Source: Alphaproteobacteria bacterium SO-S41
GTDB lineage: Bacteria; Pseudomonadota; Alphaproteobacteria; Micropepsales; Micropepsaceae
Reading direction: 5' to 3'
NCBI GenBank assembly: GCA_019670725.1
Contig: AP024629.1
Location: 558,001-622,000 of the forward strand
Length of the DNA stretch: 64,000 nt
Below are positions 1 to 64,000 of this stretch, piece by piece. The notes under the pieces were generated by a model, which saw only the letters and a list, made by a program, of their open reading frames with translations, did no database searches and was not told the DNA's origin. Each line of letters begins with the position of its first letter. Within the stretch, counting starts at the first letter, position 1. A program made the position numbers and the translations under genes.

Positions 1-137
1 ATCGTGGTCGACTTGCCCGCGCCGTTGGGGCCGAGAAAGCCCAGCACCTCGCCCTTGTCGACATTCAGGGTGACGCCGCGCACGGCCGCGACGGGGCCGA
101 AAGTCTTGGCCAGTCCGTCGATCTCGATCATCGCCAT
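1..137 (-). CDS. ABC transporter ATP-binding protein (N-terminal fragment)
   Basis: This is the first 45 residues of an ABC-type ATPase that runs off the left edge of the window. The fragment reads as a typical nucleotide-binding domain start, with the Walker A motif GPNGAGKST near residues 37-45 after an A-loop region. Such subunits power import or export by an ABC permease, or act in ABC-2 export systems; the visible part does not say which. Two starts are possible, at 137 (MAMIEI) or at 131 (MIEI). The rest of the gene, with signature motif and Walker B, lies outside. Confidence 0.85.
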
Positions 138-235
138 TGAGCACTGCACGTCAGGAGAACGCCCCGGAACGAGGCCGCGTCTTTTACCCAAGCCCGCGAC
201 AAGGGCCAAATGAAATGGGCGTTAGGGGTGCGCCC

Positions 236-739
236 TCACGCCGGCGGCGGGTCGGGCTCGTCTTCGGGTTTGGGTTGGCTCAGCATGAGGCTGCGGAAGC
301 CGCGATAGACGAGATAGCCGATCAGCCCCGCCGCGGCGCCCATCGCGCCGAGCGCCGCGAGCAGCGCGACGCTGAGCGCCCAGCCGGTGAGGTTCCGCAC
401 GCCGTCGGTACAGGTCGCCACCCCCATGAAGGTCGCGTTGGTCGTGCAGGAGGCGACGAAGAGAAGGAACAACAGGCCCGGAAACGCGGCCGTCGTGCCA
501 CCGGCCGCGGCGGCGGTGCGCCAGTTGAGCGCGCGCTTGCGCACCATGCGGCCGAGCAGCGGCAGGCCGATCAGGATGCCGGTCACGAAGGCATAGGCGA
601 ACGAGAACAGGAAGACCGGCCCCGCACTCGGCTGGCCCCAGCCGCGCTGGGCGTAGACGACGACCGCGGCCGTCGCCAACGACGCCGCCAGCAGGCCGGC
701 GAAGAGGCTGAACCAACTGACGCGGGCGTCTTCGGTCAT
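236..739 (-). CDS. Uncharacterised four-helix membrane protein
   Basis: A 167-residue protein with about four hydrophobic helices: near residues 8-30, 40-62, 78-100 and 118-145. The C-terminus is an acidic, proline-rich tail (PEDEPDPPPA). A CTTNATFMGVATCTDG stretch between helices 3 and 4 holds two cysteines that could pair on the periplasmic side. I do not recognise the family. It lies between an ABC ATPase and a short-chain dehydrogenase on the same strand, with only 4 bases to the dehydrogenase stop codon, so it is probably cotranscribed downstream of that gene. Confidence 0.75.
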   Translation of the reverse strand: MTEDARVSWFSLFAGLLAASLATAAVVVYAQRGWGQPSAGPVFLFSFAYAFVTGILIGLPLLGRMVRKRALNWRTAAAAGGTTAAFPGLLFLLFVASCTTNATFMGVATCTDGVRNLTGWALSVALLAALGAMGAAAGLIGYLVYRGFRSLMLSQPKPEDEPDPPPA

Positions 740-743
740 GCCG

Positions 744-1487
744 CTAGACCCGCAGCATCAGCCCGCCATCGACGTTGAGGCCGTGGCCGGTGATGAAGCT
801 CGCTTCGTCGGACGCCAGGAACAGCGCGGCGCGGGCGAGGTCGATGGGCTGGCCGAGGCGGCGCAGCGGCGACTTCTTCGACCAGATGTCGGCGACGTCG
901 GGGCGCACATCCCACAGCGGCTTGGTCATGCCGGTCTCGATCGCGCCGGGCAGCAGGTAGTTCGCGGTGATGTTGTAGCGGCCGAGCTCAAGCGCCAGCG
1001 TGCGCGTCAGGCCCGCGACGCCCGCCTTCGAGGCGCAGTAGGCGGCAAGGCCGAGATCGGTGCCCTCGGCCATGACCGAGGCGGTGTTGATGATGCGCGC
1101 GGCGGGGCTCGCCTTCAGATGCGGGATGGCGGCGCGGGCGAGCTTCATCTGCGCGGTGACGTTCACCGCCATGATGCGCTCCCACTGCTCGTCGGTCATT
1201 TCCTCGACGAAATGGCGGCCGGAAACGCCGGCATTGTTGAAGAGAATGTCGAGCCGGCCGAACTTGGCGACCGCCTCGCCGACGATCCGCGCGGGCGCGC
1301 CCTCATCAGCGATCGAAAGGGCGAGCGGCGTCACGCCCGCGACGCCGTCATGCGCGGTCATGATCTGGCTGGTGGGGACATCCACGGCGAGCACCAGCGC
1401 GCCCTCTTCGGCGAAGAGCTGGGCCGAAGCGCGGCCGATGCCGCTGGCGGCACCGGTGACGATGGCGGCGCGGTCTTTCAGTCTCAT
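744..1487 (-). CDS. SDR family NAD(P)-dependent oxidoreductase
   Basis: A classical short-chain dehydrogenase of 247 residues, the usual length. It has the cofactor motif TGAASGIG (11-18), the NNAG motif (84-87) and the catalytic Ser137, Tyr150 and Lys154 (YCASK). An acidic residue after the second strand (AVDV) favours NAD over NADP. The C-terminal GHGLNVDGG is typical of the FabG-like branch. The substrate cannot be read from the sequence. The start at 1487 is supported by an AGGAGG ribosome site a few bases upstream. An unexplained terminator-like hairpin lies about 70 bases upstream of the start. Confidence 0.93.
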   Translation of the reverse strand: MRLKDRAAIVTGAASGIGRASAQLFAEEGALVLAVDVPTSQIMTAHDGVAGVTPLALSIADEGAPARIVGEAVAKFGRLDILFNNAGVSGRHFVEEMTDEQWERIMAVNVTAQMKLARAAIPHLKASPAARIINTASVMAEGTDLGLAAYCASKAGVAGLTRTLALELGRYNITANYLLPGAIETGMTKPLWDVRPDVADIWSKKSPLRRLGQPIDLARAALFLASDEASFITGHGLNVDGGLMLRV

Positions 1488-1816
1488 GGGATCCTCCTGG
1501 GAATGTCGTTATCCCGGGAGTGTCCGCCCTCGCGTCAGTCAAATCCAGACGCAAAAAAGCCGGACGGCGGGGGGCTGCCGTCCGGCTGAATTTTGAGATC
1601 CAGGGAGGAAATGTCTCAGGCCCGGTACCGGAGCGATCGCAGGGGGCTGGGGGGCTATGAAGAGACCGCCGCCGGCACCGGGCCTTTTGACAAGGATGAA
1701 TATGATGGATGCTCGCGGCGGCCGTCTGTCCGGAACAAGGCGAAAGCGTGGCCTGCAATCTGGTGTGACCAGCATCACCAATTTCAGGTTAAGTCTTTGA
1801 TATAAAAGGAAATCCC
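1488..1816. other. Divergent intergenic region, 329 bases
   Basis: This gap separates the divergent dehydrogenase and O-methyltransferase genes. It contains a strong hairpin at 1558-1587 (listed separately). Two short open frames cross it, one on each strand, but neither has convincing composition or a well-spaced ribosome site. The promoters of both flanking genes should be here; I could not identify clear -35/-10 boxes. Confidence 0.5.
1558..1587 (-). terminator. Orphan intrinsic-terminator-like hairpin
   Basis: A perfect 11-bp stem (AGCCGGACGGC at 1558-1568 pairs with 1577-1587) around an 8-base loop. Read on the minus strand the stem is followed at once by six T residues, the form of a Rho-independent terminator. 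No convincing gene ends into it: it lies upstream of the dehydrogenase start on the same strand. It could end a small RNA or act as a leader attenuator. Confidence 0.55.
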
Positions 1817-2482
1817 ATGCCGAAATTTCTTGAATTGAGCGATTCCCTGCTGACCTATGTGGAAGGCGTCTGCTCGCCCGAGACCGAGGCGCAGCGCTTC
1901 TGCCGGCAGGAGACGGCCGAGATGGGCCGGATTTCCGGCATGCAGATCGGGCCTGACCAGGGCGCCTTCCTGCAGATGCTGGTGCGGCTCATCGGCGCCA
2001 AGCGTTGCGTCGAGGTCGGGGTCTTCACGGGCTACAGCGCGCTCTCGGTGGCGCTGGCTCTGCCCGCCGGCGGGATGATCGATGCCTGCGATGTCTCCGA
2101 GGAATTCACGACCAAAGCGCGGCGCTATTGGGCGGCCGGCGGGGTCGAGGACAAGATCACGCTGCATCTGAAGCCCGCCGTCGGGACGCTCGAAGGCTTC
2201 CTGCGCGAAGGCCGCGCCGGGACCTACGACTTCGCCTTCATCGATGCCGACAAGGGCAGCTACGGCGCCTATTACGAGCTGTGCCTGGAATTGCTGCGGC
2301 CCGGCGGGCTGATTGCGGTCGACAATGCGCTGTGGAGCGGCCGGGTCGCCGATGACAGCGTCACCGACGCGGACACCGCCGCGATCCGGGCGCTGAATGC
2401 GCGGATTGCCGGGGATACCCGGGTCGAGGCGGCGATGCTGACGGTCGGCGACGGCGTCATGCTGGCGCGCAAGAAAAACTGA
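1817..2482 (+). CDS. Class I SAM-dependent O-methyltransferase (CCoAOMT-like)
   Basis: A 221-residue methyltransferase of the caffeoyl-CoA/catechol O-methyltransferase family (COG4122). The SAM-binding motif I reads VEVGVFTGYSAL (residues 65-76). The metal- and catalysis-related FIDADKG follows at 141-147, and VDN soon after. These enzymes methylate hydroxyl groups of small aromatic or polyol substrates with a divalent metal; the actual substrate is unknown. An AAAGGAAA ribosome site precedes the ATG at good spacing. The gene is transcribed away from the dehydrogenase, and DUF2794 follows on the same strand. Confidence 0.9.
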   Translation: MPKFLELSDSLLTYVEGVCSPETEAQRFCRQETAEMGRISGMQIGPDQGAFLQMLVRLIGAKRCVEVGVFTGYSALSVALALPAGGMIDACDVSEEFTTKARRYWAAGGVEDKITLHLKPAVGTLEGFLREGRAGTYDFAFIDADKGSYGAYYELCLELLRPGGLIAVDNALWSGRVADDSVTDADTAAIRALNARIAGDTRVEAAMLTVGDGVMLARKKN

Positions 2483-2541
2483 ACCGTCACGCAAGCGTCA
2501 CGGGCTTGCGCAGCCGATTTCAGGCGCGCAGACTGAGGTGG

Positions 2542-2931
2542 ATGGACGATACGACCAACATAGTCGATCTCCGCGATACGGCGCGCCCCGCGTCGCGGAT
2601 GGAAGAACCAGGCGCAGCCCCGAAGGCCCCGATGACGGCCTTCGACCGGCGCGAGTTGAACGCGATCCTCAATGTCTATGGCCGCATGGTCGCCGCCGGC
2701 GAATGGCGCGACTACGCGATCGACTGGCTGAAGGACGCGGCGGTGTTCTCGGTCTTCAAGCGCGCGAGCGAAAACCCCGTCTTCCGCATCGAGAAACGCC
2801 CCAAGCTGCGGGCGAAGCAAGGCGCCTTCGCGGTGCTCGGCCAGGCCGGCCAGGTGCTGAAACGCGGCCACGACCTGAAACAGGTCCTGCGCCTGTTCGA
2901 CGCCAAGCTGATCAAGGCGGTCGAGGCTTAA
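2542..2931 (+). CDS. DUF2794 domain-containing protein
   Basis: A 129-residue protein matching the alphaproteobacterial DUF2794 family, whose function is unknown. The conserved core begins at FDRRELNAILNVYGRMVAAG and continues through DYAIDWLKD and the FRIEKRP stretch; the end is basic. The start is placed at the ATG at 2542, directly preceded by GAGGTGG. An in-frame TTG at 2506 would add 12 basic residues that do not look like the family. The N-terminal 30 residues are poorly conserved in type and probably disordered. Confidence 0.85.
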   Translation: MDDTTNIVDLRDTARPASRMEEPGAAPKAPMTAFDRRELNAILNVYGRMVAAGEWRDYAIDWLKDAAVFSVFKRASENPVFRIEKRPKLRAKQGAFAVLGQAGQVLKRGHDLKQVLRLFDAKLIKAVEA

Positions 2932-2940
2932 GGCGACGTG

Positions 2941-3060
2941 CGTCCTTCGAGACGCGGCCTTGCGGCCGCTCCTCAGGATGACGGCCTTTTATGCAATCCC
3001 AGATGCGCTTCATGGTGAGGTGCGGAGGGCGGCACGCGCGGAGGCTCGAACCACACACGC
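2941..3060. repeat. Intergenic palindromic repeat (CGTCCTTCGAGAC type)
   Basis: The region holds a CGTCCTTCGAGACGCGGC segment ending CTCCTCAGGATGACG, then a second part with CATGGTGAGG and GGCTCGAACCAC. Elements of this form, with these signature words, are familiar as multi-copy intergenic repeats in alphaproteobacterial genomes. It lies between the convergent DUF2794 and Bax-inhibitor genes. No coding potential is apparent. Confidence 0.6.
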
Positions 3061-3080
3061 TGGTCAAGCAATCCAAATAA

Positions 3081-3108
3081 AAACCCCGGACGTTGCCGTC
3101 CGGGGTTT
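3081..3108 (-). terminator. Rho-independent terminator of the Bax-inhibitor-1 gene
   Basis: AAACCCCGGACG pairs perfectly with its complement around a TTGC tetraloop (3093-3096), giving a 12-bp stem. On the minus strand it is followed by TTTTTATTT. It lies about 28 bases beyond the stop codon of the Bax-inhibitor-1 gene, which it should terminate. Confidence 0.85.
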
Positions 3109-3135
3109 GCAGTTTGAGGAGGTTGTTTATCTCGT

Positions 3136-3888
3136 TCAGCGGCGGTCGCCGATGAGGCGCAGCAGCATGAGGAAGAGGTTGATGAAGTCGAGATAGAGCG
3201 AGAGGGCGCCCATGATCTGCTTCTTCTTGGCGAAGCCGGCTTCGTCGCCCTCGTGGTAGCTCTCCTTGATCTTCTGCGTGTCATAGGCCGCGAGGCCCGT
3301 GAAGATGACGACGCCGAGGATCGAGACGGCCCACGAGATCGCGTCCGACTGCATGAAGATGTTGACCAGCGAGGCGATGATGATGCCGAACAGGCCCATC
3401 ATCAGGAACGAGCCCATCGAGGTCAGGTCGCGCTTCGTGGTGTAGCCCCAGAGCGAGGTCGCGCCGAACATGGCGGCCGAGATCAGGAACACGCGGAAGA
3501 TCGAACCGCCCGTGTACTGGACGAAGATCGTCGAGAGCGAGGCGCCCATGACGGCCGCGAAGGCCCAGAACAGGATCTGCGCCGTGCTGGCGGAGAGCTT
3601 GTTGATGCCGAAGGACAGCACGAGCACGAAGGCCAGCGGCGCCAGCATCAGCACGTATTTGAAGCCGGACAGGAAGATCGTCTCGCCCAGCGGCGTGATG
3701 TCGGTGATCTGCCCGCCCGACTGGACGAACGAGGCCGTGAAAAGGCCATAGGCGGCCGCCGCCGTCACAACCAGGCCGAGGGCCATATAGTTGTAGACGC
3801 CGAGCATATAGCTGCGCAGGCCGAGGTCCATGGACGCGCCGGCCGTCGAGGCTGGCGTGCCGTAACCGGTCTGGCGATAGTCAGCCAT
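3136..3888 (-). CDS. Bax inhibitor-1/YccA family membrane protein
   Basis: A 250-residue protein with seven hydrophobic segments typical of the BI-1 (TMBIM) family of inner-membrane proteins, whose plant and animal members modulate calcium leak and cell death. Family features are the LRSYMLGVYNYMALGL start, the central AALMGASLS-like glycine-rich helices, and the TGLAAYDTQKIKE segment near residue 195 with conserved aspartate. The C-terminus ends in SLYLDFINLFLMLLRLIGDRR-like sequence common to this family. It is a single-gene unit with its own terminator. The role in bacteria is not settled. Confidence 0.93.
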   Translation of the reverse strand: MADYRQTGYGTPASTAGASMDLGLRSYMLGVYNYMALGLVVTAAAAYGLFTASFVQSGGQITDITPLGETIFLSGFKYVLMLAPLAFVLVLSFGINKLSASTAQILFWAFAAVMGASLSTIFVQYTGGSIFRVFLISAAMFGATSLWGYTTKRDLTSMGSFLMMGLFGIIIASLVNIFMQSDAISWAVSILGVVIFTGLAAYDTQKIKESYHEGDEAGFAKKKQIMGALSLYLDFINLFLMLLRLIGDRR

Positions 3889-4023
3889 TTAAGGTCTCCC
3901 AAGTTCAGCGGCCGGACGGGGGCGTCCGGACCTGCGACAGAATATCGCCCCCGAATGCGGCGACTTCAAGGGAAACCGGACGGAGCGATTTCCTTAAGGC
4001 CCGCGCCGCGTTAGGGATTTGCC

Positions 4024-4581
4024 ATGATCAGCCTCTTCACCGCGCTCGAAATTCCCGAACTCATCCGCAGCGAACTGGCGGGTTTGCAGGGTTTCGAGGA
4101 CGCGGAATGGGATGCGGGCTGGGTGCCGGAGGAGAATTTCCACGTCACGCTCGCCTATATCGGCGATGTCGAAGAACCCTTCGCCGAAGACATCGATGTC
4201 GAGCTGGCCCGCATCAAACGGCCTGGTTTCGAGCTGGAATTGAAAGGCGTCGGCGCCTTCGGCGGCAAGCGGCCGCAAATTCTCTATGCCGCCGTCGCCA
4301 AGAATCCGGCGCTCGACGCCCTTGCGGAGAAGCACATGTCGGTGCTGCGGCGGCTGGGGGTGGAGATCGACGGGCGCAACTACACGCCCCATGTCACGCT
4401 CGCCCGGCCGCGCCATGCGCCGCTCGATCTCGTCCAGCGCTGGATCGCTGCGAACAATCTCTACGCCAGCGGGCCGTTTCCGATCGACCGCGCGGTGCTG
4501 TTCTCCAGCCACAAGACCGGCGACGGCCGGCATTACGAGCCGGAGCGGTTCTACGACCTGGGCCCGCATCTGCTGCCCTAG
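4024..4581 (+). CDS. thpR: RNA 2',3'-cyclic phosphodiesterase (2'-5' RNA ligase family)
   Basis: A 185-residue member of the 2H phosphoesterase family, which hydrolyses 2',3'-cyclic phosphates on RNA ends to 2'-phosphates. Both catalytic HxT motifs are present: His40-Val-Thr42 (FHVTLAYIG) and His123-Val-Thr125 (PHVTLARP). The N-terminal MISLFTALEIP is the usual start of ThpR. Its stop codon overlaps the stop codon of the convergent metallopeptidase gene by four bases. The length matches the family. Confidence 0.92.
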   Translation: MISLFTALEIPELIRSELAGLQGFEDAEWDAGWVPEENFHVTLAYIGDVEEPFAEDIDVELARIKRPGFELELKGVGAFGGKRPQILYAAVAKNPALDALAEKHMSVLRRLGVEIDGRNYTPHVTLARPRHAPLDLVQRWIAANNLYASGPFPIDRAVLFSSHKTGDGRHYEPERFYDLGPHLLP

Positions 4582-4991
4582 TCGCTGTCCTCGATCGCAT
4601 GCATATCGTCGTCGCTGAGGCCGAAATGGTGGCCGATCTCGTGGACGATGACGTGATTGATGAGATCGCCCAGCGTCACATCGGTCTCGGCCCATTCCAG
4701 CAGCAACGGCACGCGGTAGAGATGCACGGTGTTGGGGAGACGCGGCGGCGCGAGGCTCTCCTGATGGGTCAGCGCGACGCCGGTGTAGAGGCCGGTCAGC
4801 TCCAGCTCGTTGACGATGCCGAGTTCCTTGAGCACGTCGGGCTCCGGCCAGTCGTCGACCAGGATCACGACATCGCCGCAGAGCGCGCGGAATTCGGCGG
4901 GCAGGGCGGCGAAGGACTCGTAGGCCAGCGCTTCCAGATCGCCGAGGCTCGGCGCCTTCGCGCGATTGAGTTCACCGCTCTTCACTGTCAC
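4578..4991 (-). CDS. Metallopeptidase family protein (zincin-like, DUF1025 type)
   Basis: A 137-residue protein of the minimal zincin-like family. The HExxH zinc motif is His117-Glu118-Ile-Gly-His121, followed by HFGLSDDDM where an acidic third ligand is expected. The [13 protein letters not shown] and TVHLYR segments upstream are typical. No signal peptide is seen, so it is likely cytosolic. Substrates of this family are not known. It converges on thpR with overlapping stop codons and diverges from the pterin dehydratase gene. Confidence 0.9.
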
Positions 4992-5014
4992 GCTCCCGCT
5001 TCATCCGCCCCAAC

Positions 5015-5335
5015 ATGGGACCTCCCGCCATGCCCGCCAAGCCCAAGCCGACAAAGCTCACCGGCGCCGCCCGCACCAAAGCGTTGAAGAAACTCGACGG
5101 CTGGGTGCTCAGCGACGAGGGCGATGCGATCTTCAAGAGCTACAAGTTCGGCGACTTCATCGAAGCGTTCGGCTTCATGACCTCGATCGCGATCATCGCC
5201 CAGGCGATGGACCACCATCCCGAATGGTTCAACGTCTACAACAAGGTCGATGTGAAGCTGACGACGCATGACGCGGGCGGCCTCACCGCCAACGACATCG
5301 CGCTTGCCGGGGAAATGGACGCACGCGCGCCATGA
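5015..5335 (+). CDS. phhB: 4a-hydroxytetrahydrobiopterin dehydratase
   Basis: This enzyme dehydrates 4a-hydroxy-tetrahydrobiopterin in the recycling of pterin cofactor used by phenylalanine hydroxylase; members without a hydroxylase partner are linked to molybdopterin metabolism. The diagnostic active-site stretch [17 protein letters not shown] is at residues 64-80, with the third catalytic His in THDAGGLT (His85). The length (about 106 residues) fits. The start is uncertain: ATG codons at 5015 and 5030 are both possible and neither has a strong ribosome site. The MmcQ/YjbR gene follows by 7 bases. Confidence 0.9.
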
Positions 5336-5342
5336 GCCAGCC

Positions 5343-5693
5343 ATGACACAGGCAGCGATCCGCGCGCATCTGACGGCGCTGCCCGGCGCGACCTTGTCGA
5401 TCCAGTGGGGCGACGATCACGTCTACAAGGTGGGCGGGAAAATGTTCGCGGTCATGCGCGCGCCCGACGCGAAGCAGCAGTCGATCTCGTTCAAGACGGG
5501 CGACGACAGCTTCGCGATTCTCACCCAACAGGACGGCATCATTCCCGCGCCCTATCTCCAGCGCGCCAAATGGGTCCAGCTCGACCGCCTCACGCGGATG
5601 AAGGCAGGCGAACTCAAGGCTTATCTCACCCGCGCCCACGCGATCGTCGCGGCCGGCCTGACGAAGAAGGCGCGGGCGGCGCTGGGGCTTTAG
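5343..5693 (+). CDS. MmcQ/YjbR family DNA-binding protein
   Basis: A 116-residue protein of the MmcQ/YjbR family, which has a CyaY-like fold and uncertain function. Recognisable features are the N-terminal helix ending LPGATLSIQWGDDHVYKVGGKMFAVM, here split by the variable loop, the FKTGDDSF strand, and the C-terminal YLTRAHAIVAAGLTKKAR helix. It follows the pterin dehydratase closely and is probably cotranscribed with it. Confidence 0.8.
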   Translation: MTQAAIRAHLTALPGATLSIQWGDDHVYKVGGKMFAVMRAPDAKQQSISFKTGDDSFAILTQQDGIIPAPYLQRAKWVQLDRLTRMKAGELKAYLTRAHAIVAAGLTKKARAALGL

Positions 5694-5733
5694 GGCGCGC
5701 CGCCCTGCACCCTGCATCTACGATCTATCTTCC

Positions 5734-5815
5734 TCATGGCCGCCCTTGAGGCGGCCATCCATGCAACCACGCAAACGGCTGATGGATGGCCGGGTCAGGC
5801 CCGGCCATGAGGATT
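5734..5815. repeat. Double-hairpin intergenic repeat, copy A (inverted orientation)
   Basis: The element has two perfect hairpins separated by a variable spacer: TGGCCGCC-cttga-GGCGGCCA first, then TGGCCGGG-tca-CCCGGCCA. Outer ends read TCATGG and CCATGA. Compared with the copies at 9286, 36919, 44181 and 51965 the order of the two hairpins is reversed. It sits between convergent genes. Confidence 0.85.
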
Positions 5816-5839
5816 TGTTTGTCTCGCGAAACGCACTCG

Positions 5840-6241
5840 CTACCCCTTCGGCGCGCCAAATCCCCAGGCGTGGCCGAACGGGTCGCGGAGCATGCCGAAA
5901 CGGTCGCCCCAGAACTGGTCGGCGGCGGGCATGGTGATGGTGGCGCCGGCGGCTGCCGCCTTGGCCATCGCCGCATCCACCTCATCGGGCTTCTCCAACC
6001 CGACGATCAGGTTGAAGGTCGTCGCCCCCAGCTTCAGCGGGCTCGCGAAGCCCTCCATGCCGAAATCGTCCGACATCATCAGCGTGCCGCCGAACAGTTT
6101 CAGTTCGGCGTGCAGGAACTTGCCGGGATGATCCTCGGAGGGCATGCGCATGACCTCCTCGGCGCCGAAGGCGGCCTTGTAGAAGTCGATCGCCGCACCG
6201 ACGCCGTCGATGGTGATGTAGGCGCCGAATGTCACAGCCAT
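5840..6241 (-). CDS. VOC family protein (PhnB-like)
   Basis: A 133-residue vicinal-oxygen-chelate protein of the PhnB/YdcP-like type, made of two beta-alpha-beta-beta-beta units. It shows AAIDFYKAAFGAEEVMRM, GTLMMSDDF, and the C-terminal WGDRFGMLRDPFGHAWGF typical of this group. The start is the ATG at 6241; the frame is open further upstream but that would overlap the AHSA1 gene. It is the third gene of an ArsR-AHSA1-VOC operon, a combination often seen in which the first gene represses the set. The substrate is unknown. Confidence 0.88.
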   Translation of the reverse strand: MAVTFGAYITIDGVGAAIDFYKAAFGAEEVMRMPSEDHPGKFLHAELKLFGGTLMMSDDFGMEGFASPLKLGATTFNLIVGLEKPDEVDAAMAKAAAAGATITMPAADQFWGDRFGMLRDPFGHAWGFGAPKG

Positions 6242-6299
6242 GATGCTCTCCTCAAATAAGAACAATACAGGAACATATCGCGCCGGTGGAGTCGAGTCG

Positions 6300-6773
6300 C
6301 TAGAGCGCCGCGGCGACTTCGCCCAGCTGGTCGACCATGATGCCCCAGCCCTCGAAGAAGCCCATCTCCTTGTGCTTGGTGCAGCCGGCTTCGTCGAGAT
6401 GGAGGCAGCGCGCAGTGAAGCGCGTGCCGCCCGGCGCATCCTCCAGCAGGAAGACGCCGGTCATCGGCAGCCAGGATGTAGCGGGGCGCCAGCCTTCGAC
6501 CAGAACCGAGGTCCAGACGATGCGCTCCATCGGCGTCACGTCGAGGAAAAGGCCGGGATTGTCGCTGTCCCCGCCGGCCGGGCCTTCGGGCGCGGTCATG
6601 TAGGTGTGAAACGCGCCGCCGCTGCGGAAGTCGAAGGCCTTCACCTCGGTCACCCAGGGCTTGGGGCACCACCATTCCTTGAGGATCGCGGGGTCGCTCC
6701 ACGCCTTCCACAGTTTCGCGCGCGGCGCCTTGAGCACGCGCACGATCTCCAGATCCAGTTTGCCGTCACTCAT
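6300..6773 (-). CDS. SRPBCC family protein (AHSA1 domain)
   Basis: A 157-residue member of the START/Bet v1-like superfamily, AHSA1 subgroup. The signature begins LEIVRVLKAPRAKLWKAWSDP, then EWWCPKPW and FRSGGAFH, and it ends with FEGWGIMVDQLGEV. Such proteins have a hydrophobic ligand pocket and are very often encoded with an ArsR-family repressor, as here: the start codon overlaps the end of the ArsR gene by 8 bases. Function is inferred only at the family level. Confidence 0.9.
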   Translation of the reverse strand: MSDGKLDLEIVRVLKAPRAKLWKAWSDPAILKEWWCPKPWVTEVKAFDFRSGGAFHTYMTAPEGPAGGDSDNPGLFLDVTPMERIVWTSVLVEGWRPATSWLPMTGVFLLEDAPGGTRFTARCLHLDEAGCTKHKEMGFFEGWGIMVDQLGEVAAAL

Positions 6774-7098
6774 CGTCCATCTCCTCCACGATTGCGCTGA
6801 ACCGGTCGAATTTCGCCGCCCAGGCCGCGCGCTGCTTCCCGAGCCAGGCCTCCGCCGCGTCCAGCGGCTTCAGCGCGATGTGGCAGGTGCGCACACGGCC
6901 GATCTTCTCGCTGGTCATCAGCCCGCTCTCCTCCAGCACCTTCAGATGCTGCACGACCGTCGGCAGCGCCATCTTCAGGGGCCTGGCAAGTTCGCTCACC
7001 GAAGCGGGCCCGCGCGCCAGACGCTCCACCATGCGGCGGCGCGTCGGGTCGGCGAGCGCGGAGAACATGCGGTTCAGCGCCAGCGAATGCTTAGCCAT
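6766..7098 (-). CDS. ArsR/SmtB family transcriptional regulator
   Basis: A 110-residue winged-helix repressor. The core reads MFSALADPTRRRMVERLARG, then SVSELARPLKMALPTVVQHLKVLEESGL with the recognition helix, then the wing. It has no cysteine cluster for metal sensing, so it belongs to the large non-metal group coupled to AHSA1 proteins. The start is at 7098; an ATG five codons upstream is possible but would place the operator palindrome inside the gene. It is first in the operon and probably autoregulates through the inverted repeats at 7090-7157. Confidence 0.93.
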   Translation of the reverse strand: MAKHSLALNRMFSALADPTRRRMVERLARGPASVSELARPLKMALPTVVQHLKVLEESGLMTSEKIGRVRTCHIALKPLDAAEAWLGKQRAAWAAKFDRFSAIVEEMDDE

Positions 7099-7157
7099 GA
7101 GGCTAAGTATCAAGCTGCGGCGAGGCGCGCAAGAAAAACTTAGCCGCAGACCTAAGT
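7090..7157 (-). promoter_or_regulatory. Probable ArsR operator pair
   Basis: Two inverted repeats share the same half-site. The first is CTTAGCC-ATGA-GGCTAAG at 7090-7107 and covers the start codon of the ArsR gene. The second is ACTTAG-N8-CTAAGT at 7138-7157, upstream. Paired CTTAG/CTAAG sites flanking the presumed promoter fit autorepression by the ArsR protein. This is inferred from position and symmetry only. Confidence 0.65.
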
Positions 7158-7165
7158 GTTGTCGC

Positions 7166-7753
7166 TCAAGCGGCTTCCGATGCGATCATTGTCATGCCCG
7201 CCATCTTCTTCTTCGCCAGGGCGAGATCGTCGATGCGTGTCAGCACGACATCGCTGGTCGTCATCTTCATCTTCAGCGTGATCCGGAAAACGACCGCCGC
7301 GCCGGCCGCCAGATCGAAGGCCGTCTCGCCCGGCGTCGAGCCCGCGTTCATCGAACCCGCCAGCTGGGCCTTCAGCACATGGCTGCCGGGCGGCAGGGCA
7401 ATCGCGGTGAAGCGCGGGCTCTTCAGCTGCGCGACGTCGCGCCCGTCAACGCTCACGTCGGCGCCGATGGCCTTACCCATGAAGCCTTCGCGATAGACGA
7501 CGAGAAGTCCCTGGCCGGCGGGAGGTGCGAAGGCGAGCGCATCACTGCGAGCGCCGCGGTCGGCGGTCGCCACCTTCTTGTTGCCCGACATGTTCAGCAT
7601 GGTGATCGTCGTCAGCGAGCCGAAGCTCACGCCCAGCCACCAATAGGTCGTGTCCGAATGGACCCCGGCCGCCGCTAGCCCGAAATTGATCCCGAAGGTC
7701 ACGGCAAAGGCGACGGCGAGGCCGGCGAGTGTAGCGATCAACTGCCGCGACAT
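7166..7753 (-). CDS. Uncharacterised membrane-anchored protein (DUF2846-like)
   Basis: A 195-residue protein with two N-terminal hydrophobic segments (about 5-28 and 36-52) followed by a beta-rich domain. The domain has GLLVVYREGFMGKAIGADVSVDG and a later LPPGSHVL, a pattern like DUF2846/PEGA-type domains, which present surface-exposed sandwich folds. The C-terminus is helical. Assignment to DUF2846 is by eye and tentative. It is transcribed in the same direction as the ArsR operon and stops just upstream of its operator region. Confidence 0.65.
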   Translation of the reverse strand: MSRQLIATLAGLAVAFAVTFGINFGLAAAGVHSDTTYWWLGVSFGSLTTITMLNMSGNKKVATADRGARSDALAFAPPAGQGLLVVYREGFMGKAIGADVSVDGRDVAQLKSPRFTAIALPPGSHVLKAQLAGSMNAGSTPGETAFDLAAGAAVVFRITLKMKMTTSDVVLTRIDDLALAKKKMAGMTMIASEAA

Positions 7754-7838
7754 GACAAATCCCTGATGACTGCGACGGGATCATTGAGGCTTGGCGCGCC
7801 GGCCAACAAGCACCCAGCGCGCGCAAGGCCGCGCCGCT

Positions 7839-8426
7839 TCACGCCATCCAGCGATAATGCCCGATCCGCTCGAACGCTTCGATCCGGTCCTCTTCGCGCG
7901 TACCGCGGCCGATATTGTGGATGATCTTAAGGCGCTTGCCGTCATCGCTCAGCGCGTCCGAGACGATCGCGATATGGGGCAGATGCGGCGGCACGATCAT
8001 GGTGACGAGGTCGCCGGGCTGCGGCGCCTCGTTCAGCACAAGCTGCGCCTTCGCCCGCTTCAGGAAGGTCATCAGGTTCGGCACCCGGCGATGGTCGATG
8101 TTCCGGTCGGGACCCGCGAGACCCCAGACATTGGGATATTTCGAGAAGTTGACGCGCATGTCTTCGTGGACCAGCACCTGCAGGTCCCGCTGCACGGCGT
8201 CGCGATAGGCGCGGATCACGACATCGGTGCAGACGCCGGTGTCGCGGGGCACGTCGCCCATGGGATAGGCGATCTGACGATAGCCGCTGTCGTAATAAAG
8301 CGTGACGCCGATCTGCGCCCGCGCCGCGGCGATGAGGGCGGCGGCAGGCGCGGGGATCTCGGCGCGCGCCCATCCGGCAAAGGGCACGGCGCAGGCGGCG
8401 GCGAGCAACTGGCGGCGATTGAGCAT
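7839..8426 (-). CDS. DUF1287 domain-containing secreted protein
   Basis: A 195-residue protein with a signal of the Tat type (MLNRRQLLAAACAVPFAGWARA) followed by a DUF1287 domain. The domain has ALIAAARAQIGVTLYYDSGY, the conserved GVCTDVVIRAYRDA with a cysteine, and NIDHRRVPNL and HNIGRGTR near the end. The family resembles NlpC/P60-like cysteine peptidases, so the Cys-Thr-Asp and later His are candidate catalytic residues. It is expected in the periplasm. Cell-wall hydrolysis is an inference only. Confidence 0.85.
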   Translation of the reverse strand: MLNRRQLLAAACAVPFAGWARAEIPAPAAALIAAARAQIGVTLYYDSGYRQIAYPMGDVPRDTGVCTDVVIRAYRDAVQRDLQVLVHEDMRVNFSKYPNVWGLAGPDRNIDHRRVPNLMTFLKRAKAQLVLNEAPQPGDLVTMIVPPHLPHIAIVSDALSDDGKRLKIIHNIGRGTREEDRIEAFERIGHYRWMA

Positions 8427-8482
8427 GGCGGTCCCCGTGGTCGCCCCAAGGATCGACAGCGATTGCGGCGGAAACAGGTCCG

Positions 8483-9172
8483 CTACAGCCGGTCGCGGCC
8501 CTTCTGCATCGCGGTATGCGCGAACTCGGCGATCTGGCGTCCCGTGCGGTTGAGGCCGGGATAGCCCCGGGCGCGCCAGAAGACGAAACCGCCGAACGCG
8601 CCGCCGAGCAGGAAGCAGAGATTCATCGGCCCGGGCAGGCGGCCCGAGGTGATGTCCACGGTCATCATCATCATGCCGGGCGCGGCGCCGATCAGCATGT
8701 CCGACACGCCGCGCGGTACGTTCAGCTTCTGCATGATGTCGGCAAGTGCCCGAATGGGTGTCGCCAGTGCCGGCGCCATGGTCAGCATCATCACGATCGC
8801 GGGCACTTGGATGGCGAGCCGGTCGAACGAGAAAAGACTGCCGAGAATGGAGGTGTCCTCATGGCCTTCCCCGCTGCCGAGGAAGAGGCCCATCAGGATC
8901 ACGGCGGTCACGAAGGCGGTGACGCAGGCCTTGAAATAGGACCACCACAGCTTCTCGATCGGCGCTTCCGGTGGGTTGATGACCTGGCCGATCATGTCGC
9001 CGAGCGGCCCGCCATAACGCGTGGCCGGCGTCTCCGCCATGAGCGCGGGCGCCGCGGGTCCAGGCGGCGACAGGGGTGCGGGTGCGCGTGCCGGCGCGGT
9101 GACACGCGGCGGCGCAGCCGCGGGCTTTGCCCCCGGCGCTGCCGCGCGCTTGCCGAATGTCGCCTGGTTCAT
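8483..9172 (-). CDS. Uncharacterised multi-pass membrane protein
   Basis: A 229-residue protein. The first 70 residues are rich in alanine and proline and probably disordered and cytosolic. They are followed by about four hydrophobic segments: ACVTAFVTAVILMGLFLGS, VPAIVMMLTMAPALA, a methionine-rich helix with GMMMMTVD, and NLCFLLGGAFGGFVFW. The C-terminus is amphipathic and basic. I do not recognise the family. The start at 9172 is chosen because upstream sequence in frame is repeat-derived (the double-hairpin element at 9286-9364). Confidence 0.7.
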   Translation of the reverse strand: MNQATFGKRAAAPGAKPAAAPPRVTAPARAPAPLSPPGPAAPALMAETPATRYGGPLGDMIGQVINPPEAPIEKLWWSYFKACVTAFVTAVILMGLFLGSGEGHEDTSILGSLFSFDRLAIQVPAIVMMLTMAPALATPIRALADIMQKLNVPRGVSDMLIGAAPGMMMMTVDITSGRLPGPMNLCFLLGGAFGGFVFWRARGYPGLNRTGRQIAEFAHTAMQKGRDRL

Positions 9173-9285
9173 CCGCCCCTCGAACGGGACGCAGCTTCTC
9201 AAACAAGGCCAAGGAAACGGTGAACTGAATTGCTCAAATGCGAGCGATCGGGCCGAGCAATCGCATCGACCGATCCTTAGACCCT

Positions 9286-9364
9286 CATGGCCGGGCTTGA
9301 CCCGGCCATCCGCCAACCGTCTCGGCGCTTGCATGGATGGCCGCCTCGAGGGCGGCCATGAGGA
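9286..9364. repeat. Double-hairpin intergenic repeat, copy B
   Basis: Same element as copies C, D and F: hairpin TGGCCGGG-cttga-CCCGGCCA, a variable spacer of about 25 bases, then hairpin TGGCCGCC-tcga-GGGCGGCCA. The outer ends read CTCATGG and CCATGAG. It lies between two minus-strand genes of unknown function. Confidence 0.88.
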
Positions 9365-9394
9365 ATTAAGGACTAGAGGCGTACCGCTGACGCC

Positions 9395-9595
9395 TCAGGC
9401 GTCTTCAGTCTCGGCTTCTTCTTCGCCTTCGACTTCATCGTCGCCCTCGGCGTCGTCGCCTTCGGCTGCGTCGTCACCTTCGGCGTCGTCTTCGCCTTCG
9501 GTTTCCGTCTCGTCGACCGCGGCGGTTTCGCCTTCGGTTTCGTCGATCTCGACGATCTCGATCTCGTCTTCAACAGGCAGTTCGGTGGCGCTCAT
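9395..9595 (-). CDS. Small highly acidic low-complexity protein
   Basis: A 66-residue open frame starting MSATELPVEDEIEIVEIDE and continuing as an almost pure Glu/Asp/Gly/Ala/Thr sequence with repeated short units of the type AEGDD. It has no lysine or arginine, so its predicted pI is extremely low. It could be a disordered polyanion, such as a nucleic-acid mimic or a buffering protein, but nothing proves this. The ribosome site is weak. Another minus-strand frame is basic and less likely. Treat as probable rather than certain. Confidence 0.5.
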   Translation of the reverse strand: MSATELPVEDEIEIVEIDETEGETAAVDETETEGEDDAEGDDAAEGDDAEGDDEVEGEEEAETEDA

Positions 9596-9794
9596 GGTGG
9601 GACCCTCTCGTTCCAGGCGGTCCCAGGACGCTAGGGACGGCCCGCGACGGTCCGGCGACGCGGCCATGACGCTTGCGGCAACCCTTTGCGACGGCGGATT
9701 GCATTCATTCGCCGTGCTGCCTCTTTTCGTTAGGGTCCGAAGGGTCTATGCAGCGGCCCCGTAAGGATATTTCGCCAGCCCACGGTAAACGACG

Positions 9795-11210
9795 ATGACG
9801 ACGCCCCGCACCCTGTTCGACAAGATCTGGCAGGACCACCTGGTTTCCGCCGTGCCGGGCGAGCTTCCCGTGATTTATATCGACCGCCATCTGGTCCACG
9901 AGGTGACGAGCCCGCAGGCCTTCGAGGGCCTGCGCATGGCCGGCCGCAAGGTGCGCCACCCCGAAAAGACCCTGGCGGTGCCGGACCACAACGTCCCGAC
10001 CGAAGGCCGCAAAAACGGCATCGAGGGGATCACGGATCCGGAATCAAAGCTCCAGGTCGTGACGCTGGAAGCCAATGCCAAGGAATTCGGCATTGAGCAT
10101 TACGCAATGGACGATATCCGCCAGGGCATCGTCCACATCGTCGGCCCGGAACAAGGCCTGACCCAGCCCGGCATGACCATCGTCTGCGGCGACAGCCATA
10201 CCTCGACGCACGGCGCGTTCGGCGCGCTCGCCTTCGGCATCGGCACGTCGGAAGTCGAGCACGTGCTCGCGACCCAGACGCTGCGCATGCCGCAGTCGAA
10301 GAACATGCGCGTCACGGTCAACGGCACGCCCGGCCCCGGCGTCGGCGCCAAGGACATCGCGCTCGCGATCATCGGCAAGATCGGCACGGCCGGCGGTACC
10401 GGCCATGTCATCGAATATGCGGGCGATGCGATCCGCGCGCTCTCGATGGAGGGCCGCATGACCCTCTGCAACATGTCGATCGAAGCGGGCGCGCGCGCCG
10501 GTCTCGTCGCACCGGACGAGACGACCTTCGCCTATGTCCAGGGCCGCCCCAAGGCGCCCAAGGCCGGCGCCTGGGACATGGCGGTCGCCTATTGGAAGAC
10601 GCTGCATTCCGACGCCGACGCGGTGTTCGACAGCGAAATCGTGCTCGACGCCGCCGCGATCCCGCCGCTCGTCACCTGGGGCACCAGCCCCGAGGACGTC
10701 GCGCCGGTCACCGGCAACGTGCCCAACCCCGCTGACGAGACCGATCCCGGCCGCCGCGCCGCCAAGGAGCGGGCGCTCGCCTATATGGGCCTCACCGCCG
10801 GGCAGAAGATCGACGAGATCAAGGTCGACCGCGTCTTCATCGGCTCGTGCACCAATGGCCGCATCGAGGACCTGCGCGCCGTCGCCGGCATCGCCAAAGG
10901 CCGCAAGGTCGCGGCGCATGTGAACGCGATGATCGTGCCGGGCTCGGGCCTGGTGAAGGAACAGGCCGAGGCCGAAGGGCTCGACAAGATCTTCGTCGAG
11001 GCCGGCTTCGACTGGCGCGAGCCGGGCTGCTCGATGTGCCTCGCGATGAACGCCGACAAGCTGGAAGAGGGCGAGCGCTGCGCCTCCACCTCGAACCGCA
11101 ATTTCGAAGGCCGTCAGGGCCGCGGCGGCCGCACGCATCTGGTGTCGCCCGTGATGGCCGCAGCGGCGGCGATCAAGGGCACGCTCGCGGACGTGCGCGC
11201 GCTGGACTAA
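9795..11210 (+). CDS. leuC: 3-isopropylmalate dehydratase large subunit
   Basis: The large subunit of isopropylmalate isomerase, which converts 2- to 3-isopropylmalate in leucine synthesis together with LeuD. It is 471 residues long, full length. The three cysteines that bind the [4Fe-4S] cluster are at 352 (GSCTNGR), 412 and 415 (GCSMC). Active-site stretches [14 protein letters not shown] and PDHNVPT are intact. LeuD is not adjacent: three opposite-strand genes of about 2.6 kb lie between. No leucine-rich leader peptide with tandem Leu codons was seen upstream. Confidence 0.97.
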
Positions 11211-11220
11211 GCGGCTCGCC

Positions 11221-11390
11221 GCTCCCTTTCCTCCCCCGTTCACGGGGGAGGGGGACCGCGAAGCGGTGGAGGGGGCAAGGCGTAGAGCACCGTTCTACGC
11301 GATCACGCGCCCCCCCTCGGCTTGGCCGCTCGCTCCGCGAACGACCAAGCTGTCTCCCCCCGCAAGCGGGCGGGAGCAAGGTTTCAGCTA
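11221..11390. repeat. Intergenic repeat region (CTCCCCCGT palindrome type)
   Basis: Begins with a perfect palindrome, CTCCCCCGT-tc-ACGGGGGAG (11231-11250), then ACCGC-gaa-GCGGT (11255-11267), and ends with a second C/G-rich part containing CCCCCCGCAAGCGGGCGGGAG. This arrangement, a CTCCCCC palindrome followed by CCGCGAAGCGGTGGAGGG, is a familiar multi-copy intergenic element in many alphaproteobacterial genomes. It sits between the convergent leuC and the lipoprotein gene. Confidence 0.65.
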
Positions 11391-11867
11391 CATCCTTGGC
11401 GCGACGGTCTTGCCGAGGGTGAGGATCGCTGTGCGCGTCGCGCCGGTCAGCGAGATCGTCAGATAGTCGCCGCCCGCGACGACGGTGAGAAACCACGCCG
11501 CGGGATTTTCAGAACGATGCAGCGCGGCGCGCTCGCCGATGCCGTCGATCAGTTCGGGCGCGTCGCCCGCGGCGGTCGTCGCCTTGATCATGCGGTCGAA
11601 TTCGTCTGACGCGGTCTGGCCGGACGGCGCGTAGAGCGCCGCGTCGTTCAGCGCGAATTCCAGCCTGATGCCGCCGGCGCCGTCCCAATAGCAGTCATAC
11701 ATGCCGGGATCGGCCATGCCGCCTTTGCTGGTCATCGCCTGGCCCAGGATGGCGCTCGCCTCCGCCTCGCTCAGCAGCGCGCAGGCCGGCGTCGTCTCAT
11801 AGAGCGCCGAGCCGGCGGCGCAGCCGGCGAAGGCCATGGCGAACGCGAGGGCGCCGAAGCGGCGCAT
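11388..11867 (-). CDS. Putative lipoprotein with CxLL...CxW domain (DUF3558-like)
   Basis: A 159-residue secreted protein. The N-terminus MRRFGALAFAMAFAGC looks like a lipoprotein signal with the lipobox cysteine at residue 16. The mature part has one domain of about 130 residues marked by ACALLSEAEASAILG and, 35 residues on, YDCYWDG. The same marks recur in the next two upstream genes. The domain resembles DUF3558 in outline, but that is tentative. The start codon overlaps the stop of the preceding gene (TAATG), so they are coupled. Confidence 0.75.
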   Translation of the reverse strand: MRRFGALAFAMAFAGCAAGSALYETTPACALLSEAEASAILGQAMTSKGGMADPGMYDCYWDGAGGIRLEFALNDAALYAPSGQTASDEFDRMIKATTAAGDAPELIDGIGERAALHRSENPAAWFLTVVAGGDYLTISLTGATRTAILTLGKTVAPRM

Positions 11868-12343
11868 TAGAGCCGCCCGGCGACGATCTTGGCGGCGGCG
11901 ATGGTCTTGTTCTTCGGCACGCCGGTGACGTTGATGATGATGAGCGCGCCGCCTTTGGCGAAGATCGCGGTGAAGGTCTCCGCGGGCGCGCCGGTTGCCG
12001 TCAGCACGAAGGCGGGCACGCCGAAGTCGGCGAGGTCCTCGACCGTGCCCGCGTTGGCGAGCGCGGTCTTCTGCGCGGCGAAGGCGGCGTCGGCGCTGCC
12101 GCCCTGAAGCGCCTCGCCGCGCTCCATCTGGATCGAGATCGCGTTGAAGTTTTCCTCGTCCACCCAGGCGCAGCTCGAAGCGCCGCCGGTTTCGGCGGTG
12201 TCGTCGCCGTTCATGACGGAATGGCCAAGGATATCAGCGGCCTCTGCCTTGGTCAGCAAAGCGCAGCTCAGCGACTTCGCATCTTGAGCGGTCGCGGGGA
12301 ACAGCAGCGCGCCGGCCATGAGAGCGGTGCACAGGAGACGCAT
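11867..12343 (-). CDS. Secreted protein with CxLL...CxW domain (DUF3558-like)
   Basis: A 158-residue paralogue of its neighbours. It has a cleavable signal peptide (MRLLCTALMAGALLFPATAQ) and a single domain with SCALLTKAEAADILG and SSCAWVDEE. The middle has a helix rich in alanine and glutamine, and the end has IFAKGGALIIINVTG. Expected in the periplasm. The two cysteines at the CxLL and CxW marks probably form a disulfide. Second of three same-strand genes lying between leuC and leuD. Confidence 0.75.
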   Translation of the reverse strand: MRLLCTALMAGALLFPATAQDAKSLSCALLTKAEAADILGHSVMNGDDTAETGGASSCAWVDEENFNAISIQMERGEALQGGSADAAFAAQKTALANAGTVEDLADFGVPAFVLTATGAPAETFTAIFAKGGALIIINVTGVPKNKTIAAAKIVAGRL

Positions 12344-12425
12344 GAGGACCTCTTTGGAAACCCGGCTTGGAACCGGACGTGTCTAGCTTACGCGGCCGCG
12401 CCGCCACAGGGGCGCGTTGCCGCGC

Positions 12426-13976
12426 CTACATCTTCTTCGCCGCGGCGAGGCCGAGATTGATCGCGGCATCGCGGCCGGTGCCGGTGAGGTTGAGGAAGGC
12501 GATCTTCCCGTTGGCGAGGATGCTGAGCGAGAACGAGGCATATTCGCCTTCGCCCAGCGTCTGCAGATAGGCGCGCTCGCCGACCCCGGCCAGCGTCTCG
12601 GTGCCGTTCTCGGGGTTCGGCTCTTCCAGCTCGTCGAAATAGGCGGCGGCGTCGGGCGCGACGGCGGTGATCGCGACACCCTCCAGCAGGGTTGCGGAGA
12701 TGCCGATCGACCCGCTCGAGCGCGACCAGCGGCAATTGGATTCCCCGTTCTCGGGCGGGCCGCGATCCTCCATGCGGAACACGCCGCCCGGCAGGATCGC
12801 CTCCAGCGTCTTGGCGGGCAACAGCGGACAGGCATGCGAGCCGGTCTTCACCGGTTTGGGCGGCTCGGCGGGCGACGACGGTTCGGGTTGCGGCTGCGGC
12901 GCGGGCTCCACCGGGGGCGCGGGTTCAGGCTGCGGCTCCGCAACCGGCGGGGTCACGGGCTCGGGCACCGGCTCGGGCTGGGGCTCCGCAGGCGGCGGGA
13001 CGGGTTCGGGCTGCGGTTCCGGGGCCGGTTCGACGGGTGGCACGGGTTCCGGCTGTGGTTCCGCGACTGGCGGGGTCACGGGCTCGGGCACGGGCTCCGG
13101 TTGGGGTTCGGCCGGCGGAACAGGTTCGGCTTGCGGCGCGGGCGCGGGCTCGGCGGGCGGCGCGGGTTCCGGCTGTGGTTCCGCAACCGGCGGGGTCACA
13201 GGTTCGGGCACCGGTTCCGGCTGGGGTTCGGCGGGAGGCGGGGCCGGTTCGGGTTGCGGTTCGGGCGCGGGCTCGGCGGGTGGCGTGGGTTCCGGCTGCG
13301 GCTCGGCGACAGGCGGGACGGGGTCCGGGACCGGCTCGGATACCGGCGGTGTCTCGGGCGGCGGCTCAGGCGCGATCGCCGCGACGGCGGGCGGCTTCGG
13401 ACGCGGGCTGACGGCCTCGTCGGCGGGCACGGAGGCGAGCTTCGCCGCCACGGATTCGGCGGCCCCCAGTGCGGCGGCGACCGAGACGCCGCGGGCGCTG
13501 ATCTGCACGACCTGGCCGCCCTTCAGCACCAATACGCCCGCCGCCTGGAAGCCGGGCGAACTTTCATCGACCACCAGCGCACGGTCCGCGACATCTTCCA
13601 GCACCGCCCGTGCCGCGCCGCGTTTCTTCATGTCGGCGGCGAGCGTGTCGAATTTCTCGGCCGCCGAAGCGTGGCCGTCGGCGAAGCGGGCCTCCGACCA
13701 GAAGAGGACGCTGATGACCGCATTCTCCGGCCCGTTCCAGGCGCAGTCGGAATAACCGTCCTTCTCCGCGCCGCCGTCCTTCATCCGCGCGGAACCGCCG
13801 ATCGCGCGATCCGCCTCATCCGCAGTCAGCAGGCCGCAGGCCGGCGAGGCCGCCTCAGCGGTCGCGCCGAACGCGAGCAGGGCGGCCAGCAGGACGAGGG
13901 AACGGAGGGTCGCGGCCATCGGCTCGATCGGGGCGGGGAAGTTTTGCAGCGCTTTCCGTATAGGGGAGGGTTTCAT
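12426..13976 (-). CDS. Two-domain secreted protein with Pro-Glu-Pro repeat linker
   Basis: A 516-residue protein from the ATG at 13976, or 497 from the ATG at 13919 ([11 protein letters not shown]), which begins a good signal peptide. Domain 1 starts at Cys47 ([11 protein letters not shown], then SDCAWNGPE). Domain 2 starts near Cys383 ([11 protein letters not shown], then SNCRWSR). Both match the domain of the two downstream genes. Between them, roughly residues 202-374, lies a rigid linker of Pro-Glu-Pro units in four imperfect repeats of about 40 residues. Such linkers span the periplasm in TonB-like proteins. No transmembrane helix other than the signal is seen. Function unknown. Confidence 0.75.
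12855..13371 (-). repeat. Coding tandem repeat (about 120 bp units)
   Basis: This part of the two-domain gene consists of about four imperfect copies of a 120-123 bp unit. Each encodes a version of [17 protein letters not shown] followed by variants of [13 protein letters not shown]. Copies differ by third-base changes and short indels, so they are not recent exact duplications. It is coding and is not a CRISPR array. Confidence 0.85.
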
Positions 13977-14009
13977 TGGATGCAAAAACGCTCTAACCCT
14001 CGCCCCGCC

Positions 14010-14615
14010 ATGGACAAATTCACCACCCTCTCCGCCGTCGCCGCCCCCCTGCCGCTGGTCAATGTCGATACCGACATGATCATCCCCAAGCAGTATCTGA
14101 AGACCATTCAGCGCTCCGGTCTCGGCAAGGCGCTGTTCGACGAGATGCGCCATAATCAGGACGGCAGCGAGATCCCCGATTTCGTGCTGAACAAGCCCGC
14201 CTATCGCGAGGCGAAGATTCTCGTCACCGGCGCGAATTTCGGCTGCGGCTCCAGCCGCGAACATGCGCCCTGGGCACTGCTCGATTTCGGCATCAAGTGC
14301 ATCCTGGCGCCCAGCTTCGCCGACATCTTCTACGGCAACTGCTTCAAGAACGGCATCCTGCCGATCGCCCTGCCGCAGTCCGAGATCGACAAGCTGATGG
14401 ACGATGCCGAACGCGGCTCGAATGCCGTCATCTCGATCGACCTGGAGAAGCAGGAGATCCGCGGCCCCGACGGCGGCGTCATCACCTTCGACATCGATCC
14501 GTTCCGCAAGCAGATTCTGCTGAACGGCTGGGACGACATCGCGCTGACCCTGCGCGACGAGCCGACCATCACGACCTTCGAGGCCGAGAAGAAACTCTCG
14601 CGTCCCTGGCTCTGA
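14010..14615 (+). CDS. leuD: 3-isopropylmalate dehydratase small subunit
   Basis: The small subunit that completes the leucine-pathway isomerase with LeuC. It is 201 residues, the exact usual length, from the ATG at 14010 (MDKFTTLSA). Typical stretches are [31 protein letters not shown] and [18 protein letters not shown]. An upstream in-frame ATG at 13980 would add ten residues and is less likely. Only 33 bases separate it from the divergent two-domain gene. A small membrane-protein gene overlaps its stop codon. Confidence 0.97.
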
Positions 14616-14878
14616 CGAAACGCCAGAAAGAATGGCTCGCGACGGGCTTCATCTGGCTGGCGGCAGTGCCGGGCTTTCTCGGCTGGTCGTGGTGGCATGT
14701 GCTGTGGCTCGCGCTGCCGATCGCCGCGCTCTTTCTCTATCCCAAACCGCGGCGCATCAGTCTCGGGCAAGGCGGCCGGCACGATCTGACGCTGGGCATC
14801 GCGCTGACCATCCTCGCGCCGCTCGCCATCGCCGCCATCCTCTTCGGCATCGGCCGCATGGCCGCTCCTTCCTTCTGA
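14612..14878 (+). CDS. Small membrane protein, apparent CTG start overlapping leuD
   Basis: An 88-residue reading frame with two hydrophobic stretches (about residues 9-45, long enough for a hairpin, and 61-81), between leuD and leuB. The N-terminus reads TKRQKEW and then enters a helix, as expected for a real start. No ATG, GTG or TTG is available in frame before the first helix. A CTG at 14612 overlaps the leuD stop as CTGA, mimicking the usual ATGA coupling. CTG at 14606 is an alternative. The composition is unlike a shadow frame. The function is unknown. Confidence 0.55.
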
Positions 14879-14891
14879 CCTCGAGAATTCC

Positions 14892-16001
14892 ATGACCGCG
14901 AAGCTCCTCCTCCTCCCCGGCGACGGTATCGGCCCGGAAGTCAGCGCCCAGGTGCGCCGCGTGCTCGACTGGCTCGCCAAGAACCGGAACTTCGCGTTCG
15001 ATCTCGACGAGGATCTGGTTGGCGGTATCTCGCTGGAGAAGACCGGCCTCCCCATCACCGACAAGGCGATGGAGAAGGCGATGGCGGCGGACGCCGTGCT
15101 GTTCGGCGCGGTCGGCGGTCCGCAGTGGGACAAGAACGCCTTCGACAAGAAGCCCGAGCGCGGCCTGCTGCGCCTGCGCAAGGACATGGAGCTGTTCGCC
15201 AACCTGCGCCCGGCGCTCTGCTTCCCGGCGCTGACGGATGCATCGAGCCTCAAGCCCGAGCTCGTCTCCGGCCTCGACATCATGATCGTGCGCGAGCTGA
15301 CCGGCGGCGTCTATTTCGGCGAACCGCGCGGCATCGAGAAGCTTGCCGACGGATCGCGCAAAGCCGTCGACACCCAGCTCTACACGACCGAAGAAGTCCG
15401 CCGCATCGCCCGCGTCGCCTTCGATCTCGCCAGGAAGCGCGGCGGCGTCGTGCATTCGGCCGAGAAGTCGAACGTGATGCACACCGGCGTCCTCTGGCGC
15501 GAGGAAGTGACCCACGTTCACGAGACGGAATATGAAGACCTCAAGCTGATCCACATCCTCGCCGACAACGCGGCGATGCAGCTGGTGCGCAATCCCAAGC
15601 AGTTCGATGTGCTCGTCACCGACAATCTGTTCGGCGACATCCTCTCCGACGAGGCCTCGATGCTGACGGGCTCGCTGGGCATGCTCCCCTCGGCGTCGCT
15701 CGGCGCGAAGGATGCGAAGACCGGCAAGTCGAAGGCGCTCTACGAGCCGATCCACGGCAGCGCGCCGGACATCGCCGGCCAGAACAAGGCGAACCCGATC
15801 GCCGCGATCCTCTCGCTCGCCATGTGCCTGCGCTATTCGCTGGACGACGAGGCGGGCGCCAAGCTGCTGGAGGACGCGGTCTCAAGCGTTCTGAATGCAG
15901 GCCTGCGCACCGGCGACATCATGCAGGCCGGCAAGACCGCGGTCTCCACCACAGGCATGGGCGACGCGATCCTGAAGGCGCTGGACAGCGCGGCGCGCTG
16001 A
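14892..16001 (+). CDS. leuB: 3-isopropylmalate dehydrogenase
   Basis: Catalyses NAD-dependent oxidation and decarboxylation of 3-isopropylmalate, the third dedicated step in leucine synthesis. It is 369 residues, full length. Family features are [12 protein letters not shown] at the start, the substrate-binding [14 protein letters not shown] region, [11 protein letters not shown], and the C-terminal [20 protein letters not shown] that binds NAD. It follows leuD and the small membrane gene on the same strand. Confidence 0.97.
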
Positions 16002-16041
16002 TCGCTTGGGCCTGCCGCCCCACCATGCTACTCTGGCAGGC

Positions 16042-16218
16042 ATGACAGACATCGTTGACCCCGAGATCGGCGCCTTGCGCGCCGATATTGCGGCGCTCGC
16101 TTTGCGCACCCATGTGATCGAAGGCCAATATGCCACGATCATCGCCCTGCTGACTGACCTGAAAGCGGGCCAGCTCGCGGGCCCGGCCAAGCCCACCTTT
16201 GTCAGCAAGCGCGGCTGA
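16042..16218 (+). CDS. Small helical protein of unknown function
   Basis: A 58-residue open frame beginning MTDIVDPEIGALRADIAAL. It is predicted to be mostly one amphipathic helix with a basic end (FVSKRG). A GGCAGG ribosome site precedes the ATG. It lies between leuB and asd, 26 bases before the asd start. I recognise no family. Small coiled-coil proteins of this kind often oligomerise, but there is no direct evidence. Confidence 0.55.
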   Translation: MTDIVDPEIGALRADIAALALRTHVIEGQYATIIALLTDLKAGQLAGPAKPTFVSKRG

Positions 16219-16243
16219 CCTCTGTCGAGACGGACCTGAGACC

Positions 16244-17266
16244 ATGACCTGGAAAATCGCCGTCGTCGGGGCCACCGGCAATGTCGGCCGCGAAATGCTG
16301 AACGTGCTCGCCGAGCGCATTCCCGGCCTCAATATCGTCGCGCTCGCCTCGCGCAAGTCGATGGGGGTACAGGTTTCGTATGGCGAGAAGATCCTGAAGT
16401 GCCAGGACCTCGCGCAATACGACTTCACCGGCACCGATGTCGTGCTGATGAGCGCGGGCAGCGCGGTGTCGAAAGAATGGTCGCCGAAGATCGCCAAAGC
16501 CGGGGCCGTCGTCATCGACAATTCCTCGGCCTGGCGCATGGACCCCGGCGTGCCGCTGGTCGTTCCCGAAGTGAACGGGCACACGCTCGCGCGCTATGCC
16601 AAGAAGAACATCGTCGCCAATCCCAACTGCTCGACCATCCATCGCGTCGTCGCGCTGAAGGCGCTGCATGATGAGGCCAACATCATGCGCATCGTGACCT
16701 CGACCTATCAGTCGGTGTCCGGCGCGGGAAAGGACGGGATGGACGAGCTCTTCACCCAGTCGCGCGCCATCTTCGTCGGCGACGCCGTGGAGCGACACAA
16801 GTTCCCCAAGCAAATCGCCTTCAACGTGATCCCCCAGGTCGACAGCTTTCTCGACGACGGTGGCACCAAGGAGGAGGAGAAGCAGGCGACCGAGACCCGC
16901 AAGATTCTCGGCCCCGACATCAAGGTCCAGGCCACCTGCGTGCGCGTCGCGGTCTTTCGCGGCCATGGCGAGGCCTGCACGGTTGAGTTCGAACGGCCGA
17001 TCTCGGCGACCCGCGCCAAGTCGCTGCTGCGCAATGCGCCGGGCGTCATGCTGGTCGATCGTCACGAGGACGGCGGCTATATCACGCCGCTGGAATCCGT
17101 GGGCGACGACGAGGTCTATGTCAGCCGCGTGCGCACCGATCCGACCGTCGCCAACGGCCTTTCGCTCTGGATCGCCGCCGACAACCTGCGCAAGGGCGCG
17201 GCGCTGAACGCGGTGCAGATCGCCGAGCTGCTGATCGCGGAGCATCTGAAGAAGAAGCTCGCATGA
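16244..17266 (+). CDS. asd: Aspartate-semialdehyde dehydrogenase
   Basis: Reduces aspartyl phosphate to aspartate semialdehyde, the branch point to lysine (and peptidoglycan diaminopimelate), threonine and methionine. It is 340 residues long. The NADP-binding VVGATGNVGREML is at residues 7-19. The catalytic cysteine is Cys129 in ANPNCSTI, and the basic RVAVFRGHGEA holds the active-site histidine. The start at 16244 gives the family's usual MTWKIAVVGATG. It overlaps the following SnoaL-like gene by ATGA. Confidence 0.96.
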   Translation: MTWKIAVVGATGNVGREMLNVLAERIPGLNIVALASRKSMGVQVSYGEKILKCQDLAQYDFTGTDVVLMSAGSAVSKEWSPKIAKAGAVVIDNSSAWRMDPGVPLVVPEVNGHTLARYAKKNIVANPNCSTIHRVVALKALHDEANIMRIVTSTYQSVSGAGKDGMDELFTQSRAIFVGDAVERHKFPKQIAFNVIPQVDSFLDDGGTKEEEKQATETRKILGPDIKVQATCVRVAVFRGHGEACTVEFERPISATRAKSLLRNAPGVMLVDRHEDGGYITPLESVGDDEVYVSRVRTDPTVANGLSLWIAADNLRKGAALNAVQIAELLIAEHLKKKLA

Positions 17267-17760
17267 CGCTCGACGACTTCACGGCGCTGGTCGGCCGGAT
17301 GCAGGATGCCGCGAGCAGCGGCGATGCGGCGGCGTTCGCGGGATGCTTCACGGAAGACGCCGTCTATCACGACTATGTCTACGGCCCCTTCGCGGGCCGC
17401 GAAAACATCGCGCACATGCTGAGCGACCATTTCCACGCCCAGGCCCGCGACTATGACTGGCGCTTCTTCGACCACGCCGTCAGCGGCGCGACCGGCTATG
17501 CCCGCTCGCTCTCGCGTTTCATCTCCACCATCCCGGCCTTCGAGGGCAAGGAGGTGGTGATCGACGGGATCAGCCGCTTCCGCCTCGCGGACGGGCTCAT
17601 CGCCGAATACTGGGAGAGCGTGAACGCCGGCGTCGCCCATGTGCAGCTCGGCGTCGATCCCGCCCGCAGCGCAAAGGTGTTTGCGCGGTGGGCCAATGAG
17701 TTGCGCACACGACCCGATGCGGTCTCTTATGTCGCCGCGGCGCGGGCCCGCTTTCAATAA
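17263..17760 (+). CDS. SnoaL/NTF2-like protein
   Basis: A 165-residue protein with the NTF2-like cone fold signature: an N-terminal helix (DDFTALVGRMQDAASSGDAAAF), the CFTEDAVYHDYVYGPFAG strand pair, and a central DGLIAEYWESVN. Family members include polyketide cyclases, isomerases and dehydratases, and many orphans; no catalytic aspartate pattern allows an assignment. Its start overlaps the asd stop by four bases, so it is coupled to asd, but no metabolic link is apparent. Confidence 0.8.
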   Translation: MTLDDFTALVGRMQDAASSGDAAAFAGCFTEDAVYHDYVYGPFAGRENIAHMLSDHFHAQARDYDWRFFDHAVSGATGYARSLSRFISTIPAFEGKEVVIDGISRFRLADGLIAEYWESVNAGVAHVQLGVDPARSAKVFARWANELRTRPDAVSYVAAARARFQ

Positions 17761-17813
17761 AGTGCTGATTTACGCGTCGCTCACGCAACTTTAAGAGGTT
17801 GCTGTTAGCACTT
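17760..17813 (+). promoter_or_regulatory. Nested inverted repeats upstream of the Amt-kinase gene
   Basis: AAGTGCT at 17760-17766 pairs with AGCACTT at 17807-17813, and inside this GCAAC pairs with GTTGC around TTTAAGAG. The arms are short. They could form a leader structure or be a binding site in the 5' region of the ammonium transporter-kinase gene. No NtrC site or sigma-54 promoter was recognisable. Confidence 0.3.
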
Positions 17814-17831
17814 GCAGCATTCGAAATTCGG

Positions 17832-20003
<2,172 letters not shown>

Positions 20004-20006
20004 GCG

Positions 20007-20861
20007 TCAGGCGAGCAGAGTGGGATCGAGCCGGGCGGTCAGCAGCGCATCCTGGCCGGCGATCAGCGCCAGATCCTTGGCCGTCCCGCTGGCCGCGATC
20101 AGTGCGGCCACGGCGCCGGTCGCCCGGGCGAGGGCCGCGGGCACGTCCTCGCCCTTCAACTGCCAGCCCAGAAAGAGCGCCGCGAGCAGATCGCCGGTCC
20201 CTGATGGCGCATGGGCGGCGCGGGCGGCCATGGCGAGCCAGGCCCTGTCCGGGGTGATCGCCGCGGTGCCGATCTCGTCGGCGGCGCCGGGCACCGAGGT
20301 CGCAAGGACCAGTTTCCGTCCCAGCGTGCGGGCGGCGCTGACCGCCGCCGCGGCATCCTCGATCCGGCGGCTGGTGAGACTCGCCAGTTCGAACCGGTTG
20401 GGGGTCACGATATCGGCCAACGGCAGGAGGTGTTTCGCCATCGCCTCGGCGACGCCCGGGCGCGCGTAGGCGCCGCCCTCGTCGCCGAAGACGGGATCGA
20501 GCAGATAGATCGCCCCGGGATTGCGGCGCTTCACGCTGAGGACGGCGGCCCGGACGGTTTCGGCCTGATCCGCGCTGCCGAGATAGCCGGACAGCACGGC
20601 ATCGACCCCGTCGAGGAAGCCGCGCGCTTCCAGCCCCTCCAGCAGCGCGTCGAGTTCGGCGACCGGGGTCACGCCACCGCTGAACCCGCCATGGCCGGGA
20701 TGGTTGGAGAAGAGGACGGTGGGCAGCGCCAGCAGGTCGACGCCGAGACGCTGCAGCGCAAAACGCGCGGCAGCGTTCCCGACATGGCCGTGGACCACCT
20801 CGGATTGAATCGACAGGACGCGCGGGGGGCGGGGAATTTTCATGCGATCCGAGGTTTGCAT
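20007..20861 (-). CDS. pdxY: Pyridoxal kinase (PdxY/PdxK-like)
   Basis: A 284-residue PfkB/ribokinase-like kinase that phosphorylates pyridoxal to the cofactor PLP in the salvage pathway. Typical stretches are VLSIQSEVVHGHVGNAAA near the start, LLDPVFGDEGG (121-130) and TPNRFEL. The catalytic aspartate is Asp224 in PSGTGDLLAALF. The start could also be the ATG at 20843. It converges on the Amt-kinase gene with almost no gap and diverges from the CoA ester lyase gene. Confidence 0.88.
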   Translation of the reverse strand: MQTSDRMKIPRPPRVLSIQSEVVHGHVGNAAARFALQRLGVDLLALPTVLFSNHPGHGGFSGGVTPVAELDALLEGLEARGFLDGVDAVLSGYLGSADQAETVRAAVLSVKRRNPGAIYLLDPVFGDEGGAYARPGVAEAMAKHLLPLADIVTPNRFELASLTSRRIEDAAAAVSAARTLGRKLVLATSVPGAADEIGTAAITPDRAWLAMAARAAHAPSGTGDLLAALFLGWQLKGEDVPAALARATGAVAALIAASGTAKDLALIAGQDALLTARLDPTLLA

Positions 20862-20903
20862 GGTCCCTCATGCTTTTGTAGGGTCCGCCGCCGCAATTCA
20901 CGG

Positions 20904-21785
20904 ATGGACATGACCGCGACCCTCAAGCCGCGCCGCAGTGCGTTGTACATGCCGGGCTCCAATGCCCGGGCTCTCGAAAAGGCGCGCACGATCGATGCCG
21001 ACACGCTGATCCTCGACCTCGAGGACGCCGTGGCGCCGGATGCCAAGGCCGTCGCGCGGACGCAGGTCGCCGAGGCGGTCGCCGCGCGGGGTTTCGGCCA
21101 TCGCGAGGTGGTGGTCCGCATCAATGCCCTGACGACGCCCTGGGGTCACGACGACGTGAAGGCGCTCGCGGCGGTGAAGCCCGATGCGATCCTGGTGCCC
21201 AAGGTCGGTAGCGGCGAGGAATGCCAGGCCCTGAGCGCCGCGCTGGACGATGCGGGCGCCGCCCCCTCCGTCGGTCTCTGGATCATGTTCGAGACGCCCC
21301 AGGCCGTGCTCAACGCCGCCACGATCGGTGCGGCGGGCGGGCGGCTCGCCTGCATCGTCGCGGGGACCAACGATCTCGTGAAGGAATTCCGCGGCCGCCA
21401 CACGCCCGGCCGCGAAGGCCTGCTGCCGCACCTGACGCTGCTGCTCGCCGCCGCCCGCGCGCACGGCCTCGCGGCACTCGACGGCGTCTACAACGACATT
21501 CCCAATACAGCCGGGTTCGAGGCCGCCTGCCTGCAGGGCGCGGCGCTCGGCTTCGACGGCAAGACGCTGATCCATCCAAGCCAGGTCGAGGGCGCCAACC
21601 GCGCCTTCGCGCCGGACGAGAAGGAACTCGCCGATGCGCGCAAGATCCTCGCGGCGTTCGAGCTTCCCGAAAACCGCAACAAGGGCGTCATCACCGTCGA
21701 TGGCCGCATGGTCGAATTGCTGCACGCCGAAATCGCGCGCGGCGTCGTCGCCATGGCCGATGCGATTGCGGCACGGGCGGGATAG
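20904..21785 (+). CDS. HpcH/HpaI-family CoA ester lyase, probable (3S)-malyl-CoA thioesterase
   Basis: A 293-residue CitE-like protein. It has the start LKPRRSALYMPGSNARALEKA, the metal-binding DLEDAVAPD, and PKVGSGEE, VDGVYNDI and FDGKTLIHPSQ. As I remember the families, the closest pattern is Rhodobacter Mcl2, the (3S)-malyl-CoA thioesterase of the ethylmalonyl-CoA pathway, rather than the longer lyase Mcl1. Mesaconyl-CoA hydratase is encoded 1.6 kb downstream on the same strand, which supports this. A citrate-lyase-like enzyme of another specificity remains possible. Confidence 0.8.
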   Translation: MDMTATLKPRRSALYMPGSNARALEKARTIDADTLILDLEDAVAPDAKAVARTQVAEAVAARGFGHREVVVRINALTTPWGHDDVKALAAVKPDAILVPKVGSGEECQALSAALDDAGAAPSVGLWIMFETPQAVLNAATIGAAGGRLACIVAGTNDLVKEFRGRHTPGREGLLPHLTLLLAAARAHGLAALDGVYNDIPNTAGFEAACLQGAALGFDGKTLIHPSQVEGANRAFAPDEKELADARKILAAFELPENRNKGVITVDGRMVELLHAEIARGVVAMADAIAARAG

Positions 21786-21870
21786 CGTTCATCTGGAGTT
21801 CAGCCGCGGCGCGCTTTGCGTCATCCAAACGGCCGCGTAGGCCTGCAACATAAAGAAAAGGAACGAGGAC

Positions 21871-22506
21871 ATGCTCAGGATTTTCACCGCCATCGCCCTG
21901 ACCCTCGCGCTGATGGCGCCCGCCGCGGCGCGCGAAAGCAAGAAGGCCGTCGAGAAGCTGAATGCCGGCGTGACGGCGCTGCAGGGGGGCGATGCCGCCA
22001 CCGCGCTGCCGCTGATCACCGAGGCGATCGAGTCCGAAGGGCTTGAGGGCGAGAATCTCTGGATCGCCTATTTCTCGCGCGGCGCCGCCTATTCGATGCT
22101 GAAGCAGTGCCCGAACGCGATCCCCGACTTCACCAAGGCGATCGAGCTGAAGGCGACCGACGCGCAGTCCTATGCCCAGCGTGGCAATTGCTATGTCGAG
22201 ACCAAGCAGCCCGAACTCGCCGTCGCCGACCTGAAGCAGTCCGTGGCGCTCGACCCCGCGAACAAGGACTATGCCGGCTTCCTCTGCGCCGTCGCCTTCA
22301 ACGCCAAGCTCCATGCCGAAGCGGGCCCGGCCTGCGAGGCCGTGGTCGTGAAGTACGAGCCGACCAACCAGGAGCTCGTCCAGGCCTCCGCCCAGTCCTA
22401 TGAAGCGGCCGGCAACAAGGCCAAGGCGAACGAGATGTGGAAGAAGCTGCTGGCGCTCGATCCCAAGTCGGAAGCCGCCAAGCAGGGCATCGCCCGGACC
22501 AAATGA
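21871..22506 (+). CDS. Periplasmic tetratricopeptide repeat protein
   Basis: A 211-residue protein with a signal peptide (MLRIFTAIALTLALMAPAAA) and three to four TPR units. They are visible as LNAGVTALQGGDAATALPLI, FSRGAAYSMLKQ, YAQRGNCYVETKQ, and the last one ending KLLALDPKSEAAKQG. TPR proteins act as scaffolds. It has a close paralogue directly downstream, which suggests a tandem duplication. No partner can be named. Confidence 0.85.
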   Translation: MLRIFTAIALTLALMAPAAARESKKAVEKLNAGVTALQGGDAATALPLITEAIESEGLEGENLWIAYFSRGAAYSMLKQCPNAIPDFTKAIELKATDAQSYAQRGNCYVETKQPELAVADLKQSVALDPANKDYAGFLCAVAFNAKLHAEAGPACEAVVVKYEPTNQELVQASAQSYEAAGNKAKANEMWKKLLALDPKSEAAKQGIARTK

Positions 22507-22614
22507 TCACGATGCGTTGACAGGGGGTTAAGGCCCCTTACAGTTCGCCGCCGTATTGCCGCCATCTTGCCACCCCAGATTTCCCTACAGGAAAACCGAA
22601 GGAACCGTTTGACG

Positions 22615-23292
22615 ATGCGCCTAGTAATGCTCGCCGCGGCCGCCGCCGCCTTTACCTTCTTCGCCGCGCCGGCCTTCGCCCAAAGCGCGTCGGAGGCCGC
22701 CGCGATCGAGGAGTTCAAGCGCGGGCAGGCTTCCGCCAACGCCAAGAAGAACGACGAGACGATCACGATCATGACGGGCGTCATCACGGCGGACAAACTC
22801 CCCGCTGAATGGAAGCCCTATCCGTTCTTCTATCGCGGCCAGGCCTATCGCCGTCTTGAGAAGTATGTCGAAGCGCTCGCCGACTTCGACAAGGCGACCC
22901 AGATGAAGCCCGACCTCGCGCCCGGCTTCTTCGAGGCCGGCCTCGCCTATCAGGCGCAGGAAAAGTACAAGCAGGCGATCAAGTCCTATGACGCTGCGGT
23001 CAAGATTGCGCCCGACAATGCCGAATACGTCTATTCGCGTTGCGTCTCGAAATCGTGGTCGGGCGACAATGCCGGCGCCCGCGAGGATTGCCGCAAGGCG
23101 GTCAAGCTGAAGCCCGACTATGTGGACGCCTGGGCGACGCTCGGCCGTGCCTATGAGGATCTGGGCCAGCTCGACGAAGCCGAGAAGGCCTACAAGAAGG
23201 TGCTTGAGCTCGACCCCAAGAACAAGGGCGCGCAGGAAGGCCTCGATTTCATCAAGGAGAAGCGCAAGGCGATCGCGGCCGGCGGCGGCTGA
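22615..23292 (+). CDS. Periplasmic tetratricopeptide repeat protein
   Basis: A 225-residue TPR protein, paralogue of the preceding gene. The signal peptide is MRLVMLAAAAAAFTFFAAPAFA. Repeats are seen as FFYRGQAYRRLEKYVEALAD, FFEAGLAYQAQEKYKQAIKS, YSRCVSKSW and WATLGRAYEDLGQLDEAEKA. The last repeat is close to the TPR consensus. The start at 22615 gives a proper signal; the frame is open upstream. Four cysteines are spread through the two paralogues and may form disulfides. Confidence 0.87.
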   Translation: MRLVMLAAAAAAFTFFAAPAFAQSASEAAAIEEFKRGQASANAKKNDETITIMTGVITADKLPAEWKPYPFFYRGQAYRRLEKYVEALADFDKATQMKPDLAPGFFEAGLAYQAQEKYKQAIKSYDAAVKIAPDNAEYVYSRCVSKSWSGDNAGAREDCRKAVKLKPDYVDAWATLGRAYEDLGQLDEAEKAYKKVLELDPKNKGAQEGLDFIKEKRKAIAAGGG

Positions 23293-23365
23293 TCGTTCTC
23301 CTCACCCTTTGACGGGACGGCGCGGGCTGATAAGGCTCGCGCCGTTTTCGTTTGGGGAGCGCGTC

Positions 23366-24421
23366 ATGGCCAAGTCGTTCGGCGGTAATTTCTTCGAAGA
23401 CTTCCGCATCGGCCAGGTGATGCGTCACGCGACGCCGCGCACGCTGACCGGCGGCGATGTCGCGCTCTACAATGCGATCTATGGCGGGCGCTTCGCGGTG
23501 ACCTCGTCCGACGAATTCGCCCGGCTGCTCTCCTATCCCCGCTCGCCCGTCGACGAGCTGCTGGCGTTCCACATGGTGTTCGGCAAGACGGTGCCGGACA
23601 TCTCGCTGAACGCGGTCGCCAATCTCGGCTATGCCGATTGCCGGTTTCTGAAGCCGGTCTTCCCGCGCGACACGATCTCCGCCGTCAGCGAGGTCATCGG
23701 CCTCAAGGAGAACTCCAACAAGCAGACCGGCGTCGTCTATGTCCGCACGACCGGGCTCAACCAAGCGGGCGATACGGTGCTGAGCTATGTCCGCTGGGTG
23801 ATGGTGCGTAAGCGCGACGCGGCGGCGGTGGTTGAAGGCCAGAGCGTGCCGAAGCTGCCCGATGCGGTGGCGGCTTCCGATCTCGTTCTGCCCGCGGGCG
23901 TTTCGTTCGAACGCTACGATGCGGCGCTCGCGGGCTCGGCGGCGCTGTGGGACGACTACGAGGCCGGCGAGAAGATCGACCATGTCGACGGCGTCACGGT
24001 CGAAGAGAGCGACCACATGCTGGCGACGCGGCTCTACCAGAACACCGCCAAGGTCCATTTCAACCAGCACAGCGAAGGTCAGGGGCGCTTCGGGCGGCGG
24101 CTGATCTATGGCGGGCATGTCATCAGCCTGGCGCGGTCGCTCTCGTTCAACGGCCTCGCCAATGCGGTCCAGATTCTTGGCATCAATGCCGGCCGGCACG
24201 TCAATCCGCTGTTCGCGGGGCTGACGGTCTATGCGTGGTCCGAGGTTGTCGCGAAGGCCGAGATCGCCGGGCGCAGCGATGTCGGCGCGCTGCGGCTCAG
24301 GCTCGTCGCGACCAAGGATCGCCCCTGTAGCGACTTCCCCGACAAGAACGAGAAGGGCGAGTATCCCGCCGACGTCATTCTCGATCTCGACTACTGGGCG
24401 GTGATGCCGCGCCGGGCCTAG
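23366..24421 (+). CDS. mch: Mesaconyl-CoA hydratase (MaoC family)
   Basis: A 351-residue double hot-dog protein. It hydrates mesaconyl-CoA to beta-methylmalyl-CoA in the ethylmalonyl-CoA pathway, by which bacteria without isocitrate lyase assimilate acetyl-CoA. Conserved stretches match Rhodobacter Mch closely from memory: NFFEDFRIGQVMRHATPRT, FGKTVPDISLNAVANLGYA, LWDDYEAGEKIDHVDGV, TRLYQNTAKVHFN and YGGHVISLARSLSFNGLANA. The final MPRRA end is also the same. Its stop overlaps the convergent GNAT gene. Confidence 0.93.
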   Translation: MAKSFGGNFFEDFRIGQVMRHATPRTLTGGDVALYNAIYGGRFAVTSSDEFARLLSYPRSPVDELLAFHMVFGKTVPDISLNAVANLGYADCRFLKPVFPRDTISAVSEVIGLKENSNKQTGVVYVRTTGLNQAGDTVLSYVRWVMVRKRDAAAVVEGQSVPKLPDAVAASDLVLPAGVSFERYDAALAGSAALWDDYEAGEKIDHVDGVTVEESDHMLATRLYQNTAKVHFNQHSEGQGRFGRRLIYGGHVISLARSLSFNGLANAVQILGINAGRHVNPLFAGLTVYAWSEVVAKAEIAGRSDVGALRLRLVATKDRPCSDFPDKNEKGEYPADVILDLDYWAVMPRRA

Positions 24422-24981
24422 GCGAGCGCCTTCCATTCGTCGCGCGTCATCGACCACAGCATGTCGTCGACCCCCCGGAAGACGAACGGCTTCCAGGGTG
24501 TCTCGCCGATCCGCTTGGCGACAGCGGCCGAGGCCGTGTTGCGCAGGTCGATCATCGAGATGATCCGCTCCGCCCCCAGCACGTTGAACCCCCAGTCGCG
24601 GGCCGCGATGGCGGCTTCGGTCGCATAGCCCTTGCCCCAGACGTCGGCCGAGAAGGTCCAGCCGAGTTCGAGGCCCGGCCACTCGTGCGGCGGGTCGAGA
24701 TAGCCGACCCGGCCGACGCAGCGTCCGCTCGCCTTCTCCTCAACCGCCCATTTGCCGCAGCCGTGAAACGACCAGTGGCCGGTCCATTTCAGGATCGCCT
24801 CATAGGCGCCGAACAGCGTGTCGTCCGTGTGCCCGCCGATATAGCGCATGACGTTGGTGTCGCCGTGCAGCGCGGCGATCGCCGGCGCATCGTCGCTCCT
24901 GAAGCCGCGCAGGATCAGCCGCTCGGTTTCCACGACGGGAATGACGAGGGCGGCACAGGCGCGCTTCAGGCCGTCGGTCAT
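24418..24981 (-). CDS. GNAT family N-acetyltransferase (RimJ/RimL-like)
   Basis: A 187-residue acetyltransferase of the RimJ/RimL type. Features are VETERLILRGFRSDDAPAI at the start, the GWTFSADVWGKGYATEAA stretch that binds acetyl-CoA, and ISMIDLRNTASAAVAKRIG near the end. The family acts on protein N-termini or small molecules; the substrate is unknown. The start overlaps the stop of the PhoD-like gene (ATGA), and the stop overlaps that of the convergent mch. Confidence 0.9.
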   Translation of the reverse strand: MTDGLKRACAALVIPVVETERLILRGFRSDDAPAIAALHGDTNVMRYIGGHTDDTLFGAYEAILKWTGHWSFHGCGKWAVEEKASGRCVGRVGYLDPPHEWPGLELGWTFSADVWGKGYATEAAIAARDWGFNVLGAERIISMIDLRNTASAAVAKRIGETPWKPFVFRGVDDMLWSMTRDEWKALA

Positions 24982-26108
24982 GTTTTCAATTCGTCCATCG
25001 AGAAGGCGTGGCTGAGCGCCGTCTTATCGTCCTTGTCGAGGATATAGAAGCCGATGCCGCGCTTCTCCCAGTCAAGCGTCACCAGGCCGACATTGTCGCC
25101 GCGAAACGACGGGCCGATGCGGTTGGGACCGGCCTCTTCGCCGGGGTCGGGCCAGGACGACGACATGTTGATCGCCGAGGAGGTCACTTCGTAGATCGGG
25201 TAGGGAACGCCCTTCGCCTCGCGATAGATTCCGGCGCGATGGCGGTCGCCGGAGACGATGACGACGCCATTCGCTTTGGTCTTCGCGATCAGGGCATAGA
25301 GGCGCTCGCGCTCCAGCGGGAAATTGCCCCATTTCTCCCAGCCATGGCCCTCGACCACGAGCTGGTAGGACGAGACGATGAGGCGGAGGTCGGCAGGCGC
25401 GGCCAGCTGTGCTTCCAGCCAGGCCCATTGGTCGGCGCCGAGGATCGTTTTCTGCGGATCGGGATCGGCGACATAGCGCTCCTTCCACGCCGCGCCCTTT
25501 TCGTCCGTGTCCTTGAAGCGGTCGCGGAAGGTGCGGGTGTCGAGCAGGATGGTCTGCACCCGCGCGCCCTTCGGCCCGGTGATGAAGGCATCGTAGATGC
25601 CCGACGTGCGGCGGCGGGGACTGTCCGCGGGGACACCCCAGAAGTCGAAGAAGAGCGGCGTTGTTTTCGCCTTGTAATCGTATTCGGCGCCGGCATCGTT
25701 GAGGCCGTAATCGTGGTCGTCCCAGGTCGCGGCCATCGGCATCGCCTCGCGGAAGGCGCGATAGTCGCTGCGCGCCAGCGCCCCGGCATAGGCCGCGACC
25801 AGTTCCTCGACATTGGGGTCTTTGGTGTCGCCATAGACATTGTCGCCCATCATCAAGAACAGATCGGGGCGCGCACGGATGGCGGTGCCGAGCAGGCCGC
25901 CCGGCTTTTCCTGACTGAAGCACGAGCCGATGCCGATCCGGCCAAGACGCTTTTCGGGATCGAGCACCGGGCTGACCGGCAGCCTGATCGGCCCCGCCGC
26001 CGTCGGGAAGCCCGCAACCGGTTTTGCCGTCGTCGCACAGCCCGCCAGCGTGAGTGCGCCGGCGCCCGCAAGTCCCGTCAGGAAGGTGCGCCGGTCGAGC
26101 GTGCTCAT
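24978..26108 (-). CDS. Alkaline phosphatase D-type phosphoesterase
   Basis: A 376-residue PhoD-like metallophosphatase. The N-terminus has a Tat signal with lipobox (DRRTFLTGLAGAGALTLAGC). Metal-binding stretches are IGIGSCFSQ, MMGDNVYGDT, ATWDDHDYGLND and SGDRHRAGIY. These resemble the PhoD/calcium-iron phosphodiesterase group, exported folded through Tat. The enzyme is expected in the periplasm or outer leaflet. The GNAT gene follows with overlap. The start at 26108 is chosen for the Tat signal. Confidence 0.9.
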   Translation of the reverse strand: MSTLDRRTFLTGLAGAGALTLAGCATTAKPVAGFPTAAGPIRLPVSPVLDPEKRLGRIGIGSCFSQEKPGGLLGTAIRARPDLFLMMGDNVYGDTKDPNVEELVAAYAGALARSDYRAFREAMPMAATWDDHDYGLNDAGAEYDYKAKTTPLFFDFWGVPADSPRRRTSGIYDAFITGPKGARVQTILLDTRTFRDRFKDTDEKGAAWKERYVADPDPQKTILGADQWAWLEAQLAAPADLRLIVSSYQLVVEGHGWEKWGNFPLERERLYALIAKTKANGVVIVSGDRHRAGIYREAKGVPYPIYEVTSSAINMSSSWPDPGEEAGPNRIGPSFRGDNVGLVTLDWEKRGIGFYILDKDDKTALSHAFSMDELKT

Positions 26109-26205
26109 ATGCGGTCCCCAGTCTTGGATACCCCGCGATAATGCAGGCAAATGACGGCGGCGCGACAGCGCGCTAGGGTCAGGCAACAAGAAGCGGGGGA
26201 ACGCC

Positions 26206-27363
26206 ATGACGGCACGCATCCTGACGACCCATGCCGGCAGCCTGCCCAAGGGCAAGGCGCTGACGGCGCTGCATATCGCGCGCAACCGGGGCGAGGCGGT
26301 GTCCGATGCCGAGATGGACGCGGCGAGCACGGCCGGCGTGCAGCGGGCGATCGCGAAGCAGATCGAATCCGGCGTCGACGTCATCAATGACGGCGAGGCG
26401 GGGCGCGAGGGCTTCTTCACCTATGTCCAGCACCGCATGACCGGTTTCGGCGGCCGGGCGCAGCGGCCGATGATGCGCGATCTCACGATGTATCCGAGCT
26501 TCCTGGAGATGCTGAGACGCGGCGCCGCGGCGCAGGATCAGGTGACGCTGCTCGCCGCGCCCGAAGCCATCGGCGCTATCGCCTATCGCGAGGCCGGGGC
26601 GATCGTTGCCGACATGGCGCGTCTTGGCGCGGCACTGGCGCCGTTCGAGGGGCATTATGCCGGCTCGTTCGTCACCGCGCCCTCGCCCGGCATCATCGCG
26701 GCGGCGATGGCAAACCGGCATTATCCGGACATGGCGTCCTACGTGAATGCCGTCGCCACCGCGCTGGCGGTCGAATACCGAGCGATCACGGCGGCCGGAC
26801 ATGTCCTGCAGATCGACGCGCCGGATCTCGCGATGGAGCGTCACACGCTCTTCGCCGACAAGCCGCTCGGCGACTTCCTCGATTTCGCGCGCGTCGTCGT
26901 CGCCGCGATCAACACGGCGCTGGGGGATATCCCGCGCGCGCAGGTCCGGCTGCATGTCTGCTGGGGCAACTATAACGGGCCGCATGAATGCGATGTCGCG
27001 CTCGGCGATATCTGGCCGGAGATTGCGAAGGCCCAAGTCGGCGGCCATGTCCTCAGCCTCGGCAATCCCCGTCACGAGCATGAGGTGGCGCTGTTCCGGC
27101 AGGGCATCCTGCCCAAGGACGCGGCGCTGGTCGCGGGCGTGATCGACACGACCTCCAACTATGTCGAGCATGAGGAGGTCGTCGCCAATCGCCTGATGCG
27201 CGCGATCGAGGCGGTCGGCGATCCCGCGCGCGTGATGGCCGGCACCGATTGCGGCTTCGAGACCTCGGCGGGCTTCGTCACCATTCCCGACGATGTCGTC
27301 TGGGCGAAACTCCGCGCACTGAGCGCCGGCGCACGCCTTGCGAGTGCCCGGGTCTATGGCTGA
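26206..27363 (+). CDS. MetE C-terminal-domain family methyltransferase
   Basis: A 385-residue protein of the cobalamin-independent methionine synthase C-terminal-domain family (COG0620, YxjG type). It starts RILTTHAGSLPKG and has SGVDVINDGEAGREGFFTYV, the HVCWGNYNGPHECDV stretch with the zinc His and Cys ligands, and GTDCGFET with the last Cys. Zn is therefore likely bound. It lacks the N-terminal half of true MetE, so it probably uses another methyl donor or a small thiol. Related proteins include epoxyalkane-coenzyme M transferases, so the reaction stays open. Confidence 0.85.
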   Translation: MTARILTTHAGSLPKGKALTALHIARNRGEAVSDAEMDAASTAGVQRAIAKQIESGVDVINDGEAGREGFFTYVQHRMTGFGGRAQRPMMRDLTMYPSFLEMLRRGAAAQDQVTLLAAPEAIGAIAYREAGAIVADMARLGAALAPFEGHYAGSFVTAPSPGIIAAAMANRHYPDMASYVNAVATALAVEYRAITAAGHVLQIDAPDLAMERHTLFADKPLGDFLDFARVVVAAINTALGDIPRAQVRLHVCWGNYNGPHECDVALGDIWPEIAKAQVGGHVLSLGNPRHEHEVALFRQGILPKDAALVAGVIDTTSNYVEHEEVVANRLMRAIEAVGDPARVMAGTDCGFETSAGFVTIPDDVVWAKLRALSAGARLASARVYG

Positions 27364-27437
27364 GCCGCGGCTGCGGCATCGCGGCCTTTTGACCCCGCCG
27401 CCGCTTTCGACGACGCTGATGCGGAACAGGAGAGCCC

Positions 27438-27893
27438 ATGTCCGTATCGACGATCGACGGCACGCTGGAAGCAGCGACGATGAAGCGCAAGGCGTCGAAG
27501 GTGTGGCGGCTGACCGACCTCACATTCCGCGCGGCCGATGGCACCGAAACCGTGCTGAAGTCGGCCGTGGCGACACCGGAGGTCGGCGCGGCGCTGCAGC
27601 CGGGCACGACCGGGCGCTTCTATCTCTACAACGCCGTCGATCATAAAGGCATTCACGGCGTCCGGCCGACAGGCGGCGCGCTCGTCACCGGCTTCATGCG
27701 GGTGAACGAGCGGCTGATGGCGCTGCTCTTCGCGATCAATCTCGTTTGGGTCGGGGTGATGATCGGGATGCGCGAAGGCGTACCGCTGCTCGGCGTCGGC
27801 CTCATCGTCTTTTCCGGCGTGCTGTTCTTCGTCTATCGCGCGACGCGCGTTGAGGCCGAGGCGCAGGTCGCGGCAGACAATCCGCCCATTTAG
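27438..27893 (+). CDS. Uncharacterised membrane protein with two C-terminal helices
   Basis: A 151-residue protein. Residues 1-90 are soluble and beta-rich (LTDLTFRAADGTETVLKSA, GRFYLYNAVDHKGIHGVRP). They are followed by two transmembrane helices (LLFAINLVWVGVMIG and VGLIVFSGVLFFVY) and a short tail. It stands alone on the plus strand; its stop overlaps by four bases the stop of the convergent DUF6624 gene. I do not recognise the family. Confidence 0.7.
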   Translation: MSVSTIDGTLEAATMKRKASKVWRLTDLTFRAADGTETVLKSAVATPEVGAALQPGTTGRFYLYNAVDHKGIHGVRPTGGALVTGFMRVNERLMALLFAINLVWVGVMIGMREGVPLLGVGLIVFSGVLFFVYRATRVEAEAQVAADNPPI

Positions 27894-28486
27894 CTGCGCC
27901 AGCCGGCCTCGATGGCGAAGGCTTCGCGGGCCTTGATGTAGTCGGCATATTTGCGCGGCGGCGTGTCGCCGTCCGACGCCGCGCGAACGCGCTGGCGCAC
28001 CAGTTCATCGGCGATGGGCATCAGGCCCACGGCGAGGCGGCGCTCGTCAACACCCGCAGGATTGCCGATCGGATGGGGCGACAGATTGCCGGCCTCGTCC
28101 CAATGAAGCTGCGTGCCATAGGTCTGCAAGCGCCCTTCGAAGACCGCGATCCGGTCGTTCAGCAGAGCGAGGCGGAGGCGGGTCGGGGCATCCGCCGGCG
28201 GCGTCGCGAGATCGCGGACGCGGCGCATCAAGGCGGGGCGCGAGATGCCATGCTGGACGATCAGCCAGAAGGCGCCGATAGCCGTGGGGTCGACTTCGCC
28301 GGGCGCGGGCCAGAAGCCCTTGTCCAGCTCGGCCATCAGCCAGTCGGCATTGGCTTCGTGCAGCGCCCGCATTTGCGGATTGTAGTCGCGGAAGAGCTTG
28401 CCCTTCCGCGCGAGTTCGCCGCGCAGGCGTTCATCATCGCCGGCGCGGCGCTTGAGTTCGGCGGCGATGTCCGCGGGGGCGGACAA
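27890..28486 (-). CDS. DUF6624-type protein of unknown function
   Basis: A 198-residue soluble protein. It has the marks I associate with DUF6624: a central GAFWLIVQHGISRPALMRRV, the following LRLALLNDRIAVFEGRLQTYGTQ, and the later VDERRLAVGLMPIADELVR. No signal peptide is seen. It starts 4 bases after the mdh stop codon and is certainly cotranscribed with it. The function is unknown and a link to malate dehydrogenase is not implied. Confidence 0.7.
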   Translation of the reverse strand: MSAPADIAAELKRRAGDDERLRGELARKGKLFRDYNPQMRALHEANADWLMAELDKGFWPAPGEVDPTAIGAFWLIVQHGISRPALMRRVRDLATPPADAPTRLRLALLNDRIAVFEGRLQTYGTQLHWDEAGNLSPHPIGNPAGVDERRLAVGLMPIADELVRQRVRAASDGDTPPRKYADYIKAREAFAIEAGWRS

Positions 28487-28490
28487 GGCC

Positions 28491-29510
<1,020 letters not shown>

Positions 29511-29915
29511 TCAAGGATCGTCGGACGGCTCGAACCGGCCTTCACCCGGCCGGTCCCGGTCATAGTGCCGGTCCAGCGGAAAGGGCGGCAGCCAGGCCGC
29601 GCGCCTGATGGTCCAGAGTTCGTAGGTCGGCGTGAACTGGTCGGGAGCATCGAGCGAGCCCAGCGCCAGTTCGATTTCATCGCCGCTGCGTCCGAAGACG
29701 GAGGCGCCGCAGCGGGGACAGAAATGCCGCCCGGCATAGTCCCTGGTCTCGCCCTTGATGGTCACCGACGCTTCGGGAAAGATCGCGAACCCTTGGAACA
29801 GCGCGCCGTGATGCTTGCGGCAGTCGAGGCAGTGGCAAAGGCCGACCCGATAGGGGCGCCCGGACGCCTCGATCCGGACATCGCCGCAGAGGCACCCGCC
29901 CGTGACCCGCTCCAT
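29511..29915 (-). CDS. GFA family protein (zinc-binding CENP-V/GFA fold)
   Basis: A 134-residue protein of the glutathione-dependent formaldehyde-activating-like family. Zinc ligands lie in GGCLCGDVR, CHCLDCRK and CPRCG. Most family members are not true glutathione-formaldehyde enzymes, so no reaction is claimed. The protein is cytosolic by composition. A second GFA protein is encoded at 52711. It is 14 bases downstream of the hemerythrin-like gene and probably in one transcript with it. Confidence 0.9.
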   Translation of the reverse strand: MERVTGGCLCGDVRIEASGRPYRVGLCHCLDCRKHHGALFQGFAIFPEASVTIKGETRDYAGRHFCPRCGASVFGRSGDEIELALGSLDAPDQFTPTYELWTIRRAAWLPPFPLDRHYDRDRPGEGRFEPSDDP

Positions 29916-29929
29916 GGCGCGCCCTCCGG

Positions 29930-30481
29930 CTAGACCGCGTTCCGCTCGGCGACCTCGGCATCGAGTTCGGGCGTCTGCATCTCGCCGGTCTTGCGGTATT
30001 CGGCCTTGAGGTCGTCCTCGCGGCGTTCCATGGCCTCCGCGATCGCCTCGAAATCGACCTTGGCCTTGCGGGCTTCGAGGAACATCTCGTCGTCTTCCTC
30101 GTCGATGTGATGGACCAGCAGTTCGCCCAGCACGCCTAGCCGCGCGCCATAGAGTTCGTCGGTCTCGTCCATCGCCTCGATCTGGGCGCTCAGGAAGCGC
30201 TGAATGTCGTGCTCGACAAGGCCCTCGTTGATCTCATCCACCAGGCCCTTGCCCTTGATGGCCGGATAGAAAATCTCCTCCTCGAGCGTGATGTGCGATT
30301 TCAGCAGGCGGTGGAGGTCTTCTGCGATCGCCTTCTTCTTGTGCGGCTCGCTCGCGGCATTGATGCGATCGACCAGTGTGCGGAACTTGTGGTGTTCGCG
30401 CTTGAGATGGGCGACCGGCTCGGGATCGGCCTGGCTGACCTGATGATGGCCTTCGAGATTACGTTCGGCATAATTCGACAT
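29930..30481 (-). CDS. Hemerythrin HHE domain protein
   Basis: A 183-residue four-helix protein with the ligand pattern of the HHE domain: LKREHHKFRTLVDRI, HITLEEEIFYPAI, VEHDIQRFLSAQ and HHIDEEDDEMF. It probably binds a di-iron site and oxygen or nitric oxide, or acts in iron-sulfur repair. The start at 30481 (MSNYAERN) removes three extra residues. The C-terminus is charged and helical. It is upstream of the GFA gene and downstream of the LprI-like gene on the same strand. Confidence 0.88.
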   Translation of the reverse strand: MSNYAERNLEGHHQVSQADPEPVAHLKREHHKFRTLVDRINAASEPHKKKAIAEDLHRLLKSHITLEEEIFYPAIKGKGLVDEINEGLVEHDIQRFLSAQIEAMDETDELYGARLGVLGELLVHHIDEEDDEMFLEARKAKVDFEAIAEAMERREDDLKAEYRKTGEMQTPELDAEVAERNAV

Positions 30482-30515
30482 GTGCGCCAAACGCGCCCGT
30501 CGCGCGAAGGTTCCT

Positions 30516-30914
30516 CTACGGCGCTGGAACGGGGCAGCTGAGGTCGCCTTCCTCGCAGTTGAGGAACGGGGCGATCGTCTTGCTGCGCTCCAGCGTCAGC
30601 GCCTCGCGGCAGCTGGCATCGATGAAGGGCTGGATGGAGCCGCCGGCAACGCCGGACGAGGCGAAGGTGCAGTGTGCATCGCGATAGCGCGCCCAGGCGG
30701 TCTCACTGTCATAGAACTGCTTGGCGGCGGCCGCGTCGTCCTTAAGGCGATCAACGATGGTAGCGACGGATTTCGTCAGCTCGGCATCGGCGGTTTCATA
30801 GGCCTTCACCGCGCAGGCATTCATGCTGGCCTGGTCGGGCGCGGTGGTGCAGTCGGTCGCGGCGGCGGCACTGCCGGCGAGCAGCACGGCGGCGAGAAGG
30901 ATGGAGCGGAGCAT
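30516..30914 (-). CDS. Secreted LprI-like protein (DUF1311)
   Basis: A 132-residue protein with a signal peptide (MLRSILLAAVLLAGSAAAA) and one lysozyme-inhibitor LprI-type domain. Family marks are CTTAPDQASMNACA near the start, the helix AYETADAELTKSV, and WARYRDAHC. Five or more cysteines suggest disulfides. In Mycobacterium, LprI inhibits lysozyme; most bacterial members are untested. The same N-terminal domain occurs in the three larger proteins at 44293-47519. Confidence 0.87.
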   Translation of the reverse strand: MLRSILLAAVLLAGSAAAATDCTTAPDQASMNACAVKAYETADAELTKSVATIVDRLKDDAAAAKQFYDSETAWARYRDAHCTFASSGVAGGSIQPFIDASCREALTLERSKTIAPFLNCEEGDLSCPVPAP

Positions 30915-30975
30915 GGCGTTCTCCCAGTGAATGCGCCGCCATAGGGCGCGGCTTCCCGCAAAGCGCAACGCGCCT

Positions 30976-31983
30976 CTAGTGATCGTAGAGGTCGCCCGCC
31001 GCCTTGCCGCGGAAGATCCAGTAGGAGAGGGCGGAGTAGGCCGCGATGACCGGCACGACCAGCAGGGCGCCGTAGAGCATGATCATCAGGCTCTCCGGCG
31101 CGCTGGCTGCCTCGTAGATCGTGAGCTGGTCCGGCACGACATAGGGATAGAAGGAATAGGCGAGCCCTGCGAAGGCCGCGATGAAGATGCCCGCCGCCGT
31201 GGCGAAGGGCGCCCAGGCATAACGGTCGTCCTTCAGCGGCAGGCGGCCGAGCAGGACGAAGAGGCCGAGGAAACACGCGCCGGCCGCAAGCGGCAGCGGG
31301 CTCAGCAGCGCGATCTGCGGCCAGGCGAACCATTTCTCGAAGATGCGCGGGGAGGCGAAGGGCGTCGCCAGTGAGATGGCCGCAAAGCCGATGCCGGTCG
31401 CGACCAGCGCGACCCGTGCCCAGTTCGCCGCCTTCTTCTGCAATGCGCCGTCGGTCTTGAAGATCAGCCACGCCCCGCCGAGCAAGGCATACCCCGCCGC
31501 GACGCAGACGGCGCTGAGGCAGGCGAAGGCGATATTCGCCCAGCTTGCCTCAAGGCCGAGGACGTAGAGGCCGAGCATGAAACCCTGGCTCAGCGCCGAC
31601 AGCAGCGATCCCGCGAAGAAGGTCCAGTTCCACGTCGCCTTCCACTTCGCGTGCGCCTTGATGCGGAATTCGAACGCGACGCCGCGCATGATGAGGCCGA
31701 GCAGCAGCAGCGCGACCGGCAGATAGAGCGCGCCGAGGATCATCCCATGCGCCACGGGGAAGGCGACGAGCAACAGGCCCACCGCCAGCACGAGCCAGGT
31801 CTCGTTCGCATCCCAGAACGGCCCGATCGACGAGATCATGCGGTTCTGTTCGGCGTCATCGGCAAAGGCGAAGAGAATGCCGACGCCGAGGTCGTAGCCG
31901 TCGAGAATGACGTAGACGAGAATCGAGAAGCCCATCAGGCCGGCGAAGACGAAGGGCAGCCACAGCGCGGGATCGTCGAACAT
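30976..31983 (-). CDS. cydB: Cytochrome bd-type ubiquinol oxidase subunit II
   Basis: A 335-residue integral membrane protein with about eight helices. It starts MFDDPALWLPFVFAGLMG and shows VILDGYDLGVGILF and FWDANETWLVLAVGLLLVAFP, the hallmark of CydB/CioB. It forms the quinol oxidase with CydA. The two genes are separated by a 161-base gap holding a palindromic repeat. No cydX was found after it, as expected for the cyanide-insensitive type. Confidence 0.95.
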   Translation of the reverse strand: MFDDPALWLPFVFAGLMGFSILVYVILDGYDLGVGILFAFADDAEQNRMISSIGPFWDANETWLVLAVGLLLVAFPVAHGMILGALYLPVALLLLGLIMRGVAFEFRIKAHAKWKATWNWTFFAGSLLSALSQGFMLGLYVLGLEASWANIAFACLSAVCVAAGYALLGGAWLIFKTDGALQKKAANWARVALVATGIGFAAISLATPFASPRIFEKWFAWPQIALLSPLPLAAGACFLGLFVLLGRLPLKDDRYAWAPFATAAGIFIAAFAGLAYSFYPYVVPDQLTIYEAASAPESLMIMLYGALLVVPVIAAYSALSYWIFRGKAAGDLYDH

Positions 31984-32017
31984 CTAAGTCTCCAAATCCG
32001 CGTGATTGACCCTACTT

Positions 32018-32130
32018 GTCATCCCGGCCGTAGCGCAGCGGAGAGCCGGGACCCAGTTGACTGGGCTCTGGTGCTTGCGGCCTCTGGGTCCCGGGTCTCG
32101 GACGCCTACGGCGGCCTCGCCCGGGATGAC
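32018..32130. repeat. Palindromic repeat of the GTCATCCCGG type, between cydA and cydB
   Basis: GTCATCCCGGCCGTAGCGCAG begins the element and the complementary CCCGGGATGAC ends it, at 32120-32130. Inner parts, GGGACCCAG and CTGGGTCCC, also pair. The form is that of a familiar alphaproteobacterial intergenic repeat. It occupies most of the space between cydA and cydB on the same operon, and could affect how much cydB is made. Confidence 0.75.
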
Positions 32131-32144
32131 GACTTGCCAAGACA

Positions 32145-33506
32145 TCAGGCAGCCTCCGCCGTCGAACCGAGCGTCGTCTGGATCGCGCCTTCCTTGGGAT
32201 CGCCGGTCGGCTCCGCCCCTTTGCGGGCAAGATAGAAGAGTACCGAGATGAAGGCACCGAACAGGATGACGTAGATCATCAGATACATGATGAGCGTCGT
32301 CAGAATCATCGGCGCCGGCACCGCGCCTGCCGCGTCAGCGGTTCTCAATATGCCTGTCACGAGCCAGGGCTGGCGGCCGATCTCGGTGACGTACCAGCCC
32401 GCCAGCGTCGCGGCCCAGCCCGAGTAGGTCATCAGCAGCAGCGACCGCGCCAGCCACTTGCCCGGCGTCCGCCGCCGCCACAGGACCAGCGTGCCCCACC
32501 ACGAGATCAGCAGCATCAGAACGCCGATCCCCACCATGATGCGGAAGCCGAAGAAGAGCGGCGCGACGGGCGGGTGATTGCCTTCGAAGTCGTTGAGGCC
32601 GGGCACGACGCCGTCCGGGTCGTGGGTGAGGATCAGGCTCGCGGCGTCGGGGATCGCGATCTCGAAATGATTGGTCCGCGCCTTCTCGTCGGGCCAGGCG
32701 AAAAGGACCAGCGGCACATTGGCCCGCGTTTCCCAGTTTGCCTCCATCGCCGCAATCTTGGCGGGCTGGTGCTCCAGCGTGTTGAGGCCATGCTGGTCGC
32801 CGGCGAGGATCTGCAGCGGGATCAGGATCGCGGCGGTGCGGATGCCGGTGCCGAGCGCCGCCAGCACCGACGGCGCCTTATCGCCGCGCAGCCAGCGATA
32901 GGCCGACAGCCCCGCCACCAGGAACGACGCGGTAAGGCCCGAAGCGAGCAGCATATGGGTCAGGCGATAGGGCATCGACGGGTTGAAGACGATCGCCCAC
33001 CAGTCCGCGGCATGGATGACGCCGTCGCGAATCTCATATCCCTGCGGTGTCTGCATCCATGAATTGAGCGCGATGATCCAGAACGCCGACAGCGTCGTGC
33101 CGAAGGCGACGAGGAAGGTCGCCAGCGTATGCACCCAGCCCGGCACGCGGCGGAAGCCGAACAGCATGATGCCCAAGAACACGGCTTCCAGGAAGAACGC
33201 CGTCAGCACCTCATAGGCGAGCAGCGGTCCCGCGACATTGCCGACCTTGTGCATGAAGCCCGGCCAGTTCGTGCCGAACTGGAAGCTCATGGTGATGCCG
33301 GTGACGACGCCCAGCGCGAAGGAGAGCGCGAAGACCTTGGTCCAGAAGCGATAGGCGTCCATCCACTTCATGTCGCGCGAGCCGACATAGCGCAGCTTGA
33401 AATAGAGCAGCAGCCAGCCGAGCGCGATGGTGATGGAGGGAAAGAGGATGTGGAACGAGATGTTTGCCGCGAACTGGATGCGCGCGAGCAGCATGGGATC
33501 GTCCAT
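32145..33506 (-). CDS. cydA: Cytochrome ubiquinol oxidase subunit I (cyanide-insensitive type)
   Basis: A 453-residue subunit with nine helices that carries hemes b558, b595 and d and oxidises quinol. It starts DPMLLARIQFAANISFHILFP with the heme-ligand His, and has GDQHGLNTLEHQPAKIAAME and EIGRQPWLV. The quinol (Q) loop is short, as in the cyanide-insensitive CioA branch rather than E. coli CydA, so cioA is an equally good name. It follows the regulator gene by 5 bases. Confidence 0.95.
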   Translation of the reverse strand: MDDPMLLARIQFAANISFHILFPSITIALGWLLLYFKLRYVGSRDMKWMDAYRFWTKVFALSFALGVVTGITMSFQFGTNWPGFMHKVGNVAGPLLAYEVLTAFFLEAVFLGIMLFGFRRVPGWVHTLATFLVAFGTTLSAFWIIALNSWMQTPQGYEIRDGVIHAADWWAIVFNPSMPYRLTHMLLASGLTASFLVAGLSAYRWLRGDKAPSVLAALGTGIRTAAILIPLQILAGDQHGLNTLEHQPAKIAAMEANWETRANVPLVLFAWPDEKARTNHFEIAIPDAASLILTHDPDGVVPGLNDFEGNHPPVAPLFFGFRIMVGIGVLMLLISWWGTLVLWRRRTPGKWLARSLLLMTYSGWAATLAGWYVTEIGRQPWLVTGILRTADAAGAVPAPMILTTLIMYLMIYVILFGAFISVLFYLARKGAEPTGDPKEGAIQTTLGSTAEAA

Positions 33507-33511
33507 GGCGG

Positions 33512-34099
33512 CTACCCCTCGTTCGCGGCAGGCAGTGCCTGCGGTTTGCGGCCGATGACGCGATCCTTCATCTCCAGCACCTTGACGATCTTGGAGCCGA
33601 GCGAAAGCAGCTTGGTGATGCGCGCATTTTCCAGGCGCTTCACCTCATCATACCACTTCACCAGCATCTCAATGAGGCCGAGCAGTTCGCCCATGCGGCC
33701 CTGCGCATGTTTCTCCGCCTCGCTCGCCGGCGCCTGCATCATCAGTTCGCGCACAACCGACAAGGTCGGATCGACCTCGCGCTTCTTGCGCTCCTCGACC
33801 AGCGTGCGGAGGATCACCCACAGATCGTCCGGCGTCGCGAAATGGTCGCGCCGGTCGGACGGCTTGTGGACGAGACGGATCAGGTTCCAGCCCTGCAGTT
33901 CCTTCAGCCCCATCGAGACATTGGAGCGCGAGAAGCCGAGCTGCTCGACAATGTCGTCTGCGTTCAGCGGCTGGGCGCTGAGGAACAGCAGCGCATAGAT
34001 CTGCCCGACCGTGCGGTTGAATCCCCAGCGGCTGCCCATCTCGCCGAAATGGAGCACGAAGGACTGGGTGAGCGGGGGCAGGTCCATCGCAATTTCCAT
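33512..34099 (-). CDS. GbsR/MarR-family transcriptional regulator
   Basis: A 195-residue winged-helix protein of the GbsR group. It begins FVLHFGEMGSRWGFNRTVGQ and has LNADDIVEQLGFSRSNVSMG (recognition region), then HKPSDRRDHF with the wing and a long C-terminal helical part that likely dimerises. It heads the operon with cydA and cydB and probably controls it. The start may be 34099 or 34087 (MDLPPLTQ); the second keeps the ORF clear of the operator palindrome. The inducer is unknown. Confidence 0.88.
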   Translation of the reverse strand: MEIAMDLPPLTQSFVLHFGEMGSRWGFNRTVGQIYALLFLSAQPLNADDIVEQLGFSRSNVSMGLKELQGWNLIRLVHKPSDRRDHFATPDDLWVILRTLVEERKKREVDPTLSVVRELMMQAPASEAEKHAQGRMGELLGLIEMLVKWYDEVKRLENARITKLLSLGSKIVKVLEMKDRVIGRKPQALPAANEG

Positions 34100-34122
34100 A
34101 ATTTCAGTAATTACTGAAATTA
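34099..34122. promoter_or_regulatory. Perfect 24-bp palindrome, probable GbsR operator
   Basis: The sequence TAATTTCAGTAA is followed directly by its exact reverse complement. The palindrome lies at the very start of the regulator gene, between it and the divergent MFS gene. It is AT-rich, unlike its surroundings. Size and position fit autoregulation by the GbsR-type dimer, perhaps with joint control of the MFS transporter. Confidence 0.8.
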
Positions 34123-34214
34123 GGGAACAAGCCCGCCCCGGTCAAGTTTGACGTGCGCGGCAGGATGCGCCGGACGCCCCGGACGTGTTGAATACGGCCA
34201 AGAAAGAAGTCAGC

Positions 34215-35783
34215 ATGAGTGACACGCCGCCGTCTGCCGCCGCCGTGGTGCCAGACGCCATCCTGCCCCCCATTCCCCCGCCCAAGCCGCCGCTGCGCAT
34301 CGTGATGGCGGGCGCGCTGCTGGCGATGGCGCTGGCGGCGCTCGATTCCAACATCGTGAACACCGCGCTGCCGCGCATCGTCGGCGATCTCGGCGGCATG
34401 GCGCATCTCACCTGGGTGGTGACGGCGTTCATGCTGACCTCCACCACCACGACGCCGCTCTACGGCAAGCTGTCCGACACGTTCGGGCGGCGGCGGATGT
34501 TCGTCGTCTCGATCCTCATCTTCCTCGGCGGTTCGCTGCTCTGCGGTCTCGCGCAGGACATGATGCAGCTCATCGCCTTCCGCGCGATCCAGGGCCTGGG
34601 CGCCGGCGGTCTGCTGGTGCTGGCGCAGGCGTCGGTCGGCGACGTCGTCAGCCCCCGCGAGCGGCCGCGCTATCAGGGCCTCTTCACCGGCACCTTCGCG
34701 CTCGCCAGCGTCGCCGGTCCTCTGCTCGGCGGCATCATCACCCAGACGCTGTCCTGGCGCTGGGTGTTCTACGTCAATCTGCCGATCGGCATCCTCGCCA
34801 TGGTCATGATCATGGCGGGGCTGAAAAAGCCCAACACGCCGCGCATCCAGCCGATCGATTATGCGGGCGCCGCCTTGCTCGCTGCGACGACCACCGTGCT
34901 GCTGCTGCTCCTCGCCTGGGGCGGGCGCGAGTTTCCCTGGGCCTCCGCTGAAACGGCGGGCATGGCGGCGCTGACGCTGGTGCTGGGTGCGCTCTTCATC
35001 TGGCGCGAGCTCCGCGCCGCCGATCCGCTCATCCGCCTCAGCCTCTTCCGCAACCCGATCTTCGCGCGCGGCACGGCGGTGGGCGGCATGATGACCTTTG
35101 CCATGCTGGGCTCGACCGTCTTCCTGCCGCTCTATTTCCAGCTCGTGCTGGGTATGGAACCTGCCGTCGCCGGCGCGATGCTGTTGCCGCAGGTCGTCGG
35201 CATGCTGCTCACCTCCGTCATCGGCGGCCAGATCGTCTCGCGCCTCGGCAAGAACAAGGCTTTCCTGCTCGCGGGCCTTGGCCTCGAAGCCGTGGCGCTC
35301 GCCAGCCTCGCGGCCTTCGCCTATCTCAGCGCCCCGCCGCTCTACTTCCTGGTCTCCATGGGCCTGCTCGGCATGGGCATGGGGATGGGCATGCCGAACC
35401 TCACCACCGCCGTGCAGAACGCCGTCTCCCATCGCGAGCTCGGCGCTGCGACGGGTGCCGTCACCTTCGCGCGGGCGCTCGGCGCCTCGATCGGCGTCGC
35501 GGCCTCGGGCGCGATCCTTGCGGCGCGGCTCTCCGCTTCGTTCGCCGAGATCGGCGGCGGCATTGATGTCGCCGCCGTCACCGAACACGGCCTCGCCGCG
35601 ATGACCAATTTCAGTCCGGCGCAGCATCTCGCCGTCGCCGACGCCTATCGCAGCGCGCTCACCGGCTGCTTCCTGCTCAGCGGCGTGGTGATGACCTTCG
35701 CCTTCCTGCTGGTCATCGGTCTGCCCGAAGTGATGTTGCGCGACCAGATCGAGCCCGATCCCGTCCAGCCTCTGGTCGATTGA
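34215..35783 (+). CDS. MFS transporter, DHA2 (EmrB/QacA) family
   Basis: A 522-residue drug/H+ antiporter-like protein with 14 predicted helices. Motif LDSNIVNTALPRIVGDL is in helix 1, YGKLSDTFGRRR in the loop 2-3, and the C-type motif in helix 5 (GPLLGGIITQ). The ATG at 34215 has an AAGAAAG ribosome site; the first 35 residues are proline-rich and cytosolic. It is transcribed away from the GbsR-cydAB operon, and the shared palindrome suggests common control. The substrate is unknown. Confidence 0.92.
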   Translation: MSDTPPSAAAVVPDAILPPIPPPKPPLRIVMAGALLAMALAALDSNIVNTALPRIVGDLGGMAHLTWVVTAFMLTSTTTTPLYGKLSDTFGRRRMFVVSILIFLGGSLLCGLAQDMMQLIAFRAIQGLGAGGLLVLAQASVGDVVSPRERPRYQGLFTGTFALASVAGPLLGGIITQTLSWRWVFYVNLPIGILAMVMIMAGLKKPNTPRIQPIDYAGAALLAATTTVLLLLLAWGGREFPWASAETAGMAALTLVLGALFIWRELRAADPLIRLSLFRNPIFARGTAVGGMMTFAMLGSTVFLPLYFQLVLGMEPAVAGAMLLPQVVGMLLTSVIGGQIVSRLGKNKAFLLAGLGLEAVALASLAAFAYLSAPPLYFLVSMGLLGMGMGMGMPNLTTAVQNAVSHRELGAATGAVTFARALGASIGVAASGAILAARLSASFAEIGGGIDVAAVTEHGLAAMTNFSPAQHLAVADAYRSALTGCFLLSGVVMTFAFLLVIGLPEVMLRDQIEPDPVQPLVD

Positions 35784-35859
35784 AAGCGCGGCCCCGCCCT
35801 TGCGGGCCGCGCGACCCATGCCCAGTTCAGTCGCGCAGCCATTTCACGGGAATACCGCC

Positions 35860-36885
35860 ATGGACTATCGCCGCCTCGGACAATCGGGCCTCAAGGTCCC
35901 CGCGCTCAGCTTCGGCACGGGCACCTTCGGCGGGGTCGGCGCGCTCAGCGCCTGGGGCGCCAGCGATGCCGCCGAGGCGCGCCGCCTGCTCGATATCTGC
36001 ATCGAGGCCGGCGTCAACATGTTCGACAGCGCCGACATTTATTCCAACGGCGCGTCAGAGGAGGTCCTCGGCGCTGCCATCCAGGGCCGGCCCCGCGACA
36101 GCCTGCTGATCTCGACCAAGGCGACGTTCCGGTCGGGCAAAGGTCCGAACGAGGTCGGTTCATCGCGCTTCCACCTCATCGCGGCGGTCGACAAGGCGCT
36201 GAAGCGCCTCGGCACCGACTATATCGACCTCTTCCAGCTTCACGGCTTCGACGCCCAGACGCCGGTCGAGGAGACGCTCTCCGCGCTCGACGATCTCGTC
36301 CGCGCCGGCAAGATCCGTTACGTCGGCGCGTCGAACTTCTCCGGCTGGCATCTGATGAAGTCGCTGAGCACGGCGGAGAAATACGGCTATCCCCGCTATG
36401 CCGCGCACCAGGCCTATTACTCGCTGATCGGCCGCGACTATGAGTGGGAGCTGATGCCGCTCGCCCTCGACCAGGGCGTCGGCGCAGTCGTGTGGAGCCC
36501 GCTCGGCTGGGGCCGCCTCACCGGCAAGCTCCGCCGTGGCGCGCCGTTGCCCGAGGTCAGCCGTCTCCACAAGACGGCCGATTTCGGGCCGCCCGTCAGC
36601 GACGAGCATCTCTACAAGGTCGTCGATGCGCTCGACGCCGTCGCCGCCGAAACCGGCAAGACGGTCGCGCAGATCGCGCTCAACTGGCTGCTACAGCGGC
36701 CGACCGTTTCCACCGTGGTGATCGGCGCGCGCGACGAGAAACAGTTGCGCGACAATCTCGGCGCCGTCGGCTGGGCGCTGACTGCGGCGCAGATCGCAAC
36801 GCTGGACGAAGCGAGTAAGGTGACGCCGGCCTATCCCTATTGGCACCAGGCGGGCTTCGCGGAGCGCAATCCGGCGCCGGTCTAG
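35860..36885 (+). CDS. Aldo/keto reductase
   Basis: A 341-residue NADPH-dependent reductase with a TIM-barrel fold. It begins MDYRRLGQSGLKVPALSFGTG. The catalytic tetrad is in place: Asp and Tyr in MFDSADIYSNG, Lys in STKATF, and His in LFQLHGFD. The C-terminal IALNWLLQRPTVSTVVIGAR is the cofactor-binding region. It belongs to the AKR branch with general oxidoreductases (often called K+-channel beta-like). The substrate is unknown. It follows the MFS gene, with a GC hairpin between. Confidence 0.94.
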   Translation: MDYRRLGQSGLKVPALSFGTGTFGGVGALSAWGASDAAEARRLLDICIEAGVNMFDSADIYSNGASEEVLGAAIQGRPRDSLLISTKATFRSGKGPNEVGSSRFHLIAAVDKALKRLGTDYIDLFQLHGFDAQTPVEETLSALDDLVRAGKIRYVGASNFSGWHLMKSLSTAEKYGYPRYAAHQAYYSLIGRDYEWELMPLALDQGVGAVVWSPLGWGRLTGKLRRGAPLPEVSRLHKTADFGPPVSDEHLYKVVDALDAVAAETGKTVAQIALNWLLQRPTVSTVVIGARDEKQLRDNLGAVGWALTAAQIATLDEASKVTPAYPYWHQAGFAERNPAPV

Positions 36886-36918
36886 GATTCAGTTCGACCT
36901 CACCCATCCACTTTATTC

Positions 36919-37002
36919 GTCATGGCCGGGTTTGACCCGGCCATCCAGCTTCATAGAGCGGCGCGGTTCCCCTGGATGGCCGCCTCAAGGGCGGCCATGA
37001 CG
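36919..37002. repeat. Double-hairpin intergenic repeat, copy C
   Basis: First hairpin TGGCCGGG-tttga-CCCGGCCA, spacer of about 30 bases, then TGGCCGCC-tcaa-GGGCGGCCA. The outer ends CGTCATGG and CCATGACG are inverted copies of each other, so the whole element is also bounded by an inverted repeat. It lies between convergent genes. Confidence 0.9.
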
Positions 37003-37044
37003 TTTAGGAGAGGTGACTAGATAGAGCGCAAACGGCTCAAGCCC

Positions 37045-37788
37045 CTATCTCACCGTAAAGTCGAACACCTCGTCCGGGAACGGCTCGTCCGCCAGCGTGA
37101 AGTGCCACCATTCCTCCGCATACGGACGGAAGCCGGCCGCTATCATCGTGTCGCGCAGCAGCTTGCGGTTGGCCTGCGCCTCGGCGCTGACCGCGGCGCT
37201 GTCGCCGTGGGCACGGTCGTCGAAACAGTCATAGCCGGTGCCCATGTCGAGCGCGCCGTCGTTGAAGCGCGTGCCATAGGGCGCCGTGCAGTCGATGTAA
37301 GGCGCGCCCGGTTCGAACGCCAAACCGGCAAGCTGGTCGCTATGCACCAGCGTAAGATCGACCGTGCTCCCCGCAGAATGGCGCGAATGCGCGGCGATAT
37401 AGCCGCGCTGGAAGAGTTCGCTCTTGGGCACGCGCGGATAGAACTCGGCCTTCGCCGTTTCGTCCGGACCCTCGGCCCAGGCAACGAAGGCGGCGACGGC
37501 GCGGGCGGGGCGATAGCAGTCGAACACCATCAGCTTGTAGCCGTGCGGCTCCAGCGCCGCATTCGCCCGGCGCAGCGCATCGGCGGTCTTGTCCGTGACG
37601 ATGCAGACCGGCGCCTCATAGCCGGGCACGGGCTGGCCGGTGAAATTATGCGCTCCGGCATAGCGCATGTCCGCGATGATGTCGGGCACGGTGTCGTAGA
37701 GATGGACGAAGCCCGGCGGCAGCGCCGCGACCGGCGTCACGATATCGGCCGCGAAAAGTCCGGCCACCAAACCTGCAAGAACGATCAC
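37045..37788 (-). CDS. VanX-like D-Ala-D-Ala dipeptidase (M15D), secreted
   Basis: A 247-residue zinc peptidase. It begins at a GTG that overlaps the upstream stop (GTGA), giving a signal peptide of about 24 residues ending in AALP. Metal ligands are in SRHSAGSTVDLTL (His and Asp) and in EEWWHFT (His, with catalytic Glu just before). VanX-type enzymes cleave D-Ala-D-Ala and so limit peptidoglycan precursors or recycle them. A role in glycopeptide resistance is not implied, as no vanH or vanA is present. Confidence 0.88.
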   Translation of the reverse strand: MIVLAGLVAGLFAADIVTPVAALPPGFVHLYDTVPDIIADMRYAGAHNFTGQPVPGYEAPVCIVTDKTADALRRANAALEPHGYKLMVFDCYRPARAVAAFVAWAEGPDETAKAEFYPRVPKSELFQRGYIAAHSRHSAGSTVDLTLVHSDQLAGLAFEPGAPYIDCTAPYGTRFNDGALDMGTGYDCFDDRAHGDSAAVSAEAQANRKLLRDTMIAAGFRPYAEEWWHFTLADEPFPDEVFDFTVR

Positions 37789-38618
37789 GCCGAATCCTTG
37801 CCGATGATGAGGGTGGGCACGCCGCACGTGCCGTTGCGCACGCTGAAGACGCGCGTGCCCGGCTTGCGGCCGGCCCGCAGTTCGGAGACATCCAGCCCCG
37901 CTGCTTTCAGCCGCGTCTGTGCCGCGGAAATGTCGGCGGTGCGCCAGGTGATGCCCCACAGCCGGTCAGGGCCGTTGCCCACGCCGTCCCTCAGATTGTG
38001 CATCACCTCGACGATCAGATCGCCGCAGCGGAAGAACATCAGCCGCGAACCCCATTGGGGATTGGTGCGGTCGAGCGCCATGTCGAGCCCCAGTCGCGCG
38101 CCGTAAAGCGCCGCGGCGCGTTCGGGATCAGGCGTCGTCACCACGACATGGTCGAGTCCGGTCATGGCGGCCTCGCCGGTCACGGGGGAGACGGGCGCTT
38201 CGCTATCCGGCTGGATGAAGAACAGGCGCACGCCATGCCCGCCCGCACGCGTGCGCTGCCAATGGCGCGTCGCGCCGCTGGACGCTTCCGTGCTGACGCC
38301 GTCGGCGATCTCCTCGGGCGCCAGGCCGCGCCGCTCGAGGCGGCGATGGACCGCGGCGATGTCGTCGACGCGAAAGCAGAGGCTGGTCAGCCGCGCGCCA
38401 CCGTCGGCCAGGGCGGCGCGGACGCGGTCGCCGGCATGGCCGTCGCCGGTCGGCGCGATCAGCTCCAGCGCGGTATTGCCCACCTCGAACAGCGCGCTCG
38501 CCGCGCCGCCCGCTGCCGTCCGCCAGGCGGGCACGCGGCCCAGCAGGGTCGTATAGGCGGCAACACCGGCGTCGATGTCCGAGGTGACGAGGACGATATG
38601 GTCGAGCGCGGTGATCAT
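37785..38618 (-). CDS. Two-module VOC family protein
   Basis: A 277-residue protein with two glyoxalase-like modules, beginning MITALDHIVLVTSDIDAGVAAY and, near residue 150, MTGLDHVVVTTPDPERAAALYG. This resembles a tandem bleomycin-resistance/glyoxalase fold in one chain. Candidate metal residues are the His of each LDH motif and later Glu residues. Its start lies 3 bases after the zapE stop, and its end overlaps the start of the VanX-like gene. The substrate is unknown. Confidence 0.85.
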   Translation of the reverse strand: MITALDHIVLVTSDIDAGVAAYTTLLGRVPAWRTAAGGAASALFEVGNTALELIAPTGDGHAGDRVRAALADGGARLTSLCFRVDDIAAVHRRLERRGLAPEEIADGVSTEASSGATRHWQRTRAGGHGVRLFFIQPDSEAPVSPVTGEAAMTGLDHVVVTTPDPERAAALYGARLGLDMALDRTNPQWGSRLMFFRCGDLIVEVMHNLRDGVGNGPDRLWGITWRTADISAAQTRLKAAGLDVSELRAGRKPGTRVFSVRNGTCGVPTLIIGKDSA

Positions 38619-38621
38619 GCC

Positions 38622-39701
38622 TCAGTCCTCCAGCCAATCCGCCGACTGCATCTCCATCAGACGCGAGACGGTGCGCTCGAACTCGAAGCTGCCGTCGCCG
38701 GTCCGGTAGAGTCGATCAGGCGGGGCTTCCGCCGAGCAGATGAACCGCCGCTTCGCCTCGTAGAGCGCGTCGATCAGCGTGACGAAGCGCTTGGCCTCGT
38801 TGCGGCGGGGTGCGTCCAGCACCGGGATGGCGTCGAGGATCAACGTCTCGGCATGCTGGGCGAGCGCGAGGAAGTCCTGCGGCCCCAAGGGCTGGCTGCA
38901 GAAATCGGCGAAGGTCGCGCGCGCGACGCCGTGCGCGAAACGCGGCACGGTCAGCGTGCGGCCGAGCAGCGCGATCTCCAGCGGCGCGCCCGGCGCGTCG
39001 TCGGTCAGATGGCGCCAGGCTTCGTCGAGCGCGGCGGTCGCGGCCGCATCGACCGGGGTGAGATAGACCGGCAGGCCCTTGATGCGGCCGAGCCGATAGT
39101 CCGTCGGCCCCGCGAGCCGCACGATGTCGAGCTTGTCCTCCAGCGTCGCGATGAAGGGCAGGAAGAGCTGGCGGTTGATGCCGTCCTTGTAGAGATCGCC
39201 GGGCGGGCGGTTCGAGGTGGCGACGACCACGACATGCTCGGCGAACAATGTCTCGAACAGCCGCCCCAGCAGCATGGCGTCGGCGATGTCGGTGACCTGG
39301 AACTCGTCGAAGCAGAGGAGCTGCGCCTCGCGGGCGATGCGCTTGGCGATCTTGGGGATCGGATCGCCCGGCTCGCTCTGGCGCTGCTCGCGGATCGCGG
39401 CATGGGTTTCGGCCATGAAGGCGTGGAAATGGACCCGGCGCTTGGCGGCGATCGGCGCCGCCTCGAAGAACATGTCCATCAACAGCGACTTGCCGCGCCC
39501 GACCGGTCCCCAGATGTAGAGCCCCTTCGGTGCCTCGCGCTTGCGGGCGAAGCCGAGCAGGCCGCGCGAGCGCCCGCTCGCATAAGCACCGAGCGCGGCC
39601 GCCAGCGCATCCAGCCGCGCCACCGCCGCCGCCTGCGCGGCATCGGCTTTCAGCGTCCCCGCGGCGAGCGCGGCGGTATAGGCCTCTTGCGGCGATGGCA
39701 T
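38622..39701 (-). CDS. zapE: Cell division protein ZapE (AFG1-like ATPase)
   Basis: A 359-residue P-loop ATPase of the AFG1/ZapE family. Walker A is GPVGRGKS (65-72), Walker B LLCFDEFQVTD, and sensor region ATSNRPPGDLYKDGI follows. In E. coli ZapE binds and destabilises FtsZ rings under stress. In many alphaproteobacteria zapE lies next to mdh; here mdh is 9 kb away. The VOC and VanX-like genes follow closely in the same operon. Confidence 0.92.
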   Translation of the reverse strand: MPSPQEAYTAALAAGTLKADAAQAAAVARLDALAAALGAYASGRSRGLLGFARKREAPKGLYIWGPVGRGKSLLMDMFFEAAPIAAKRRVHFHAFMAETHAAIREQRQSEPGDPIPKIAKRIAREAQLLCFDEFQVTDIADAMLLGRLFETLFAEHVVVVATSNRPPGDLYKDGINRQLFLPFIATLEDKLDIVRLAGPTDYRLGRIKGLPVYLTPVDAAATAALDEAWRHLTDDAPGAPLEIALLGRTLTVPRFAHGVARATFADFCSQPLGPQDFLALAQHAETLILDAIPVLDAPRRNEAKRFVTLIDALYEAKRRFICSAEAPPDRLYRTGDGSFEFERTVSRLMEMQSADWLED

Positions 39702-39734
39702 CCCGGGGTCTTAGGGCTTCAGCCCGCCGCGCGT

Positions 39735-40400
39735 CTACGCCCCAGACAGCTTCGCGAGCACCGCCTGCTGGAAGGTGTCGGGGTTGTAGCCGACATAGGC
39801 GATCCAGTTGCCGTTGCTGCGCCAGAACACGACGGGCACGTAAAGCTGGATGCCGTTCGCCTGCAGGATGTCGCGCAGCGTCACGACGAAGGCGCGCGAC
39901 TTCTCGACCAGCGCCTTGCGCTCCGCATCGCTGTCGGCGGACGGCGGCAGGTTCTCGGTCTCGTAATAGGTGGCGGGGTCGGTTTCGTACCAGGCGTGGT
40001 AGAGGTTCCAGCTCCGGCTCTTCCAGAGCTCCGCGACCATGGCGCGCTCGCCGGGCTTGGAGCGCGGCTTGCCGTCCTCGCCATCGGGCCGGGCATAGAC
40101 GATGTAGCGAATGTCGGCGCCGGCGGCTTCCAGCGCATCCTCCGCGCCGACTTTCTGCGCCAGGCAGTCCGGGCAGGAACGGAAGCCGACGCTGTAGAAG
40201 GGGATGCGGCCGGTGCCCTTGTGGACCCAGCTCGCCCCCTCCAGCAGCGCCCCCAGCTCGTCCGCCCGAACGGTGATGGGCGCGGGCGCGGCCATCGCCT
40301 CGTCGGGATTGGTTTCGGCGGCCGGCGGCACCGGGGCGGTCTCGGCGAAGGCGGCGGGCAGCAGGAAGGCGGCGGCGATAAGGGCGGCGAAGCGGATCAT
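39735..40400 (-). CDS. Secreted thioredoxin-fold-like protein with CPDC motif
   Basis: A 221-residue protein with a signal peptide (MIRFAALIAAAFLLPAAFA) and a CxxC motif in GFRSCPDCLAQK, after WVHKGTGRIPFYSVGF. A later VVFWRSNGNWIAYVGY resembles the cis-proline/strand region of DsbC/DsbG-like disulfide proteins, though a clear cis-Pro is not visible. It is periplasmic by signal. A role in thiol-disulfide exchange is likely but not proven. Confidence 0.7.
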   Translation of the reverse strand: MIRFAALIAAAFLLPAAFAETAPVPPAAETNPDEAMAAPAPITVRADELGALLEGASWVHKGTGRIPFYSVGFRSCPDCLAQKVGAEDALEAAGADIRYIVYARPDGEDGKPRSKPGERAMVAELWKSRSWNLYHAWYETDPATYYETENLPPSADSDAERKALVEKSRAFVVTLRDILQANGIQLYVPVVFWRSNGNWIAYVGYNPDTFQQAVLAKLSGA

Positions 40401-40624
40401 GCGGGGTCTCCCGGGCGCGTTCGGTCTGGCCGCTAGAGGTATGGACGGTCGCGCGGCTTGTCGAGGCTCCCGCCCCCCCACAAAGCGCGGCCCGAATGCC
40501 ACACTAGGGGTTGTGTCGCGTTGCAACGCCTTGCCGGGGTTTCGCTCCGCATTTCATATGGTTACGGTTCGGTTAGGACGCCGGGTGGGGCAATCGCCTG
40601 GCACAATCGATCTTGGGGATCTCA

Positions 40625-43600
40625 ATGAACATGACCGCCGGACGCCGGACTCTGCGCGCTGCCCTGCTTAAGGCCGCTTCTGTCGCCTCGTTGACGGCCG
40701 CCGGCCTTGGCCTCGCGCAACCCGCGAACGCGATCGTCATCAACAACAACTTCACGCCCACCCAGGCAGTCGACACGGCCGGCGGCGTGAACGGCGTCGG
40801 CGCCATTATCTCGGACGAGGGCGGTGGCTTCATCGGCATCTGCACGGGAACGCTGATCAACCCGCGCACCGTCATCTTCGCGGCGCACTGCGTCAACGAC
40901 AAGGCGGCGTCCGCCTATGGCGTCGGCGGGACGGCGATCGGCGCCTTCTTCAACGTCAGCGCGCTTCCGGCCATCCAAGCGTGGTATGGCGGCGCGCGTC
41001 AGACCAATATCGCCAACGCGGCCTACACGATCAATCAAATCGCCTACGATTCGCGCTCGGTCCCCAACGGCTTCCTTGAGGCCGACATCGCGCTTGGCAC
41101 GCTCGACACGCCGGCGGCCAGCATCCCGACCTGGGCGCTGCTGTTCTCGCCGCTGCCCGTGCCCGGCTCGATCGGCGTCGTCAACGGCACCGGCTATCAC
41201 GTCAACATCACGGGCTACGGCAATAACGGCACGGCCGCCACGGGCTCGACCGGCGGCATCGACTTCCGCCGCCGCGCTGCCGAAAACATGATCGGTGCGC
41301 TCGCCTCGCTGCAGGAGACCGAGCAGTTTCTCTTCGGCGGCGCGCCGAACGGCCTGCCCCAGAATCTCTATCACATCGATTTCGACGATCCGGCCAATAC
41401 CTCGATCTACGATTTCAACTATTTCCTCGACGATGCGCGGACCCGCGAGGGCATGACGGCGGCCGGCGATTCGGGTGGGCCGCTGATCCTCGACGCCGCC
41501 AACAACGCGATCTCGACGCGCAACCTGGTGATCGGCGTTCTGTCGGGCGGTTATACGCGTTTCTACGCCGGGGCGCCCGCCAATGGTTACGGCACGGGTG
41601 CCTTCTACCAGCCGCTCTATCTCTATTGGGACTATATCGCGGCGAATAACCCGTATCGCTATGTCACGGCCGCTGCCGGCAACGGCAATTGGGAAGACGC
41701 AACGCGCTGGCAGACGACGCTCGATCCCAACTACTACGTCATCAGCGGCAGCACGGCGGTGAATGGCACGCCGACCAGCCCCGGCGCCGGTCCGGCGGGT
41801 AACGAGCCGAATTTCGGCAAGGAATGCTTTGAATCCGGCAATACCCGCGAATGCCGCGACGTCAATACGAACGTCGAAACCATTGGCCCGCGCACGCCCA
41901 CGGACGGCAGCGCGGCGGTGTCCAATGTCGGCAAGGTCAACATCGCCGACCTGATCCGCGAATTGTCGGGTGGCACCGCGACGGCCGACCTCTCCTCCAA
42001 TGTCGGCCAGGCCAATCTCGCCGATGTGACCCCTGACCTCGCTGCGGCGGGCGCCGGTCTCATCGACGCCGTCTCGCCCGAGCCGCAACTGGTCTACGGC
42101 GCAGGGCCCCTGCCAACGCCGACGCTGGTGAACGGCCTGCCCGGCGCGACCAATTTCACGCCGAACAACGTCGCCCCCACGGCCGGCGGCACCAAGGCGC
42201 GCTACTTCGACGTGACGCTGAGCGCGGCAGGCATCACCACGCTGTCGAGCACGGTCACGATCGACCGCCTCGCGGTACGCAACACTGCCGGCCTCACCGT
42301 GGCCACCGGCGCCACGCTCAACAGCCTCATCGATGTCGCCCAGGCCGGGTCCGGTACCGTGACCGTGAACGGCCGCCTCACCTCGGTCGGCGACTACACG
42401 CTGACCGCCGGCCTGCTGCAGGGCTCCGGCTCGATCAAGGCGCCGTTCCTCACCAGCATCATGGGCGCCATCGCGCCCGGCACCGCCACCACCTCGACGA
42501 GCGCGGGCACGGTCGGCACGCTGACCGTCGAAGGCTCGGTCGTCATGGCCTCGGCGAGCGGCTTCCTCGTCGATGTCGCCTCCAGCACCTCGGCCGACCG
42601 CCTCACGGTCACGGGCGGCGCGCTTAATCTCGGCGGCACCTTCCAGGCCTCGACGCTGACCGGTTTCGTCTCGACCTTCGGCCAGTCCTGGACGGTGGCG
42701 AGCGCGACCGGCGGCATCACCGGGTCGTTCTCCACGATTGCCACCAACTTCAACACCAGCGGCGTGCTGCGCTCGCAGCTGGCGACGGTCGGCACCAACC
42801 TCATCCTCTCCATCACCGCGGTGCCCTATAGCGGCGCGGCGACCTACACCTCGCCGGAACAGCGCGAGATCGCCCGGGCGTTCGACCTCATCCGTGCCAG
42901 CGGCGCACAGCTGCCGCTGTTCACCTCGACCGACCAGGTCTCGGCGGCGCTGCTGCCCGCGACGCTTGAGGCGCTCTCGCCGCTCAACGCCTTCGCGGCG
43001 ACCGGCCTCACCGAGGCGTCGTCCTCGCTGATCGCCGACTCGATCGTCGATCGCGGCGACCAGCTGGCGAGCGGCGGCGGCCACGGTTTCCAGACCGCCG
43101 GTCTCGAGATGCTGGGCATCGGCCCGCAGCTCGCCTCGGCCGATCCCTATGATGCGATGATGATGGGTGCCGCGGCGGTCGTGGCGGCGCAGGAGCAGGC
43201 GGCCGAAACCGCCAGCACGATGGCCAGCATCAAGCTCAAGGAAGGCTTCGGCGTCTTCCTCGACATCTCCGGCCTCGTCAATGGCAGCTATGACGTGACG
43301 CCCTTCGCCGGCGAAGCCGATCTCACCGGCGTCAACGGCACGCTCGGCTTCGACTATTCGTTCGCCGACGACCAGGCCTTCATCGGCGGTGCGCTCTCCT
43401 ACCAGACGGGCGATGCCAAGCTGGCGACGCCGCTCCAGTCGGTCGAAGCCGACTCGCTCGGCATCAACGTCTATGGCGGCGTCCGCGAGGGCGACTCGTT
43501 CTTCACCGGCTATCTCGGCTTCAGCGCCCAGGCCTATGACCTGTCGCGCACGGTCGTCCTGCCGGGCGGCAACCAGACGCTGATCGCCCAGCCCGACGGC

Positions 43601-44077
43601 TCGACCTGGGTCGCCGGCGCCAAGGCCGGTCTCGACTTCGATGTCGGCAACGGCACGATCACCCCGCATGTCGGTCTCGACGCGATGTGGATCACGGTCG
43701 ACGGCTATACGGAACAGGGCGGCTCGGCGGCCTATATCATGCCGGACCGCGACACGACCCTGATCGATGGCCGGATCGGCCTCACCTATAAGGGCCTGTT
43801 CGACATGGGCGAGGGCAGCGCGCTGCGTCCCAAGCTCTCGGTCGCCTATGTCATCGACGTGCAGAGCGACGACAACGTGCTCTCGACCGCCTTCCTCGGC
43901 TTCCCGCCGACGGCGCTGACCTTTGTCGGTTCGGAGCGTGACAGCGGCTGGGCGGAATACGAAGTCGGCATGGAGTACGAAGGCTCGAATTTCGGCCTCG
44001 CGCTCAGCTATACCGGCGCGGACAACGGAGCACTCACCTATGGCGTCGTCGCCGGCCGCCTCAGCCTCGCCTGGTAA
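40625..44077 (+). CDS. Trypsin-like serine protease autotransporter
   Basis: A 1150-residue type V secretion protein. A signal peptide covers residues 1-36 (ends PANA). An S1-family protease domain follows with His88 (FAAHC), Asp154 (EADIAL) and Ser283 (GDSGGP), so the triad looks complete. Residues about 350-600 include GNGNWEDATRW and other stretches typical of autotransporter beta-helix passengers. The last 280 residues or so, from KLKEGFGVFLDISGL, form the beta-barrel, which ends in the aromatic W needed by BAM. The protease is probably displayed or released at the surface. It has its own terminator. A long open frame on the other strand is a shadow. Confidence 0.93.
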   Translation: MNMTAGRRTLRAALLKAASVASLTAAGLGLAQPANAIVINNNFTPTQAVDTAGGVNGVGAIISDEGGGFIGICTGTLINPRTVIFAAHCVNDKAASAYGVGGTAIGAFFNVSALPAIQAWYGGARQTNIANAAYTINQIAYDSRSVPNGFLEADIALGTLDTPAASIPTWALLFSPLPVPGSIGVVNGTGYHVNITGYGNNGTAATGSTGGIDFRRRAAENMIGALASLQETEQFLFGGAPNGLPQNLYHIDFDDPANTSIYDFNYFLDDARTREGMTAAGDSGGPLILDAANNAISTRNLVIGVLSGGYTRFYAGAPANGYGTGAFYQPLYLYWDYIAANNPYRYVTAAAGNGNWEDATRWQTTLDPNYYVISGSTAVNGTPTSPGAGPAGNEPNFGKECFESGNTRECRDVNTNVETIGPRTPTDGSAAVSNVGKVNIADLIRELSGGTATADLSSNVGQANLADVTPDLAAAGAGLIDAVSPEPQLVYGAGPLPTPTLVNGLPGATNFTPNNVAPTAGGTKARYFDVTLSAAGITTLSSTVTIDRLAVRNTAGLTVATGATLNSLIDVAQAGSGTVTVNGRLTSVGDYTLTAGLLQGSGSIKAPFLTSIMGAIAPGTATTSTSAGTVGTLTVEGSVVMASASGFLVDVASSTSADRLTVTGGALNLGGTFQASTLTGFVSTFGQSWTVASATGGITGSFSTIATNFNTSGVLRSQLATVGTNLILSITAVPYSGAATYTSPEQREIARAFDLIRASGAQLPLFTSTDQVSAALLPATLEALSPLNAFAATGLTEASSSLIADSIVDRGDQLASGGGHGFQTAGLEMLGIGPQLASADPYDAMMMGAAAVVAAQEQAAETASTMASIKLKEGFGVFLDISGLVNGSYDVTPFAGEADLTGVNGTLGFDYSFADDQAFIGGALSYQTGDAKLATPLQSVEADSLGINVYGGVREGDSFFTGYLGFSAQAYDLSRTVVLPGGNQTLIAQPDGSTWVAGAKAGLDFDVGNGTITPHVGLDAMWITVDGYTEQGGSAAYIMPDRDTTLIDGRIGLTYKGLFDMGEGSALRPKLSVAYVIDVQSDDNVLSTAFLGFPPTALTFVGSERDSGWAEYEVGMEYEGSNFGLALSYTGADNGALTYGVVAGRLSLAW

Positions 44078-44100
44078 GACAAGGCTCTACTCTTCAAGCA

Positions 44101-44129
44101 AAACGCCCGGCCAATGGCCGGGCGTTTTC
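44101..44129 (+). terminator. Rho-independent terminator after the autotransporter
   Basis: AAAACGCCCGGCC pairs perfectly with its complement around an AAT loop, a 13-bp stem followed by TTTTCGTTT. It is 24 bases after the stop codon. The A/T ends would also allow it to work on the other strand. Confidence 0.9.
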
Positions 44130-44180
44130 GTTTGGGGGCAGGCAATTTCAGTGAAATCTCGATCGTGCTCTTTCAACTCT

Positions 44181-44261
44181 CGTCATGGCCGGGCTTGACC
44201 CGGCCATCCAGCTTTACCGTCCGCCATCCTCTGGATGGCCGCCTCGAGGGCGGCCATGACG
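44181..44261. repeat. Double-hairpin intergenic repeat, copy D
   Basis: Same structure and hairpin order as copies B, C and F, with outer ends CGTCATGG and CCATGACG. It follows the autotransporter terminator and precedes the convergent LprI-like gene. Confidence 0.9.
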
Positions 44262-44292
44262 GTATAGGGAGGCAATCGTTGGACGTTCCGGC

Positions 44293-45321
44293 CTACGGAA
44301 CGAGCCAACCCTTCGCCCCTGCGGCCTCCTGCAGCAGCGCCTTGGGCAGCGTGCAGTAATAGGGGCCCTCGGCATAAGAGCCGAGCGCATAGGGCGCGTA
44401 ATTGACCTCGGCATAGTCGGCATAGATCGACCAGCGGCTGAGATCCTTGACGCCCTTGGCGAGCGTCTCGGCGTTCGATGTCATGTCGCTCTCGACCTGC
44501 GCCTTGATCGCCGCGCTTTCGGCGGGGTCGTCACTGGTGCCGGCGCGCTCGATCTTCTGCGCGTGGATGTCGGTGGTGCAGGCCTCAACCAGCTTCGCCG
44601 CGCCGGCCGCGTCGAAGACCTCGGCGAAGGCGAGCGCCTTGCCGGCTTTCAGGTCGATGACGATGCCGTCGGAATCCCCGAAGCCGTGCGCACCGCCGCC
44701 ATAGGTGTAGTAGTTGATGCTTTCGGAGATGAGGTCCGGCGAAGCGTAGGTGACGACCCCGTTCGCCTCATAGTCGCAACCGAACTCCGCGGGCATGTCG
44801 GGATCGCGGGCGCCGTATTCCTTTTCGAACTGGGCGAGCTTCGCCTTCACCCATGCGTCGTGCTGCTGGCCGCCCGCACCGCCCTCGGCGCCGAACAGAT
44901 AGACGTTGACATCGGCGCTGCAGGCGGTCTTCGACAGCGGCCGCACCACGAAATACGGCGTCAGCGCAACGCCGAGGCCCGGTCCCGATTGAGGCGCGCC
45001 GGTGAGCGCGGTGGTGCGGACCTTCGTCGTATCCAGCAGGCAGGTACGGAACTCCGCACTGTCGGGAGAACAGCTTTCGTCGCGCATTTTCAACCAGCTC
45101 ACCTGGCTCGCCTTCAGCATCTCCTTTTGCGCGGCGTCGATGCGCGCCATGACCGCGTCATAGGCGGCGCTCATCGCGTCGTCGGCGGCCTTCAGGTCGG
45201 GATCGGCGCAGATCGCCTTTTCCGTCGGCGAGGCGGCCGCCTTGCAGTCGAATGCGGCGGCCGGGAGGAGGCTGAGCACGGCCGCCGAAGCGGCCGCGCT
45301 GAAGGCAAGACGAAGGCGCAT
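44293..45321 (-). CDS. Secreted LprI-like/DUF3298-like protein, paralogue 1
   Basis: A 342-residue secreted protein. Signal peptide about 1-23. The N-terminal domain has the LprI pattern (FDCKAAASPTEKAICADP, ADDAMSAAYDAV, WLKMRDESC). The C-terminal 200 residues resemble DUF3298/RsiV: VVTYASPDLISESINYY, YGGGAHG, and GIVIDLKAGKALAF. The ATG at 45321 overlaps the stop of the preceding gene (TGATG); ATG at 45336 is also possible. Third of a set of three with shared architecture. RsiV binds lysozyme, and LprI inhibits it, which suggests interaction with host or environmental lysozyme. Confidence 0.8.
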   Translation of the reverse strand: MRLRLAFSAAASAAVLSLLPAAAFDCKAAASPTEKAICADPDLKAADDAMSAAYDAVMARIDAAQKEMLKASQVSWLKMRDESCSPDSAEFRTCLLDTTKVRTTALTGAPQSGPGLGVALTPYFVVRPLSKTACSADVNVYLFGAEGGAGGQQHDAWVKAKLAQFEKEYGARDPDMPAEFGCDYEANGVVTYASPDLISESINYYTYGGGAHGFGDSDGIVIDLKAGKALAFAEVFDAAGAAKLVEACTTDIHAQKIERAGTSDDPAESAAIKAQVESDMTSNAETLAKGVKDLSRWSIYADYAEVNYAPYALGSYAEGPYYCTLPKALLQEAAGAKGWLVP

Positions 45322-46343
45322 CAGGGAATGATCCATCCTTTGGAACCGGCGGCGGCGGCAAGCGTCGCGTTGGGCAATTGGCAGGTGAACTCGCCCTCGG
45401 CATACGAGCCGACGGCATAGGGGTCGAAATAGATTTCGGCGCGATCGGCATAGATCAGCCACTTGCCGGCATCGGCGACATTGGCAGCGATCACCTCGAC
45501 ATAGCCTTTCATCTCCTCATCGAGCTGCGCGATCATGCTGTCCCGGTCCGCGGGATCAAAATCGCCGTAGCGCTTGATCTTCTCCTCGCGCAGCGAAGCG
45601 GTGCAGGCGGTGGCGAGGGTCGTGAGCGCCGTCTTGTCGAAGCGGTCCGCGGGGTTGAAGGCCTTGCCGGTCTTCAGATCCACCGTGACGGGCAGCCGGC
45701 CGTAAATGCCGTGGGCGCCGCCACCGAAGGCGTAGAACATGATCGAGCTGGAGACGAGGTCGGCCGACCCATAGGTGATCGTGGAATCGAGGCTGTAGGA
45801 GCATTCGAGGTCAGGCGGCAGGTCGGGATCGCGCGCGCCCCAGTCGGTCTCGGCGCCGGTCGCGATCTTGTCGATGGCGGCGTTGAAGGCGGTTTCGCCT
45901 GCGCCTGCGCCGGGAATGAATTTGTGCAGCGATACATCGGCCGCGCAGGTCTTGGGGCTTAGCGGCCGGGTCGAGACGAAGGGCAGCGGCGCAGCGGCGA
46001 GGCCGGGTCCGGTCTCGGCGGTCGCGCCCAGATAGTTGGCGCGCCAGGTCGTGCGCTCAAGGACGCATTCCTTGCGCCCTTCCTCCATCACGCAATTGTC
46101 TTCGCGCAGCTTCAACCACGCCTCCTGGTTGGCCTTGAGCGCGCCCTGCTGGTCCGCGCCGAGCTTGGGCAGTACGGCCTCATAGGCCGCGGTCATGGCG
46201 TCGTCGGCGGTCTTGAGCTCGGGATCGGCGCAGATCGCCTTCTCGACCACGGTCTTGGCGACCGCGCAGTCGGCGGCGAAGGCGGACGGGGCGAGTAAGG
46301 CTCCCGCGGCAAGCGTGGGCAGCAGAGACAGGACACGACGCAT
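45321..46343 (-). CDS. Secreted LprI-like/DUF3298-like protein, paralogue 2
   Basis: A 340-residue paralogue of the next downstream gene. Signal peptide MRRVLSLLPTLAAGALLAPSAFA, then ADCAVAKTVVEKAICADPEL and WLKLREDNCVMEE (LprI part), then TITYGSADLVSSSIMFYAFG, GGGAHGIYG and LPVTVDLKTGKAFNP (DUF3298-like). Ten cysteines in all suggest disulfides. It is translationally coupled to paralogue 1 through a TGATG overlap. Periplasmic or secreted. Confidence 0.8.
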   Translation of the reverse strand: MRRVLSLLPTLAAGALLAPSAFAADCAVAKTVVEKAICADPELKTADDAMTAAYEAVLPKLGADQQGALKANQEAWLKLREDNCVMEEGRKECVLERTTWRANYLGATAETGPGLAAAPLPFVSTRPLSPKTCAADVSLHKFIPGAGAGETAFNAAIDKIATGAETDWGARDPDLPPDLECSYSLDSTITYGSADLVSSSIMFYAFGGGAHGIYGRLPVTVDLKTGKAFNPADRFDKTALTTLATACTASLREEKIKRYGDFDPADRDSMIAQLDEEMKGYVEVIAANVADAGKWLIYADRAEIYFDPYAVGSYAEGEFTCQLPNATLAAAAGSKGWIIP

Positions 46344-46463
46344 GGGACTCTCCGGCGGCTGGACTGCCGCTTGTGGCGATCAGGGTACGCTTCTCTTCCG
46401 CCTCTCTGCCACCGCTTTGCGGCGGCGCTTGGGCAGGGCGCGGAAAATCGCTCCGGATACGTA

Positions 46464-47519
46464 TTATTTTACGAGCCAGCCGCGTTCGCCGGCATACGCC
46501 GCGAGTTCGGCATTGGTGAAGGCGCACGCATAGGACCCCTCGATATTGGGGCCGACGGACTGCTCGGGGAAGGCGACCTCGGCATGGTCGGCATAGACCA
46601 GCCAATGGCTGAAATCGCCGACCCGCGCCGCGATCACCGGGGCGTAGTATTTGGCGATCTCGGCATCGATCTCGGCCGCGGCGTCGTCCGCCGTGCGCGT
46701 ACTGTCCTCGGTCAGGGCCTTCAGCCGCGCGGCGCGCAGCACCGCGGTGCAGGCGGCGACGATCTTGGGCCGCGCCGCTGCGGGAAAGACATCGTCGAAG
46801 GTCAGGATGCGCGCCGCGGCGAGATCCGCGACGACGCTGACCTGATCGTAGTGGCCGTGCTCGGCGTCGTCGTCGAAGAAGCTCCTCATGTTCACCGCGA
46901 CAAGAGCGGGCGAGGCATAGGTGATGTCCCCGCCGATCGCGAAGGCGCAGGTCCCCTCCGGGTCATTGTCGGCGACGCGCGCGAAGGCGCTGGCCGCCAG
47001 CGCCGCGATGCGGTCATGCACAGCCCGGCTGAAGGCGACGGTGCCCGGGGTCTTGCCCGCCGGGCCGAAGTCGAAGGTCTCCGCGGTGCCGGCACAGGCC
47101 GTTTCCGAATGGGGCTGGCTGTAGACCCAGGGCAGCAGGCGCTCCGGCCCGCCGAGACCGCTCAGCGGCGAGGCGGACAGATAGGCGGTACGCGCCGCCA
47201 TCCGCGTCATCAAACAAGCGGCGCGGTTCTCGTCGAGCGTCGCGGCCTTGCCGCATTGCGTGTCGTTGTCGCTTTCCCAGGCCGCCTGGTTTTCCGTCAG
47301 CCGCGCCGCCTGCTCCGGCCCGACCAGCGGCAGCACGGCGGCCAGCGCCGTCGCCATCTCCTCATCGGCGGCTTTCAGCGTCGCGTCGCCGCAGATCGCG
47401 GCGTCGATGTCGGACTTGGGCGCGGCGCAGTCGCGCGCGGCGGCAGGCAACGCGAACGCGACGGCAACGGCCAGCGCGGCCGTCCAGCCCGTCAGCGCTC
47501 CGCCCGGGCGCCGGGTCAG
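46464..47519 (-). CDS. Secreted LprI-like/DUF3298-like protein, paralogue 3 (apparent CTG start)
   Basis: A 351-residue paralogue, more diverged than the other two. LprI part: [17 protein letters not shown] and [13 protein letters not shown]3298-like part: [19 protein letters not shown] and a shorter glycine loop (AEHGHYDQ). No ATG, GTG or TTG in frame gives a complete signal peptide: a TTG at 47450 falls inside it. A CTG at 47519 overlaps the sdhB stop as CTGA, has GGAG 8 bases upstream, and yields [27 protein letters not shown], a full signal in two parts: basic, then hydrophobic. The gene follows sdhB directly. Confidence 0.7.
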
Positions 47520-48313
47520 ATGGTGCGCTCCACCATCATCTTCTTGATCTCGCCGATCGCTTCCGCGGGGTTCAGACCCTTGGGGCAGGTATTGGCGCAG
47601 TTCATGATGGTGTGGCAGCGATAGAGCTTGAAGGGGTCTTCAAGATCGTCGAGCCGCTGGCCCTGCGCCTCGTCGCGGCTGTCGGCCAGCCAGCGATAGG
47701 ACTGCAGCAGCGCCGCCGGCCCCAGATACTTGTCGCCGTTCCACCAATAGGACGGGCACGAGGTCGAGCAGCAGGCGCAGAGGATGCACTCGTAAAGTCC
47801 GTCCAGCTTGGCGCGCTCTTCCGGCGTCTGCTTCCACTCGGCGACCGGCTGCGGCGAGGCGGTCTGGAGATAGGGCTCGATCGAGGCGTGCTGGGCGTAG
47901 AAATTGGTGAGGTCGGCGACCAGGTCCTTGACGACCGGCAGCGACGGCAGCGGATAGACCGTCACCGTATCGCCGTGGACCTCGTCCATGCCCTTGGTGC
48001 AGGCGAGCGAGTTCGAGCCGTCAATGTTCATCGCGCACGAGCCGCAAATCCCTTCGCGGCACGAGCGGCGGAAGGTCAGGGTCGGGTCGATGTTGTTCTT
48101 GATCCAGAGCAGGCCGTCGAGAACCATCGGCGCGGTCTGATCGCGGTCGACATAGAAGGTGTCGACGGTCGGATTGCCGCCGCCATCGGGATTGTAGCGA
48201 TAGACGCGGAACTCGGTCAGGTTCTTCGGCGTCGAGCCGTCCGCCGCCTTCGGCTTGTCCCAGACCTTGCCGGTCTTCACCCGCGAATTTTTCGGCAGCC
48301 TCAGCTGAACCAT
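47516..48313 (-). CDS. sdhB: Succinate dehydrogenase iron-sulfur subunit
   Basis: A 265-residue subunit that carries electrons from SdhA to the membrane. Cluster ligands are complete: [2Fe-2S] in [12 protein letters not shown] and LAC; the others in [16 protein letters not shown] and [17 protein letters not shown]. The start is ATG 48313 ([16 protein letters not shown]). It is not next to sdhCDA: about 4.9 kb with seven genes lies between. The following secreted gene overlaps its stop codon. Confidence 0.96.
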
Positions 48314-48448
48314 GGACCTGGCCTCAAGCGTATTTTCTGAAGTGATTTTGCGCTCGGGATTATCCTTCGCTTCGCGTCCTGTCGCCAGCGAATTCCGAGG
48401 CTTACGGCAGCGGAAAGGCCGGGGCGCCATCGCCCCGGCCCAACCTCC

Positions 48449-49813
48449 TTAGCGCGCCGGCTCGACCGGCGTCGTCAGGGTGTCCCGGACATGCGCCTGG
48501 GCCTGGTACCAGTCGACTTTGCGAGTCATGAACATCGTGACCGCCAGGGCCAGGAAGCTCGCCACCGCGCCGGTGAGAAGGGCGTAATCTTCTTCGTTCA
48601 GCAGGGTGTAAAGCAGGCCGTAGAGGACGATCAGCGCCCCCGCGACCGCCAGGCCCCGCTTCAGGCTGCCCAGCACCGGCCCGGCATAGAGCGCGGTCAG
48701 GATCACGCAGGCCGCCGCCGCGATCAGATAGGCGGGCGAGAAGCCGATCTGCTCGGCAAAGGCGAGCAGCAGCAGGTAGAAAATCACCTGCGCCGCGCCC
48801 GCCAGCAGGTACTGGACGACATGGATGCGCGCGCCCGTCACCGTCTCGGCCAGGAAGAAGACGAGGAACGACAGACCGATGAAGAGGATCGCGTATTTCA
48901 GCGAGCGATCCACCAGCTGATAGAAATCGACGGGCTGGTAGAAGGTGACGCCGAATTCGGCCGGTCCGGTGCTGACATTATCGGCATTGAACCAGACCTG
49001 CGGCAGCGGCCGGGCGAGGTGGCTGACCCGCCAGACCGCGCTGAAGCCATCGGCGCGGATGTCGCGCGTCTCGGGCAGGTAGGCCCCGTCGAAGCTTGGA
49101 TGCGGCCAGGCCGTGGTCACGCTGGCGGTGAAGCTTTCCGCCGAGGGCACGAAGGCGAGCCGTCCCGTGCCGCGCAGGCGCAGCGTCAGCTTGAAGGGCA
49201 TCTCGCCGGAGCCGACCGTGACCGGCGTCTGGATACCGCTATAGGCCGCGCTGACGCCGGTGCCGGGCGAAAAGTCCCCACCCTCGGCGCCGTTCCAGCT
49301 GAGGGCCACATCGCCGGAAATGCCCCGGACATCGCCGACCCCCAGCGCCAGATGCGCGCGGGCCCAATCGACGACCGCGCCGGCGGGCATGCCTCGCAGT
49401 TCGGGCGGGGCGAAGACGCCCGCGAGTTCCAGGTCGGCGGCATAGACGGGCACGCGGAAAATCCCGCGGGTGCGTTCCTCCACCGCCGGCGTCGCCATCA
49501 CCTCCAGTGTGCGGGCAAGGATCACGACCTCGCCGGTCACGGCGTCAGACAGCAGCGCGCCACGCTCGTCGCGCTTCTCGGGCACGGCATAGGGGACGAC
49601 GAGGAATGGCCCCGCCACGGTCTGCGAACCGCCCCAGCCCTGGGCGACATTGGCGGCGGCCTCGCCGGCATAGCTGCGGCGTTCGTCGACCAGCGATGAG
49701 ATCATCACGAGCGGCACGGCCATGACCAGCGTCATGAGGACGATGCCGAAGAGTTTCAGGCCGGCATTGCGGCCGCCGGTACCCTGCGGCGGTGGAGAAG
49801 CGATGTCTGTCAT
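48449..49813 (-). CDS. creD: Inner-membrane protein CreD
   Basis: A 454-residue protein of the CreD (inner membrane resistance) family. It has one N-terminal helix (LKLFGIVLMTLVMAVPLVMI), a large periplasmic domain including VAGPFLVVPY and SWNGAEGGDFS, and then about five closely spaced helices in the C-terminal 150 residues with YAILFIGLSFLVFF. CreD supports envelope integrity and lowers colicin sensitivity in E. coli. No creBC pair is next to it. The start at 49813 (MTDIASPP) is preferred. It lies upstream of sdhB on the same strand. Confidence 0.9.
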   Translation of the reverse strand: MTDIASPPPQGTGGRNAGLKLFGIVLMTLVMAVPLVMISSLVDERRSYAGEAAANVAQGWGGSQTVAGPFLVVPYAVPEKRDERGALLSDAVTGEVVILARTLEVMATPAVEERTRGIFRVPVYAADLELAGVFAPPELRGMPAGAVVDWARAHLALGVGDVRGISGDVALSWNGAEGGDFSPGTGVSAAYSGIQTPVTVGSGEMPFKLTLRLRGTGRLAFVPSAESFTASVTTAWPHPSFDGAYLPETRDIRADGFSAVWRVSHLARPLPQVWFNADNVSTGPAEFGVTFYQPVDFYQLVDRSLKYAILFIGLSFLVFFLAETVTGARIHVVQYLLAGAAQVIFYLLLLAFAEQIGFSPAYLIAAAACVILTALYAGPVLGSLKRGLAVAGALIVLYGLLYTLLNEEDYALLTGAVASFLALAVTMFMTRKVDWYQAQAHVRDTLTTPVEPAR

Positions 49814-49958
49814 TGAAATATCCCGCGTCGCGCCCCAGCCCGATGCAGGGCGCAAGGCTTCGGCCCAATCGTGGCGAAATTGGGCGGCGCGGGCGTGACA
49901 AGCGCTACGCGGCGGGCTGCTCGACCGTCGCCACTCTTACTTTCTACCACCCACTCAT

Positions 49959-49986
49959 CATGCCCGCCTCAAGGGCGGCCATGACG
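49959..49986. repeat. Half copy of the double-hairpin repeat, copy E
   Basis: Only the second hairpin and outer end are present: CCGCC-tcaa-GGGCGGCCATGACG, preceded by CATG. The first hairpin (TGGCCGGG type) is missing and the remaining arm is shortened, so this copy looks decayed. It lies in the 206-base gap between creD and the DUF2306 gene, which is otherwise empty. Confidence 0.7.
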
Positions 49987-50019
49987 AAGTAGGATTGAGC
50001 CGGGACACAGTCGGAAGCC

Positions 50020-50424
50020 CTACCCGAAGAAAACCGCGTGCATGATGCGGCCGGGCAGGAAGGTGAGGCCGCCCGCGATCAGCAGCGCGCCGACATACAT
50101 CAGGGTCATCGCACGGCGGTGGCGGGGGATGTTGTGCGTCCAGGCGCCCTTCAACCCGTTATAGGTGCCCGACGCTACCAGCGGGATGAAGAGATGGATC
50201 AGGCCGAAGCCGTAGAAGGTCGGCCCGACCACCGCGTGGATGAAGAAGGCGGCGATCGCCGTCAGCACCATCAGCGTCAGGTAGATTTTCCCGAGCGTGC
50301 GATGCCAGGGCGCACCCTTGGCCGAGAAGAACAGCAACCATGTCCCGATGAAGAATGCCGGGACGACGGTGATGACGTGAAGCTGGATGGCAAGCGGGGC
50401 GTTGAGAATCGGCTCCAGAGTCAT
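50020..50424 (-). CDS. DUF2306-type membrane protein
   Basis: A 134-residue protein with four helices. It has LAIQLHVITVVPAFFIGTWLL, WHRTLGKIYLTLMVLTA, FIPLVASGTYNGLK and HRRAMTLMYVGALLIAGG. The histidine pattern (two near the helix starts, one in the IHLFIP region) is like DUF2306 proteins, which resemble di-heme cytochrome helices. Heme binding is only a suggestion. Its start overlaps the stop of the glycosyltransferase gene (ATGA), so they are coupled. Confidence 0.8.
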   Translation of the reverse strand: MTLEPILNAPLAIQLHVITVVPAFFIGTWLLFFSAKGAPWHRTLGKIYLTLMVLTAIAAFFIHAVVGPTFYGFGLIHLFIPLVASGTYNGLKGAWTHNIPRHRRAMTLMYVGALLIAGGLTFLPGRIMHAVFFG

Positions 50425-51419
50425 CGGGCGGCCGCACGGACGGTGTCGTAAAAGGTCATGATCTTCGCGGCCTGCGTTTCGGGATTGAAGGGCGTCATAT
50501 CATAGGCTTCGCGCCGCTGGGCGCGGGCCGCCTCCGCGTTTAGCACAGCGGCAAGCGCCTGTGCGTCCTCGCTCGGGAACAGATGCGCGGGCGGCACGGG
50601 CAGGAACTCCGCAATGCTCTCGATGGCCGAAGCGGCGATGGGCAGGCCGCTCGCCATCGCCTCCATCAGCACCAGCGGCACCTGCTCGAAGCGCGAGGGC
50701 AGCACGAAGAGATCGAACGCCTGGTAGAGCCGCGCGGCGTCGGTGCGGAGGCCGAGGACATGGATCGTCGGATCGCCCGCCGCACGCTTCTCCACATCCG
50801 CCCGCTCCGGCCCGTCCCCGGCCAGCACGAGCGCAGCGTTCTTCAAGCCGGCGGCGCGATAGGCCTCGACCAGCAATTGGGGATTCTTGGAGGGATGCAG
50901 GCGCCCGACAAAGCCGATGACGAAGGCATCGCCGGCAATGCCGAGTTCCCGCCGCACCGTGCCGCGCGGGTCTGCACCGGGATCTGGCAAACGCGGGCTC
51001 CAGTTCCAGATGCGGGTGACGCGGCCCTTGAAATCGGCGATGCGGGCGGCAGCGCTGTCGGTGAGGGCGATCAGCCCATCCAGCCGCGCGTGCTGACGCG
51101 GCTTGTAGCCGACATGCAGCGTCGCCACGGCCGGCGGACGCTGCGTCAAGGCGCCCAGCGCCTTGCAGGCGGCGCTGAGATGGGCGTGGCAAATGTCCGG
51201 CTGCAGACGCTTCATCAGCGCCTTCAGCCGCCAGCGGCGGGCAAACCAGGGCAGCGCGTGTACCCTGACAGCTTCGGGCAGAAGCTGAGGCAGGCGTGAG
51301 CGGGGATCGACGGCAATGTGAACTTCATGTCCGAATTGACACTGGAGCCGGGCGAGATCGGCGGCATAGCGTTCCGATCCGAAGAGCGAGCGGGTGAAGA
51401 CGCCGTGCAGAATGCGCAT
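50421..51419 (-). CDS. Glycosyltransferase family 4 protein
   Basis: A 332-residue GT-B fold transferase. The C-terminal half has the donor-binding pattern VIGFVGRLHPSKNPQLLVEA, LVLAGDGPERADVE, VLGLRTDAARLYQAFDLFV and SRFEQVPLVLMEAMASGLP with the conserved Glu. The N-terminal domain has SLFGSERYAADLAR. Likely acts at the cytosolic face on lipid-linked sugars for envelope polysaccharide or lipopolysaccharide core. No other polysaccharide genes are nearby. Confidence 0.9.
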   Translation of the reverse strand: MRILHGVFTRSLFGSERYAADLARLQCQFGHEVHIAVDPRSRLPQLLPEAVRVHALPWFARRWRLKALMKRLQPDICHAHLSAACKALGALTQRPPAVATLHVGYKPRQHARLDGLIALTDSAAARIADFKGRVTRIWNWSPRLPDPGADPRGTVRRELGIAGDAFVIGFVGRLHPSKNPQLLVEAYRAAGLKNAALVLAGDGPERADVEKRAAGDPTIHVLGLRTDAARLYQAFDLFVLPSRFEQVPLVLMEAMASGLPIAASAIESIAEFLPVPPAHLFPSEDAQALAAVLNAEAARAQRREAYDMTPFNPETQAAKIMTFYDTVRAAAR

Positions 51420-51516
51420 GGGCGTGGTCTAGCGGCGTTCGGAGGTGCGGGGAAGCGCCCGCACGAAGCCATAATCGGGCCGCACGTTCAGGGCCGCAGC
51501 ATCTGGAGTTTGAGTG

Positions 51517-51933
51517 ATGGAAGCCATTACCTCGTGGATTGTCGGCATCTTGATGCTGGCTTTGCCTGCCGGCTGGACGCAGACCTCGACCAAGTGCGAG
51601 GAGGTCTCGGTCATCCACGGCGCCCCCGACCAGAAGACCGAGGAATGCAGCGCCCAGTGGACCAAGGGCGAAGCCCAGCTCACTGTCTTTGTCTGGAAGC
51701 CGGTCGTGGCACGCGACGGCGGGCCGATGGAATCGGTCGAGGACAACAAGGGCAAGCTGCTCGGCAAGGACGTGCTGGTCAGCCGCACCTCGACCTTCAT
51801 GGGCACGGCGCAGGAGGTGTTGGTCACCTCGCTGGAGCTGACTGAGCCCAAGGCGCAGATCCTCGTCTACGCCAAGGGCACCAGCCCCGAGGAATTCCAG
51901 TCGATCCTCGACGGCGTCTCGCTCGGGAAGTGA
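51517..51933 (+). CDS. Uncharacterised small exported protein
   Basis: A 138-residue protein. It starts MEAITSWIVGILMLALPAGWT, a signal-like segment, then a domain with two cysteines (KCEEVSVIHG and EECSAQW). The rest is beta-rich and ends EEFQSILDGVSL. A TGGAG ribosome site precedes the ATG at 51517, and a GTG directly upstream is also possible. It is probably exported. I recognise no family. It diverges from the glycosyltransferase gene. Confidence 0.7.
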   Translation: MEAITSWIVGILMLALPAGWTQTSTKCEEVSVIHGAPDQKTEECSAQWTKGEAQLTVFVWKPVVARDGGPMESVEDNKGKLLGKDVLVSRTSTFMGTAQEVLVTSLELTEPKAQILVYAKGTSPEEFQSILDGVSLGK

Positions 51934-51964
51934 CGGTTCGCCGCTCTCTCGCCTCCCATAAAGT

Positions 51965-52045
51965 CGTCATGGCCGGGCTTGACCCGGCCATCCACCAATG
52001 GCGGTGCGGCAGGCATGGATGGCCGCCTCAAGGGCGGCCATGACG
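51965..52045. repeat. Double-hairpin intergenic repeat, copy F
   Basis: CGTCATGGCCGGG-cttga-CCCGGCCA, spacer, TGGCCGCC-tcaa-GGGCGGCCATGACG. Same order as copies B, C and D, lying between convergent genes. Confidence 0.9.
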
Positions 52046-52077
52046 AAAAGGATGCCGCGGTTCTGTCCTGACTCGCT

Positions 52078-52608
52078 TTAGAGCGGCCGCAGATAGTTTA
52101 GCACCGTGGTGAGGCCGCGGAGGTTGGTGTCATATGAAGTTGGCTCGCCGGTGCAGGTGACCGTGGCGAGCTTGCCGGGCGCCTGGACCATCAGCACGCC
52201 GAACTTCGCGAAGGCGGTGCCGGGATAGATGATCGTGCCGCGCGCCCAAGGCGCGTCGTACTGCTCCAGCTTGGTGATCCCGCTATCGGTGATCTCGCCG
52301 GTGGCGCCGCCCGTGAAGAACTGGGTCTTCCAGATGTCGGACGTGTAGACGCCCATCGCGGCGTTGACCTCGTCCTGCGTCATCCCGGCGGTCTGCTTCA
52401 CCGGCATGGCAGTGATCGAGCAACGGACCGAGCCGTCCGCGCTACTCGTCACCAGCCCCCCGGCGGGATTGCTCCAGCCATCCGGAATCATGGTCGAGAA
52501 GCCGTGCGTGCGGTCCTCGTAAAGCGTGGCGCCGTCCTTGGCGGCGGCGGGCAGGCTCAGTGCGGCGGCAGCCCATGCGCCTGCGAGCGCCCAGTGCAAC
52601 GTCTTCAT
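52078..52608 (-). CDS. Uncharacterised secreted protein
   Basis: A 176-residue protein with a signal peptide (MKTLHWALAGAWAAAALSLPAAA). The mature part starts with YEDRTHGFSTMIPDGW, a pattern seen in many periplasmic proteins with an 'antiparallel sheet plus helices' fold (PsbP/DUF1795-like), where the short GFSxxIPxGW motif is typical. Three cysteines (CSIT, CTGE and none other clear) are visible. The fold call is an inference. It lies alone on the minus strand. Confidence 0.7.
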   Translation of the reverse strand: MKTLHWALAGAWAAAALSLPAAAKDGATLYEDRTHGFSTMIPDGWSNPAGGLVTSSADGSVRCSITAMPVKQTAGMTQDEVNAAMGVYTSDIWKTQFFTGGATGEITDSGITKLEQYDAPWARGTIIYPGTAFAKFGVLMVQAPGKLATVTCTGEPTSYDTNLRGLTTVLNYLRPL

Positions 52609-52710
52609 GGATGTCCCCTCGTGTCGCCTTGTCGAGCCCGGCCCTTGGCGGCAATCTCACTCCCAGCCGGCCCGCCCGTCAAAGGCAAATGAGACCGGCG
52701 GAGGTGCCCC

Positions 52711-53157
52711 ATGAGCGCAACCATCGAAGGCGGATGCCGCTGCGGCGCGGTCCGCTATGCGATCCCCGGACCGGACCTGCCGCGCACCTATGCCTGCCAC
52801 TGCCTGACCTGCCAGACCTGGACGGGCAGCGCCTTCTCCTTGCAGTGCGTGGTGCCCGAAGCGGCGCTTGAGGTGACCGGCACGCCGCATCTTTACGAAC
52901 GCGTCTCGGATGACGGCGCGCGCCTGTCGCGCCAGCGCGGCTGTGCCCAATGCATGACACGCGTCTACAACACCAATTCCGCGCGCCCCGGCATGGCCGT
53001 CATCCGCGCCGGCACGCTCGATCGCAGCGACGAACTCAAGATCGTCGCGCATATCTGGGCGAAACGGAAACTGGACGGCATCGAAATTCCTGCCGGCATC
53101 CCGGCCTGGCCGGAGGGCGCGCCGCCGGCCGAGTTCATGGCGGCGATGATGAAGTGA
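52711..53157 (+). CDS. GFA family protein (zinc-binding)
   Basis: A 148-residue relative of the GFA protein at 29511. Ligand patterns are EGGCRCGAVRY, CHCLTCQTWTGSAF and CAQCMTR. It belongs to the same CENP-V/GFA superfamily with a Mss4-like zinc fold. No specific reaction can be assigned. A minus-strand terminator hairpin overlaps its last codons. Confidence 0.88.
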   Translation: MSATIEGGCRCGAVRYAIPGPDLPRTYACHCLTCQTWTGSAFSLQCVVPEAALEVTGTPHLYERVSDDGARLSRQRGCAQCMTRVYNTNSARPGMAVIRAGTLDRSDELKIVAHIWAKRKLDGIEIPAGIPAWPEGAPPAEFMAAMMK

Positions 53158-53185
53158 AAAAGCCGCCGGAACACTCCGGCGGCTT
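53156..53185 (-). terminator. Rho-independent terminator of the sdhCDA operon
   Basis: AAGCCGCCGGA pairs exactly with TCCGGCGGCTT around an ACAC loop (53160-53185). On the minus strand it is followed by five T residues. It lies 25 bases after the sdhA stop. Its T-tract overlaps the last codon of the convergent GFA gene. Confidence 0.87.
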
Positions 53186-53209
53186 GATCGATACGCGGTC
53201 TAGCCGCGC

Positions 53210-54994
53210 CTAGTACACCCGCGCCTTCGGCTTGATGTACTCGATGTCGTTGGACATCGTGTAGTCGTGCACCGGGCGGTAGTCGATCGTGACCTTGCCC
53301 GCCGGGTCGATCCACGACAGCGTGTGCTTCATCCAGTTGACGTCGTCGCGGTCCGGATAGTCCTCGCGGGCATGGGCGCCGCGCGATTCCTGGCGGTTGG
53401 CGGCTGACGTCATGGTGACGACGGCCTGGCTGATCAGGTTGTCGTATTCCAGGCTCTCCATGAGATCGGAGTTCCAGATCATCGTGCGGTCGCTGACGCC
53501 GATATCGGCGGAAGCGGCGTGCACCGCGTTGATCTTGGTGACGCCCTCGTCCAGCACCTCGCCGGTGCGATAGACCGCGCAGTTCGCCTGCATGACCTTC
53601 TGCATCTGCAGGCGCAGCACCGCGGTCGGGGTGCCGCCCTTGGCGTTGCGGAAACGGTCGAGCCGCGCGAGCGCGTCGTCGCCCGCGCCCTTGGGCAGGT
53701 CGCGATGGCGCTCGCCGATCTTCACGGTCTCCGCAACGCGCAGGCCCGCGGCGCGGCCGAAGACGACGAGGTCGGTCAGCGAGTTGGACCCAAGCCGGTT
53801 CGCGCCATGCACCGAAACGCAGGCCGCTTCGCCGATCGCCATCAGGCCGGGCACCACCGAATCCGGATCGCCGCCGGCCTTGGTCAGGACTTCGCCGTGA
53901 TAGTTCGTGGGGATGCCGCCCATATTGTAGTGGACGGTGGGCGTCACCGGGATCGGTTCCTTGGTCACGTCGACGCCGGCGAAGATCTTGGCGCTTTCCG
54001 CGATGCCGGGCAGGCGCTCGTGGATGATCTTCGGGTCGAGATGGTCGACATGGAGATGGATCCACTCGCCCTGCGGACCGCAGCCGCGGCCTTCGCGAAT
54101 CTCCATCGTCATGGCGCGCGAGACGACATCGCGCGAGGCGAGGTCCTTCACGGACGGCGCATAGCGCTCCATGAAGCGCTCGCCTTCCTTGTTGGTGAGA
54201 TAGCCGCCCTCGCCACGTACGCCCTCGGTGATGAGGCAGCCCGCGCCGTAAATGCCGGTCGGATGGAACTGCACGAACTCCATGTCCTGCAGCGGCAGGC
54301 CGGCGCGCAGCACCATCGCATTGCCGTCGCCGGTGCAGGTGTGGGCAGAGGTGCAGGAGAAATAGGCGCGGCCATAGCCGCCGGTCGCCAGGATCACTTC
54401 ATGCGCGCGGAAGCGGTGGATCGTGCCGTCGTCGAGGCACCATGCCATTACGCCGCGGCAGCGGCCGTCTTCCATGATGAGGTCGAGCGCGAAGTATTCG
54501 ATGAAGAACTGGACCTTGTTCTTCACGCACTGGCCGTAGAGCGTGTGCAGGATGGCGTGGCCGGTGCGGTCGGCGGCGGCGCAGGTGCGCTGCTGCGGCG
54601 ACTGGCCGAAATTCTTGGTCATGCCGCCAAAGGCGCGCTGGTAGATCTTGCCTTCCTCGGTGCGGGAGAAGGGCACGCCCCAGTGCTCGAGCTCGTAGAC
54701 CGCATCTACGGCGTTGCGCACCAGGTATTCGATGGCGTCCTGGTCGCCCAGCCAGTCGGCGCCCTTGACGGTGTCATACATGTGCCAGCGCCAGTCGTCC
54801 TCGCCCATATTGCCGAGCGAGGCGGAGATGCCGCCCTGCGCCGCGACAGTGTGGCTGCGGGTCGGGAAGACCTTGGTGATGCACGCGGTCTTGAGGCCGG
54901 CCTCAGCTGCGCCGAGCGTGGCGCGCAGGCCCGCGCCGCCGGCGCCGACGACGACGACGTCATAGGTATGATCGACGATGGTGTAAGCGGTCAT
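53210..54994 (-). CDS. sdhA: Succinate dehydrogenase flavoprotein subunit
   Basis: A 594-residue subunit that oxidises succinate to fumarate with covalent FAD. The dinucleotide motif is GAGGAG (17-22), and the flavin-linked His is His48 in [11 protein letters not shown]. Substrate stretches [28 protein letters not shown] and the C-terminal [20 protein letters not shown] are as expected. It follows sdhD by 8 bases. The iron-sulfur subunit is encoded 4.9 kb away. Confidence 0.97.
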
Positions 54995-55002
54995 GAGACC
55001 CT

Positions 55003-55392
55003 TCAGAGGGCGAGTTTCAGAATGGCGATGAGCACGGCGACGCCGAGCACGATGCCGACAAACTTGTTGAGCAGGAGCGAGGCGATCTTCAGCCCCTCAG
55101 CCGTCACGTAATCCTCGATCACGACCTGCAGCCCCAGCACGAAATGGTAGATGCCGGTCAGCGCGAACAGCGCCAGCAGCGCGGCGTTCACGGGATGCGC
55201 GATGAACGCGACCGCCGCGGCATAGTCCGCATTGGTGTGGGCGGCGATGGCCCAGATGAACCAGATCGCGAGGGGGACCAGCGCAATCGCGCTGATGCGC
55301 TGGGCGATGAAGTGATCGGTGCCGCGCTTGGCGGCGCCGAGGCCGCGGACCTTGCCGAGCGGCGTGCGCAGCGTGTTCTTGGAGCCGGCCAT
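55003..55392 (-). CDS. sdhD: Succinate dehydrogenase membrane anchor subunit
   Basis: A 129-residue protein with three helices. It has [19 protein letters not shown], with an Arg-Ile-Ser near the quinone site, then [17 protein letters not shown] with the heme His candidate. The start at 55392 ([20 protein letters not shown]) is the usual alphaproteobacterial form. Its start overlaps the sdhC stop (TGATG). Confidence 0.93.
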
Positions 55393-55808
55393 CAGAATGC
55401 CCCCCGCGCCCAGAGGGCATAGGCCCAGATCACCAAAGGCAGGATGACGCTGAGCGCGATCACGATCGTGCCGGTGCGCTCGGCGCGGTGCTTCTCGAAG
55501 CCCATGCCGAAATCCCAGAAGAGATGGCGGATGCCGTTCAGCAAATGGAACGAGAGCGCCCAGGTGAAGCCGAACAGGACCAGCTTGCCGAACCAGCTGC
55601 CCGCAACGGCGGCGAAGGTGGCATAGGCGTCCGGGCCGGCGGCGGCGGCGATCAGCCACCAGGCGATCAGCAGCGCGCCGCCGCCGAGGCCGACGCCGGT
55701 GATGCGGTGAATGATCGAGGTCAGCATCGTCACCGGCCAGCGATAGATCTGGAGGTGCGGCGAACGGGGCCGCTCGGGGCGGCGTGCGGACGCTGTGGCG
55801 TCGGCCAT
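55392..55808 (-). CDS. sdhC: Succinate dehydrogenase cytochrome b556 subunit
   Basis: A 138-residue subunit, first of the operon. It starts with a basic tail RPERPRSPHLQIYRWPVTML, then SIIHRITGVGLGGGALLIAWW (the His-Arg-Ile-Thr-Gly motif at the quinone site) and SFHLLNGIRHLFWDFG (heme His). The order sdhC-sdhD-sdhA is typical of alphaproteobacteria, where sdhB usually follows; here it does not. Confidence 0.95.
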   Translation of the reverse strand: MADATASARRPERPRSPHLQIYRWPVTMLTSIIHRITGVGLGGGALLIAWWLIAAAAGPDAYATFAAVAGSWFGKLVLFGFTWALSFHLLNGIRHLFWDFGMGFEKHRAERTGTIVIALSVILPLVIWAYALWARGAF

Positions 55809-55925
55809 GAAAATCCTGAGGTCAGAGAGTCGTTATAAGAACGGCGCGGAGTATAGGAATGACGCCCCTCAAAGCAACGCGCCGCACGCGTCAATCCGGT
55901 CCTTGCGAGACGTTCTCAAAGCGCC

Positions 55926-57305
55926 TCACGCAGAGCGTTTGAAGTAGACGAGGTTCCCCGCGAAGGCGAGCACCAGGCCGATCATCTGCAACAGCCCGCC
56001 GAAGTCGCGCCAGGTGCCCTGTTCGCCCTGCATCAGGCCGGCTTCGGCGTCGAGCGCCCGGCGTTCCACCGTCATGCGCGTCATCACAGGGGCGGCCTTG
56101 CGCTGGATCTCGCCGTCGAAAGCCTGCCAGTCGGGCGAGCGCGGCTTGAACACCAATTGCTCGAACCGGATGAGATCGTCGCCGTATTTCGTCTCGTCAT
56201 TGTCGCCGGCGAGCCGCAGCAGCCACATCAACGAGAACGATCGGCGGTGGGCGACATAGTCCTCCGGTCCCATCTCGAAAGGCGGCGCGGCCTCGCCCGG
56301 CAAGGGCTCGATCACGACCTGCGCCGCGACATGGGACTGCGCGCTCCGCCGTTGTTGCACGTCCTCCACCCACAGCATGGCGATGCCGTTGTCTTCCCAT
56401 GCGTCAAGCGCGCTCGCCGCGACCTCCAGCGAAATGCCCCGTGTCTCGCTGCCGCGGCGGGCACTGTCGATCGCCTGCTGATAGGCATCGACCACGAAGA
56501 AGAGAATGGCGGTGCCGGCCAGCGAGGCCGCGGTGCCGACCACGACGGCGGTGACATCGCCGGTCCAGAACGCGCGGCTGAAAAGGCCGGGCCGCTGGTC
56601 GCGGGGCGTGTTGCGGTTGGCGAACGCCTTGCGTCCTGCGATCTGGCCGGTCAGGGCGATGATGATCCCGAAGACCTGGAAGAACCCGCCAATGGCGCGG
56701 ACGAGATCGCGCGAGCGCTGGATTTCGGGAATGTCGCGGTTGAGCGCCACGCGCCGCTCGTAGCGCGCCCGGTTGCCGCGCCAGACAGCGCCGGTATTGG
56801 CCGTGTTCGCCCGCGTGATCGAGGCTCTAATCTTCGCGGGCGCGGTATCGTCGCCCGCGGCGTAGGCCTCCAGCAGCGCCTCCTGCCCGGCGCTGAGCTC
56901 GGGCAGTGCTTCAGGCGCCGTGATGGCGAGATGCTTGTGGTGGGACAGCAGGGCGATGCGCAGCGCCTCGGCGTTGAGGCGCCGCCGCGTGACATCGTCG
57001 GCGAAGGCATCGAGATAGGCCTCGAAGGCCCGCTGGACGCCGAAATCGACGGCATGGTCGTAGAGCCGCGCCTGGGCCGACACCAGCAGCTGGTTCAGCC
57101 GCTCCGCCTCGCCGACCTTGGCCCTGAGGTCCGCCTCCAGCGCCGCGGTCAGGTAGAAGACGAAGATCGTGCTCACCAGCGACAGGCCCAGGCCGGCAAC
57201 GCCGAGCACGGTGTCGATCGTCCAGAAGGCGCGCGAAAGGATGTGCGGCATGCCCGTCTTGGGCTGGGCCTCTACGCCTTGCGCTTCCCGCGGCTCGTCG
57301 CTCAC
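55926..57305 (-). CDS. Internally duplicated membrane protein, family member 1
   Basis: A 459-residue protein of a family I do not recognise. It has four predicted helices arranged as TM1-soluble-TM2-TM3-soluble-TM4. Each half starts with (S/T)RxFWxxD before the first helix (SRAFWTID, SRAFWTGD), and ends with a helix headed by a Gly-Phe-Gln or Gly-Leu-Gln motif ([37 protein letters not shown], each within 20 residues or so). Basic residues at both ends and in the TM2-TM3 loop suggest that both soluble parts are periplasmic. Start GTG 57305 is chosen for agreement with the paralogues; a TTG at 57362 is possible. Confidence 0.75.
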   Translation of the reverse strand: MSDEPREAQGVEAQPKTGMPHILSRAFWTIDTVLGVAGLGLSLVSTIFVFYLTAALEADLRAKVGEAERLNQLLVSAQARLYDHAVDFGVQRAFEAYLDAFADDVTRRRLNAEALRIALLSHHKHLAITAPEALPELSAGQEALLEAYAAGDDTAPAKIRASITRANTANTGAVWRGNRARYERRVALNRDIPEIQRSRDLVRAIGGFFQVFGIIIALTGQIAGRKAFANRNTPRDQRPGLFSRAFWTGDVTAVVVGTAASLAGTAILFFVVDAYQQAIDSARRGSETRGISLEVAASALDAWEDNGIAMLWVEDVQQRRSAQSHVAAQVVIEPLPGEAAPPFEMGPEDYVAHRRSFSLMWLLRLAGDNDETKYGDDLIRFEQLVFKPRSPDWQAFDGEIQRKAAPVMTRMTVERRALDAEAGLMQGEQGTWRDFGGLLQMIGLVLAFAGNLVYFKRSA

Positions 57306-57367
57306 GCTTGGGGTCCCCCACCCATTTGCCCGAACATGGCGCGGGGGCGCGGCATCAGGCAAGCGAC

Positions 57368-58720
57368 CTAGCGCCGCGGCCTTTTGTAATAGGTGACGTT
57401 GCCGGCAAAGGTCAGGACGAGGCCGAGGAGAAGCAGCAGGCTGCCCCGGTCCCGCGCCGTGGATTGGGCGCGTTCGCTGACGCCCAGCGCGCCCGACAAG
57501 GCATCACGGTCGGCCTTCAGCTGGTCCATCCGGGCATGGGCGCGGGTCAGGATATCCGCTTCGAACGCGCGATAGGCCGGCGAAGCGGGCTCCTGCACCA
57601 GCGCATAGAAGGTCTCGACCGGCGCCGCATAGTTTGCTTCGACATTGTCGCCGAGCATCCGCACCAGCCAGTAGACGGGATAGGACTTGCGCACTGCGAC
57701 ATAGGGGGCGGGCGCGATCTCGATGGCCGTCACGTCTTCGCGCGCCCCCCACGCGGCGCGGATGCCCGGGGGGACATGCGAGGCGGGCGTCCGGCGCGCC
57801 TCGATATCGGCGACGAAGGGCTCCAGGAGGGCGATGTCGTCATATTCGTTGAATGCGGCGTCCGAGAGCGCGATCAGCGTCTCGCGCCCGTCCAGCTGGC
57901 GGCGGGCCTCGTCGATGTCGCGCTGGTGGGCATCGACGGTGAAGAACAGCACCGCCGTTCCCGTCAGCGTCACCAGCGTGCCGATGGCGATGCCGACGAC
58001 ATCGACGGTCCAGAAGCGCCGCGTGAAGGGATGGCTGGGCAGCGCCTGGATTTCCGGCGGGGCGTGCTGCCAGGTGCGGCCCTTGCGCCCCGCGACCTGC
58101 CCGGAGACGACGAGGATGATGCCGAAAACCTGCAGGAAACCGCCGACGGCGCGCCAGAAGTCGCGGGCCCGCCGCAACTCCGCCAGCTCGATCACGACCT
58201 GAGGCCGCCGCGCGCCCTTGGCGGCATTCCCCGCCGCCGCCGGCCCGTCCATCAGACCGGACGTTAGTGCACGCAGCTTCGCCGGCACGGCATCGTCGCC
58301 CTTGGCATAGGCAGCGATCAGACGCGCGGCCTCGGCTTCGAAACCGGGAATTTCGTCTGGCGCGGTTGCGGCGAGATAAGCGGTGAAGGTCCGTGCCCCG
58401 AAGCCCAGCGCTGCCCCGACCATCGCCCGGCGCGCCTCCGGTTGCGCCACGGCATCGGCATGGGCTTCGAGCCCGCGTTCCATCGCGAAGGTGGTGGCGA
58501 CATCGAACAGCGCGCGGCCGTTATCGGTCAGCGCGGCGTTGAGGTCATGGGCCTCGTCCGCCTTGGCGCGGATCGCGCCCTCGTAGCCGGCGGAGAGGTA
58601 GAAGACGAGCAGGGTGGCGACGACCGAGATGACGAGGCCTAGGACGCCCAGCACGACATCGATCGCCCAGAACTCTCGCGTCCAGGGCTTCCACCAATTG
58701 CTCGCGGGACGCGCGCTCAT
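57368..58720 (-). CDS. Internally duplicated membrane protein, family member 2
   Basis: A 450-residue paralogue. Halves begin TREFWAID (14-21) and TRRFWTVD (233-240). Helices are about 19-42, 191-211, 241-262 and 427-444. First soluble part: about 45-190, helical, with GRALFDVATTFAMERGLEAH. Second: about 265-425, with YVAVRKSYPVYWLVRMLGDN conserved in all three members. The tail is YYKRPRR. The start overlaps the stop of member 3 (ATGA), so they are translationally coupled. No catalytic motif is evident. Confidence 0.8.
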   Translation of the reverse strand: MSARPASNWWKPWTREFWAIDVVLGVLGLVISVVATLLVFYLSAGYEGAIRAKADEAHDLNAALTDNGRALFDVATTFAMERGLEAHADAVAQPEARRAMVGAALGFGARTFTAYLAATAPDEIPGFEAEAARLIAAYAKGDDAVPAKLRALTSGLMDGPAAAGNAAKGARRPQVVIELAELRRARDFWRAVGGFLQVFGIILVVSGQVAGRKGRTWQHAPPEIQALPSHPFTRRFWTVDVVGIAIGTLVTLTGTAVLFFTVDAHQRDIDEARRQLDGRETLIALSDAAFNEYDDIALLEPFVADIEARRTPASHVPPGIRAAWGAREDVTAIEIAPAPYVAVRKSYPVYWLVRMLGDNVEANYAAPVETFYALVQEPASPAYRAFEADILTRAHARMDQLKADRDALSGALGVSERAQSTARDRGSLLLLLGLVLTFAGNVTYYKRPRR

Positions 58721-60144
58721 ACCCGCGGCCTCTTGTAGTAGGCGAGATAGCCGGTGAAGGCGAAGAGGAGGCCGAAGAGCTGCATCAGCCCGCCGGCGTC
58801 GCGCACGAAGGCCTGGTCGATCTCCAGCGCGTTCAACTCGGTCGCCAGTGTCACCCGCTCCTCGCGGATCGCGACCAGTTTTGCACCCGCCGCGGCGCGG
58901 ATGCGCTCGACATAGGCGGCATAGGGCGCGCCATCGAGGTCCTCATAGACGCGGTAATATTCCTCGATCAGCGGCTCGAAGCGGGCGGGGTCGTTATCCT
59001 CCGACACACGCGCCAGCCAGAAGACAGGAAACGACCGGCGCGAGCGGACATAGGCGGCCGGCGGAACCTCGCTCGGTGCGCTGTCCTCGCCCGGCAGCTT
59101 CGGGAAGGTGACGGCCGGCGGCGTATAACTGTCAGCCGGGCGGCGCGTCACGAGATCGCCGACCCAGAGTTCCAACATGCCCATATCGTCATAGGCATGG
59201 TTGGCAGCTTCGGTCAGTTCGACCTGCATGCCGCGCTCTTCCAGCCGGCCGCGGATCTCGTCGATCCCGTGATAGTAGCTGACCACGATGAAATAGAGCG
59301 CGATCGTCCCGCCCAGCGAGATCAACGAGCCGAACGTCACGGCGACGACGTCGAGCGTCCAGAAATGACGGCTGAACGGCCCGGTCGAGAGCCGCCGTTT
59401 CAGATCGGGCGGCGCGAACTGCCGCGCCCGCGCTCGGCGGCCCGCGACCTGGCCGCAGATCGCAAGGATAATGCCGAAGACCTGAAAGAAGGCGCCGGTC
59501 GCCCGCCAGAAATCGCGGGCCTCGCGGGTCGCCGCGATCTCCTGTTTCAGCGCGGCCCGGCGTGCGGCCCGGGCCATGTTGCCATCCGAAACCGGCCCGT
59601 TGATGTAACGCACGATCGAGGCGCGGATGGTCGCGGGGACCGCGTCGTTCCCCGCCGCGAATTCCTTCAGCCAGGCATCGCTTTGCGCGGTGAACGGCGC
59701 GACGGCGTCGGGCGCCAGGATGCTGAGATAGGTCTTGAAGCTGCGGAGCGACAGAACCAGCGCCCCCGCCGTCTCGGCGCGGCGCTGCGTATCGCCGGCA
59801 ACGCTTTCCAGATGCGTCTCGAAGGTGCGCTCTAGCGCCGAGGCCGCGGCCATTTCGAAGAGCGCCCGTCCGCCCGCACGGAACACCGCGTTCAGGTGGC
59901 GCTGTTCGCGCGCCTGCGTCTGGACCTGCCGGTCATAGCCCGCCGAGAGATAGGCGATGAGGATGGTCGAGACGATCGCCAGGCCGACGCCGAGCGCCGC
60001 ATAGACGATATCGACGGTCCAGAATTCCCGCGTCCAGGGCCGCGGCCAGCGCAACGCGCGCGGCTTTTGTTCCTCGTCGTCATCCTCGGGTTCCGGGGCG
60101 AGGGGCGCCGCGTCTTCAAAATCGGGAAAAGCGTCGTCCGTCAT
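58717..60144 (-). CDS. Internally duplicated membrane protein, family member 3
   Basis: A 475-residue paralogue and the first gene of the set. It has an extra acidic N-terminus ([21 protein letters not shown]) before TREFWTVD. The second half starts SRHFWTLD. It keeps [20 protein letters not shown] and the shared [19 protein letters not shown] stretch. The C-terminal helix ends YYKRPRV. Divergent from the DUF853 ATPase gene. Function is unknown; the fold may be a periplasmic sensor or a membrane scaffold, but nothing in sequence decides it. Confidence 0.8.
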
Positions 60145-60262
60145 GCCGCCGCAACATGGCGCGGGGCGTGCGCGCGAGGCAAGCGGCGCAATGCCGCGAT
60201 GGCATCTTGCGGCGCAGCACGGCTTGTCGGCATTCTCCCCACCGTTCCATCAGCGAGGCGCC

Positions 60263-61915
60263 ATGAGCGATCCCACCGCTACTCCCCCGGCCGTTCCCAC
60301 CGGCGTTTTCGTCGGCAAGGGCGACAATCCCGTCGAGCTGCTGCTCTCGCTCGCCAACCGGCACGGGCTGGTGGCCGGGGCGACCGGCACCGGCAAGACC
60401 GTGACGCTGCAGATCCTCGCCGAAGGCCTGTCGGCCGCGGGCGTACCGGTCTTCGCGGCGGACGTGAAGGGCGATCTGTCGGGCATCGCGCTCGCCGGCA
60501 CGGAAAAGCCCTTCCTCACCGAGCGGGCGCAGAAGGTCGGGCTCGACCCCTATGTGCTCGAACCGCATCCGACGATCTATTGGGATGTCTTCGGCAAGAA
60601 GGGCCATCCGATCCGCGCGACGGTCTCGGAGATGGGACCGCTGTTGCTCGCCCGCATGCTCGACCTCAACGACGTGCAGGAAGGCGTCCTCAACATCGCC
60701 TTCCGCGTCGCCGACGAGGAAGGCCTGCTGCTGCTCGACTTCAAGGATCTGCGGGCGATCCTGCAATTCCTCGCCGAACATGCCGACGAGATCAAAGCGA
60801 AATACGGCAATGTCTCGCCGACCACGGTGGGCGCGATCCAGCGCGGCCTGCTGGTGCTGGAGAACCAGGGGGGCGATGCCTTTTTCGGCGAGCCCGCGCT
60901 CGACCTCAAAGACTTCATGACGACGGACGCGCAGGGGCGCGGCGCGATCAACATCCTCGCCGCCGACCAGCTGATGTCGAACCCGCGGGTCTATGCGACG
61001 TTCCTGCTGTGGATGCTCTCCGAACTCTTCGAGGTCCTCCCCGAAGTCGGCGATCCCGAAAAGCCCAAGCTCGTCTTCTTCTTCGACGAGGCGCATCTCC
61101 TCTTCAACGACGCGCCCAAGGCGCTACTCGAAAAAGTGACGCAGGTCGTCCGCCTCATCCGCTCCAAGGGCGTCGGCATCTATTTCATCACCCAGAATCC
61201 GCAGGACGTGCCGGACATCGTCCTCAGCCAGCTCGGCAATCGCATCCAGCATGCGCTGCGCGCCTATACGCCCAAGGACCAGAAGGCCGTGCGGGTCGCG
61301 GCGGAAAGCTTCCGCGCGAACCCCAATTTCAAGACCGAGGACGCGATCACCGAAATGGGGATCGGCGAGGCGCTGGTGTCGATGCTACAGAAGGGCGGCG
61401 TGCCGACCGTGGTGGAGCGCGCCCTGATCCGCCCGCCGTCGGGCCGCATGGGTCCGGTGACCGACGAGGAACGCATGGCGGTCATCGAGTCCAGTCCCTT
61501 CAAGGGCAAGTATGACGAGGTGCTCGACCGCGAATCCGCGTTCGAAATCCTCAACGGCGACAAGCAGGTCGCAGCGCCCGCCCCCGCGTCCAAGGCGCAG
61601 ACGAAAAGCGGCGGCATCGACTGGGGCGCGCGTCCCGTGCCCGTACCGCCGCCGGTCGAAACCACGCGCCGCGCGCCGCGTGACGAAGACCTGCCGCGCG
61701 AGCCCCGCGGCTCCATCCGCGACCGCGCCCCTGCACCGGAAGAGAAGAAGGAATCGGGCGGCTGGCTCTCCGACATTTTCGGCGGCGGCGGCGGCCGGCG
61801 TCAGAGCGTGGGCGAGGCGGCGGTCAAATCCGCGGCACGCACCGCCAGCAACACGATCACCCGCGAGATCACGCGCTCCATTCTCGGCGGCATTCTCGGC
61901 GGCAAGCGCCGGTAG
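60263..61915 (+). CDS. HerA-like ATPase, DUF853 family
   Basis: A 550-residue P-loop ATPase of the DUF853/YjgR type. Walker A is GATGTGKT (39-46), after [18 protein letters not shown] follows, and Walker B is [10 protein letters not shown] near residue 275, followed by [11 protein letters not shown]. The C-terminal 100 residues are Ala/Pro-rich with a basic end. These proteins resemble the DNA translocases HerA and FtsK in the motor core; their role is unknown. The start at 60263 gives the family MSDP-like beginning. Confidence 0.9.
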
Positions 61916-61919
61916 GCGC

Positions 61920-64000
<2,081 letters not shown>

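Follow-up and report, generated by a model that had tools for sequence, protein, structure and literature searches.

A family of internally duplicated alphaproteobacterial membrane proteins that resembles the helical tandem module of GlnX in layout

The closest published architecture to that of the three proteins described here, as regards layout, is that of GlnX from Corynebacterium glutamicum. The 2022 account names this arrangement the "helical tandem module" (HTM), states that it had been reported for no other protein, and presents GlnX as the sole tandem membrane-anchored four-helix-bundle protein, a presumed duplication of a sensor unit (PMC9769921). The same account gives outer domains of ~156 and ~153 aa, a linker of ~11 aa and a C-tail of ~8 aa, reports that the N and C termini were mapped experimentally to the cytoplasm, and describes bundles that pack like a chemoreceptor homodimer, at about 171 degrees; the protein is proposed there to descend from a membrane-anchored unit that was duplicated, and the halves of GlnX are no longer alike in sequence (PMC9769921). 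A search for the term "helical tandem module" in open-access papers returned the GlnX paper alone. Section 14 of that account also states that 4HB_MCP-type sensor domains act as dimers and that, in helical bimodular (HBM) sensors, the second module sits within the first, and one of the two alone is connected to the membrane (PMC9769921).

The window, which is the whole stretch of 64,000 nucleotides from Alphaproteobacteria bacterium SO-S41 that was analysed, contains three minus-strand open reading frames, here called A, B and C, with the following coordinates and neighbours:

58717-60144, minus strand: gene A, 475 aa, two units of membrane helix, outer domain and membrane helix, with an acidic N-terminal tail (open reading frame, hydropathy)
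57368-58720, minus strand: gene B, 450 aa, with a 4-bp overlap with the end of A
55926-57305, minus strand: gene C, 459 aa from a GTG start
55392-55808, minus strand: sdhC (PF01127), a neighbour outside the system
60263-61915, plus strand: HerA-like ATPase (PF05872), a divergent neighbour outside the system

The first-pass annotation had described these genes as coupled or closely spaced tandem paralogues of one architecture, between sdhC and a HerA-like ATPase, and this description is borne out by their positions, by the correct naming of both flanks, by a common topology and by pairwise identities of 41.1% (A/B), 38.3% (A/C) and 39.2% (B/C). An in-frame TTG at 57362 would be an alternative start for C (55926-57362, 478 aa); by eye, a G-rich stretch precedes the GTG. 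The complete 4.44-Mb source genome yields three matches, all in the A-B-C array, and no fourth copy of the family. Long antisense reading frames run opposite all three, and despite them A, B and C look like real genes because of their GC contents at codon positions 1-3 (A 0.69/0.49/0.84; B 0.72/0.50/0.85; C 0.70/0.48/0.87) and, for the first two, because of the dN/dS against the orthologues in a genome of the same genus (G003), which are 69% (A) and 67.6% (B) identical. These ratios are 0.231/0.825 = 0.28 for A and 0.256/0.952 = 0.27 for B; they cover A and B, C being without an orthologue in the relatives. A and B are under purifying selection.

According to the sequence comparisons, it is well supported that A, B and C are each an internal duplication of a unit of ~220 residues, made of a membrane helix, an all-helical outer domain of ~150 residues and a second membrane helix. 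The units, delimited by half-versus-half BLAST and hydropathy, are:

59383-60042, minus strand: unit A1, first half of A
58720-59382, minus strand: unit A2, second half of A; the model places two short strands in a small insert here
58034-58690, minus strand: unit B1, first half of B
57371-58033, minus strand: unit B2, second half of B
56589-57245, minus strand: unit C1, first half of C
55929-56588, minus strand: unit C2, second half of C

With a subject set of four sequences, the first half finds the second at E 2.4e-6 in A, 7.5e-6 in B (over 40 residues only) and 4.0e-6 in C, and a first-half profile matches a second-half profile at 98.2% (E 3.4e-14). Tandem membrane-anchored helical outer domains with four membrane helices are found in 5/5 full-length proteins (hydropathy, duplication), so that the earlier label "four-helix" applies correctly to the membrane helices. 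The internal duplication itself is absent from that earlier description. In the tree, first halves group together (95/97), as do second halves (100/99), and single units form a third group (93/89). These three groups imply that the fusion is older than the gene duplications, and, as far as the tree goes, the fused halves are of one origin.

Hydropathy delimits outer segments of 150-152 and 161-166 aa, a linker of 30-35 aa with a net charge of +3 to +6, a C-tail of 6-7 aa with +2 to +4, and an N-tail of 21-50 aa before the first membrane helix. The positive charge of linker and C-tail fits a cytoplasmic placement in the candidate topology; the N-tail of A, with a net charge of -9, is not favoured by the positive-inside rule. 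The second membrane helix carries heptad glycines, GX6GX6G, in 11 of the 12 units and GX6AX6G in the remaining one. Between orthologues, the cytoplasmic loop is kept better than the outer domains (37/43 versus 394/616 positions, A and B pooled, p 0.0026), in a comparison picked after the data had been seen; taken singly, A gives p 0.017 and B p 0.10, which is not significant. Among paralogues the loop varies (matches at 8/21 positions for A/B and 7/18 for A/C), and 10 of the first 13 residues of A agree with its orthologue.

The absence of a nameable family, also noted in the first-pass annotation, was confirmed against Pfam, NCBIfam and PADLOC, where A, B and C gave nothing above the curated cut-offs (best Pfam E 0.011, Neurensin, on B). 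None of the 12 units has a Pfam match (best E 0.015), and none matches 4HB_MCP_1 (PF12729) or CHASE3 (PF05227) at E <= 1; their matches in PHROGs (best E 0.01) and those of a PDB sequence search (best E 0.18) are at chance level. The profile-profile similarity of the unit is 0.3% to 4HB_MCP_1 (13 sequences) and 1.0% to CHASE3 (14 sequences), and in the positive control these two profiles find each other at 97.1%. By the profile values and the lack of a Pfam match, no sequence kinship with known sensor bundles was detected. By these searches, A, B and C are one family without a name in current libraries.

The AlphaFold2 model of a single unit (mean pLDDT 82.7, pTM 0.63) has four helices, at 25-97, 102-132, 136-148 and 153-225. 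In that of full A (pLDDT 72.2, pTM 0.58), the helices of the first half lie at 44-115, 118-143, 145-163 and 169-243 and those of the second at 259-333, 362-369, 371-382, 386-399 and 406-470, the second outer domain being poorly modelled (pLDDT 55-69, about residues 321-390). Both models, which are of moderate confidence, predict helical bundles with long continuous helices. Foldseek, which the first-pass annotation had suggested as a check, found no PDB match at E <= 0.001 for either model; fold matches in the PDB are generic and coiled-coil. A viral library likewise gave the single unit 0 matches at E <= 0.001. Among the 50 matches listed there, the top TM-score to the query and the lowest rmsd belong to an entry whose annotation is a 4HB MCP domain (TM 0.61/0.56, rmsd 4.9 A, E 0.18). 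VIA-align matches are generic helical bundles, whose best Z scores of 10.9 and 9.1 fall in the range deemed uninformative for helical models.

The likeness to GlnX as described comprises four membrane helices, very long helices through the membrane, no known output domain, a very short linker and C-tail and an N-tail, all predicted to be cytoplasmic, an insert in the second domain and, in the models, two outer domains of ~150 aa as candidate four-helix bundles. Here the insert separates the first outer helix from the second, whereas in GlnX it is part of the last outer helix; the N-tail is shorter than the about 110 residues of GlnX; and the second domains have no CHASE3 match. The halves of A, B and C are still recognisably similar in sequence, single-unit relatives survive, and three paralogues stand side by side. 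Whereas the GlnX system is encoded as glnX-glnH-pknG, neither glnH nor pknG, nor any other solute-binding protein or kinase gene, adjoins A-B-C. With the 4HB_MCP superfamily (PF12729, CHASE3 PF05227; NarQ, Tar), the modelled units share a helical outer domain between membrane helices and two long helices running into the membrane, but they differ in having no detectable sequence kinship, two units per chain and no attached signalling domain. HBM sensors, too, combine two helical modules in one chain, but in A, B and C every unit has its own membrane pair.

The unit has a patchy distribution. Profile A1 finds it in 4 of the 96 genomes of the family sample, which is also the order sample: the source genome has A, B and C; G003 has A and B only; and two genomes of a second, sister genus (G007 and G012) have one single-unit gene each (227 and 214 aa). 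The other three genomes of the same genus have none. As a sensitivity control, profile A1 recovers the G012 unit, left out of the profile, at E 3.6e-24. Profile A3 at E <= 0.01 matches 5/96 genomes; the fifth match (G094; E 4.3e-5, 85/208 positions) is partial, in a different multi-helix protein, and was judged unrelated by eye. With 7-8 candidates scored per genome, the class sample gave 1/385 with profile A1 and 3/385 with A3, the two extra matches (to a histidine kinase and to an antisense frame) being partial ones put down to chance, and the phylum sample gave 10/398, of which 9 are partial; 8 of these 9 were inspected (L090 left out) and judged chance. One phylum match (L084) falls in a chemoreceptor, within its helical outer domain, with an E value as expected by chance across that many genomes. 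A genome-contig search gave nothing with P0001 and one locus with A2, most likely the same record as G003. Viral contigs and phages had no match, and plasmids one record at E 0.8.

The array of three is therefore not kept in the related genomes, a check that the first-pass annotation had proposed. Its argument that tandem triplication implies joint work, perhaps as a hetero-oligomer, is not supported as it stands, since tandem duplication alone shows no joint work and the occurrence of A and B without C in G003 indicates that C is dispensable to the A+B pair.

We give a probability of roughly 45% to the reading in which A, B and C belong to an independent HTM-like family, where a fused pair of units replaces the homodimer of four-helix bundles and passes a signal from the envelope on to partners by way of cytoplasmic parts that are specific to each paralogue. 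The detailed topology, pseudo-dimer packing, signalling, docking and any complex are what we infer. On the models, each protein would consist of covalently fused units in the HTM layout, with both termini inside and the helical domains outside the cytoplasmic membrane. By analogy with chemoreceptor or NarQ-type sensor domains, the single-unit ancestor, resembling the proteins of 214-227 aa of the sister genus, was probably a homodimer; one duplication and fusion would have made a single-chain pseudo-dimer, followed by divergence of its halves and, after that, by the gene duplication that gave A, B and C. The outer bundles are proposed to bind either a ligand or a protein of the envelope, and the membrane-continuous helices to carry the change inward. 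Because no output domain is attached, we propose that the short basic cytoplasmic loop, together with the conserved N-terminal motif in A, is the docking site for a separate cytoplasmic partner. The internal duplication changes the likely quaternary logic, in that a chain by itself may already amount to a fused dimer. A fuller statement, which we hold more tentatively, is that Alphaproteobacteria have an HTM family of their own, the second one and unrelated in sequence, whose evolutionary steps are still extant (single unit, fused gene, two or three paralogues with their own docking loops), its members being asymmetric single-chain receptors whose cytoplasmic partners are separate from them. 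The two halves can still be aligned, and in the sister genus single-unit relatives adjoin the same HerA-like gene, so the step from homodimer to asymmetric pseudo-dimer can be tested with natural before-and-after proteins. The single-copy relatives suggest how two-unit proteins arise, and an orphan membrane family missed by current libraries is now named.

A somewhat unlikely explanation, though the best placed of the others, is that A, B and C have a structural or tethering role in the envelope: as a hetero-oligomer of helical rods that rise roughly 7 nm from the membrane, they would keep a complex or the wall together and would not signal. The modelled helices of 65-75 residues, the generic coiled-coil fold matches, the missing output domain and the placement of nearly all the mass in the membrane or outside agree with it; a core structure, however, would not be missing from the majority of relatives with unrelated genes in its place, and the short cytoplasmic loop is conserved at least as well as the outer parts. 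Internal repeats are common in transporters, and the heptad glycines could let the membrane helices pack into a pore, but each unit has two membrane helices only, no Pfam transporter matches above cut-off, and the large helical outer domains predicted here are unlike known carriers, so we consider transport or channel subunits improbable. Equally improbable are dispensable lineage-specific genes without a settled function, kept for a time by chance in a variable slot: patchiness and slot turnover speak for this, while the low dN/dS of A and B and the conserved copies in two genera speak against it. That A, B and C are accessories of the neighbouring sdh operon or the HerA-like ATPase is very unlikely, because although the unit adjoins the HerA-like gene in 4/4 carrier genomes and is followed by sdhC in 3/3 whose contig reaches it, the slot elsewhere holds an MFS transporter or DUF1329-type gene (G001, G002, G004) or nothing (G006), the unit is missing from 28 of the 32 genomes in the family sample that have a HerA match, and sdhC has a similar promoter-like element in all 7 genomes examined.

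Since unrelated genes fill the slot in relatives, the neighbourhood does not point to a function. Linkage to sdh appears to be incidental, and a functional link was rejected on the slot turnover and the separate promoter-like element of sdhC. The upstream elements are:

60153-60183, minus strand: element upstream of A, a promoter candidate resembling that of C
57333-57363, minus strand: matching element upstream of C, a promoter candidate resembling that of A
55850-55877, minus strand: TTGCTT-N16-TATACT, a promoter-like element of sdhC that is not part of the slot's gene content

A consensus promoter scan listed no promoter in the region, these three elements included. In shuffling comparisons, the A and C elements are alike at 36/51 bases (0/300 shuffles as good), and the C element shows a fair match to the A element of G003 (1/300); the match between the A elements of the source genome and G003 is not significant (98/300), nor are those of A with g7, A with g12 and g7 with g12. 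The element of A stops 8 bases before the ATG, which is odd for an ordinary promoter.

Three paralogous genes, A, B and C, lie between sdhC and a divergent HerA-like ATPase gene. The relevant features are as follows.

58717-60144, minus strand: gene A, 475 aa, the first in the order A, B, C towards sdhC
57368-58720, minus strand: gene B, 450 aa, with a 4-bp overlap with A
55926-57305, minus strand: gene C, 459 aa from GTG; TTG at 57362 is a possible alternative start
60153-60183 (A) and 57333-57363 (C), minus strand: paired upstream elements, 31 bases each, near-identical
55850-55877, minus strand: promoter-like element of sdhC, TTG..-N16-TA...T
55809-60262: variable slot flanked by sdhC and the HerA-like gene, filled in different relatives by A+B+C, A+B, a single unit, an MFS gene, a DUF1329-type gene, or nothing

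The unnamed paralogous family proposed in the first-pass annotation is real and restricted to a lineage. Pairwise identity among A, B and C is 38-41%, and no fourth copy was found in the complete genome. GC content by codon position, together with dN/dS (A 0.28, B 0.27, computed relative to the orthologues of G003, a genome of the same genus), indicates that A and B are coding and under purifying selection; the dN/dS comparison covers these two genes, C having no orthologue. Long antisense ORFs on the plus strand opposite B and C (56157-57371, 404 aa; 57308-58267, 319 aa) are an expected product of high GC, and GC per codon position favors the minus strand there.

Each protein contains four hydrophobic helices, as had been read from the sequence at the outset, and consists of a roughly 220-residue unit present twice, each copy built of a helix, a predicted outer domain and a second helix. 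Half-against-half BLAST, with a small subject set, gave E-values of 2.4e-6 within A, 7.5e-6 within B (over 40 residues) and 4.0e-6 within C, while the profile of first halves matched that of second halves at 98.2% (E 3.4e-14). A profile search detected the unit in 4 of 96 family genomes, which also make up the whole order, probably Micropepsales, in the collection searched; in samples of 385 genomes of the class and 398 of the phylum, only the window's own genome was recovered, all other matches being partial and at chance level. The three-gene array is not conserved: family members are present in three relatives, of which G003 has A and B only, at the same location, and G007 and G012, from a second genus, have one single-unit gene each (227 and 214 aa), again divergent from the HerA-like gene. 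In G012, sdhC comes after the unit; the G007 contig stops short of where sdhC would lie.

Single-unit profiles match first halves at 97.9% and second halves at 97.8%. Three groups separate in an unrooted tree of 12 units, namely first halves (five, 95/97), second halves (five, 100/99) and single units (two, 93/89), which indicates that fusion predates the A/B/C split. From their simplicity and their place in the second genus, we infer that single units are ancestral rather than secondarily split.

The closest known counterpart of this architecture is GlnX of Corynebacterium glutamicum; this kind is already known, although very rare, and evolutionary intermediates survive here. According to the GlnX report (PMC9769921), GlnX has four membrane helices, mapped with PhoA/LacZ fusions. 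Its outer domains measure ~156 and ~153 aa, and its N-tail, linker and C-tail 110, 11 and 8 aa; its AlphaFold2 model shows two parallel four-helix bundles and one continuous 67-residue helix. Its authors name it a helical tandem module, propose its origin by duplication of a membrane-anchored unit, state that no other such protein was known to them, and present a model in which GlnX passes an amino-acid signal from a binding protein to the kinase PknG, while noting that these contacts have yet to be demonstrated. Within the literature library searched, the phrase "helical tandem module" occurs in one paper. For the A/B/C family, the corresponding lengths are 150-152 and 161-166 aa (outer segments), 30-35 aa (linker) and 6-7 aa (C-tail).

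The predicted structure of the G007 unit (pLDDT 82.7, pTM 0.63) comprises two 73-residue helices (25-97 and 153-225) that include the membrane segments, with two shorter helices between them. In the full-length model of A (pLDDT 72.2, pTM 0.58), unit 1 has the same pattern and unit 2 is less certain. Neither the PDB nor the viral library yielded a significant Foldseek match: the 50 PDB rows listed include the sensor domains of NarQ (four rows) and Vc1313 (two rows) with insignificant E-values, and of the 50 viral rows listed, the one with the highest TM-score (0.61/0.56; rmsd 4.9 A, E 0.18) carries a 4HB MCP domain annotation. VIA-align matches were generic helical bundles. By sequence the unit does not belong to the 4HB_MCP_1 or CHASE3 sensor families: their profiles, built from 13 and 14 domains of relatives, detect the unit profile at 0.3% and 1.0%, respectively, and each other at 97.1%. 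In 11 of the 12 units, the second membrane helix carries glycines at heptad spacing, which are compatible with tight helix packing.

By analogy, each chain would most likely be a fused sensor dimer, relaying an external signal to a distinct partner in the cytoplasm, and we infer a signal-relay function. The predicted cytoplasmic loop differs between paralogues. Between orthologues, in a post hoc comparison involving a short loop, it is better kept than the outer domains (37/43 against 394/616 positions, A and B pooled, p 0.0026; A p 0.017, B p 0.10), and 10 of the first 13 residues of A agree with those of its G003 orthologue; both observations point to the inward side.

The 51-base stretches 5' of A and C match at 36 positions, a likeness equaled in 0 of 300 shuffles, which suggests that C was copied along with its own upstream region and may be transcribed independently of A. 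Other upstream comparisons were weak, and a pattern built from the two 31-base elements matches only these in the window.

The HerA-like gene (PF05872) occurs in 32 of the 96 family genomes, two by weak matches. Neighborhoods were read in 24 of these (the window, G003, G007, G012 and 20 further stretches), and sdhC lies on the far side of the slot in seven:

G000 (the window's genome): A+B+C
G003: A+B
G012: one unit
G001: MFS transporter (PF07690, E 2e-26)
G002: DUF1329 protein (PF07044, E 1.5e-139)
G004: 451-aa gene of the same kind as that of G002, judged by eye without a profile scan
G006: no gene, about 290 bp

No sdh gene was found near the HerA-like gene in 16 of the 20 further stretches, some of which are short upstream. 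In the HerA tree, G001 groups with G000 and G003 (100/100 without and 89/100 with the outgroup). This grouping makes it likely that the slot has undergone one or more losses or replacements. The sdhC element, absent from the list of a consensus promoter scan, precedes sdhC in 7/7 genomes examined, from three genera, while the upstream gene varies, the pattern having been composed after seeing those seven genomes. Since the slot contents change and this element is kept whatever the filling, linkage of A/B/C to sdh or to the HerA-like gene is probably incidental.

In C. glutamicum, 2-oxoglutarate dehydrogenase is under GlnX control. Downstream ORFs in G003 (locus L007, 11837-17090) resemble, by eye, sucC, sucD and the gene for the E1 component of this dehydrogenase, which is probably a coincidence. 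At the right edge of the window, an RND-type efflux gene (PF00873; 61920-63992, minus strand) extends beyond it, as its match starts at profile position 348.
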